From assembly GCA_016194335.1 (NCBI GenBank), contig JACQBR010000007.1:1-35797 (forward strand): 35,797 nt of DNA, written 5' to 3'. The stretch is from Microcaldota archaeon. GTDB taxonomy: Archaea; Micrarchaeota; Micrarchaeia; Norongarragalinales; UBA97. The notes beneath the pieces were generated by a model. The model ran no database searches and had not been told where the DNA came from. It was given only the letters and a program-made list of their open reading frames with translations. The position numbers and the translations under genes are program-made. Numbering within the stretch: position 1 is the stretch's first letter; every line of letters begins with the position of its first letter. Of the stretch, positions 1 to 35,797 are shown one piece after another.

Positions 1-378
1 CCTGCCTCAATGCATTACGCCGATATTTCGGACACCACTCGAAATGATACTCCAAAAAACCCTTCCAATGCGCTCCGCTCACAAAGTTCACACTACTCAT
101 GGTCTTCAACCTCCGTGGCGGCGCATCAAGCCCGCGCAAGCTGGCCGCGCCGCACGGCCCAACTTGTCGCGATTACCGACGAGTTCGAGGATTTGAAGAA
201 AGAATTGGGCGTGCAGCATGGCCTTTTGAATGAGAACGAACGTATGCAGGCGCGGGCGCAGATTGACGCGGCAGTCGCCAAGCTCTATGGCCTGACGAAA
301 GAAGAGTTCGCGCACGTCCTGCAGCAATTTCCCAATGCGGACGAGCGACAGAAAAGAATGGCGTTGGAGGAATATTAA
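1..378 (+). CDS. C-terminal end of an Eco57I-type DNA methyltransferase (partial)
   Basis: The frame is open from base 1 to the stop at 378, so this is the 3' end of a gene that starts outside the window. The last ~75 residues look like the C-terminal tail of Eco57I/type IIG and PglX-like adenine methyltransferases. They run from a TDEFEDL stretch through an ARAQIDAAVAKLYGL helix to an EFAHVLQQFP segment, which in that family reads roughly 'RAELDA..A.LYGL...E...IL..FP'. The catalytic NPPY domain is not in view. The first ~45 residues match nothing I recognise and could be diverged or out of register, so a decayed gene is possible. The 20-base gap to the next gene suggests cotranscription. Confidence 0.55.
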   Translation, partial: PASMHYADISDTTRNDTPKNPSNALRSQSSHYSWSSTSVAAHQARASWPRRTAQLVAITDEFEDLKKELGVQHGLLNENERMQARAQIDAAVAKLYGLTKEEFAHVLQQFPNADERQKRMALEEY

Positions 379-397
379 ACGATTTTGAGGTAATGAC

Positions 398-622
398 TTG
401 AGCTTTGAAACCGAAATCAAGGAAACTTGCCCTTTCTGCAAGAAGGGAATCGTAGTAATAATGGAAAAAGCGCCGTATAGGACTTTCAAGACATCAAGGG
501 GAAGTGGCAGGAGTAATACCTTCTCGGTAAACGTAAAAGGCGATTTTCGAGTTGCTTCCAGTTGTTCCGAATGTGGAAAAACACGGGAAGAAATCCAGCG
601 TAAAATCTATGGCGATATGTAA
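398..622 (+). CDS. small zinc-ribbon protein
   Basis: A 74-residue protein with two cysteine pairs, CPFC near residue 11 and CSEC near residue 55, which would bind one zinc ion as a ribbon. The start is TTG at 398: the nearby ATG at 393 is in another frame and stops at once, and a GAGGT Shine-Dalgarno lies at 387-391, six bases before the TTG. The segment between the cysteine pairs is rich in Ser, Arg and Lys, which fits nucleic-acid or protein binding, but no function can be assigned. It follows the methyltransferase end by 19 bases and may be in its operon. Confidence 0.7.
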   Translation: MSFETEIKETCPFCKKGIVVIMEKAPYRTFKTSRGSGRSNTFSVNVKGDFRVASSCSECGKTREEIQRKIYGDM

Positions 623-676
623 AACAACCTTCCCGTCCTGAAACGATTTGAGCAAAAAAATATTCCGGTAGTCTTT

Positions 677-2377
677 CTACTTCCTCACCGCATACCCTCC
701 GAGGTAGAGCTCGTCGAGCTGCGAGGTGTAAAACGTCCTCAGCGCGTCTTGGGGCGTGCACACGACGGGTTCGGGCCCGACGTTGAAGCTGGTGTTGAGA
801 ACGACTGGCGTGCCGTTGATTGACTCAAGGGACTTGATCAGTTTCCAGTAGGGCTCGTTCACTTCCCGCTTCACCGTCTGCGGCCGCGTCGAGCCGTCAA
901 CGTGGACCACGGCGGGAATTTCCTTCCTCTTTCCCTCCGGCACCTGGAATGCGAGGATCATGAACGGGCTTTCGTGCGGCTTTTCCAAATACTCATTCCT
1001 CGCCTCGTAAAGCATGCTGGGCGCAAGGGGCCGCCATTTCTCGCGCAACTTAACTTCGTTCACGCGCTCCCACACGTCCGCGCGGGTGGGGTCGGCGAGG
1101 ATGCTTCGGTTTCCAAGCGCGCGCGGGCCGAGTTCCATCCTTCCTTGGAACCAGCCGATTACCTTCCCCCCTGCAATCGCCTCTGCCGCCTCGCCGCTGG
1201 CGTCGCCGCACTTTTCGAACTTCACCCTGTTCTCCCTGAGCACCGCCTCGATTTTCTCATCCGGAAACGACGGGCCCCAGTACGCGTGCTCGAGCCGCTG
1301 GCTCACCGCCTCGCCCATTTCCGCCGCGCATTCAAGAGCCGCCCCAACTGCCGAACCGCCGTCATTGGCAGCGGGGAAGACGAACACGTCGGTTGCGAAA
1401 TCGGAATTGAGAAGCACGGAGTTGGTCGTGCAGTTGAGCGCCACGCCTCCCGCGAGGCAGATGTTGCCGCTGCCGCTTTCCCCCACCGCGTCCCTCGCGA
1501 CTTTCACCATCGCCTCTTCCAGCACTGTCTGCACGGCATACGCGAGGTTGGCGTAATTTTGTGAAGTGACGGGAATGTCCTTCGGCCGGGGAGGGAATCC
1601 CATCAGTTCCGGCGTAAGCTTCCCGTCGTAAGTGCGGCCCTCAAACCACCTTCCCTTGCGCGGGTCGATGAAATTGTAGAGCTTGCCATTCATTTCCCCG
1701 TCGGGTTTGCCGTAAGGCGCCAGGCCCATCGTCTTGCCTTCGGCCGCCCAGCCTATGTTGAGGTATTCCGAGACGATGGAGTAGAGGTCGCCGAGGGAGC
1801 GCGAGCGGGGTTCCTCGTGCATCTTTGAAATGGAGTTTCCGTTTGTTCCCTTCCACGAAACCGTGGCGTTAAGCTCCCCCGCGCCGTCCACCGTGATGAT
1901 TGAGGAGTCCTTCCAGCCGGAGAGGTAAAACGCGGTTGCGGCGTGGGCGCGGTGATGCTCGTAATAGCGGATGGGGGGAAGCGGGGCGAACTGGTCAAGC
2001 GCGTCCTTGAGGTAAAAGTCGTAGTAGGCAAGCTCTTTGAGCGACGGGGGCTTGCGGAATTTCGCCTTGTGGCTGCGGAGCCTTCCGGCCGAGCCGAGTG
2101 CGGTGTTGAGCCCGAAGTAGAGGAGGTTCTGGTCGCGGTAGGACGCGAAGTATTTCAGGAGCAGCCCGGGGTGCCACGGCACGGCGATGCAATCCACCTG
2201 CTGCATCGAAATGCCGCCTTGCGAAAGGCAGTACTTGATGGAGTTGACTGGCGCTTCCGTCGAGTGCTTCCGCCTGGTGAAACGCTCCTCCTCAACCGCT
2301 GCAACCAGCTTCCCGTCCCTGACCAGCGCGGCGCAAGTGTCGTGCGCCCAGTGGGGATAAACGCCAATGATGTTCAT
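677..2377 (-). CDS. carbamoyltransferase, NodU/CmcH/TobZ family
   Basis: A 566-residue two-domain O-carbamoyltransferase. The N-terminal Kae1-like domain opens with MNIIGVYPHWAHDTCAAL and carries the metal/carbamoyl-adenylate histidines: H12 in the AHD motif, then the HHRAH cluster at 141-145. The C-terminal domain has the signature GRMELGPRALGNRSILADP. The family uses carbamoyl phosphate and ATP to carbamoylate a hydroxyl, usually on a sugar of a glycan or natural product. I chose the ATG at 2377 because family members begin at this motif; the frame stays open to 2431, but those residues look non-coding. It is divergent from the adjacent glycosyltransferase and most likely decorates the glycan made by this cluster. 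Confidence 0.92.
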   Translation of the reverse strand: MNIIGVYPHWAHDTCAALVRDGKLVAAVEEERFTRRKHSTEAPVNSIKYCLSQGGISMQQVDCIAVPWHPGLLLKYFASYRDQNLLYFGLNTALGSAGRLRSHKAKFRKPPSLKELAYYDFYLKDALDQFAPLPPIRYYEHHRAHAATAFYLSGWKDSSIITVDGAGELNATVSWKGTNGNSISKMHEEPRSRSLGDLYSIVSEYLNIGWAAEGKTMGLAPYGKPDGEMNGKLYNFIDPRKGRWFEGRTYDGKLTPELMGFPPRPKDIPVTSQNYANLAYAVQTVLEEAMVKVARDAVGESGSGNICLAGGVALNCTTNSVLLNSDFATDVFVFPAANDGGSAVGAALECAAEMGEAVSQRLEHAYWGPSFPDEKIEAVLRENRVKFEKCGDASGEAAEAIAGGKVIGWFQGRMELGPRALGNRSILADPTRADVWERVNEVKLREKWRPLAPSMLYEARNEYLEKPHESPFMILAFQVPEGKRKEIPAVVHVDGSTRPQTVKREVNEPYWKLIKSLESINGTPVVLNTSFNVGPEPVVCTPQDALRTFYTSQLDELYLGGYAVRK

Positions 2378-2403
2378 AAGAGTAGAAAAAGGCGGGATGA
2401 GCA

Positions 2404-2423
2404 TTATAAAACGAGGGGATAAA
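2404..2423 (+). promoter_or_regulatory. divergent promoter region (TATA-like)
   Basis: The 74-base gap between the divergent carbamoyltransferase and GT4 genes is A/T-rich. It contains TTATAAAA near 2405 and GATAAATTAA near 2419, candidate archaeal TATA boxes. Spacing to the ATG at 2452 suits the first box with a short leader. This is pattern-based; there is no mapped start. Confidence 0.35.
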
Positions 2424-2451
2424 TTAACCAATTCACGCTAATCCATTCATC

Positions 2452-3528
2452 ATGAAAATACTTATGACCTCCTCCGTCGCGCCAACGCTGCACAGCGGCG
2501 TGGGGAGCGTCGAATGGAACCTCATCGAACAGCTGCGCAGGAAAGGCGTCGGGGTGGGCGAATATTTCCCCCGCCTTTCCTCAATGGCCCTTACCGACTT
2601 TTACGCCGGGCTGCGCCTTTCCAAACGCGCAGGGGAGCTGGGCTGCGACGTCATCCACGGCCACACGGACATCACGTGGAACACTCCGGACGCCTTCCGC
2701 ACGTTCCACGGCGTGGCGGCGCTTGGGGAGAAGTTTTACCGCGAGGAACGGGAGCACGCGCTGATGCCGCGCCACAAGCAGAAGGCATATTTCGTGCTGC
2801 ACAAGGCTTTCGAATCAAGGAGCGCGAAAAAAAACATCAACATCGCGGTGAGCAATTACGTGCGCGACGCGCTGATAAGATACTGCGGCGCCCCGCCCGA
2901 AAGGACGGCCACGGTGTACAACGGCATTGACGCCAAGACGTTCTCCCCCAACCGCAAGTCGGGAGGGGAATTCCGAAGCAGGCATGGCATACCCCAAAAC
3001 GCCATCGTGCTCACGTGGGTTGGCCACCTTGAGTTCAACAAGGGAATCGCTTACCTCGTAAGGCTTGCAAACGAGCTGGTCCACCGGCACGAAATCCATT
3101 TCGCAATCCGTTCCCCTGCAGGAAAGGAAGACCTGCTCTCGCGGGGGCTCGATTCCAGCTGCCTCAATCGCATCACGCTTCTGGGAATGCAGGAAGACCT
3201 CGCGTCGTTCTACAACGCGGGCGACATCCATCTCCTCACCAGCGTTTACGAGCCGTTCTGCCTCACGCTTCTCGAGGCGATGTCGTGCGGCAAGCCCGTC
3301 GTCGCTTCCCGAAGCGGCGGGCACGGGGAGAGCATCACCCCCCAAAGCGGATTTTTAACCCCCCTGCGCGATTCCGGCGCAATGGCGGAAAAAGTGGCGG
3401 AGCTGGCGGAAAGCGATTCGATGCGGAAGAGGATGGGCGCAGAAGCGAGGCGGGTAATCCTGCGTGGCTACACGAAGGAAATTATGGCCGGGAATTACAT
3501 CAAGGCGTACAAGCGGTTTTTGGAGTGA
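2452..3528 (+). CDS. glycosyltransferase family 4 (GT-B fold)
   Basis: A 358-residue retaining glycosyltransferase. The N-terminal Rossmann half contains the glycine loop (HSGVGSVEWNLIEQL) and the linker VSNYVRDAL. The VYNGIDAKTFSP strand precedes the C-terminal nucleotide-sugar half, which carries the GT4 E-x7-E motif in SVYEPFCLTLLEAMSCGKPV followed by a GG acceptor loop. It should transfer a hexose from an NDP-sugar to a growing lipid-linked or surface glycan on the cytoplasmic face. It lies 10 bases before the membrane protein gene, so the two are probably cotranscribed. Donor and acceptor cannot be told from the sequence. Confidence 0.9.
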   Translation: MKILMTSSVAPTLHSGVGSVEWNLIEQLRRKGVGVGEYFPRLSSMALTDFYAGLRLSKRAGELGCDVIHGHTDITWNTPDAFRTFHGVAALGEKFYREEREHALMPRHKQKAYFVLHKAFESRSAKKNINIAVSNYVRDALIRYCGAPPERTATVYNGIDAKTFSPNRKSGGEFRSRHGIPQNAIVLTWVGHLEFNKGIAYLVRLANELVHRHEIHFAIRSPAGKEDLLSRGLDSSCLNRITLLGMQEDLASFYNAGDIHLLTSVYEPFCLTLLEAMSCGKPVVASRSGGHGESITPQSGFLTPLRDSGAMAEKVAELAESDSMRKRMGAEARRVILRGYTKEIMAGNYIKAYKRFLE

Positions 3529-3538
3529 TTGAAAGACG

Positions 3539-5470
3539 ATGTCCCAAGATTTTTTGGGGTGGCTCAATCCCGATTTCAGGAAGATTCTTTGCCTCTCCAT
3601 AGCGCTTCTTGCTGCATACTCTTTTCTTTACCTCTACCTCTTTCCCAACGTTCTTGACACGGTGTCGCACTACGGCACGGTCGAGCTGGCGTTGCGCGAG
3701 GGGTTCGTGCGCTACACCACGCTGTGGTACGGCGGCTCGCCTCTTCTCACGGTCTATTCCCTCGGTTTCCTGCTTGCCTACATCCCATCGCTCATTCTCG
3801 GCGGCCAGGCGGGCTACGTTCTCGTCGAGTTTGCCGCATTGATCGCCCTCTGCGCGGGCATCCTCAAAATCGGCGATGCGGCCCTGGGCCAGCAGGACAA
3901 GAGGCACTTTCTCCTCTTTCTATTCCTGGCATCGCCGGCGTTTTTCTACCTCTTCATCCGCCTCGACAGGTTTCCCACCCTCACGGGCGCGGCCATCGGC
4001 GTGTTCGCAATTGCCCGCGCGCTCAACCGCGGAACGCGCCTCGATTGGAAAGGCATGGCAAAGCAGGCCGCGCTTCTCGCCCTTGCGACAATGGCGAGCG
4101 TCCACGTGGGGCTCATCGCCGGAATCGTCACTGCTGCAATGTGGGGCGGAAGGATTTTGGGCGGGAAGGAAGGGGGAGGGTTTGCAAAACACTCAATAGC
4201 GGTTGGAGCCGCCATACTCACGTTCTCCATTCTCGAGGCGTCCCACGCCTATTCCGTCTATCAATTCTCCCAATATGTCAACCCCCAGTTCTACTTCGGG
4301 TTCCACCCGCCCGTGGTGGCACTATCGTGGTTCGGGCCGCTTGCGGTTGCGGGAGTCGCGTGGCTCTTTGCGAAAAAAATTGCGGAAAGGTTTTTTGGAA
4401 ATGGAAAGAAAAAACTCGGAATTGACGCTCCAAGCGCCAGGCGCATTGCAATAATATCATTCGCCGCCGTATCCGCCGCCGCGTTTGTGGCGATGGGATG
4501 GGGAGCGCGTTTTGAGCAGACTCTCCTGATTGCCGAGTTGGTCTTGTTCATCGCGGCGTTCGAATTCCTGTTGGCCCGCTCGGTTCCGCGCCTCTCTTTC
4601 GCATTTGACGAGAACCTTGCCTTTGCCGCATTCTTCTTCGCCGCGTCTGTCACGCGCTCCTTCTTCATCCCGCCCCTCAAGACGCTCAACCCGCAGGTTT
4701 ACGTCCTCTTCGCCTCTCTATTCCTCTGCGTCTGGCTTGCCAAAAGGTTCGACGACGCCAAAGGAGCGGTGCCGCCATTGGTCCTGGCAATGGCGGTGAT
4801 TTCCATCCCAATCACCACCATAATGGCTCCCGCCTACTTCCCTCCAAACGAGGGCATTAGCGAATTCGTTTCCTACCTCAAGGCGTCTCCTGAATTCGGC
4901 CGCGTCCTCTACTCCAACTGCACCTCCAACTATTACTACGTCACCGCGTGGTCGGGCAAGCCGGCGGCAAGCGGGTTCACCTTCTACACCCAGCTCGACC
5001 CGCTCGTCCGCGAGTACGACATGGCCAACGGCGAGGGGCCTGCAAAGCTGAAGATGATTCGGGACAGTGAACTGAGAATCAAGTGGGTGGTAAGTTGCAA
5101 TCCCCAAGAGGACTTTTCGCCATACGGCTTTGCGAGGAAAATGAGTTTCGGGGGGCTTTCAGCCATCAGCACGCTTTGGGAGAGGCCGGAAAAGATGCCG
5201 CTCGTGGAGGGAACGGATGGCGCAAGGGCGGACTATTTGCAGAATGGCAACCGCATTGAAATTTCCGGGAGCATGGGCGGCCTGGCGAAGGTGAACCTCG
5301 GCTATTACCCCGTCTTCGCCTGCGAGAACTGCACGATTGAAAAAACGAGCGGCAGGGCGGTTTGGGTCAGGCTCGATTCGCAGCGTGCGGCGCTATACGT
5401 CAACGACCCGTTCCAATGGCAATTGGCCGCCAGCGCACTTGTTGCGTTGCTGGTTATTCTGCTTCTCTGA
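3539..5470 (+). CDS. polytopic membrane protein, 6-pyruvoyl-tetrahydropterin-synthase-related / GT-C-like
   Basis: A 643-residue protein with about ten hydrophobic helices, then a soluble domain from roughly residue 430, and one C-terminal membrane helix ending in LVILLL. The first loop (DTVSHYGTVELALREGF, then LWYGGSPLLTVYSLGFLLAYIP) is the pattern of the PTPS-related archaeal/bacterial membrane family. That family resembles GT-C glycosyltransferases such as ArnT and oligosaccharyltransferases, with an acidic residue in the first extracytoplasmic loop. The 'pterin synthase' name is historical and implies no pterin chemistry. Its position inside the glycan cluster suggests a lipid-linked-sugar glycosyltransferase acting outside the membrane; this is inference. 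Confidence 0.75.
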   Translation: MSQDFLGWLNPDFRKILCLSIALLAAYSFLYLYLFPNVLDTVSHYGTVELALREGFVRYTTLWYGGSPLLTVYSLGFLLAYIPSLILGGQAGYVLVEFAALIALCAGILKIGDAALGQQDKRHFLLFLFLASPAFFYLFIRLDRFPTLTGAAIGVFAIARALNRGTRLDWKGMAKQAALLALATMASVHVGLIAGIVTAAMWGGRILGGKEGGGFAKHSIAVGAAILTFSILEASHAYSVYQFSQYVNPQFYFGFHPPVVALSWFGPLAVAGVAWLFAKKIAERFFGNGKKKLGIDAPSARRIAIISFAAVSAAAFVAMGWGARFEQTLLIAELVLFIAAFEFLLARSVPRLSFAFDENLAFAAFFFAASVTRSFFIPPLKTLNPQVYVLFASLFLCVWLAKRFDDAKGAVPPLVLAMAVISIPITTIMAPAYFPPNEGISEFVSYLKASPEFGRVLYSNCTSNYYYVTAWSGKPAASGFTFYTQLDPLVREYDMANGEGPAKLKMIRDSELRIKWVVSCNPQEDFSPYGFARKMSFGGLSAISTLWERPEKMPLVEGTDGARADYLQNGNRIEISGSMGGLAKVNLGYYPVFACENCTIEKTSGRAVWVRLDSQRAALYVNDPFQWQLAASALVALLVILLL

Positions 5471-5528
5471 ATTCTTGGCGAGGCCGTTGTTCATCGTGTA
5501 GGGTCCATTGCCGTTCAACTACAGTGAG

Positions 5529-5562
5529 TTTTTTTCGGCTTGATTGCCGTTTGCGGTTTTTT
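5529..5562 (+). terminator. T-rich terminator after the membrane protein gene
   Basis: Two T runs, T7 at 5529-5535 and T6 at 5557-5562, follow the stop at 5470. Archaeal RNA polymerase ends transcription at such T tracts. The rest of the 171-base gap holds only the next promoter. Confidence 0.5.
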
Positions 5563-5592
5563 CCCAATGCCGCATTTCCTCTTTTGTTGCAG

Positions 5593-5602
5593 TATTTTAA
5601 TA
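5593..5602 (+). promoter_or_regulatory. TATA box of the dehydratase gene
   Basis: TATTTTAATA lies about 45 bases before the ATG at 5642, with a Shine-Dalgarno AAGGTGAG at 5623-5630 between them. The spacing predicts a transcript start near 5622. Confidence 0.5.
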
Positions 5603-5641
5603 CTTGCCGCCCACTTTTCCTAAAGGTGAGTTGCAAAAGAC

Positions 5642-6637
5642 ATGAATCCTACTGCCCAATACTGGAAGGGAAAGAAAGTCCTCATTACCGGCCTTACGGG
5701 CTTTGTCGGCTCGTGGCTTGCCGAAAAGCTCGTGGAGCTGGACGCCGACGTGCACGGCCTGGTCCGCAGGCACGCCGCCGGCGGGTTTGACAACCTCGAG
5801 AGGGTGAAGGGCAGGGTGAAGATGACCGATGGCGACCTTTCCGACACCGGCTCGCTTCTAAGCGCAATGAAAAAGAATGACATTCAAGTCGTCTTCCACC
5901 TCGGGGCGCAGTCTTTCGTCCCCTACTCGTTCGCGGCGCCGATTGACACCTACCAGCACAACATAATGGGCACGGCCAACCTTCTCGAGGCGGTGCGCAT
6001 TTACGACAGGCTCGAGCGCATGCACTTCGCGGGCTCTTCGGAGGAATACGGCCTCGTGCGCCCGGAGGAAACTCCCATTACCGAAGACAACCCCCTGCGG
6101 CCGATGAGCCCCTACGCCCTTACCAAGGTCGCGGGCGACCTGATGTGCTGGACGCACTTCAAGGCATACAAGATTCCCGTCGTGCGCACGCGCGCCTTCA
6201 ACCACACCGGCCCGCGCAGGGGTGACACTTTCGTCACCTCCACCGTCACGCGGCAGGCGGCGGAAGTCAAGCACGGTTCGCGCAAGGAGTTCGAGCTGGG
6301 CAACCTCGACGCAAAGCGCGACTTTTCCGACGCGCGGGACATCATCGTGGGCTACATGCTCGCGGTTGAAAAGGGCGAGGTTGGCGACGTGTACAACCTC
6401 GCCAGCGGCAAGGCATACTCGATTAGGGAGCTAGTTGACATAGCTTGCAGGCACGCGGGCGTGAAGCCCGTCATCCGGCAGGACCCCGCGAGGATGCGGC
6501 CCAGCGACGTTCCGCTTCTTTTGGGCTCATTCAAGAAGGCGCACGAGAAGTTCGGCTACGAGCCTACAATCCCGTTCGAGAAGACCATTGCCGACCTCTT
6601 CGCATACCAGGAGCAGAAGATGCTTGCGGGAAAGTGA
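5642..6637 (+). CDS. NAD(P)-dependent sugar-nucleotide dehydratase, GDP-mannose 4,6-dehydratase-like
   Basis: A 331-residue extended SDR. The cofactor loop GLTGFVG is at 17-23, and the catalytic set is S132/S133, E134 and Y158-x3-K162. The block AQSFVPYSFAAPIDTYQHN and the FNHTGPRRGDTFVT segment are close to GDP-mannose 4,6-dehydratase (Gmd) and its reductase relative Rmd. The acidic residue in SSEEYG supports a dehydratase over a reductase. The expected reaction is GDP-D-mannose to GDP-4-keto-6-deoxy-D-mannose, the precursor of fucose, rhamnose, perosamine and colitose. It has its own TATA box and a good Shine-Dalgarno. A related dehydratase or epimerase on another NDP-sugar cannot be excluded. 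Confidence 0.78.
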   Translation: MNPTAQYWKGKKVLITGLTGFVGSWLAEKLVELDADVHGLVRRHAAGGFDNLERVKGRVKMTDGDLSDTGSLLSAMKKNDIQVVFHLGAQSFVPYSFAAPIDTYQHNIMGTANLLEAVRIYDRLERMHFAGSSEEYGLVRPEETPITEDNPLRPMSPYALTKVAGDLMCWTHFKAYKIPVVRTRAFNHTGPRRGDTFVTSTVTRQAAEVKHGSRKEFELGNLDAKRDFSDARDIIVGYMLAVEKGEVGDVYNLASGKAYSIRELVDIACRHAGVKPVIRQDPARMRPSDVPLLLGSFKKAHEKFGYEPTIPFEKTIADLFAYQEQKMLAGK

Positions 6638-6648
6638 GTTTCGGCTGA

Positions 6649-6681
6649 TTTTTTCCTTTGCCTTTTGTCCTGCCTTTTTTT
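6649..6681 (+). terminator. T-rich terminator between convergent genes
   Basis: T6 at 6649-6654 and T7 at 6675-6681 follow the dehydratase stop. The second run reaches the stop codon of the convergent GT2 gene. Confidence 0.45.
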
Positions 6682-7646
6682 CAGCTTTCCTTCAGCAAAT
6701 GCCACGCCGCGCTTGAGAGCTTCACGGCATTGCGGTAGAGGAAGAGCAGCATGAAGCCGAACGAGTGCAGCGGGTCTTTGGTTTGGACGCTCATCTTGAT
6801 TCCCCTCGCAAGCCAAGCAAGAAAGAGCGCTAGAAACGGAAGCTGGAATTCCCTAACGGGAAGGAGAAGCGAAAGGGCAAGAAAAGCCAGCAATGCAAGT
6901 GAAAACAGGGGAATCAAAAAGGACCTCCACTCTCCATAATGGCGTAGGCGCAGGGCCATCCCCTTGCCGAACCACTTCGCCTGCCTCGTCGTCTCGCCCC
7001 AGGAGTCGGGGTCGGAGTGGTATTCCACCGCACGGGGCTCGAACGTGGCCTTGAATCCCCCGGCGTAAAACCTCTGGGACAAGTCGGTATCCTCGAAGTA
7101 GAAAATCCTCTCGTCAAAACCCTTCAGCGCCTTCATCGCCCTCGCGCTGTAGTGCCCCACGAGGACTTTCGTGCAGTCGAGGAGTGGCACGGGCTCGTTC
7201 TGTGCGTATTCCCACATCATCTGCCGCTGGGCCGCGACGCACTTTCCGATAAATGTTTTGGGCCGGCGGGAGAGCACCTTGTTCGCAACGCCATCCACGC
7301 CGTCCTCGACGAAGCGCCTGACGATGGATTCCACGAACCGCGGGCCGGCAATAGAATCGGCGTCGTGGAGCACCATGATGTCGCCCCTCATCACCCTGAT
7401 GCCGGCGTTTCGCGCAAAGGCGGCCGAGTGCCCCTTCCCGAAATTGATGAGCCTGATCCTCTTGTCCCGCATCCTGAGCCCCTCGACGATTTCCCGCGTG
7501 CGGTCGGTGCTGCCGTCGTTGATCACGATGATTTCAAGGCGCTTGTAAGTCTGCTCGAGAATGGACTTGACGGAGTCCCCAACGACGCCCTGCTCATTGC
7601 GTGCGGGGACGATGACTGAAACGAGGGGATTTTTTTTCATGAGCAT
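6681..7646 (-). CDS. glycosyltransferase family 2 with C-terminal membrane helices
   Basis: A 321-residue GT-A fold enzyme. It begins with VSVIVPARNEQG, continues with IIVINDGSTDRT (nucleotide-binding aspartates), has the metal-binding HDAD motif near residue 95, and has an acceptor-side FEDTDLSQR block. Two hydrophobic segments follow at about 235-285, so it is probably anchored to the inner face of the membrane and acts on a lipid-linked acceptor. The start at 7646 is only 3 bases from the stop of the upstream GT4 gene, so the two form an operon. A second ATG at 7640 is an equally possible start. Confidence 0.9.
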   Translation of the reverse strand: MLMKKNPLVSVIVPARNEQGVVGDSVKSILEQTYKRLEIIVINDGSTDRTREIVEGLRMRDKRIRLINFGKGHSAAFARNAGIRVMRGDIMVLHDADSIAGPRFVESIVRRFVEDGVDGVANKVLSRRPKTFIGKCVAAQRQMMWEYAQNEPVPLLDCTKVLVGHYSARAMKALKGFDERIFYFEDTDLSQRFYAGGFKATFEPRAVEYHSDPDSWGETTRQAKWFGKGMALRLRHYGEWRSFLIPLFSLALLAFLALSLLLPVREFQLPFLALFLAWLARGIKMSVQTKDPLHSFGFMLLFLYRNAVKLSSAAWHLLKES

Positions 7647-7649
7647 TTT

Positions 7650-8756
7650 TCAACCCGCGACCATCCTTTCGTAAACTTCCCTCGTCTTCATCGCGGTTTG
7701 CTTCCACGAGAATTTCTTCGCCCGGAGCAATCCGGCTTTTGCGAGCCTTGCGGCAAGCTTCCTGTCGCGCACGACTTGCACGATTGCCTTGGCAAACCCC
7801 TCCACGTCGTCCGGCGGGAGGGTGATTGCCGCCTTCCCAACCACTTCCGGCAGGGACGCGGCGTTGGAGCATATTACCGGCGTTCCGCAAGCCATCGCCT
7901 CAAGAGGCGGCAGGCCGAATCCCTCCATCTTGGAAGGGAACACGAGCACCGAGGCGCTTCTGTAGATTTTGGCCATGGCCTGTTCGTCACTCCCGCCTTC
8001 GATGAACTCTATGGCATCAAGCACGCCCAGCCTCCTCGCGTGTGAAATGAACTCATGCCTTCCCGTCCGCCATTGTGGCGCGCCCACCTTCACCAGCCTG
8101 AGGGAAGGGATTGTTTTTTTCGCAATTGCAAAGCTCTCAAGAAGCACGCCGAGGTTCTTGCGCGGCTGTTCCGAACCCACGTAAAGCACCGCGTCGTGCC
8201 ATCCGAACTTTGGGCCGTGCGGCGAATAAATGCGGGGGTCTACTGCGGGGTATGCCACGCGGATTTTTTGTGCGGGAACTCCCAGCAGGCGCGAAATCTC
8301 CTTTTTGCTGAATTGCGAGATTGTGATTATCGCGTCGGCCTTGCGGATTCCACGTTTCATCAGCGCGAGAACGGCCTTTTTCACGGGATTGCCCCAGCCG
8401 GCGGTTTTCTCAAACGGGATGGCGTCAAAAACCGTGATGACGCTCGGCCGGTTGCCCAAGAGCGAGAGGTAGGCCAGGCCGTGGGTTGCGATGTGGGTGA
8501 CCTTCACCCCCTTTTGCAGCGAGTGGCGCAGGCCGACCTTCACCGGAAGCAGCGAATAATCTGCAATGAGGCCCGAATGGGGGATGCGCGAATCGGGGTT
8601 GAATGCGACTTTTCCCACGCGCAGCCCGTCCATCTTCTTCAGCTGGGCCAGCACGCTGAAGGCGTATTTTGAGTATCCGCTCTTTCCCTCCCCCATCGCG
8701 CCGGTGACGTAATTCACGGCAATCCTGCCCGCAGGGGGATGGCGTTTCCTTTCCAT
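7650..8756 (-). CDS. glycosyltransferase family 4
   Basis: A 368-residue GT-B enzyme with an N-terminal glycine-rich loop ([13 protein letters not shown]) and the linker [16 protein letters not shown]. The [13 protein letters not shown] strand and [17 protein letters not shown] segment belong to the C-terminal half, which also carries the E-x7-E motif in [23 protein letters not shown]. It is predicted to add a sugar to a lipid-linked glycan in the cytoplasm. It is first of a two-gene operon with the GT2 gene and is divergent from the DPM-like gene. Confidence 0.92.
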
Positions 8757-8764
8757 TTAAGCTC

Positions 8765-8774
8765 AATATTAATA
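8765..8774 (+). promoter_or_regulatory. TATA box of the DPM-like gene
   Basis: AATATTAATA sits about 37 bases before the ATG at 8807. At archaeal spacing this predicts a nearly leaderless mRNA starting around 8797. Confidence 0.45.
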
Positions 8775-8806
8775 GTTTGTTCCGCTCTTAAGTCTATTTG
8801 GAGAAA

Positions 8807-9562
8807 ATGAGAAATCCACACATCAGCGTGGTCATCCCATCCTACAACGAGAGGGAAAACATCGGCGGGTGCGTCGAGGGCATCGAAAACGAGTTGAAAA
8901 AACTGCGCAAGCCTTTCGAGATTGTGGTGGTGGACGACAATTCCCCCGACGGCACTGCCGACGAGGTGCGCAGGCTCGGCCGCAAGTTCGGCAACGTGAG
9001 GCTGCTGGGCAACCCCCAAAAAAAGGGCATCGGCTACGCGCTTCATCTCGGGCTTGACTCCGCAAGGGGCGCCGTTCTCGTCACTACCGACGCGGATTCC
9101 TCCATCGACCCGTCGTTCATCACGCGGGCTGTCGCCAAGATGGAAGAGGGCGGCTACGGCGTGGTGGTGGGATGCCGGCATATGCCTGGCGGCTATTACG
9201 AAAAGAACTTCTGGTACAACAAGGCGAGAAGCACGCTGAGCAGGCCGGGAAACAGGTTCATCAGGCTAATCACGGGAATTCCCGTTGACGATTTCTCCCT
9301 CAACTTCAGGGCGGTAAGCAGGGAAGCGTGGAAGGCAACAACAAGCCGCTCGGCTGAAAACGGCAATGCCTTCATGTTCGAGATGGTCTACTACCCCGCG
9401 ATAAGCGGGTTTGGGATAGGGCAGATTCCCGTGCGCTTCATGGAGCGGACCAAAGGCGAAACGAAAACGAGGCTGTTCAAGGCGGCCGCAACGTTCTTTC
9501 GGCACGTGCTTGCGCTGCGGTTGAGGCATGGAAAGGCCCCTGCTCACACGGTGCGGACTTGA
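8807..9562 (+). CDS. dolichyl-phosphate mannose synthase-like glycosyltransferase (GT2)
   Basis: About 251 residues. The GT-A core reads ISVVIPSYNERENI, then VVVDDNSPDGTADEV, and the metal motif TTDADSS, all typical of DPM1/DPG synthases. These load mannose or glucose onto dolichyl phosphate on the cytoplasmic face. There is no C-terminal membrane domain, as in the short DPM1 class. I chose ATG 8807 over the upstream TTG 8798 because the promoter spacing leaves almost no leader. Its product would be the lipid-linked donor for the GT-C-like membrane proteins of the cluster. Confidence 0.88.
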   Translation: MRNPHISVVIPSYNERENIGGCVEGIENELKKLRKPFEIVVVDDNSPDGTADEVRRLGRKFGNVRLLGNPQKKGIGYALHLGLDSARGAVLVTTDADSSIDPSFITRAVAKMEEGGYGVVVGCRHMPGGYYEKNFWYNKARSTLSRPGNRFIRLITGIPVDDFSLNFRAVSREAWKATTSRSAENGNAFMFEMVYYPAISGFGIGQIPVRFMERTKGETKTRLFKAAATFFRHVLALRLRHGKAPAHTVRT

Positions 9563-9768
9563 ATTGACTGAAAATTTGTTGATTGGAACAAAAAAAATCC
9601 GGACGAGCTTTGCTAAACATTTGCCTTTTGCCAAAATATCCGATTTTCTGCCAATCTATCCGCCAGTTCATAATCTTGACGCGAGAATGGCCTTTAGACA
9701 ATTGTCGAGAGAATCACATAAAAGAAAGATTGAAATACCATCCTGTCAACTAGTTTACTAATTAACTC

Positions 9769-9816
9769 CCTAGGGTTGAACTACAACCTTAGGCTATTAT
9801 CCCCAAGGGCTTGGGG
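9769..9816. repeat. two tandem hairpins in a 318-base gene-free stretch
   Basis: The gap 9563-9880 has no credible gene and is AT-richer than its surroundings. It holds two adjacent perfect or near-perfect inverted repeats. CCTAGGGTTG (9769-9778) faces CAACCTTAGG (9784-9793), a 10-bp stem with one G-T pair and a 5-base loop. CCCCAAG (9801-9807) faces CTTGGGG (9810-9816). They lie just before the NYN gene and could be a boundary structure, a terminator of the DPM-like transcript or a regulatory RNA element. Confidence 0.6.
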
Positions 9817-9880
9817 GCGCGCTTCTGCGTTCTCCCAACCCCTTGCACGTTTCTGAGTTGGCTGTGCATTGGTTCCTGCA

Positions 9881-10432
9881 TTGACTCCGCCACAAGTAGA
9901 ACGAGTAATGCTATTCATCGATGGAAGCAACTTTTACCACGGGCTAAAGAAGAACTTTGGCACTACCCGAATCAAGTTTGTAGGTTTTTCTAAATATTTG
10001 CGTTCTGGGCGCAAACTCGTTTCGATTGAATACTACAACGCACCCTTGTCGCAGCAACTTAATCCAGTTAGTTATGCGGGACAACAGCGGTTTTTCGAAG
10101 CAATTAAACGCATACCCGAATTGAATCTCCACCTAGCAAAATTAGTCAAGCGGTTCGATATTACTAAGCAAAATCAAGTAATTGTCGAAAAAGGCCTTGA
10201 TGTAATGCTGGCGGTTCATATGTTCAAACACGCAATTAGTGACAATTACGATACTGCAATCCTAGTTAGTGGAGATGGCGATTTTGCTCCTGCAATTGAA
10301 ATCATACGGAAGGCGTATGGCAAACGTATTGAAGCAGCTTGTTTTGACACCGAACGAAGTGACCATCTGCGTCAAGTATGCGATAAAATCTGGGAATTAG
10401 AGAATCACCCGATTCGCCAATTCATGAATTGA
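9881..10432 (+). CDS. NYN domain (LabA/DUF88-like) predicted ribonuclease
   Basis: About 184 residues. The NYN (PIN-like) acid cluster is complete: the first aspartate in LFIDGSNFYHGL, a middle aspartate in EKGLDVMLAVHM, and the SGDGDFAPAIE motif. The family comprises metal-dependent RNases or RNA-binding proteins of the PIN superfamily. There is no clear start codon: TTG 9881, TTG 9869 and ATG 9908 are all in frame, and I prefer 9881 because homologues keep several residues before the IDGSN strand. Codon use is AT-richer than in both neighbours, and the gene splits a sugar cluster to which it has no obvious link, so it is probably a transferred insertion. Confidence 0.85.
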   Translation: MTPPQVERVMLFIDGSNFYHGLKKNFGTTRIKFVGFSKYLRSGRKLVSIEYYNAPLSQQLNPVSYAGQQRFFEAIKRIPELNLHLAKLVKRFDITKQNQVIVEKGLDVMLAVHMFKHAISDNYDTAILVSGDGDFAPAIEIIRKAYGKRIEAACFDTERSDHLRQVCDKIWELENHPIRQFMN

Positions 10433-10538
10433 TTATTTCTACCAAAGGATTAGATTGCTTGCCGAATAATTCTGCTAGAGGATGGAGTTATTAGCAAAGC
10501 TGATTTGGCCGAACCGGGCAGAAGGGGGTATTCTTCAC

Positions 10539-11528
10539 ATGTCGTTCTACTCTGGCAAGAAAGTCGCAGTCACCGGCGGGGACGGCTTTATCGGCTCGCG
10601 CCTCACCGAACTTCTCGTCAAGGCGGGTGCTGACGTGACCCTCATCGCCAAGAAGCCTGTTGTCAACACCGTCCACCTTCAGGATGACATCACCATCGCA
10701 TACGGCGACTTGAAGGATTTGAATTTCGCCTCCAAGGCGATGGAGGGTGCCGACACTGTTTTCCACCTCGCGGGCAAGGTGGCGGGCGTGCTTTACAACG
10801 CCACGCACCCAGCGACGATGATTACGGAGAACACCGCTCTCAACTCCGGGGCTATTGAGGCGGCAAACAAGGCCGGCGCAAGGCGCTATCTCTTCACGAG
10901 CTCGGCGTGCGGTTACGCCCTGCATTCGCCAATTCCATTGCGAGAGGAGGATTTCTTCAACGGCATGCCCGAGCCGAGCAACGGGCCTTACGGCTGGGCC
11001 AAGAGGCTCGGGGAGCTTCAGGCACAGGCGTATGCGAAGGAATTCGGGATGAAGGTCTCAATCGTCCGTCCTTTCAACTGCTACGGCCCGCGCGACAGCT
11101 TCGACCCCGAAACTTCGCACGTGATTCCAGGCCTCGTCCGCAAGGCCGTTGAGAGGCAAAACCCGTTCGTAGTGTGGGGAGACGGCAGCGCCAGCCGCGC
11201 GTTCATCTACGTTGACGACGTGGCCGCGGGCATGATGCTTGCGTGCGAAAAGGCCGCCGATGCCGACCCGATTAATTTGGGCACTTCGGAAGAAATCACG
11301 ATTAGGGAGCTGGTGGAAAAAATCCTCCGCCTCGCGGGCCACTCCGGCGCCAGCGTCGTTTTCGACTCCAGCAAGCCCGCGGGCCAGCCGAGGCGTAGCT
11401 GCTCGACTGAAAAGGCGTTGGCAAAGATGGGCTTTCGGGCGCAGACTCCTCTTGAAGAGGGAATCGCCAAGACCGTCTCGTGGTTCGAGGCCAACAGGGA
11501 GAAGTTGGGCGCCCAATCGCCTGCTTGA
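10539..11528 (+). CDS. NAD-dependent epimerase/reductase, GDP-fucose-synthase-like SDR
   Basis: A 329-residue extended SDR starting at the ATG at 10539, preceded by GGGGGT at 10524-10529; the frame is open further upstream without coding character. The cofactor loop is GGDGFIG, the catalytic serines are in FTSSACGY and the Tyr-Lys pair is YGWAK. The HLAGKVAGVLYNATHPATMITEN block and the tail TPLEEGIAKTVSWF resemble GDP-L-fucose synthase (WcaG/Fcl). That enzyme 5-epimerises and reduces GDP-4-keto-6-deoxymannose; its homologue ColC does the same in colitose synthesis. The next two genes follow closely, so it heads a sugar operon. The exact substrate is inferred from neighbours. Confidence 0.8.
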   Translation: MSFYSGKKVAVTGGDGFIGSRLTELLVKAGADVTLIAKKPVVNTVHLQDDITIAYGDLKDLNFASKAMEGADTVFHLAGKVAGVLYNATHPATMITENTALNSGAIEAANKAGARRYLFTSSACGYALHSPIPLREEDFFNGMPEPSNGPYGWAKRLGELQAQAYAKEFGMKVSIVRPFNCYGPRDSFDPETSHVIPGLVRKAVERQNPFVVWGDGSASRAFIYVDDVAAGMMLACEKAADADPINLGTSEEITIRELVEKILRLAGHSGASVVFDSSKPAGQPRRSCSTEKALAKMGFRAQTPLEEGIAKTVSWFEANREKLGAQSPA

Positions 11529-11553
11529 TAATCCTATTCGAGATTAAACTGCT

Positions 11554-12804
11554 GTGAGTGCTTTAGAGAAAATGGAAGATTCCAAACCTTTCAATCCCGG
11601 CCCTTTCGAGAGCAGCTTCCGCATTGAAGTGGGCACGCTCGACCTTGGCGGGAACGAGAGGAAATACGTCAACCAGGCGCTTGATAACAACCGCCTTTCC
11701 TACGGCCCGTTCTCGCAGGGATTCGAACGGGGCCTTGCGGGCGCGCACGGCTGCAAATACGGCGTGCTTGTCAACAGCGGCACGAGCGCCCTGCGCATTG
11801 CCGTTGCCGCGCTAAGGGAAGCCTGCGGCTGGAAGGACGGCGACGAGGTCCTCGTCCCCTCGCTCACTTTCGTGGCGAGCGCCAATGTCATCATCCAGAA
11901 CAACCTAAAGCCCGTCTTCGTCGACGTGGACCCGCTCACTTACAACATCGACCCGTCCAAGATTGGGGAGAAAATAACCTCCCGCACGAGGGGAATCATG
12001 CCCGTGCATCTTTTCGGCCTTCCCTGCGACATGGACCCTATTATGAAGCTGAAGCAGGAGCACGGCCTGAGCATGATTGAGGACTCCTGCGAAACGATGT
12101 TCGCCAGATACAAGGGCAGGCCCGTGGGCTCCTTCGGCGAAATCGGCTGCTTCTCAAGCTACATCGCCCACCTCATCGTCACGGGAGTCGGGGGGATGGC
12201 GATTACGGATGACGAGAAACTCGCGGTCATGCTGCGCAGCCTCGCCAACCACGGCAGGGATTCGATTTACCTCTCCATTGACGACAGCAAGAGGCAAAGC
12301 AGCGACGAGAGGAGGATGGTGATGGAACGCCGCTTCCGCTTCGAAAGGCTGGGCTACAGCTTCCGCGTTACGGAACTGGAGGCGGCAATCGGCTGCGGCC
12401 AGCTAGAGCGGAAGGAGGAAATCATTTCCGCACGCCGCGCAAACGGGGCGTTCCTCAACGAGCACCTAAGCAGGCATTCGCGCTTCCTCCAGCTCCCATC
12501 AATTCCCGAAGGCCGCGAGCATTCATTCATGCTCTACCCGATTGTCGTGCGGAAGGGCGCGGGCTTTTCCCGCGAGGAGCTCACCCACTTCCTTGAGGAG
12601 AATGGGATTGAAACCAGGCACATGGTGCCGCTGCTCAACCAGCCGGTTTACAGGAAGCTCTTCGGCCAGGACATCGAGGAGAACTACCCCGTTGCCAAGT
12701 GGGTAAACTCGCACGGGTTTTACATCGGCTGCCACCAGAAGCTGGCCGAAGGCGATTTGCAGTACGCAGTTTCGAAGTTCGGCGAGTTTTTCGAGAAGAA
12801 GTAG
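11554..12804 (+). CDS. DegT/DnrJ/EryC1-fold PLP enzyme with His in place of the catalytic Lys
   Basis: A 416-residue fold-type I PLP enzyme of the sugar aminotransferase family. NSGTSALRIAVAAL and the PSLTFVASAN block form the cofactor site, and D177 in MIEDSCE is the pyridine-N aspartate. The internal-aldimine lysine (in relatives SFHPxK...TGEGG) is replaced here: the segment reads CFSSYIAHLIVTGVGGM, with His206 at that position (codon CAC at 12169). The same Lys-to-His change defines ColD and E1, which remove the 3-hydroxyl from 4-keto-6-deoxy sugars. A transaminase role is therefore unlikely and a 3-dehydratase role plausible. The start is GTG 11554; ATG 11572 is the alternative. Confidence 0.88.
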   Translation: MSALEKMEDSKPFNPGPFESSFRIEVGTLDLGGNERKYVNQALDNNRLSYGPFSQGFERGLAGAHGCKYGVLVNSGTSALRIAVAALREACGWKDGDEVLVPSLTFVASANVIIQNNLKPVFVDVDPLTYNIDPSKIGEKITSRTRGIMPVHLFGLPCDMDPIMKLKQEHGLSMIEDSCETMFARYKGRPVGSFGEIGCFSSYIAHLIVTGVGGMAITDDEKLAVMLRSLANHGRDSIYLSIDDSKRQSSDERRMVMERRFRFERLGYSFRVTELEAAIGCGQLERKEEIISARRANGAFLNEHLSRHSRFLQLPSIPEGREHSFMLYPIVVRKGAGFSREELTHFLEENGIETRHMVPLLNQPVYRKLFGQDIEENYPVAKWVNSHGFYIGCHQKLAEGDLQYAVSKFGEFFEKK

Positions 12805-12826
12805 GGCAATTAAGTTGGAGGGGTGT

Positions 12827-13267
12827 TTGACTCAGATGATTGACGGCGTTGTAATCGAAAGGCACAAGTGGTTTGCCAGCGAGGGGAACAAGGGCGATCT
12901 GATGCCCGAGTTTTTCAGGGGCAAGGGCTGGGACGAGTTCCAGGTCAACCTCAACACGGCCTTCCCCCGCATGGTAAAGGGCAAGCACATGCACCTGCTC
13001 AAGGAAGAGACGTTCTTCTGCGTGAAGGGCAACCTCCTGCTTCACCTCGAGGACTCGCGCGATGGCTCCAAGACCCGCGGCGAGAGGCAGACGGTGAACT
13101 TCAGCGAGTCGGAAGGCGTGTCGGTAATGATACCGCCCGGCGTGTGGCACTCGGTGGAAAACCTCGGCAACCAAACCGGATTCTTCCTCGAGCTGAGCAA
13201 CAGGTTCTTCAACCCCCAGGACGAGTTCCGCGCGCCGTTCGACCCGGCGGTTGACAAACAGAAATAG
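12827..13267 (+). CDS. sugar-nucleotide cupin (RmlC/FdtA-like)
   Basis: About 146 residues forming a single cupin barrel. Metal/active-site histidines lie in KGKHMHLLKEETFFCVKGNLLL, and the second cupin motif is IPPGVWHSVENLG. The C-terminal SNRFFNPQDEFR stretch resembles dTDP-4-keto-hexose epimerase and ketoisomerase cupins. The start is a TTG at 12827 placed five bases after GGAGG (12817-12821); ATG 12836 is possible but its spacing is long. It probably epimerises or isomerises a 4-keto-deoxy sugar made by the two upstream enzymes, 22 bases away. It converges with the GalE-like gene with 16 bases between the stops. Confidence 0.78.
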   Translation: MTQMIDGVVIERHKWFASEGNKGDLMPEFFRGKGWDEFQVNLNTAFPRMVKGKHMHLLKEETFFCVKGNLLLHLEDSRDGSKTRGERQTVNFSESEGVSVMIPPGVWHSVENLGNQTGFFLELSNRFFNPQDEFRAPFDPAVDKQK

Positions 13268-13283
13268 GCGTAAGAATTAAGCC

Positions 13284-14225
13284 CTATATTTCCGTAATCA
13301 GCTCCTTCACCGCCTTTCTCACTGCCTGTTCGGAATTCATCTTCGGCTTCCAGCCTTGCGCGAGCATCGAGTCGATTGCGGGCTGGTATTTGGGGACGTC
13401 GCCAACCCAGCCGCGGTCGCCGCCGGTGAAGGTGTATTTGACATTGTGCAGGCCCATTTCCTCCGCGATGATGTCGGCGATTTCGGTCACGGTAATGGAA
13501 TCGGCGCTTCCGATGTTGAGCGTCTCGAACTTGCCCAGCCCTTTCTTTGGATGGAGTATTCCCGCCACGCAGTCGTCCACGTGCACGTAGTTCTTCTTCT
13601 GCTTGCCGTTCCCGAGGATTTCCAACTCCTTGGGGTTCCTGCGCATCTTGAGGATGAAGTCGCGAATCACGCCGTGCGTCCCGCGCCTTCCAATCACGTT
13701 TGCAAACCTGTAAGCAACAGCCTTCATTCCGCTCACGCCGCACACGCCGGAAAGCATTGCCTCTCCCGCGAGCTTGGTCGCGCCGTAAAGGGAGATGGGC
13801 CGCAAAGGCGAGTAGTTTTCGGGAGTGGGGATTACCGACGCCTCGCCGTAAACCGTTGCAGAGGATGCGAACACGAATTCCCCGACGGACGCGCTTCTCG
13901 CGGCGTCAATGGCGTTGAACGTGCCAGCCATGTTCACGTTGAACATCGCCTGCGGCTTTTCGGTTCCCGCGCGCACGTCGGGAGTGGCCGCGAGGTGGAA
14001 TGCCCTGCCGCAGGATTGCATCGCGGCGTCGAGGGCCTTGCGGTCGAGAATCGAGCCTTTGACGAATTTCACCCTGCCAGACTTGACGTGCCCCTGTATG
14101 AACTCGAGCCTTCCCGAGCTGAGGTCGTCAAAAACCGTGACGGAAGCGCCAGTTGCCACCAGCGCGTCGACGAGGTTGCTGCCGATGAAGCCCGCGCCGC
14201 CTGTCACGAGGACTTTTTGGGGCAT
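13284..14225 (-). CDS. NAD-dependent UDP-sugar epimerase (GalE-like SDR)
   Basis: A 313-residue extended SDR: MPQKVLVTGGAGFIGSNLV cofactor loop, DDLSSG after the second strand, FASSATVYGE catalytic serine, and YGATK for the Tyr-Lys pair. The layout fits archaeal UDP-glucose/UDP-GlcNAc 4-epimerases. The true start is the ATG at 14225: the frame is open to 14387, but that part overlaps the upstream membrane gene and shows no domain. Only one base separates it from the stop of that gene, so the two are cotranscribed. It supplies a nucleotide sugar to the cluster; the substrate is not decided by the sequence. Confidence 0.88.
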   Translation of the reverse strand: MPQKVLVTGGAGFIGSNLVDALVATGASVTVFDDLSSGRLEFIQGHVKSGRVKFVKGSILDRKALDAAMQSCGRAFHLAATPDVRAGTEKPQAMFNVNMAGTFNAIDAARSASVGEFVFASSATVYGEASVIPTPENYSPLRPISLYGATKLAGEAMLSGVCGVSGMKAVAYRFANVIGRRGTHGVIRDFILKMRRNPKELEILGNGKQKKNYVHVDDCVAGILHPKKGLGKFETLNIGSADSITVTEIADIIAEEMGLHNVKYTFTGGDRGWVGDVPKYQPAIDSMLAQGWKPKMNSEQAVRKAVKELITEI

Positions 14226-14226
14226 G

Positions 14227-14628
14227 CTATTTGAAACCTCGTTCGCGCACGATGCGTTCCTGCAGCCTCGAGCGGCTGAAGAAGCCGAGTGCCAATCCGC
14301 CGACAAGGGCGATGACGGCAAGGCCGTTGTTGATTTTCCCCTGGAAGAGGTCGTAGACCACCAGTTCGAAAAGCAGGCCGAGCACAACGAGCCAAAGGAG
14401 TCGCAGTTCGATGAGGAATTCGGAGAACAGGCCGTGTTCCTTGATTGCCTTCACGGGGTAGTTCCACATCAGGCTCACCGCCGCGAGGAGGATGATTGCC
14501 GGAAACGCGAAGGTGGTGTAGCCCCGCGTGAACGCCTGCGAGATTACCGCCAGCAATACAACGAGCGCGAGGTGAATGGCGAAATAGCCGTTTTCCTCGG
14601 ATTTGAGCCAGTCGGAAATGCCTTCCAT
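14227..14628 (-). CDS. small integral membrane protein, four predicted helices
   Basis: A 133-residue protein with hydrophobic segments at about 17-33, 38-54, 72-92 and 102-117 and a basic C-terminus (SRSRLQERIVRERGFK). I recognise no family. It is the first gene of a two-gene transcript with the GalE-like epimerase, and a role in membrane-associated glycan assembly is a guess from position only. Confidence 0.7.
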   Translation of the reverse strand: MEGISDWLKSEENGYFAIHLALVVLLAVISQAFTRGYTTFAFPAIILLAAVSLMWNYPVKAIKEHGLFSEFLIELRLLWLVVLGLLFELVVYDLFQGKINNGLAVIALVGGLALGFFSRSRLQERIVRERGFK

Positions 14629-14720
14629 CTCAGAGTCCCACCCCCCTTACGAGATTAGGCGGCAAGGCGTCTAAAAAGGTTTGCGCAAGGTGCCAAAGGC
14701 GGGCGGCTTATCGCGCGTTG

Positions 14721-14726
14721 TTATAT
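14721..14726 (+). promoter_or_regulatory. TATA box of msrB
   Basis: TTATAT lies 31-36 bases before the ATG at 14757, predicting a transcript that starts near 14750. This argues against the in-frame ATG at 14733. Confidence 0.4.
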
Positions 14727-14756
14727 TGCCTAATGCATAAACCCGTAGTGGCCAAG

Positions 14757-15158
14757 ATGAAACTCAAGACTGATGGGGAATGGCGCAAGGCGCTTGACCC
14801 CCAGGCCTATTCAGTGATGCGGCAGAAGGGGACTGAAATGCCCTTCACCGGCAGGCATTGGGACCGGCATGAGGACGGGGACTATTTCTGCATCGGTTGC
14901 GGGGCGAAGCTCTTCTCCTCAGGCACCAAATTCGGCTCAGGCACGGGCTGGCCGAGCTTTGACTCGCCCGCCAACAAGGAAAACGTGAAGCTCCTGCCAG
15001 ACAAAAGCCACGGCATGGAAAGGACTGAAGTCGTGTGCAAAAACTGCGGCGGACACCTTGGGCATCTCTTCAACGACGGCCCCACCCCAACGGGCGCGCG
15101 CTACTGCATAAACTCCTGCACCCTCGCGTTCAGGCCAAAGGGAAAGAAAAAAGATTGA
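14757..15158 (+). CDS. msrB: peptide methionine (R)-S-oxide reductase MsrB
   Basis: A 133-residue MsrB. The zinc site is C45/C48 (CIGC) and C94/C97 (CKNC), the substrate motif is GTGWPSF, and the catalytic cysteine is C117 in RYCIN, with C121 as a possible resolving residue. It reduces methionine-R-sulfoxide in oxidised proteins in the cytoplasm. The family length is normal. ATG 14757 is preferred because the body of the family starts here and the TATA box fits; ATG 14733 and TTG 14718 are in frame. It stands alone between the glycan cluster and tRNA-Leu. Confidence 0.95.
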   Translation: MKLKTDGEWRKALDPQAYSVMRQKGTEMPFTGRHWDRHEDGDYFCIGCGAKLFSSGTKFGSGTGWPSFDSPANKENVKLLPDKSHGMERTEVVCKNCGGHLGHLFNDGPTPTGARYCINSCTLAFRPKGKKKD

Positions 15159-15195
15159 GCGCAGGAAAGCTTCAAAAAATAAAACCTGGCGAAAA

Positions 15196-15333
15196 TCAGC
15201 CCAGCTGCCCCATCTTCCTCTTCAGCTCGGCAATCTCCTCGTGCAGCTTCCTGTTGCGCTTGAGCGGGTCGTTAAGCGCCTGCCTCTCCAGCTCCTCGAG
15301 CTTCCCCTTCAAGTTCGACTTCCTGTGCGCCAT
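15196..15333 (-). CDS. 45-residue basic coiled-coil protein
   Basis: A short open frame on the minus strand from ATG 15333 to TGA 15196. After a basic start (MAHRKSNLKGK) it is a charged, leucine-spaced helix (LEELERQALNDPLKRNRK, then LHEEIAELKRKMGQL), an almost perfect heptad pattern. In-frame GTG 15354 would add seven residues and has GGTGGGAG nearby. GC-rich third positions match the genome. It converges with msrB, 37 bases away. There is no family I can name; such micro-proteins often bind a larger partner. Confidence 0.5.
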   Translation of the reverse strand: MAHRKSNLKGKLEELERQALNDPLKRNRKLHEEIAELKRKMGQLG

Positions 15334-15449
15334 GTCCTGCTTGGAAACTCCCACCAAACATCACCCTTACCCGCAATTAGGATGGCGGGGTTAATTACTC
15401 CCAAACCCTCCAGCCCCCTTGCAAGGCGAATGGCTCGGCACCCCTCTTC

Positions 15450-15457
15450 TTTAAATC
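15450..15457 (+). promoter_or_regulatory. TATA box of tRNA-Leu
   Basis: TTTAAATC lies about 30 bases before the tRNA 5' end at 15485. That is the usual archaeal tRNA promoter distance and predicts a leader of a few bases. Confidence 0.55.
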
Positions 15458-15500
15458 GATTCTCAAGCTGAAACTATTACTGTTGCAGGGGTTGCCGAGA

Positions 15501-15662
15501 AACCTTTTCCTCGCTGCTCGAAAGTTCGCTTAGAAGCTCGCTTTCTGCGCTGCTCCGACGCGGCGCGAAACCGGCTATTGAAGCGGAGTTTTTGATGCTC
15601 CAGCTTCGTGCCGCGAAGCTTTACCAAAAGCTGCGATTCGAACGGCAGTGAGAGGTTCGGAA
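15501..15662 (+). other. tRNA-Leu intron 1 (D-loop, ~162 nt)
   Basis: The insertion between the D-loop halves has a bulge-helix-bulge-like junction. A 4-bp helix CCGA (15495-15498)/TCGG (15657-15660) is flanked by 3-base bulges GAA (15499-15501) and AAA (15661-15663). An inner 7-bp helix is ACCTTTT (15502-15508)/GAGAGGT (15650-15656). The outer helix is weak, so this is a relaxed motif. The body contains further stem-loops such as AGCTTCG...CGAAGCT and no homing-endonuclease frame. Confidence 0.75.
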
Positions 15663-15688
15663 ATCTGGTCAAAGGCGCGAGACTCAAG

Positions 15689-15761
15689 GTCACAACCCAT
15701 TCAAATTCAGGAAAGGGTTGCAAAATTCTACCGCGCTGGATGAAACCAAGATTGATGAGTC
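15689..15761 (+). other. tRNA-Leu intron 2 (canonical 37/38 position, 73 nt)
   Basis: A textbook bulge-helix-bulge. The outer helix is the anticodon stem and the 4-bp centre is CTCA (15683-15686)/TGAG (15756-15759). The bulges are AGG (cut after AG) and TCA (cut after TC), and the inner helix begins TCA/TGA. Splicing joins G37 to A38. Confidence 0.88.
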
Positions 15762-15933
15762 ATCTCGTCCCTTAGGGGTTCGGGGGTTCAAATCCCTCCC
15801 CCTGCATGTTCTATCTTTCTATAGTCTTGACTTTGCTATGGAAACATGTTTATTTACGGAGCGCCATATTTGCGCATGGTTACTCGTTTGGGTAGGTTTG
15901 GAGTGCACGAGTCAGGACTCACAGGTGATGTGT

Positions 15934-17190
15934 TTACCGCGAGTATTCGAGGAGGAATTCGTGCGCTGGCATCCATCGAGTCTTTGTTTGTTCGTTAGTG
16001 TTTTTTCTAGTGTCTTTCGTTACGATGATTGCTTGTTTGCAGGAGTATTTTTTGCTGAATTTTTCAAGGCCCTTATTTTGGCGTGGTTCGTTGCGGTATT
16101 TCACTTCAACTGGCGTTATTTCCTTTCCTTGTGTAAGCACGATGTCTACTTCGTTTTTGTACTTGTCCCGCCAAAAGAACCCGGCGTTGGTTGAAAGCAC
16201 GCAGCAAGTTTCAACCGCTTTTCCCAGGTATTCCTCGCCTGCGCCTTCTGCCAGCGCGGTGCTTAGGAAGGTGGGATAGAATTTCTTGAGCCGCTTTTCC
16301 GAGGTGCTTTTGTTTTTGGAGTAGTTGTAGAGCTTGGCGACGAGATGGGCTAGTTCGAGATATTCGAAGTATTTTGAGAGCGTTTGCCTTGAAATTCCCA
16401 GTTCTTGCGAAAAAGACACGAAGTCAACGATCATGCCCGGGTTGTTTACTAGGATTTCCAAGATTGATATCAGGTGGGTTGGGTTCTCAATCGGGTATAT
16501 CCTGGCCATGTCGTAAAAAACTATTTTCTCGATGATTGCCCCGCGGACGTACTGCCTGATTAGGAGCTTATCCTGTTTTCCGGCAAGTTCAGGAAAGCCA
16601 GCGGTAAGCAAGTAATTACCAAGCTCTTTTTTCAATTCATTCTCATACAGCAACGGTTTTTCTGCCATGGCAGGCTTTCCGACAAAGGTTAGGTATTCTC
16701 TGAAATTCAGTTTTTTAATCTCGAATTCGTATATCCTGCCCGCCAGGCTTTCGCGTGTTCCTTTGCGCAAGAACAATGACTCGGAACCGGAAACGAAGAT
16801 TTTGTACTTTCTGGTGTCGTAAAGGACTTTCACCTTTTCCGCCCATCCATCTAGTTTCTGTATCTCGTCAAACACCAGGAATTTCGGCTCTTTTCCGTGA
16901 ATCTCCTTGAAAGCATCGATTACGTCTAAAAGCTCGATTCCCTGCGAGTCATCGAACGAATAATACAATATTGATTCGGGCGAGTGATCTTGAATTATGT
17001 CGGAAATGATCTTGTTGAGGATAGTTGTTTTTCCTACCCGCCTCAAGCCGCATAGGGAGATTATTTGTGGTTCATCAATTAGTTTCCTTATTCTCTCATA
17101 AACTGCTCGCTCCTTGTATTCGATATTGACCCGTGCCTTCCAGAAGGGGTTGAATTCCACAACCATCCGTCTAATCTTATCGTTAATCAT
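15934..17190 (-). CDS. AAA-type ATPase with DUF4143 domain (archaeal ATP-binding protein)
   Basis: About 418 residues. The N-terminal P-loop domain has Walker A in CGLRRVGKTT and Walker B in KFLVFDEIQKL, followed by the sensor region KIFVSGSESLFL. A winged-helix stretch (ELGISRQTLSKYFEYLE) leads to a DUF4143-type end with a PD-(D/E)XK-like core, NEVDIVLTQGKEITPVEVKY. The family is common in archaea, often laterally moved, and of unknown physiological role. ATG 17190 or 17166 may be the start; the frame runs open to 17277. Codon use is AT-richer than around it, and it lies 127 bases from tRNA-Leu, consistent with acquired DNA. Confidence 0.88.
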   Translation of the reverse strand: MINDKIRRMVVEFNPFWKARVNIEYKERAVYERIRKLIDEPQIISLCGLRRVGKTTILNKIISDIIQDHSPESILYYSFDDSQGIELLDVIDAFKEIHGKEPKFLVFDEIQKLDGWAEKVKVLYDTRKYKIFVSGSESLFLRKGTRESLAGRIYEFEIKKLNFREYLTFVGKPAMAEKPLLYENELKKELGNYLLTAGFPELAGKQDKLLIRQYVRGAIIEKIVFYDMARIYPIENPTHLISILEILVNNPGMIVDFVSFSQELGISRQTLSKYFEYLELAHLVAKLYNYSKNKSTSEKRLKKFYPTFLSTALAEGAGEEYLGKAVETCCVLSTNAGFFWRDKYKNEVDIVLTQGKEITPVEVKYRNEPRQNKGLEKFSKKYSCKQAIIVTKDTRKNTNEQTKTRWMPAHEFLLEYSR

Positions 17191-17213
17191 TAACATCACA
17201 CAGTAGCTTTTAT

Positions 17214-17229
17214 GTTGGCTATAGCTAAC
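17214..17229 (-). promoter_or_regulatory. near-palindrome in the ATPase promoter
   Basis: GTTGGCTATAGCTAAC is a 16-base palindrome with one mismatch pair, 24 bases upstream of the ATPase start and overlapping possible TATA elements (CTATAG, and ATAAAA at 17208-17213 on the minus strand). It could be an operator. Confidence 0.35.
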
Positions 17230-17400
17230 ATTAAGTATGATGGAATTATTAAGGTTTTCGGCATGTTTTCCTTGCATGCGAAGTGATAGCTAAATTTTGA
17301 CAAGACTCTAGTATCATTCTGGAGTTACTCCCCCTTCATTCAACCCCAAGCCCGGAAGCTTACTTCTTCAGTTTTCAAACCCATTTGGCGAAAAGGGGGC

Positions 17401-18228
17401 TCACGCCAATCTCAACGCCAGCAGCAGCGCCTGGATGGCGGTGAAGGCATAGATGCCGATGAGCATGGCGTCGAGGCCGAAGAGGGTTCCGCGCGTGCGG
17501 CGGGAAAGCGAGAGGAGAGAGGCGGGAATGAGCGGGATGTAGGAGATGAATGAAATGAAGGGGAGCACTCGAGTGAGGCTCAATGCAATTCCCAACAAGG
17601 CTCCGGCAATCACCAGCGCGGCTGCAACGACCTTGGCTTTTTCCCTTCCGAAAAAGACGGGCGCGGTGATTTTCCCGAATCTTGCGTCCCAACCGCAGTC
17701 CTTGATGTCGTCGACGATTTTAACGCCGTTGAGGACGAGCCATACGACGAATGCGAATGCAAACATGCGCATCGGGAGCGTCCCCGCCTGCACGTAATAG
17801 CCTCCAATTGCCGCCAATGCAAGGCCAGTGGGATAGCCTGCGGTTGCGCCGACTGGGTTGAGGTCGAGGGGAGTGTGGAAATAGGCGAGGAGAAAACCGC
17901 CGAGCAAGAAGGGAAGAACGCCCCACAATCCCACGGCAATGAAATAGGCCCCGCAGGCAAGAACCGCCAAGGCCGAAACCAGCATTGCGCGCTTTGCCTG
18001 CGCCTCGCTCATGTATGAGAACTCATCCTCGCCCCTGACGAAGTAATCGACGTACGAGTCCTTCACGTGGGCGAAGTAAAGGGCGGAGAAGACCGCGATG
18101 CAGAAAACGAGGAGGTTGGGAAGGTTGGAGGCGGGGGCGTAAAGCGCTCCCACCACTGCGGCGGCAATTGCGGCCACCATGAAGACGGGATGCACTTGCG
18201 ACCAGTAAACGGTGAATGGGCTTGCCAC
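17401..18228 (-). CDS. UbiA-family prenyltransferase
   Basis: A 275-residue membrane enzyme with eight to nine predicted helices. The two Asp-rich Mg-diphosphate sites are present: H54-V-K-D57...D61 with GED downstream, and D173-D174...D177...D181 in KIVDDIKDCGWD. UbiA enzymes move a prenyl chain from its diphosphate to an aromatic or glycerol-phosphate acceptor within the membrane (quinones, archaeal ether lipids, haem A). The first motif departs from the NDxxD of digeranylgeranylglyceryl-phosphate synthase, so I do not assign that reaction. It is 88 bases downstream of the SpoIIM-like gene on the same strand. Confidence 0.88.
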   Translation of the reverse strand: MASPFTVYWSQVHPVFMVAAIAAAVVGALYAPASNLPNLLVFCIAVFSALYFAHVKDSYVDYFVRGEDEFSYMSEAQAKRAMLVSALAVLACGAYFIAVGLWGVLPFLLGGFLLAYFHTPLDLNPVGATAGYPTGLALAAIGGYYVQAGTLPMRMFAFAFVVWLVLNGVKIVDDIKDCGWDARFGKITAPVFFGREKAKVVAAALVIAGALLGIALSLTRVLPFISFISYIPLIPASLLSLSRRTRGTLFGLDAMLIGIYAFTAIQALLLALRLA

Positions 18229-18316
18229 GCTTCAATCACGCCAAGAGCCGTCTGGCCTTAAATCAAATCCCATCAAACCCGACTCCCAACAACCAACAGA
18301 CCTTGAACCAATTTCT

Positions 18317-19168
18317 TCAAAGGGTGCTTTCCAAAACGGCGGCAAGCGCCAGCGCCGCTATTGAGACGAACGAGAGGAGCGCCACGTCCACGAGGATGAA
18401 CTTGAACTGCGGCCGGCGGTGGTGCTGGTGCATCAGCGCGGCGGAAAGGATGCCTCCCGCAATTGCCGCGAGGAAGTACGCCCCGATTTCAAGCACGCCG
18501 TGGGGGATGATTCCAAGCAGCGCCTGCAAAAATCCCCCGACGCCCAGCTGCCTAAGCCGCTCGCCCACGAAAATCCCTATGATGCTGGCGTTCCAGAGGA
18601 GGAGGTAGATGGCGCCTATGCCGTAGACGAGGCTGAAGATGAACATGAACGAAAGCACCACTACATTGTGGGAAAACAGCCTCCATGCAAGGTCGGGCTT
18701 GATGGCATTTCCCGTGGCGCTTACGGTCCGCACTACCGTAACTCCCTGGTCGCCTGCGGTTGAGACTGGCGACTTGTTGAATTCGATTCCAATGCGCTTG
18801 ATCTCATCCACCTGGGGGGCGAACACCTTATGGCTGATGTCCTGGGGGAGAATCACGTACCACGCGAGGTAGGCAATGGAAGCGCCGAGGAAAAAGAGGG
18901 CGAAGACCTTCACGAGGGGCAGGTGGTATTCCCACGCGCGCTTCTGCTCGAGAAGCGGAAGTCGGCTGTTCTCAACCTCCTCCTCGCGCACGATTAACGA
19001 CCAGATGAGGGGGATGGCCGGCGCGAATGCGAAGGTGATTGCCGCGCCGTCGAGGCTGGGGAGCGCAATGGCCACCACGACCGCGAGGGAGACGAAAAGT
19101 ATGGCGAGGAAGAAAACCCAGCCGGGATTTTCCCTCGCAGCCCGGGGAGAGACGAGTCCTTCAATCAT
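18317..19168 (-). CDS. SpoIIM-family integral membrane protein
   Basis: A 283-residue membrane protein. The second half is characteristic of the SpoIIM (DUF95) fold, with the RLFSHNVVVLSFMFIFSL helix, then WNASIIGIFVGE and LGIIPHGVLEIGAYFLAAIAGG. In Bacillus SpoIIM acts in engulfment; in archaea the family is widespread and its role unknown, possibly in membrane remodelling or transport. The ATG at 19168 gives a short cytoplasmic N-terminus and two early helices. It is probably cotranscribed with the downstream UbiA gene. Confidence 0.88.
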   Translation of the reverse strand: MIEGLVSPRAARENPGWVFFLAILFVSLAVVVAIALPSLDGAAITFAFAPAIPLIWSLIVREEEVENSRLPLLEQKRAWEYHLPLVKVFALFFLGASIAYLAWYVILPQDISHKVFAPQVDEIKRIGIEFNKSPVSTAGDQGVTVVRTVSATGNAIKPDLAWRLFSHNVVVLSFMFIFSLVYGIGAIYLLLWNASIIGIFVGERLRQLGVGGFLQALLGIIPHGVLEIGAYFLAAIAGGILSAALMHQHHRRPQFKFILVDVALLSFVSIAALALAAVLESTL

Positions 19169-19312
19169 TTGGAAATGTCAGGCCCCCATGCAACAGCCTT
19201 TGCACACATGGATTCTTTTTGCATTACTCAATCGAAGGTAATAAAGCGATTGCCGGGCTTAATGAGCCCAATTGCCGGCGTGATGAACTCCCCCCGGGAA
19301 GGTGCTCACCAT

Positions 19313-19919
19313 ATGGTGCAAACGAGGGACATTCTCGTCCTGCTTGCGGTTTTTGCCGCCGGAACGGCCGTGGGCCTCTGGCTCCAGTCAAGCCCCGCCT
19401 CCCCGATTGCTGGCGCGGCCATTGCGGGAACGGCCATTGGGGGGCGCAGGCAAGCAGCGCTTCAACTGCGGCCGGCGGGAAACTAGTCCAAACCGTGTTT
19501 TCGCCCTCTTCCGAGGCCAAAATCGTTTGCGGAAATCAGCTCGGCCTCCTCCACCCTTGACGTGATGCTCTACCAATTCTCTTCAAGCGCGGCAAAGGAG
19601 GCGATTGTCAATGCCGTGGGCCGCGGCGTGAGGGTGAGGCTCATTCTCGAACCCCCGCGTGGATTCCAACATCGCCACCGCGGAATTCCTCAACTCCAAA
19701 GGCGTCCAAGTGAGGTGGGCGTCGCTTTCCTACACCAACACGCACGCAAAGACGATGGTGGCCGACGGGAAGAGGGTGCTGGTGGGAAGCATCAACTGGT
19801 CCCGCCAGGCGCTGAGCACCAACAGGTAGGCGGCGGTGATTGTGAACGACGGGGCGGTTGCGGCCGAATTTCTTGAAGTCTTCAACTCCGACTGGGAAAA
19901 GGCGGGCGCGGTAAGGTGA
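19313..19919 (+). pseudogene. phospholipase D-family (single HKD) protein, decayed
   Basis: Reading across frames rebuilds one PLD/Nuc-type protein. A signal-anchor starts at ATG 19313 (MVQTRDILVLLAVFAAGTAV), followed by FSPSSEAKIV, the TLDVMLYQFSS strand, and the HKD motif HAKTMVADGKRVLVGSINWS. Frame is lost three times: in a G6 run near 19439-19444, near 19525-19529, and in a C5 run at 19652-19656. A TAG at 19827 stands where NRE-AAVIV is expected. The last frame ends at TGA 19917-19919. Intact relatives are secreted or anchored nucleases or phospholipases. Homopolymer sequencing error could explain two of the shifts but not the stop codon. Confidence 0.85.
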
Positions 19920-20001
19920 ATAAAGTGAAAAAACCCCAAGGCCGGCTACGGCCGGGAAATGGCAATCACGGTAAAGTGAAATAAACCTCAGGCCCCCAAA
20001 T

Positions 20002-20472
20002 ATGCTGGTTATGGAAATCGCACGCACTGTTGAAAAGCCGCAGGTCCAGATTGTCCCTGCAGGGCAGAAGCACCTCTATTCCATCGCCTCGATGACCGAG
20101 AGATATTTTCCCTACGCCAACTTCTCATTTGACGAGGTGAAGCGGAGGGTTGCCAATCCCTACATACGCTATCTCGTCGCCATCGTGGGCGGGTTCACCG
20201 CGGGGTTCGTTGACTTCGAGCTGAAGGAAGACCGCGGCCAGATACTCGGGCTGGCCGTGCTTGAGGAGCATCGCGGAAGGGGGATTGGCGAGATGCTTGC
20301 AAGAAGTGCGCTTGGGGAGATTGTGGAAAGCGGCAGGCAACGGGCGGAACTTCTCGTCGCGGCGGACAACGCGCCCGCGATTTCACTCTACGAGAAAGTG
20401 GGGTTTGCAACGGTGGGGAAAACGAATTACCAATTGTGGGGGAAGGAAGCAACCAAGTCCGTCGTGACATAG
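20002..20472 (+). CDS. GNAT N-acetyltransferase (RimI-like)
   Basis: A 156-residue GNAT fold. The central acetyl-CoA loop is LAVLEEHRGRGIGEMLA (motif A, R-G-x-G-I-G), preceded by the FVDFELKEDRGQILG strands and followed by the AADNAPAISLYEKVGFATVG motif B with its usual Tyr. It transfers an acetyl group to a protein N-terminus or small amine; the substrate is not evident. Starts at 20002 or ATG 20011 are both possible. Its 3' end overlaps the convergent PIN toxin gene by 46 bases, and its last ~208 bases are repeated 0.9 kb downstream. Confidence 0.9.
   Translation: MLVMEIARTVEKPQVQIVPAGQKHLYSIASMTERYFPYANFSFDEVKRRVANPYIRYLVAIVGGFTAGFVDFELKEDRGQILGLAVLEEHRGRGIGEMLARSALGEIVESGRQRAELLVAADNAPAISLYEKVGFATVGKTNYQLWGKEATKSVVT
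20241..20448 (+). repeat. direct repeat copy 1 (3' half of the GNAT gene)
   Basis: About 208 bases of the GNAT gene recur at 21152-21361 with only a handful of differences. The two copies bracket the RHH/PIN toxin-antitoxin genes. Confidence 0.92.
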
Positions 20473-20903
20473 AGACTTGAGCCTGAATGAATTTTCTCAA
20501 GGAAAGAAATTGCTTCCGCCTTACTCGACAAATTTTCCCTATACGCACGCGTGATTATCGCAAGCGTCCCATGAGGCTCAAGATTGAATCGTTTCGCCGC
20601 ATCCCTGGCGCCAAGGTCGTCGGTGAAGAAAAGCCGAACCCTCTTTTGCTTGGCCAACGCAATCGCACTCGCCTCGCCCAAACCCAGGCCCAAACTCTCC
20701 GCTACTATCTTGGCCATATCCTTGGCCCTGCCGTCCAGCTCTATGACCGCACAGTTTTTTGGAAGTGAAAAATCAAGAAGCTCATCCCGAACTTGCCCGC
20801 TTAAAACGACTTTTGTAAACAACGCAAGCGTGCCCAAAGCCCCTATTTCCTTCAGGTGGATGAGCGGGCCAGCGTCAAAAACTGCCGCGTCAATTCTTGC
20901 CAC
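20427..20903 (-). CDS. PIN-like toxin, DUF3368 family
   Basis: A 158-residue PIN-superfamily protein. Active-site acids are in AVFDAGPLIHL near the N-terminus, GLGEASAIALA in the middle (conserved E) and FTDDLGARDAAKRF. PIN toxins are Mg-dependent RNases; DUF3368 members sit next to small antitoxins. The start overlaps the end of the RHH antitoxin gene by 14 bases, the classic translationally coupled arrangement. The C-terminal ~15 codons run into the convergent GNAT gene and lie in repeat sequence, so the C-terminus may have changed when the cassette was inserted. Confidence 0.85.
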   Translation of the reverse strand: MARIDAAVFDAGPLIHLKEIGALGTLALFTKVVLSGQVRDELLDFSLPKNCAVIELDGRAKDMAKIVAESLGLGLGEASAIALAKQKRVRLFFTDDLGARDAAKRFNLEPHGTLAIITRAYRENLSSKAEAISFLEKIHSGSSLYVTTDLVASFPHNW

Positions 20904-21084
20904 TTAAACCCCACTCCACATCCTCCCTCAACGCAGCCTCCAAGCGTTCAGCGTGCAAGCGCCGAATTGCAGTCCTAACCGCGTCGCGAATGAGTTCCGA
21001 CCTGTTGGCATACCAACCGTCTTGAACCAACTCGTCCATTTCCTCAACGAGCCTGTGCGTAAGTTTTGCCGGAATGGCCTCCAT
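20890..21084 (-). CDS. ribbon-helix-helix antitoxin (CopG-like)
   Basis: A 64-residue RHH protein. The beta strand MEAIPAKLTHRLVEEMDELV precedes a helix-turn-helix of RHH type (YANRSELIRDAVRTAIRRL) and a C-terminal helix that should bind the toxin. The ATG at 21084 is chosen because GAGGTGAT at 21088-21095 is a near-perfect archaeal Shine-Dalgarno; the frame also opens at GTG 21093. It is predicted to neutralise the PIN protein and to repress its own promoter as a dimer. Confidence 0.87.
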   Translation of the reverse strand: MEAIPAKLTHRLVEEMDELVQDGWYANRSELIRDAVRTAIRRLHAERLEAALREDVEWGLSGKN

Positions 21085-21099
21085 GCATATCACCTCAAT

Positions 21100-21129
21100 C
21101 GTTATACTATAGTAATACGATACTTATAA
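21100..21129 (-). promoter_or_regulatory. antitoxin promoter and putative operator
   Basis: On the minus strand TTATAAG (21123-21129) is a good TATA box about 40 bases before the antitoxin ATG. Between them, 21100-21119 is an imperfect 20-base palindrome with a perfect 10-base core TACTATAGTA at 21105-21114. This is where an RHH autorepressor would bind. Confidence 0.6.
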
Positions 21130-21151
21130 GGTTTGCCCCAAAATTTGCGCA

Positions 21152-21361
21152 AATTCTCGGCCTTGCCGTGCTTGAGGAGCATCGCGGCAGGGGGGAATTG
21201 GCGAGATGCTTGCAAAAAGGGCGCTTGGGGAGATTGTGGAAAGCGGCAGGCAACGGGCGGAACTTCTCGTCGCGGCGGACAACGCGCCCGCGATTTCACT
21301 CTACGAGAAAGTGGGGTTTGCAACGGTGGGGAAAACGAATTACCAATTGTGGGGGAAGGAA
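21152..21361 (+). pseudogene. direct repeat copy 2: truncated, frameshifted GNAT remnant
   Basis: Second copy of the GNAT 3' half. It begins within the TCTCGG...LAVLEEH coding stretch with no start codon and carries two extra bases in the motif A glycine codons (GGCAGGGGGGAATTGGCG against GGAAGGGGGATTGGCG), which breaks the frame. It ends after GGGGGAAGGAA. It cannot make the acetyltransferase. Confidence 0.9.
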
Positions 21362-21495
21362 TCCTCCCCTGCCTGCAGCCTGGTTGTGGGGGGGTAGCCT
21401 CCATTGTTCTTTTTTCCACCTTTTAAACCCTCCCCAAGCCTGCTGCTTTTTTATCCCATTGCGGCAAATTAGTTGCGGGAGGTTGAAGGGCCGAT

Positions 21496-22641
21496 ATGGA
21501 CGTTGAAGAGCAGGTTTCGCTCGTGAAGGGAATCGCGCAGGAAATCGTGACTGAAGAGGAACTTCGCGCGCTTTTTGAGCAGGACGCGCATCCAATCGCT
21601 TACGACGGTTTCGAGCCTTCTGGCCTCGCGCACCTCCCAGTGGGCGTTTACCGCCCGCTTCTTCTGAGGCAGTTGCTCAAGGCCGGCGTCAGGTTCAAGA
21701 TTCTTCTTGCCGACTCCTACGCCTGGATTAACGAGAAGATGGCCGGGGACATGGAGTCCGTGCGGCTGGTGGGCGATTACTTTGTCGAAGTGTGGAAGGC
21801 AAGCGGCCTGCCCATAGGCACGGGGCCGGGAAAGCTCCAGCCAGTTTCCCATTACGACGAGATGCTGGGCAACCGCGAGTATTGGTTCCGCGTCTTGCAG
21901 GTTGCCCGCAACCACTCCGAACTGCGCACCAAGAGGGCGCTTACCATCGCGGGAAGGAAGGAAGAGGAAATCAAGCAGATGGCGCAGATGTTCTACCCCT
22001 CGATGCAGGCGGCGGACATTTTCCAGCTTGCAGACAACCCGGAAAAGGAGCCGATAATCGCGCAGTTGGGGATGGACCAGCGCAAGGCCAACATGCTCGC
22101 CCGTGACACGGCGGAGAGGATCGGCTTCAAAAAACCCGTGGCAGTCCACCACCGGATGCTCTTGGGGCTTGACGGAATCCAGTCCGCAAGCTCTTCGGAC
22201 GAGGGGAAAAAAGGGCACGAAGGAAAGCGCGAGAGCGACTTGGAAATCGAGTTCAAGATGAGCAAGAGCAGGCCCCGCTCGAGCATCTTCATCCACGACT
22301 CGCAGAAGGATATTTCGGAGAAAATCTCCAAGGCATACTGCACGCAGAAGGTGGTGGAGGGCAATCCCGTGCTGGAGTACGCCAGGGAAATCGTCTTCCG
22401 CGCAAATCCCTCAAAAGGCTTCACCATCGAACGGCCGAAGAAATTCGGCGGCGAGCTTCATTTCGAGACCTATTTCCAGCTGGAGGCGGCATTCTCAAAG
22501 GGCGAGCTTCACCCGATGGACCTCAAGAACGGCGTTGCGGCCGAGTTGGACGGGCTCATCACACCCCTGCGCGCCCATTTCGAGAAAGGCAGGGCAAAGG
22601 AGCTTTACGAAAAGGTTAGGAAGCTTCAGGTTACGCGGTAG
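21496..22641 (+). CDS. tyrS: tyrosyl-tRNA synthetase
   Basis: A 381-residue class Ic synthetase of the archaeal/eukaryotic type. The tyrosine-pocket start YDGFEPSGLAHLPVG (HIGH-like motif at residues 43-47) is followed by the YPSMQAADIF and GMDQRKANMLARD blocks that contact tyrosine. The KMSKS loop starts at K254 and is preceded by a charged insertion of about 20 residues. It activates tyrosine with ATP and charges tRNA-Tyr. The archaeal version lacks the bacterial S4 tail, as here. The start ATG at 21496 is preceded by GGGAGG. It stands alone between the TA region and a GT2 gene. Confidence 0.96.
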   Translation: MDVEEQVSLVKGIAQEIVTEEELRALFEQDAHPIAYDGFEPSGLAHLPVGVYRPLLLRQLLKAGVRFKILLADSYAWINEKMAGDMESVRLVGDYFVEVWKASGLPIGTGPGKLQPVSHYDEMLGNREYWFRVLQVARNHSELRTKRALTIAGRKEEEIKQMAQMFYPSMQAADIFQLADNPEKEPIIAQLGMDQRKANMLARDTAERIGFKKPVAVHHRMLLGLDGIQSASSSDEGKKGHEGKRESDLEIEFKMSKSRPRSSIFIHDSQKDISEKISKAYCTQKVVEGNPVLEYAREIVFRANPSKGFTIERPKKFGGELHFETYFQLEAAFSKGELHPMDLKNGVAAELDGLITPLRAHFEKGRAKELYEKVRKLQVTR

Positions 22642-22714
22642 CCTAAAACCCGCATCGTTCCCGGCTGGCAGCATATTAAAAATTCAAACGGGCTAATTCT
22701 ATCGGTTGATTCGC

Positions 22715-23623
22715 ATGGCTGCAAAACTCCCGTTCATTTCCGTCGTGGTGGTGACGTTCAACCGCAAGGGAATGCTTGCGCAGCTTCTCGAGGCGCTGGG
22801 GAGGCAGGACTATCCCAAGGAAAGGATGGAGCGCATCGTGGTTGACGGCGGCTCCACCGACGGCACTCCCGAATTTGTCAGGAGGAAATTTCCCGGCTGG
22901 AGGGTAATCCACACTGCGGACAACATCGGCCACGGCGGGTCGATCAACCTCGGCAACGCGATCGCGCGTGGCGGGGTCGTAATCAACTTCGACGACGACG
23001 CCGAACCCGTCGGCCGCGATTACCTGAGGCGGATGGCGGGAAAATTCAGCGACACGAGAGTGAATTTCGTCGCGCCGAAAATCATCAACCACTTCACCAA
23101 GCAGATTTTTTGGGATGGCCCCACCCACGCGAGGGAGCCTTTGGCCAACGGGTCTTACGACTGCGCGATGTTCAACGGCGCGTCCTACGGGATAAGGAAG
23201 AGCGTGTTCGACGCCGCAGGCGGGTACGACCCCGAGTTTTTCCTCCATCTCGAGGAGCAGCAGTACGCGCTCAAGCTGCGCGACGCGGGCTTTCCCCTTT
23301 CCTACTTTCCCGACATTGAAGTGTCGCACAAGATGCCCGCGCAAATCAGGTTCAGGGGCAGCCGGAACCGCAACGCCATCCGCAACACCGTCCAATGGTG
23401 CTGCAAGTACCTCCCGTGGGAATACGTCCTCCTCACCCTATTCGGCGTTGGAAGTTTCTTTCTCCAAGTGGCTAAGGGGAATGCCGACAGGGGCAGCGTG
23501 CTCGGCGCGCTTGAGGGAATCGCGCAAATCCCCCACTACCTCCGCGCGAGGGGAAAAACGCTGAGCGGAAAGACGGTCAGGTACTACTTCGAGACGAAAA
23601 AAACTTACACGAACGGGTTTTAA
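22715..23623 (+). CDS. glycosyltransferase family 2 (rhamnosyltransferase-like)
   Basis: About 302 residues with a GT-A fold: ISVVVVTFNRKGMLAQLLEAL, IVVDGGSTDGTPE, and the metal motif NFDDDAE near residue 92. A downstream MFNGASYGIRKSVFDAAGGY and EFFLHLEEQQYALKLRDAG acceptor block matches WbbL/rhamnosyltransferase-like enzymes. Start ATG 22715 fits a TATA-like ATATTAAAAATTC at about 22673-22685 with a leader of a few bases. It sits apart from the main glycan cluster but probably serves the same surface glycan. Confidence 0.9.
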   Translation: MAAKLPFISVVVVTFNRKGMLAQLLEALGRQDYPKERMERIVVDGGSTDGTPEFVRRKFPGWRVIHTADNIGHGGSINLGNAIARGGVVINFDDDAEPVGRDYLRRMAGKFSDTRVNFVAPKIINHFTKQIFWDGPTHAREPLANGSYDCAMFNGASYGIRKSVFDAAGGYDPEFFLHLEEQQYALKLRDAGFPLSYFPDIEVSHKMPAQIRFRGSRNRNAIRNTVQWCCKYLPWEYVLLTLFGVGSFFLQVAKGNADRGSVLGALEGIAQIPHYLRARGKTLSGKTVRYYFETKKTYTNGF

Positions 23624-23783
23624 AAAAAAATAAGAAAGCGGAAACAACATTTGACGCAGTGCGGCAGAACCTTGAATCGCTTGCGGAACTGGCCAAGCAC
23701 TGAAGCAATTTTTTTCAGAACTCAAGGCCGGCATAACAGATGGCAACAGAGTGAACCCGAGCATCTCACGGACGGCGTTACAA

Positions 23784-23891
23784 TTAGTACTTGGACAGCA
23801 CCGCGTAGGCCTTCCTGTGCTTTTTCATGAAAGCCGCGACTGCCGCATCCATCGTTTCAGCCAGGTTCCTGGCGGGCCTTTTCTTTGCCAT
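23784..23891 (-). CDS. 35-residue basic protein downstream of doc
   Basis: A short frame from ATG 23891 (in-frame ATG 23897 also possible) to TAA 23784: a basic N-terminus (MAKKRPARNL), then a helix with AETMDAAVAAFMKKHRKAYAVL. AGGT lies eight bases before the start, and only 13 bases separate it from the doc stop, so it is cotranscribed with the toxin. It could be the toxin's partner or a remnant; no family is recognised. Confidence 0.5.
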   Translation of the reverse strand: MAKKRPARNLAETMDAAVAAFMKKHRKAYAVLSKY

Positions 23892-23904
23892 CTTCATTAC
23901 CTAA

Positions 23905-24315
23905 CTACTTTTGCTTCTTCATTCTTTTTAAAAGCCACTTTTCAACTTCCTTGCGCCCGGCTTGGCCGCTTGCCACCAACAGGGCGAAACCGACCAACTC
24001 GTCATCTTTGGCCACAAGAGACTCTGAATTTGCATTCAGGACTGCGACAGTGGCGGAGATGGCAGTACGCTTGTTTCCATCGGTAAACGCATGGGCCTCG
24101 AACGCGAGTGAGTAAAAGTAATACGCCGCAACTTTGGCCAAAGACCTTGAAACGCTCTCCGCACGTTGGCAAACATGGTGCAGGTTGGCTTCATTCACTG
24201 CACCGAATGCGCCGCCAGACTGCCTTATGACTTCAAGGTTGATCCGCTTGACGTCTTTTGGGCCGAGAAAGTTCATATCTTGCTTAGGAAGCGGGCGAAT
24301 AAAAACTGAAGTCAT
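23905..24315 (-). CDS. doc: Doc-type Fic-domain toxin
   Basis: A 136-residue Fic/Doc fold with the catalytic motif HAFTDGNKR at residues 75-83. In this motif Phe77, Asp79 and Lys82-Arg83 match HxFx(D/N)GNKR, as in phage P1 Doc, which phosphorylates EF-Tu. The preceding helix KVAAYYFYSLAFEAH and trailing TAISATVAVL are family-typical. No inhibitory (S/T)xxxE(G/N) helix is visible within the protein, so control would need a separate antitoxin. The usual upstream Phd gene is absent; only a 17-codon frame precedes it and a 35-codon gene follows. Confidence 0.9.
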   Translation of the reverse strand: MTSVFIRPLPKQDMNFLGPKDVKRINLEVIRQSGGAFGAVNEANLHHVCQRAESVSRSLAKVAAYYFYSLAFEAHAFTDGNKRTAISATVAVLNANSESLVAKDDELVGFALLVASGQAGRKEVEKWLLKRMKKQK

Positions 24316-24321
24316 TTGTTA

Positions 24322-24375
24322 TCAGAACTCAAGGTCCTCGTCATCGCCTTTCGGCTCGGAACTCATAAGAGTCAT
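24322..24375 (-). CDS. 17-codon frame before doc (possible antitoxin remnant)
   Basis: ATG 24375 to TGA 24322 encodes MTLMSSEPKGDDEDLEF, seven bases before the doc ATG. An acidic tail of this kind resembles the disordered C-terminus of small antitoxins that wrap a toxin, but the DNA-binding half is missing. The frame is open upstream into the corA 3' end. This is weakly supported. Confidence 0.25.
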   Translation of the reverse strand: MTLMSSEPKGDDEDLEF

Positions 24376-24417
24376 CACGAAAAGATAGGTGCGCAGGTGG
24401 ATTATTAGACTTGAAGC

Positions 24418-25377
24418 TCAGAGCCAGTCCCTGCTTTTTGCGTAGAGGAACGCCCCTGCAGTGAGGGCGGCCATTATGGCCATTGCGTAATAGAACCCGT
24501 TCGGCCCGTGGATGAGGGGGATGTCGGGAAAGTTCATCCCGTAAATGCCTGCAATCAATGCGGGAAGCAGGAGGATTGCGGTGATGGAAGTGAGCTTTTT
24601 CATGATGGCGTTGAGGTTGTTGCTCACTACCGAAAGGTAGCCTTCCATCGCGCTGGTGACGAGGTCGCGCAGGGAGTCGGTGGATTCGGAGACGCGCAGG
24701 AGGTGGTCGTACACGTCGCGGAAGTAAAGCGAGTTGCGTTCGCTTACGTACTTGAAATCGCGGCGGGCGAGTGCGTTGAGCAGGTCGCGCATGGGCCACG
24801 CCGCCTTGCGGAGGTAGAGAAGCTTCCGCTTGACCGCAAAGAGCGACTCGAGCGAACGGATGCCCTGTGGGGAGGAGAAAAGCCCGTCCTCGAACTTCTC
24901 CACCTCGTCGTCAAGCTGCTCCAAAACGGGAAAATACCCGTCCACAATAGCGTCGAGAACCAGGTATGCCACGAAGTCCGCGCCGTGGGAAAGCAGGAGC
25001 GGGTTATCGTGCACGCGCCTCACCGCCTCGGAAAGGCCCTTGACTTCCTCGGAGTTTACGGTAACTACGAAATTCTTCCCAAGGTAGATTGCAAGCTGTG
25101 CCGTGCTGTCAGCCTTCTCCCCGCTGATTCCCCGCGCGATTATGAACGCGTACGAGCCGTAGTCCTCAAACTTCGGGCGCTGGTTCCCGTCAAGAACGTC
25201 CTCCACAGTAAGGTGATGCAGGCCCAGCGCCTGCGCGACGGACTCAAGCTCGCCCTTGGAGGGGTTGTCGACCTCAAGCCACACCGCGTGCCTGCCGGCC
25301 TTGACTTCCCCCACTGCGGGCGCGAGGGCGTTGAATTCCCTAACTTTCCCCCCACCGTGCGAAAATGCGCGAATCAT
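24418..25377 (-). CDS. corA: CorA-family divalent metal transporter
   Basis: About 319 residues. A long soluble N-terminal alpha/beta domain leads to the long coiled helix (VLEQLDDEVEKFEDGLF onward) and two C-terminal membrane helices joined by the signature YGMNF pore motif roughly 37 residues from the end. The tail has the basic KSRDWL. CorA forms a pentamer that admits Mg2+ (or Co2+/Ni2+/Zn2+). ATG 25377 is preferred over TTG 25389; a T-rich TATA-like element near 25404-25411 on the minus strand would make the mRNA almost leaderless. Confidence 0.94.
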   Translation of the reverse strand: MIRAFSHGGGKVREFNALAPAVGEVKAGRHAVWLEVDNPSKGELESVAQALGLHHLTVEDVLDGNQRPKFEDYGSYAFIIARGISGEKADSTAQLAIYLGKNFVVTVNSEEVKGLSEAVRRVHDNPLLLSHGADFVAYLVLDAIVDGYFPVLEQLDDEVEKFEDGLFSSPQGIRSLESLFAVKRKLLYLRKAAWPMRDLLNALARRDFKYVSERNSLYFRDVYDHLLRVSESTDSLRDLVTSAMEGYLSVVSNNLNAIMKKLTSITAILLLPALIAGIYGMNFPDIPLIHGPNGFYYAMAIMAALTAGAFLYAKSRDWL

Positions 25378-25454
25378 TCCAGGAACCAATTAGGGGTTTG
25401 GAGCATAAAAACGATTGCAGGGGGAGCGCGGGTTTTGGAAGAGAGGTGAAGAAG

Positions 25455-25486
25455 AAAAAACGGGCGAAAAAATTGAGGAAAAAAAA
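25455..25486 (-). terminator. multiple T-run terminator
   Basis: On the minus strand three T runs (T8 at 25486-25479, T6 at 25472-25467, T6 at 25460-25455) directly follow the stop of the 106-residue gene: a strong archaeal-type terminator, insulating corA. Confidence 0.6.
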
Positions 25487-25807
25487 TCAGCCGAAAATCG
25501 CGCCAAAGCCGCCTGCCGCCGCGTCCTCCCCGGCCCTGATTGCGGCAATGACTTTCTCCTTCTCCGCTCCCGTCACTTCCGTCACTCCGCCCTCCACGCG
25601 CGAGAGGCGCTCCTTCAATCTTGCCGTCACTTCGGCGTCTTGGCACGAGAAGTAAAGCACGTACTTGCCTGCGCCGAGCCCTACGGCATTGCCGTCCTTG
25701 ATGGTGAACCCTACGGTTGAAAACGAGTCTTTGAGCAGGGGCTCCTCGCCAAGGATTTTGTCAAGCGCCCTTGCGCGCGCCGATTCTACGAAGTAAACGG
25801 ATTCCAA
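25487..25807 (-). CDS. conserved-looking 106-residue cytoplasmic protein
   Basis: The sequence begins MESVYFVESARARALDKIL and alternates predicted helices and strands (STVGFTIKDGNAVGLG, then KYVLYFSC), ending in a Gly/Ala-rich tail (AAAGGFGAIFG). No cysteine motif, membrane helix or signal is visible. I do not recognise the family. It has its own terminator and stands between divergent or unrelated genes, so context does not help. GC-rich codon use matches the chromosome. Confidence 0.7.
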   Translation of the reverse strand: MESVYFVESARARALDKILGEEPLLKDSFSTVGFTIKDGNAVGLGAGKYVLYFSCQDAEVTARLKERLSRVEGGVTEVTGAEKEKVIAAIRAGEDAAAGGFGAIFG

Positions 25808-25859
25808 GACAAACCACCTTCAAACCCGATTGGGCGATAGGAAAAGTTAGCCCGCCAAA

Positions 25860-25869
25860 CCTATTTTAA
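25860..25869 (+). promoter_or_regulatory. TATA box of the membrane metalloprotease-like gene
   Basis: CTATTTTAAT lies about 30 bases before the ATG at 25897, predicting a leaderless or nearly leaderless transcript. Confidence 0.45.
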
Positions 25870-25896
25870 TTCCTCCCAGTTTAACTTTTGCGTCGC

Positions 25897-26577
25897 ATGC
25901 ACCACCACGAATTGATTGCAGCCGCAAAGTCGGATTATGCCTCACGAGCCCAAGGCGATGCGGAAGCGGGCGGGACGGAGCCGGGGGACGAGGACCTTTT
26001 CGAGAACTACGCCCTTTCGCGCGTCGGGATAAACCTCAACTACTGGCTTTTTCCCGGGCTGGTGATGCACGAGTTTTCCCACTACATCCTTTGCATCCTT
26101 GCTGGATGCAGGGTCCACGAAGTGGTGTGGTGGTCAAGGCGCGGCGGGCACGTGATGCACACGCGGGTCCGCGGCAGCGCGTCGGTGCTCATCAGCCTCG
26201 CGCCCCTGATCGTGAACAACATCCTCGCGGTAATTTTCATCACGGACGGCCTTTCCAAGCTCGGGGCCCAAAACTACTTTTTCGACACCTTTTTGGGAGT
26301 GTTCCTCCTGTGGCTGGGCTTTTCGCTTGCGGTCTACGCATTCCCCAGCAGGCACGACCTGAAGATGTCGAGAAAGGCAATTGACCTCTCGCTTGCGAAA
26401 AGGAAGGGCGCGCCGGGAATTCAGGGATTGTGGGCCGCGCTCGCCTATCCCTTCGTCTACCTCCTCCACTTCATCCTCATGTTCGTAATCGCGCCGTTCT
26501 CCACAATCAAGACGCTGCGGCTCGTGTGGGGGCTGCTGCTGATATACATCATTTCCAGCGCGCCGAACCTGCTCTAG
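25897..26577 (+). CDS. membrane protein with HExxH-type zinc motif
   Basis: About 226 residues with a hydrophilic N-terminal 40, then four to five membrane helices. The segment WLFPGLVMHEFSHYILCILAG places HEFSH inside the first helix, the arrangement of intramembrane M50-like proteases. A second metal ligand (NxxPxxxxDG) typical of site-2 proteases is not evident, so activity is uncertain. ATG 25897 is preferred to TTG 25888 because of the promoter position. A possible alternative is a non-catalytic membrane protein of the same fold. Confidence 0.7.
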   Translation: MHHHELIAAAKSDYASRAQGDAEAGGTEPGDEDLFENYALSRVGINLNYWLFPGLVMHEFSHYILCILAGCRVHEVVWWSRRGGHVMHTRVRGSASVLISLAPLIVNNILAVIFITDGLSKLGAQNYFFDTFLGVFLLWLGFSLAVYAFPSRHDLKMSRKAIDLSLAKRKGAPGIQGLWAALAYPFVYLLHFILMFVIAPFSTIKTLRLVWGLLLIYIISSAPNLL

Positions 26578-26643
26578 GCCCGAAAGGCCATTTCCAACCC
26601 TCCGAACCTGCCCTGAATTCTGGAAACGAAAGAGGGAAAACGG

Positions 26644-26650
26644 AAAAAAA
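26644..26650 (-). terminator. T7 terminator of the surface glycoprotein gene
   Basis: A T7 run on the minus strand begins three bases past the stop codon. Confidence 0.35.
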
Positions 26651-26653
26651 GGG

Positions 26654-27823
26654 TTATTCGAATTTCTTCCCCATTCTCATCAGTCCCAACGCCACAATTG
26701 CGACGAGTGCCGCAAGCGGCGGGCTGAACTCCGGCACCCTGTTAATCTCGATGGAAGGGATGCGGTAGTTGGTCGAGCACGATGCGTTCACCGAATGGTC
26801 GGCCGACGCGAATGCCGTCACGAGATAGTCGCCGGTTGAAGTCGCGTTGATGTAGAATTCCGCCCTGCCGTTGCTGCAGCCTGCGGGGCTCACCGCGTTT
26901 CGCCCAAGCGCCCTTCCCGTCTGGTCCCGCACCTCCAGCGTCATCCCGTCGCACGAGTAGGCGCCGTTGTTGAAATAGTTCACGGAAACTTCCAACGGGC
27001 CTTGAAAAGTGGTGTAGGGGCAGGTAATGCCAATGTGGGACGCGCTCACGCTGATGGACGAGGACGCGGCCCGCTGGGAGGGTGACGTTACGGGAGTGGG
27101 GGTGCCATTTCCATTCGAACCCTGCGAGGCATTCGCAGGCGCGCATCCGGTCGTGTTGAAGCTCTCCAATGGCGTCGAGTTTGAAATGCCGAGGGAGTTG
27201 AAGGCGAAAACCCGCCAGCTCACATTCTGGCCGGCAGTTGAAGGCAGGCGCTTGAGCAGATAGGCGTAACCCTGCCCGTTTTGGGATGTGAAGCTCGTCG
27301 CCGAGTAGTTCGCAAGCCCGCTTCCCCCGTCGACGCTGAAGACGAATGAGGAAAAGCCTCCCGGGCCCGACCATACGGAAGAGAAGTTCACCGGCTGGGA
27401 GGCACATGAGGAACTCACGCTCCAGTTGAGCGGCAGTGGCACGGGTGCGGGAGTGAGGTTGAGCAGGTAGGTTTGCGAAGCGTTCCACGCGCCGTTGGAA
27501 TCGTTGGCGAACTCCATCCACCTCACGAGAGTGCCCGGCAGGGCTCCAAGCGGCCTGCTTGCGTTTGCCCAGGTGAAGTTGGAAGAGTTGAACGCGGCCC
27601 ACGAGCCGTTTTCAAAAACCCCGGACCCGTTGTCGAAACTGAATACGAATCCGCTTACGCCCGCATCCGCAGTCCAGAACAGGCTGAAGGTGGAGGGGAA
27701 ACCGGCGTAGGGCGAGGAGGAGGAATTGAGGGAAGACTGGGGCGCTGCAAGAACGGATGGGGCGATGGACGCGATGGCCGCCAGTAGGAAGACGTAAACC
27801 CGAGCGCGCGAACCGAATCCCAT
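26654..27823 (-). CDS. secreted, sequon-rich surface protein with PEF-CTERM-like tail
   Basis: About 389 residues. A signal peptide (MGFGSRARVYVFLLAAIASI...VLAA) precedes two Ig/fibronectin-like segments of similar pattern, each with a GFxSFVFSxDxGSG stretch. A Thr/Pro/Ser linker then leads to a third beta-rich domain with four cysteines. I count 19 N-x-S/T sequons, so heavy N-glycosylation is expected. The end is VPEF, a hydrophobic helix (PPLAALVAIVALGLM) and a basic RMGKK, the layout of archaeosortase-processed PEF/PGF-CTERM proteins. ATG 27823 has AGGTG in place. No archaeosortase gene is in the window. Confidence 0.85.
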   Translation of the reverse strand: MGFGSRARVYVFLLAAIASIAPSVLAAPQSSLNSSSSPYAGFPSTFSLFWTADAGVSGFVFSFDNGSGVFENGSWAAFNSSNFTWANASRPLGALPGTLVRWMEFANDSNGAWNASQTYLLNLTPAPVPLPLNWSVSSSCASQPVNFSSVWSGPGGFSSFVFSVDGGSGLANYSATSFTSQNGQGYAYLLKRLPSTAGQNVSWRVFAFNSLGISNSTPLESFNTTGCAPANASQGSNGNGTPTPVTSPSQRAASSSISVSASHIGITCPYTTFQGPLEVSVNYFNNGAYSCDGMTLEVRDQTGRALGRNAVSPAGCSNGRAEFYINATSTGDYLVTAFASADHSVNASCSTNYRIPSIEINRVPEFSPPLAALVAIVALGLMRMGKKFE

Positions 27824-27878
27824 TTCAAGCACCTGATACAATAGGGCGCGCCTTCTTAAAAACGCTCCAGCCCAACCC

Positions 27879-27888
27879 AATTAAAAAC
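27879..27888 (+). promoter_or_regulatory. TATA box of tRNA-Thr
   Basis: AATTAAAAAC lies about 40 bases before the tRNA. A CAACTA (27892-27897)/TAGTTG (27906-27911) inverted repeat stands between them. Confidence 0.4.
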
Positions 27889-27924
27889 ATTCAACTACAA
27901 AAAAATAGTTGCAACGCCATTACC

Positions 27925-27996
27925 GCCTCGGTAGCTCAGTGGTAGAGCGCCTGTCTCGTAAACAGGAGGTCGTGAGTTCAATCCTCATCCGAGGCT
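27925..27996 (+). tRNA. tRNA-Thr(CGT)
   Basis: A complete 72-nt cloverleaf without intron. Acceptor GCCTCGG/CCGAGGC, D-arm GCTC-AGTGGTA-GAGC, anticodon arm CCTGT-CTCGTAA-ACAGG with anticodon CGT (reads ACG), variable AGGTC, and T-arm GTGAG-TTCAATC-CTCAT. The discriminator is T, as usual for archaeal tRNA-Thr. CCA is not encoded. Confidence 0.97.
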
Positions 27997-28015
27997 TTGC
28001 CAAAAGCCGAGGGTC

Positions 28016-28077
28016 ACAAATCCAACAATTGCCTCGCCCCGGATTTGTCAAAACCGAGGCTTTGGCCAGTTTTTTTT
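28016..28077 (+). terminator. hairpin and T8 terminator after tRNA-Thr
   Basis: ACAAATCC (28016-28023) pairs with GGATTTGT (28041-28048), with a nested alternative GCCTCG/CGAGGC (28031-28036/28055-28060). A T8 run follows at 28070-28077. Confidence 0.55.
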
Positions 28078-28108
28078 GACTATGCTTTTAGCAAAGGTTG
28101 AAGCCATC

Positions 28109-29266
28109 TCACTCCCCTTCCTCCGCGTTTTTCCTTCCCTCCCCGTGGCGGTGGAGTTTGGAGTGAATATCGCCCGCCTCGCGCGAAAGCTCGTCAAGCA
28201 CTTCCTTCGCGGCGAGGTGCGCGTCCCACACTGCCTTGTGGCGGTCGGAGTCGGGAGTGTGGGCGGAAATCAACTTGCCCTTCACTATGAGCCTGCCGAT
28301 GACGGAATAACGGCGCTTGCCGCCTTCCTGCACGCTCTTGACGTGGAGGGTGAGGAGGTCGACGGGAATTTTTTTCTCAAGCTTTTCGACGAAATCGTCG
28401 CACAGTTCGCGGAGGCTTTCGCCAAAAGCCTTTTCGTCCTGCCGCAGGCCGTGGATTTCGACTTTGGAGGCCTTGCCGACGAGGCAGCAGTGGAGCAGGT
28501 TGTAGGTGGTGAGAAGGCCCCGGACGCGCTTTGCCGAATCCACCACCGGAAGCGCGGTGATTCCGCGGCCTGCCATGAGTTTCGCCGCGTCTTCAAGGGC
28601 GGAGCCGGGGGCGACTGTCACGGCATGGGCGTTTGCCACTGTTGAAACAAGTTCCTTCTCCACCCCCGCTTCCAAAACCGGAAGGCGGTCTTCGTGAAAC
28701 TTTTCGCGCACGAAGGCCGTGACCTTCGCGGCGACGTCGGAGGAGGAAAGCAGGCCGGCATAGGCGCCGTTCTTGTCAAGCACGCAGGCGTGGTAGGAGT
28801 GCGCGTCGCGCATCTTGCCGACTGCCTGCGCGACAGTCGCGCCTTCAGGCACGCAGAGCGCGGGGGAAATCATGAAGTCGTCAACGGCTTTTCCCTTCAC
28901 CACCTGCCGGCCTACAAGCAGGGAAGCGACGCTTGAGCGCGTGACGGCACCGACAACCTTCCCGCCTTTCACCACAGGCACGAGGCGCGCCTGCGAATTG
29001 AGGAAAAACGAAATTGCCTCCTCCGCGGGCGAGGTTGGGGAGAGGACCGCGACTTTTTCCATCACAGTGGAAAGCTTCGTGGCGTGGGCGTCCTGCCGGA
29101 AGTCCCGCAGCAGCCTGGCGTCAACCACTCCCAGCACGGTTGCGCCCTCGCAGACGATGACGCCCCGCGCAGGGGATGACGACATTGCCGAAATGGCCTT
29201 GGTTACCGAAATGCCGGGCGAAACCACCGGCGCGCCCACGATTGCGCTTGAGATGTCAATGGCCAT
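28109..29266 (-). CDS. four-CBS-domain protein with HPF/RaiA-like C-terminal domain
   Basis: A 385-residue protein. Two CBS pairs fill residues ~1-275, with repeated patterns such as ARGVIVCEGATVLGVVDARLL, ARLVPVVKGGKVVGAVTRSS and ALPVVDSAKRVRGLLTTYNL; such pairs usually bind adenine nucleotides. The last ~100 residues (LCDDFVEKLEKKIPVDLLTL, then HVKSVQEGGKRRYSVIGRL and the tail to about 370) have the strand-helix pattern of the ribosome hibernation factor fold. A nucleotide-sensing ribosome-binding role is inference. GGAGGTG lies about ten bases before ATG 29266, with TATA-like TTATTTAATTTT further up on the minus strand. Confidence 0.85.
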   Translation of the reverse strand: MAIDISSAIVGAPVVSPGISVTKAISAMSSSPARGVIVCEGATVLGVVDARLLRDFRQDAHATKLSTVMEKVAVLSPTSPAEEAISFFLNSQARLVPVVKGGKVVGAVTRSSVASLLVGRQVVKGKAVDDFMISPALCVPEGATVAQAVGKMRDAHSYHACVLDKNGAYAGLLSSSDVAAKVTAFVREKFHEDRLPVLEAGVEKELVSTVANAHAVTVAPGSALEDAAKLMAGRGITALPVVDSAKRVRGLLTTYNLLHCCLVGKASKVEIHGLRQDEKAFGESLRELCDDFVEKLEKKIPVDLLTLHVKSVQEGGKRRYSVIGRLIVKGKLISAHTPDSDRHKAVWDAHLAAKEVLDELSREAGDIHSKLHRHGEGRKNAEEGE

Positions 29267-29358
29267 GCTGCTTCCCCACCTCCTGCAAAAAAAATACGGT
29301 TGGCATTAGGGGCGGGAAAATTAAATAAGGCGATAGCCCCCCCCCGCAGCTTGTGAAC

Positions 29359-31086
29359 TCAAATGAACTTGAACCATCTTCCCAGATTGACAAGCAGCAG
29401 CGCGAGCGTGAGGATTGCCATCGCGAGGGCTATTTTCCTTCCCGCGTCGCCGTAGCGCGGCCGCGGAATCACCTCGTTCAGTTCCTCAAGGAGCATCCTC
29501 TGCCCGTCGGTGACGAACATCGGCAGGACGTTGATGATTGCAAGGGCGAAATTGAGGAATGCCGTGATGGCAAAAACGCCGAGGATGAAGACGAGCGCCT
29601 CAAGGGGAAAGTCCAAGCCGCCCACCGCCTTGTTTGCGTACTGGAACGAGAGGCTCTGGTCGAGGTTGACGCCCATCCGCGAGCTGGAGTCGAGCGTGAC
29701 CGTTTCGTTCCGCCCGCATCGTGCGAATGCGCCTTCTCCGGTCGAGGCGCACCTTGCGTCCAACACGCCGAACTGCACCCTTCCGCCAGGGCCCTTTGAC
29801 TGCAACCCTGCCTTGAGCGCGGAGGCGGAGGTTGCGGCTTTTCCGTCGATGAATTCAATCACGTCCCCCGGCTTGAGCGCACCGTCCGAAGGCCCTTGCG
29901 GAACGACTGAAGAGATGGAAAGCGTGAAGAGGGCCATTGAGGCGTTCCTGCCGCTGGCAAGCGAGAGGGAAACCTCGCCGTCGGAAAAGCCTGCAGCGCT
30001 GTTGAAGTCCGCCGCGCTCCTTACGGGAATGCCGTTCACCGCCGTAATCACGTCCCCGTTTTGGAGCAGGCCGTGGGCGGTTGAATTCGCCTCCACGCCC
30101 GTCACGGCAACTCCTTGGGAAAGGAAGGGAATCGCTTGCGATGCGCCATAGGCGAGGGTGAGGAAGATGAGGAAAAAGATGAAGTTGCTTGCGCTTCCCG
30201 CAACCAGGATGCGCCTTTTCTTGAGTATGGGCTCGCGGGAGAACGCCTGCTCGTCCGGCTCGACAAACGCACCGATGGGAAGGAAGCCGAAGAGAATCGC
30301 GCCGCTTGAAAGCACCTTGAGCCCCTCGGCCCGCGCCAGCACCCCGTGCGCCACCTCGTGCACGATGGCTGCAATCGCGATTGCAATCAGCCCCTCCCAG
30401 AGGGGAAGGGTGATGCCCGGCACTACGGGCGCGACGGTGGAAACCGCGGTTTTGGAAGTGAGGATTCCCGCTGCGGAGGCGATGAGGGAAGAGTAGCCCA
30501 GGCCGAAGAGGCCGAGGAACAAACCCAGAACGAGGGTGAATTGGTTGAGGAAACTGCTTGCCGCAGGCTGGAGCTGCAGCCAGTAGAAGAAAATGCCCAC
30601 GAGCGCTGCGTGCACCGCGAGGCGGGAGTAATTTTCCCGCCCTCCCTTGCGGCAGTAGAGGAACCACGCGGCGGGAATGCCGAACGAGAGGGTAACGCCG
30701 AAATCTGCAGTTTCCCTCGCGAGGCGCGCGTGCCTGCCGCCCAGCCGGTCCATCAGCTCAAGCCCCTGCTTGCTCCTCACCATCACCGCGCCGTAATACC
30801 CCTCGGCGTGGAGAAGCTGCCGCAAAATCATCCCGCTGAAAACGAGGTCCGCAATGATGCCGACTGCCTTGAGGAAGTTGTCAACCTGCGAAAAGGCGAT
30901 TTGGAAGAACAACACCGCGCTTAGAAGCAGGACGCCGGCAATCACCGCCTTTTCCCAGCCGGTGAGGGGCGTGTCGATTGAATGGAGGGGCGCGGGCTTG
31001 TCCTGCAATTTGGAGCCTGAGGTGGAGCCCCTGGTTTTTTTCCGGTTGGGGGAATGAATTGGAGTTCCTGATGCCCTTGCCGCCAT
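29359..31086 (-). CDS. site-2 protease (M50) with PDZ domain
   Basis: About 575 residues with multiple helices. The zinc motif H243-E-V-A-H247 lies in a membrane helix, and the second metal site is NVLPMFVTDGQRM near residue 500, matching NxxPxxxxDG. Between them is a PDZ-like region (GVEANSTAHGLLQNGDVITAVNG, then a second GALKPGDVIEFIDGK), suggesting one or two PDZ units in the extracytoplasmic loop. Such proteases cut membrane-bound regulators within the bilayer. ATG 31086 is preferred over TTG 31107. It is longer than minimal archaeal S2P because of an N-terminal multi-helix extension. Confidence 0.92.
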   Translation of the reverse strand: MAARASGTPIHSPNRKKTRGSTSGSKLQDKPAPLHSIDTPLTGWEKAVIAGVLLLSAVLFFQIAFSQVDNFLKAVGIIADLVFSGMILRQLLHAEGYYGAVMVRSKQGLELMDRLGGRHARLARETADFGVTLSFGIPAAWFLYCRKGGRENYSRLAVHAALVGIFFYWLQLQPAASSFLNQFTLVLGLFLGLFGLGYSSLIASAAGILTSKTAVSTVAPVVPGITLPLWEGLIAIAIAAIVHEVAHGVLARAEGLKVLSSGAILFGFLPIGAFVEPDEQAFSREPILKKRRILVAGSASNFIFFLIFLTLAYGASQAIPFLSQGVAVTGVEANSTAHGLLQNGDVITAVNGIPVRSAADFNSAAGFSDGEVSLSLASGRNASMALFTLSISSVVPQGPSDGALKPGDVIEFIDGKAATSASALKAGLQSKGPGGRVQFGVLDARCASTGEGAFARCGRNETVTLDSSSRMGVNLDQSLSFQYANKAVGGLDFPLEALVFILGVFAITAFLNFALAIINVLPMFVTDGQRMLLEELNEVIPRPRYGDAGRKIALAMAILTLALLLVNLGRWFKFI

Positions 31087-31182
31087 TCCAGTCACAACAA
31101 CCAACAATCAATTCAGAAAAACAATCCAACGCTCATTTGAAAAATCATTCCGGAATCTCTACAGCCACTTTCAACCCAAAAA

Positions 31183-31596
31183 TCATTCGGGGCTATCGAC
31201 TACAATTTTTACTCTCAACTCCCTCTCCAGTTTCGACGCGGTCTTCTCGTCGGGCGTGACGCTTCCCGCCTCGATTTTGCGGAGGTAATCGGCGTTGATG
31301 AAAATCTTGTGCGCCAAGTCGTCGGGAGTGGCGAACCCCTTCTTTTCCCTCGCCTTGCGCAAGACGGAGCCCGCGCCGGGAACGACGAAAAACTCCTTGA
31401 GCACCGCGGGCTTCACTTCGGCAAGCACCACCCCGCCGCGGCCGTGGCGCACTTCACCCCGATTTGGAAAGGCTCCGCGCCTCGGGGGAGTCACTTCCCT
31501 GCCCATCGAGGCGCACCGCGCGCACGCGGCAACCCGCGCGCCCTCGACAATCGCCTGCGTCACCGCAGGTTTCCCGCACAAGTCGCAATCGGACAT
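31183..31596 (-). CDS. archaeal multiprotein bridging factor aMBF1
   Basis: A 137-residue protein. The N-terminal zinc ribbon has C4/C7 (CDLC) and C25/C28 (CARC); a flexible basic linker rich in Arg and Gly follows; the C-terminal XRE helix-turn-helix spans about 73-130 (LRKAREKKGFATPDDLAHKI and NADYLRKIEAGSVTPDEKTA). This order is diagnostic of archaeal MBF1, which associates with the small ribosomal subunit and links to transcription. ATG 31596 is used; upstream residues lack domain character. TATA-like TTATTAATTT lies at ~31645-31660 on the minus strand. Confidence 0.93.
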   Translation of the reverse strand: MSDCDLCGKPAVTQAIVEGARVAACARCASMGREVTPPRRGAFPNRGEVRHGRGGVVLAEVKPAVLKEFFVVPGAGSVLRKAREKKGFATPDDLAHKIFINADYLRKIEAGSVTPDEKTASKLERELRVKIVVDSPE

Positions 31597-31813
31597 CGAA
31601 GATACCAGTTGGGAGAAAGAACTTTCCGGAGATAGCTTTAGGCAAACCAAATTAATAACCCGCATGCTTCCAGCTTGTCTTACGGGCCAAGTCTAAGCGC
31701 CCGGGACGGGGTTTTGTGGGGAATCCTTCAGCGCCGCGGGCAGGAAAGCGGGAGAACTTCTAATTAGTTTCTTATTGCCTGGCTTTCATCCATGCAAATC
31801 GTTTCCGGCATGT

Positions 31814-31931
31814 GCCCGTTTCCAAATCTTGAGAAGCACAACCCTTCGGCAGAGACATTCCGGGGATTCGGCCTTTTGGCGCCATCGCCTTTTCCAAGGC
31901 GGGGAGTTCCGCTTCAACCACGGAAACGGGC
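31814..31931 (+). ncRNA. candidate structured RNA in a gene-free stretch
   Basis: The interval 31597-32037 has no credible gene. Within it, a perfect 10-bp closing helix joins GCCCGTTTCC (31814-31823) to GGAAACGGGC (31922-31931). Inside is CGCCTT (31886-31891), tetraloop TTCC, AAGGCG (31896-31901), with smaller stems around it. An A/T-rich CTAATTAGTTTCTTATT (~31759-31775) could be its promoter, and CGCT/AGCG followed by ATTTT (31953-31970) its end. The strand is a guess. No C/D or H/ACA box was recognised. Confidence 0.4.
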
Positions 31932-32037
31932 AGAAGAACCCGCTACCCTTAACGCTTAATGAGCGATTTTGCTATAGCTACTAATGAGGGACTTTGCAAG
32001 AAGGTGGAAATTTCGCTGTGGCGGACGAGAAGAAAGT

Positions 32038-32410
32038 TCACCTTGATGGGTTCCGGAGTTTGCGTAATTTGCGGTAGTTTTCAAGAATCCCGAGTTTTTG
32101 TTCTGGATTAACGTCGATTCCGTGTTCCTTGCGCAAGGTGCGTATCTTTGCCGTAAAGACCGATAGTTGCCTTAAGTTCGTTGCCCCTGCAGCGGAGGAA
32201 GCCAGTGAAGCTAGCCGGGTCATGGCCTCCGCGGCCCGCACGTGATGGTGGCTCAGTACGCTTTCCGCCAGTCTTGCCGCCGTCTGGACTTCGGGATTGG
32301 TAGCGCGCGCGGAATGCCCTTACTGCCTCCAAGTGCCTTGCCGAGCCTATTTCCCTCAAGGCATTGAGGGTAGCTTGTGCTCCCAATGGAGTTAATTTGG
32401 AAAGCCGCAT
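32038..32410 (-). pseudogene. frameshifted HEAT-like helical protein
   Basis: Two overlapping minus-strand frames join into one helical protein. From ATG 32410 the first reads MRLSKLTPLGAQATLNAL and HLEAVRAFRAR; the second continues ATNPEVQTAARLAESVLSHHH and later VFTAKIRTLRKEHGIDVNPE, ending at 32038. The switch falls in a CGCGCGCGC tract (near 32310-32318), a typical slippage site. ALREIGSARHLEAV and NPEVQTAARLAESVL are the A/B helix pattern of HEAT/PBS-lyase repeats. A sequencing error in the CG tract could also produce this. The frame extends up to 32566 without clear similarity. Confidence 0.6.
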
Positions 32411-32581
32411 TATTTCAGGTTGCAAATCATCGCTGATAAAATCAAAAGAACATTTCGTTGGAGGATTGTGAGACCGAAGATACGAATAACATCCGCCTGA
32501 CGCTACGGAAGTGAAGAGAATCCGAAATTTAGGTTCAATAACCAATAGACCCGGCACCACCGGCAAGCTGCTCTAGCAAGC

Positions 32582-32618
32582 TTTTAAAGGCTCAAACGGC
32601 TAGTATGTCCGGGTGGAG
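32582..32618 (+). promoter_or_regulatory. promoter and Shine-Dalgarno of the D12 methylase
   Basis: TTTTAAAG (32582-32589) is a TATA box, and GGTGGAG (32612-32618) lies four bases before ATG 32623. Together they favour that start over ATG 32605. Confidence 0.45.
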
Positions 32619-32622
32619 AAGC

Positions 32623-33489
32623 ATGCTGACTGAAGCGAAACCGTTTGTAAAGTGGGCTGGGGGCAAGCGTCAGCTTCTATACGAGCTTAACAAGGGCTTG
32701 CCTGCCTTCAGGAGCTACCACGAACCGTTTCTTGGCGGCGGAGCCCTATTCTTCCGGCTAGAAGCCGAAAACAGGCTGAAAACCGTTTTCTTGAGTGACT
32801 ATAACGAGGAGCTAGTTAACGCCTACCTAGCCATCAAAACCAGCGTTTTCGAGCTCATGGCCGAGTTGGCTCTACCAAAGTATGCCAATGAAGAGCAGGC
32901 GTACTACAAAATCAGGGCGTCAAGACCGGAAACGCTGGTTGGCCGGGCCGCTAGGTTCATCTACCTTAACAAAACGGCTTTCAACGGATTGTACCGCGTG
33001 AACTCCAAGGGCGGTTTCAACGTGCCGTTCGGTAAGTACGACAACCCTAGGATTCTCGATAGCCAGAACCTAATGCGGGTACACCGGGCGCTGCAGAAGG
33101 ACGAACTTTACTGCGGCGATTTCGGAGTAGTTCTCAAGAACGCCAAGAAAGGAGACCTCATCTATTTTGACCCACCTTACGCGCCAGTCTCCAAGACCGC
33201 CAACTTCACGGGCTACACCAGGGACAACTTCGTGGAAAACGACCAGGAACGCCTGTTCAGAACATTCAAGGCGCTTGACACGCGGGGCTGCTTCGTAATG
33301 CTAAGCAACTCGCACTCGGACTACACGAACGGCTTGTACGCCGAGTTTGAACCTGAAACAGTCTTGGCCAGCCGCGCAATAAACTGCAAGGGCGACAAGC
33401 GCGGCAAGGTGCGAGAGCTAATCGTACGGAACTGGGAGCCCCAAGTAGCTCAACGGAAGCTCGTAGAAGAAATAGTCGCAACCAACTGA
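32623..33489 (+). CDS. D12-class DNA adenine methyltransferase (Dam/DpnM-like)
   Basis: A 288-residue alpha-class N6-adenine methyltransferase. The AdoMet motif is KWAGGK at 10-15, followed by YHEPFLGGGALFF, the target-binding FIYLNKTAFNGLYRVN block and the catalytic D183-P-P-Y186 with FDPPYAP. D12 enzymes mostly methylate GATC or similar short sites. It faces a restriction-endonuclease-like gene tail-to-tail with a 72-base overlap, so this is the modification half of a type II system. Codon use is less GC-biased than in chromosomal neighbours, suggesting transfer. Confidence 0.94.
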   Translation: MLTEAKPFVKWAGGKRQLLYELNKGLPAFRSYHEPFLGGGALFFRLEAENRLKTVFLSDYNEELVNAYLAIKTSVFELMAELALPKYANEEQAYYKIRASRPETLVGRAARFIYLNKTAFNGLYRVNSKGGFNVPFGKYDNPRILDSQNLMRVHRALQKDELYCGDFGVVLKNAKKGDLIYFDPPYAPVSKTANFTGYTRDNFVENDQERLFRTFKALDTRGCFVMLSNSHSDYTNGLYAEFEPETVLASRAINCKGDKRGKVRELIVRNWEPQVAQRKLVEEIVATN

Positions 33490-33948
33490 CTTTACGTACG
33501 CCAGCACATCAGCGTACTCAGGTTTCTGGAACCAATCGCTAAGCACATAGACGTACCTGACTTTCAAGCCGGTCGGCTCAATCAGGCGCTTGTACTGTTC
33601 GAGTTTGAAAGCGCAAGTCTGGAGCTTCTCGTCCACAGAACCGGCTACTGTCTGGAACTTGGTCTCTACGATGAAAAGCGTTTTGGCAATTGCTACAAGC
33701 ACGGCATCGTCAGGCAGCAGTTTCTTGGAAACGAATTTACGGTAGTCAACGCGCATCGGCGCAAGCAAGTTGGAGTAAAGTTTGTTCTTCTTGTAAAGCA
33801 ATGCAACCTCCTTGCCCTCGAACTCCACGGAATCGCCGTTAACCGAATAACCCGGAAGTCTAGCGAACACGGTGGCTAAGTCCGTCCTCTTTTCAGACCG
33901 TAAGCCATGCTTTAGCGGCGTTCGTCCGCCAGTACCTCCGCGAATCAT
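33418..33948 (-). CDS. type II restriction endonuclease, PD-(D/E)XK fold
   Basis: A 176-residue protein. The nuclease core reads LPD80-D81-AVLVAIAKTLFIVE95-T-K97, a PD...ExK arrangement, followed by FQTVAGSVDEKLQT, a conserved stretch I associate with a family of small type II enzymes, and by the YVYVLSDWF strand. The C-terminal 24 codons overlap the methylase 3' end on the opposite strand. It would cut the unmethylated site recognised by the adjacent D12 methylase. The specificity cannot be read from the sequence, and an R-M-unrelated nuclease is a minor alternative. Confidence 0.82.
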   Translation of the reverse strand: MIRGGTGGRTPLKHGLRSEKRTDLATVFARLPGYSVNGDSVEFEGKEVALLYKKNKLYSNLLAPMRVDYRKFVSKKLLPDDAVLVAIAKTLFIVETKFQTVAGSVDEKLQTCAFKLEQYKRLIEPTGLKVRYVYVLSDWFQKPEYADVLAYVKSVGCDYFFYELPLSYLGLPVPYD

Positions 33949-34000
33949 GCTTTTTTTCTACCACGGCGTGGGATTTATAGGCTCGGATTCGTAACCTTTC

Positions 34001-34267
34001 TCATTCACCACCACCGCCATCCGCGTCGCCGTCGCCATTGGAGTCTTGGCCTTCCTCATCCCCGTCGCCCCCGTCTTCGGGCTCTTCATCCTCATCCTCG
34101 TCCTGGTCGCCCGGCTTTTTCTTCGGGGATAGTGAAATCTCCCCCCTCGCGTACATCATCGCCAGCCCGAGAAGCGCGGGGATAATCCCCCACAACTGGC
34201 CGAGGAGGACGAGCAGGAGGCCCGCCACCAGGAGCGCGTCGTCGATTATTGCAAGGTCAAATTCCAC
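34001..34267 (-). CDS. small membrane protein with long acidic tail
   Basis: About 88 residues. Two close hydrophobic segments (IIDDALLVAGLLLVLLGQLW and GIIPALLGLAMMYARG) precede a KKK cluster and a C-terminal tail made almost wholly of Asp, Glu and Gly. GTG 34267 is chosen because GGGGTGGG precedes it and the shared promoter would start the RNA near 34280; the frame opens at GTG 34297. The family is unknown. Such low-complexity acidic tails are soluble and could bind cations or basic proteins. It is divergent from fen. Confidence 0.65.
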   Translation of the reverse strand: MEFDLAIIDDALLVAGLLLVLLGQLWGIIPALLGLAMMYARGEISLSPKKKPGDQDEDEDEEPEDGGDGDEEGQDSNGDGDADGGGGE

Positions 34268-34303
34268 GCAGCACCCACCCCGCACATCTACCACCACGGG
34301 GAA

Positions 34304-34311
34304 TTATTTAA
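34304..34311. promoter_or_regulatory. shared TATA element between the acidic-tail gene and fen
   Basis: TTATTTAA reads as TTAAATAA on the other strand. It is correctly spaced for a fen transcript starting near 34334 and a minus-strand transcript near 34280, so one A/T box may serve both genes. Confidence 0.5.
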
Positions 34312-34342
34312 GGGATTGCACCAAAAGCGTTGGGAAGGGAAT

Positions 34343-35374
34343 ATGGGAGTTGACATCAGCGGCATCCTGGAAAGGAAGCCCACTTCGTTTGATGAATTGC
34401 GGGGCAGACGCATCGCAATCGACGCGTTCAACACTCTCTACCAGTTCCTCACAATCATCCGCCAGCCCGACGGCACGCCGCTGATGGACTCGAAAGGCCG
34501 CGTCACTTCGCATCTAAGCGGGCTTTTCTACAGGACGGCCAACATGCTGGAAAAGAAAATCCGGCCGGTTTTCGTCTTCGACGGCGAGCCCAGCGCGCTG
34601 AAAAAAGCAACCATCGCCCGGCGCGCCGAGGTGAAGATGGAGGCGGAAGAGGCGAGGAAAAAGGCGATTGATGAGGGACGCACGCAGGACGCGGCGATGT
34701 ACGCCCAGCGCACCGCGAGGCTCACGAAGGAAATGGTTGCCGAGGCCAAGGAACTTCTGGGTTTGATGGGCGTGCCGCACGTCCAGGCGCCAAGCGAGGG
34801 CGAGGCGCAGTGCGCGGCGATGAACGCAAGCGGATTGGCGGACGCGGTGGGCTCGCAGGATTACGACTCGCTGCTTTTCGGCGCGCCAACTTTGGTTCGC
34901 AACCTCACGGTGGCAGGAAAGAGGAAACTTCCGCGCAGGAACATTTTCGTCGACGTGGTGCCGGAGGAAATCAACCTGCAGGAAAATCTCCGGAAACTCG
35001 GCATCAGCAGGCAGCAGCTGGTGTGGATTGGAATCCTAAGCGGCACTGACTTCAACAAGGGGATTTACGGGATTGGCGCTAAAAAGGCGCTCAAGCTCGT
35101 GAAGGAAAACGCCTCGATGGAAAAGATTGCAGAGACGCTGGGGGAGAAGGCCGGGGGGATGGACTGGCGCGAGGTGCAGGCGCTTTTCGAAAACCCGCCG
35201 GCAAAAGAAGTCACGATTGAAGAGTTACGGCCGCGCGAGGCGCAGCGCGAGAAGCTCGTTGCGTTCATGAACGGGGAGCACGACTTTTCGATGTCCAGGC
35301 TTGAAAGCTCGCTGCAAAAGGCGTTTGGCGAGCCGCTTGCCTCCGACCAGTCGAGCCTGAAGAAGTGGTTTTGA
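34343..35374 (+). CDS. fen: flap endonuclease FEN-1
   Basis: A 343-residue XPG/FEN-1 nuclease. The N-terminal domain starts MGVDISGIL, with metal aspartates in AIDAFN and VFDGEPSALKK. The internal domain has EGEAQCAAM, SQDYDSLLFG and GTDFN (H3TH region IYGIGAKKALKLV). The tail ends QSSLKKWF, a PIP box for PCNA. It removes 5' flaps during Okazaki-fragment maturation and long-patch repair. ATG 34343 has GGAAGGG just upstream and matches the family start; the frame is open to TTG 34316. This is a strong archaeal marker. Confidence 0.97.
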   Translation: MGVDISGILERKPTSFDELRGRRIAIDAFNTLYQFLTIIRQPDGTPLMDSKGRVTSHLSGLFYRTANMLEKKIRPVFVFDGEPSALKKATIARRAEVKMEAEEARKKAIDEGRTQDAAMYAQRTARLTKEMVAEAKELLGLMGVPHVQAPSEGEAQCAAMNASGLADAVGSQDYDSLLFGAPTLVRNLTVAGKRKLPRRNIFVDVVPEEINLQENLRKLGISRQQLVWIGILSGTDFNKGIYGIGAKKALKLVKENASMEKIAETLGEKAGGMDWREVQALFENPPAKEVTIEELRPREAQREKLVAFMNGEHDFSMSRLESSLQKAFGEPLASDQSSLKKWF

Positions 35375-35472
35375 TTGCGGACCTGTTAAATCCGGTTACT
35401 TGACATCCAAGTTGATGTTTAGAAGGTAAGGATAATCTTACTCATTATATAGACCGCGGCCACCGCGAGAAT

Positions 35473-35797
35473 TGGACTGCACCCTTACTTTGGCAAGTGA
35501 GTTAAGCGACTACCTCCATTAAAACCTGCTGCTCGAACTCAACCGGCGGCTTGTAGCCAAGTGACGAGTGCAGCCTCTTCTTGTTGTACACCACCTCGAT
35601 GAATTTCTGGATATTTGCTTTTGCGTCGTTGAAGGAGGTGTACTCGTTGACGTACGCTTCCTCGGCCTTCAAGGTCTTCATGAAGGACTCGGCGAAAGCA
35701 TCGTCGTACGGGTTGCCTTTCCGGCTCATGCTGATGTGGACATCTCTGTCTTTGAGTGCCTGCGTGTACGCGTCCGACGCGTATTGGACGCCTTGGT
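35473..35797 (-). mobile_element. IS3-family insertion sequence, one end (continues past the window)
   Basis: TGGACTGCACCC at 35473-35484 resembles a terminal inverted repeat of IS3-family elements and lies just outside the transposase stop. The other end is not in the window, so the target duplication cannot be seen. The 98 bases between fen and this end hold only a small GTAAG/CTTAC stem near 35427-35442 and an A/T-rich ATTATATAG. Confidence 0.7.
35502..35797 (-). CDS. IS3-family transposase OrfB, C-terminal part (partial)
   Basis: The frame is open from the window edge to TAA 35502 (about 98 codons). The rve/DDE integrase end is clear: QGVQYASDAYTQAL, then SRKGNPYDDAFAESFMKTLK with the catalytic Glu, NKKRLHSSLGYKPP, and PVEFEQQ at the tail. 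This is the standard end of IS3/IS150-type OrfB. The N-terminal half, OrfA and the frameshift window lie outside. IS3 elements are mainly bacterial, so it may have come in recently. Confidence 0.92.
   Translation of the reverse strand, partial: QGVQYASDAYTQALKDRDVHISMSRKGNPYDDAFAESFMKTLKAEEAYVNEYTSFNDAKANIQKFIEVVYNKKRLHSSLGYKPPVEFEQQVLMEVVA

Follow-up and report, generated by a model that had tools for sequence, protein, structure and literature searches.

The colitose pathway comprises the gene trio colB, colD and colC. This set of genes is also given for the pathway in a published account (PMC8987622), according to which the NDP-sugar 3-dehydratases of the His-type have a common start, in which PMP forms a Schiff base, the histidine abstracts a proton and the C3 hydroxyl is lost. 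In the next steps E1 and SpnQ need a [2Fe-2S] relay; in ColD the intermediate is hydrolysed and PMP is recharged with glutamate (PMC8987622). Here, we describe a DegT-fold protein of the His-type encoded in the genome of a Microcaldota archaeon. "The window" denotes the whole stretch of DNA analysed (35,797 nucleotides), and "the window family" denotes this protein and its relatives.

A DegT-fold protein with histidine in the lysine column

The open reading frame at 11554–12804 (+) begins with GTG (an alternative ATG lies at residue 7), and the translation of 416 aa contains GCFSSYIAHLIVTGVGGMAIT. The DegT/DnrJ/EryC1/StrS domain (PF01041) matches the protein over its full length with 320 bits against a cut-off of 19.8, and this is the only DegT protein above the family cut-off in the 85%-complete archaeal assembly. 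Among the nearest PDB entries found by phmmer were GDP-perosamine synthase, E1 and ColD (221, 203 and 172 bits), with overall identities of 37%, 32% and 29%, respectively. The same three enzymes were the best Foldseek matches of an AlphaFold model (mean pLDDT 92.6, pTM 0.89), which reached TM values of 0.80–0.85 to DegT-fold members. Based on PF01041, the model and the closest folds, the gene is annotated as a predicted His-type GDP-4-keto-6-deoxymannose 3-dehydratase.

Residues 202–214 read SYIAHLIVTGVGG and are encoded exactly by positions 12157–12195, with CAC (12169–12171) as the codon of His206. The former lysine motif around them (CFSSYIAHLIVTGVGGM, 12148–12198, +) was aligned with ColD, E1 and perosamine synthase; Tyr203 stands three residues before His206, as in E1. 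In the joint alignment, His206 shares its column with the catalytic lysine of GDP-perosamine synthase (FGNKIITTGEGG), with E1 His220 (YPAHHITMGEGG) and with ColD His188 (FYSHHIATMEGG), whose position is marked independently by the ColD mutants in the PDB (H188N, H188K and S187N/H188K) that alter the aligned letter. Hence, the reading frame, the codon and the alignment, together with the conservation described below, bear out the sequence-only reading that a DegT-fold enzyme carries His206 in place of the aminotransferase lysine, a change common to ColD and E1. Upstream, the motif EDSCETM (12079–12099, +) includes Asp177, in the column of the pyridine-nitrogen aspartate, and Glu180, which is Glu in ColD and Asp in E1.

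Distribution and conservation of the family

Related genomes contained four relatives with 51–64% identity. When 84,980 species genomes were scanned, at least 80 loci at 51% identity or more were obtained, and viral contigs contributed about 30 further family loci (24 once duplicates were removed). By title, the 80 genomic loci listed comprise 59 bacterial and 20 archaeal ones from 30 named phyla, including many candidate phyla; cultured carriers include Limnoglobus roseus PX52 (L052). The earlier description as an archaeal protein holds for the window's own protein, but the relatives listed are mostly bacterial (59/80). Within the window's own phylum, the exact DNA motif of the His206 region was present in 10 of 295 genomes (reversed-pattern control: 0 matches), and its distribution there is patchy. 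Annotated phages and plasmids held no close relative (best 36.5% identity).

The best plasmid match (L156:4998–6203, Solidesulfovibrio magneticus plasmid pDMC1) is a His-type DegT protein, FSLYVAHIISTIEGG, whose Cys-rich loop looks like an iron-sulfur motif and which forms a long branch next to the window family. Its gene lies between those for a GDP-L-fucose synthase and an epimerase, with TPP-dependent E1 subunits nearby. Several viral contigs (L113, L115, L116, L118, L120, L121, L122, L133, L137 and L143) carry virus-borne deoxysugar clusters, in which a His-type DegT gene is found together with Gmd, Fcl or RmlC and with glycosyltransferases, one of them GT11/fucosyltransferase-like by motif.

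Conservation was assessed in 107 distinct members from bacteria, archaea and viral contigs, the most distant of which has 42% identity to the window protein. Invariant in all 107 are H206, D177, E180, S201, Y203, G211, G213–214, R271, E274 and R355; position 212, usually taken by Glu in the other DegT rows (the GEGG motif), is Val or Ile throughout. Loci were picked by two peptide patterns, one of which covers EDSCETM, so the conservation of the residues in that pattern is partly due to selection; His206 is in neither pattern. No lysine is conserved throughout in any column of the 107 members, the best being position 88 (101/107), which is Arg in the window protein. A lysine elsewhere in the active site would have spoken against the sequence-only reading, and the alignment offers no conserved candidate for the lysine that forms the internal aldimine in DegT aminotransferases. 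His206 is neither a chance substitution nor a sequencing oddity.

A third His-type lineage

Two unrooted trees were calculated, a main tree of 87 sequences and a thinned one from which long branches were left out. In the former, the window family is set apart by one branch (support 99/95), the Lys-types as a whole by a second (99/92), and ColD and E1 together by a third (100/99). The thinned tree repeats this topology, with 100/99 for the window family. AU tests on the thinned tree rejected both the grouping of the window family with ColD alone, E1 being outside (p 0.0046), and its grouping with E1 alone (p 0.0066). Given the supported branch and the rejection of both groupings, the window family is a third His-type lineage outside the ColD and E1 clades. 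A separate His-type branch had been suspected from the motif, whose wording indeed differs from that of ColD (VAHxxVTGVGG vs SHHIATMEGG), and a phylogeny of His-type DegT proteins had been proposed as the check; this phylogeny sets the family apart. As all His-types fall on one side of a branch (99/88) in an unrooted tree, a single Lys-to-His event is possible.

Direct orthology of the window protein with ColD is ruled out by the tree, and the assignment of function by analogy is retained. Membership of E1/RfbH is ruled out by the missing cysteines, the tree and the neighbouring genes. NCBIfam holds no model for this branch; the best one, the RfbH equivalog, scores the window protein at 254 bits, with 423 required. 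A search of the available literature on the branch found nothing specific, and it is apparently uncharacterised.

Iron-sulfur cysteines and cofactor route

The loop region with the motif NHGRDSIYxSIDD (12238–12378, +) contains three iron-sulfur cysteines in E1 and none in the 416-aa protein, the [2Fe-2S] ligands following the cysteine numbering that we assume for E1. Throughout the 107 members, this region has no Cys in 96 and a single Cys in 11, as compared to a CxC...C pattern in the E1-type rows. Cys179 aligns with an E1 cluster ligand and is Ala in 17/107. The window family thus lacks the complete set of four cysteines of E1 and resembles ColD in having no iron-sulfur motif. E180, H233, R271, E274 and H394 are likewise common to the window family and ColD, not E1, whereas Tyr203 is shared with E1 but not ColD. 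Because the loop cysteines are missing and Cys179 is replaced by Ala in 17 members, the ColD route (PMP/PLP, without iron-sulfur) appears the likelier one for this family.

Gene neighbourhood

A GDP-L-fucose-synthase-type SDR, a candidate ColC-like 5-epimerase/4-reductase, is encoded 25 bases upstream of the DegT gene (10482–11528, +). It scores 213 bits with NF047922, under the 500-bit cut-off, and has E. coli GDP-fucose synthase as its best solved match; equivalents of Ser107, Cys109, Tyr136, Lys140 and His179 are all present. About 5 kb from the DegT gene lies a GDP-mannose 4,6-dehydratase/Rmd-like SDR (5642–6637, +), a candidate 4-keto sugar supplier or reductase. With 192 bits for TIGR01472 (cut-off 415) it falls below the Gmd threshold and is the best Gmd match in its own genome (85% complete); its best solved match is the GDP-6-deoxy-D-lyxo-4-hexulose reductase 2pk3, followed by GMDs. 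Directly 3' of the DegT gene is a cupin resembling RmlC and the C-terminal part of Cap5F (12815–13267, +; PF14667, PF00908 weak; Cap5F C-terminal domain), and then a convergent GalE-like SDR (13284–14216, −), found at the same place in a sister-genus genome (L033). The window's genome encodes four NTP-transferases, none above a mannose-1-phosphate guanylyltransferase cut-off.

The glycan cluster also includes an NYN-domain (PIN-like nuclease) gene (9869–10432, +) that has no evident connection with the making of sugars. A NodU/CmcH-type carbamoyltransferase gene (677–2431, −) lies at the margin of the glycosyltransferase genes, and the window's glycan may contain a carbamoylated sugar.

Across the family, a gmd-scoring gene was detected within 3 kb of the His-type DegT gene at 38 of 106 loci, and rfbG (CDP-glucose 4,6-dehydratase) at none (0/106). 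At over half of the loci gmd is missing within 3 kb, partly owing to contig ends. Both gmd and fcl occur within 5 kb at 16 loci, and four representatives exceed the Gmd equivalog cut-off. Eleven E1-type genes of related archaea served as control and showed gmd at 0/11, rfbF at 9/11 and rfbG at 6/11 (Fisher p 0.015, 4e-9 and 1.5e-7, respectively, which are only a guide as the loci are related and not independent). In the window family, rfbF is nearby at four loci. Some loci are without fcl or gmd and some have RmlC or rfbF; in view of these variable neighbours, the products may differ across the family.

In an alignment of E. coli GDP-fucose synthase with 34 Fcl-type SDRs encoded close to family members, 32 of these SDRs, including that of the window, keep Ser/Thr107-Cys109-Tyr136-Lys140-His179. 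In GDP-fucose synthase, we take S107, Y136 and K140 to be the reductase triad and C109 and H179 the epimerase residues. Taken together, gmd, the His-type DegT gene and fcl correspond to the colitose set colB, colD and colC, and by this analogy our best guess is GDP-4-keto-6-deoxymannose as substrate and a GDP-colitose-like sugar as product.

Other arrangements of DegT genes were also observed. One archaeal MAG, which belongs to the window genome's class, has a ColD-clade gene, FSTYFSHHITTGEGG, in a row with fcl and gmd (L180, G064:C11, about 13958–17700, −), and an E1-type rfbF/rfbG/rfbH set is located about 8 kb away. On each of two viral contigs (L147 and L150), genes for two His enzymes, one of the iron-sulfur E1-type and one of the ColD-type, are separated by a few kilobases. 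The His-type gene of three archaeal MAGs is immediately preceded by a Lys-type DegT gene with the motif FSLNxxKxITTGEGG (L043:8809–9933, L048:2846–4051 and L049:8833–9975, +), the two possibly forming a dehydratase and transaminase pair for an amino 3,6-dideoxy sugar.

Proposed function and alternative readings

From these features we infer the substrate, chemistry and product of the window protein: it is probably a coenzyme-B6-dependent, ColD-like GDP-4-keto-6-deoxymannose 3-dehydratase feeding the synthesis of a GDP-colitose-like sugar. PMP held in the DegT fold would be joined as a Schiff base to GDP-4-keto-6-deoxy-D-mannose at its 4-keto group; His206, at the place of the transaminase lysine, would deprotonate the cofactor, and the hydroxyl at C3 would leave. 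Without a [2Fe-2S] cluster or reductase partner, the intermediate would be hydrolysed to GDP-4-keto-3,6-dideoxymannose and ammonia, and PMP would be regenerated by glutamate. The adjoining GDP-fucose-synthase-type SDR would next act as C5 epimerase and C4 reductase, yielding GDP-L-colitose or a closely related sugar for use in a surface glycan built by the window's gene cluster. The active-site motif, the lack of a conserved lysine and the Gmd/Fcl neighbours make the initial proposal of a C3-dehydratase, not an aminotransferase, a well-supported if unproved one. Points that weigh against the scheme are the overall identity, which is higher to GDP-perosamine synthase than to E1 or ColD, the Val or Ile at position 212, the many loci with no gmd inside 3 kb, the window genome's sole Gmd-like gene, which is below the cut-off and resembles a reductase, and the four loci with rfbF.

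Four alternative readings were considered. The protein might be a His-type 3-dehydratase with a different substrate, such as CDP- or dTDP-4-keto-6-deoxyhexose, and a product that is not colitose-like. The rfbF gene (glucose-1-phosphate cytidylyltransferase) near four members, RmlC adjoining four viral ones and a window genome without Gmd above the cut-off would fit; still, we consider this unlikely, as rfbG occurs at none of the 106 loci compared to 38 for gmd, and rfbF is missing from most members and, in L037, L040 and L046, is accompanied by gmd and fcl. It appears improbable that the enzyme remained an aminotransferase despite its histidine, making GDP-perosamine or its 3-deoxy form. Although GDP-perosamine synthases are the nearest solved relatives in sequence and fold, and the His enzyme SpnQ transaminates without its reductase (PMC8987622), this activity is not seen in ColD or E1 (PMC8987622), an invariant lysine is absent from the 107 members, and the separate Lys-type DegT genes adjoining members in L043, L048 and L049 would be redundant.

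As for the fate of the intermediate, a dehydratase that, like E1 and SpnQ, uses an external electron donor via an unrecognised cluster or partner has little in its favour beyond Cys179 at the place of an E1 cluster ligand and the Cys-rich loop in the neighbouring L156 protein; with Ala at this position in 17/107 members and no loop cysteines, we give it a very slim chance. Finally, the loss of the lysine might suggest a DegT paralogue that has lost catalysis and serves in binding or regulation. This is hardly credible, since the active-site columns do not vary among the 107 sequences, even at 42% identity, which favours catalysis.

For the window family as a whole, the chances seem evenly divided that it represents a very widespread third lineage of His-type 3-dehydratases by which bacteria of candidate phyla, archaea of the DPANN group and the viruses of both make 3,6-dideoxy GDP-sugars, and that 3,6-dideoxyhexoses, wrongly annotated as amino sugars, are much commoner than O-antigen studies suggest. 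General family models (PF01041) label its members aminotransferases; if they are dehydratases, the surface sugars predicted for many bacteria and archaea without cultures would be 3,6-dideoxy sugars in place of amino sugars. The branch further provides an independent set of sequences for the determinants that, besides Lys to His, turn a transaminase into a dehydratase (Glu180, Tyr203, Val212 and the 233–246 loop).

Comparison with known systems

GDP-perosamine synthase (PDB 3dr4, 3dr7, 3bn1), with the highest phmmer score and the best fold match, belongs to a GDP-4-keto-6-deoxymannose pathway; unlike the window protein, it has the catalytic lysine (FGNK) and is without the long 236–258 loop. 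SpnQ (dTDP-4-keto-2,6-dideoxyglucose 3-dehydratase) is also a His-type 3-dehydratase (PMC8987622) and, compared by description, differs from the window family in its iron-sulfur motif and dTDP substrate. E1/RfbH (CDP-4-keto-6-deoxy-D-glucose 3-dehydrase; PDB 3bcx) shares with the window protein the histidine in the lysine column, the Tyr three residues before it and a similar length, whereas the window family is without the [2Fe-2S] cysteine motif, has Glu instead of Asp at position 180 and no rfbG neighbours, and the identity is 32%. ColD (GDP-4-keto-6-deoxy-D-mannose 3-dehydratase; E. coli WbdK; PDB 2gms, 3b8x, 2r0t, 3gr9) differs by its identity of 29%, by Phe where the window family has Tyr203, by its motif around the histidine and by the NHGRDSIYxSIDD loop of the window family. 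In common with ColD, the window family has the histidine in the lysine column, the EDxCE[ST]M motif, equivalents of H233, R271, E274, R355 and H394, no iron-sulfur cysteines, and, across its loci though with only a Gmd/Rmd-like SDR in the window, gmd- and fcl-type neighbours.
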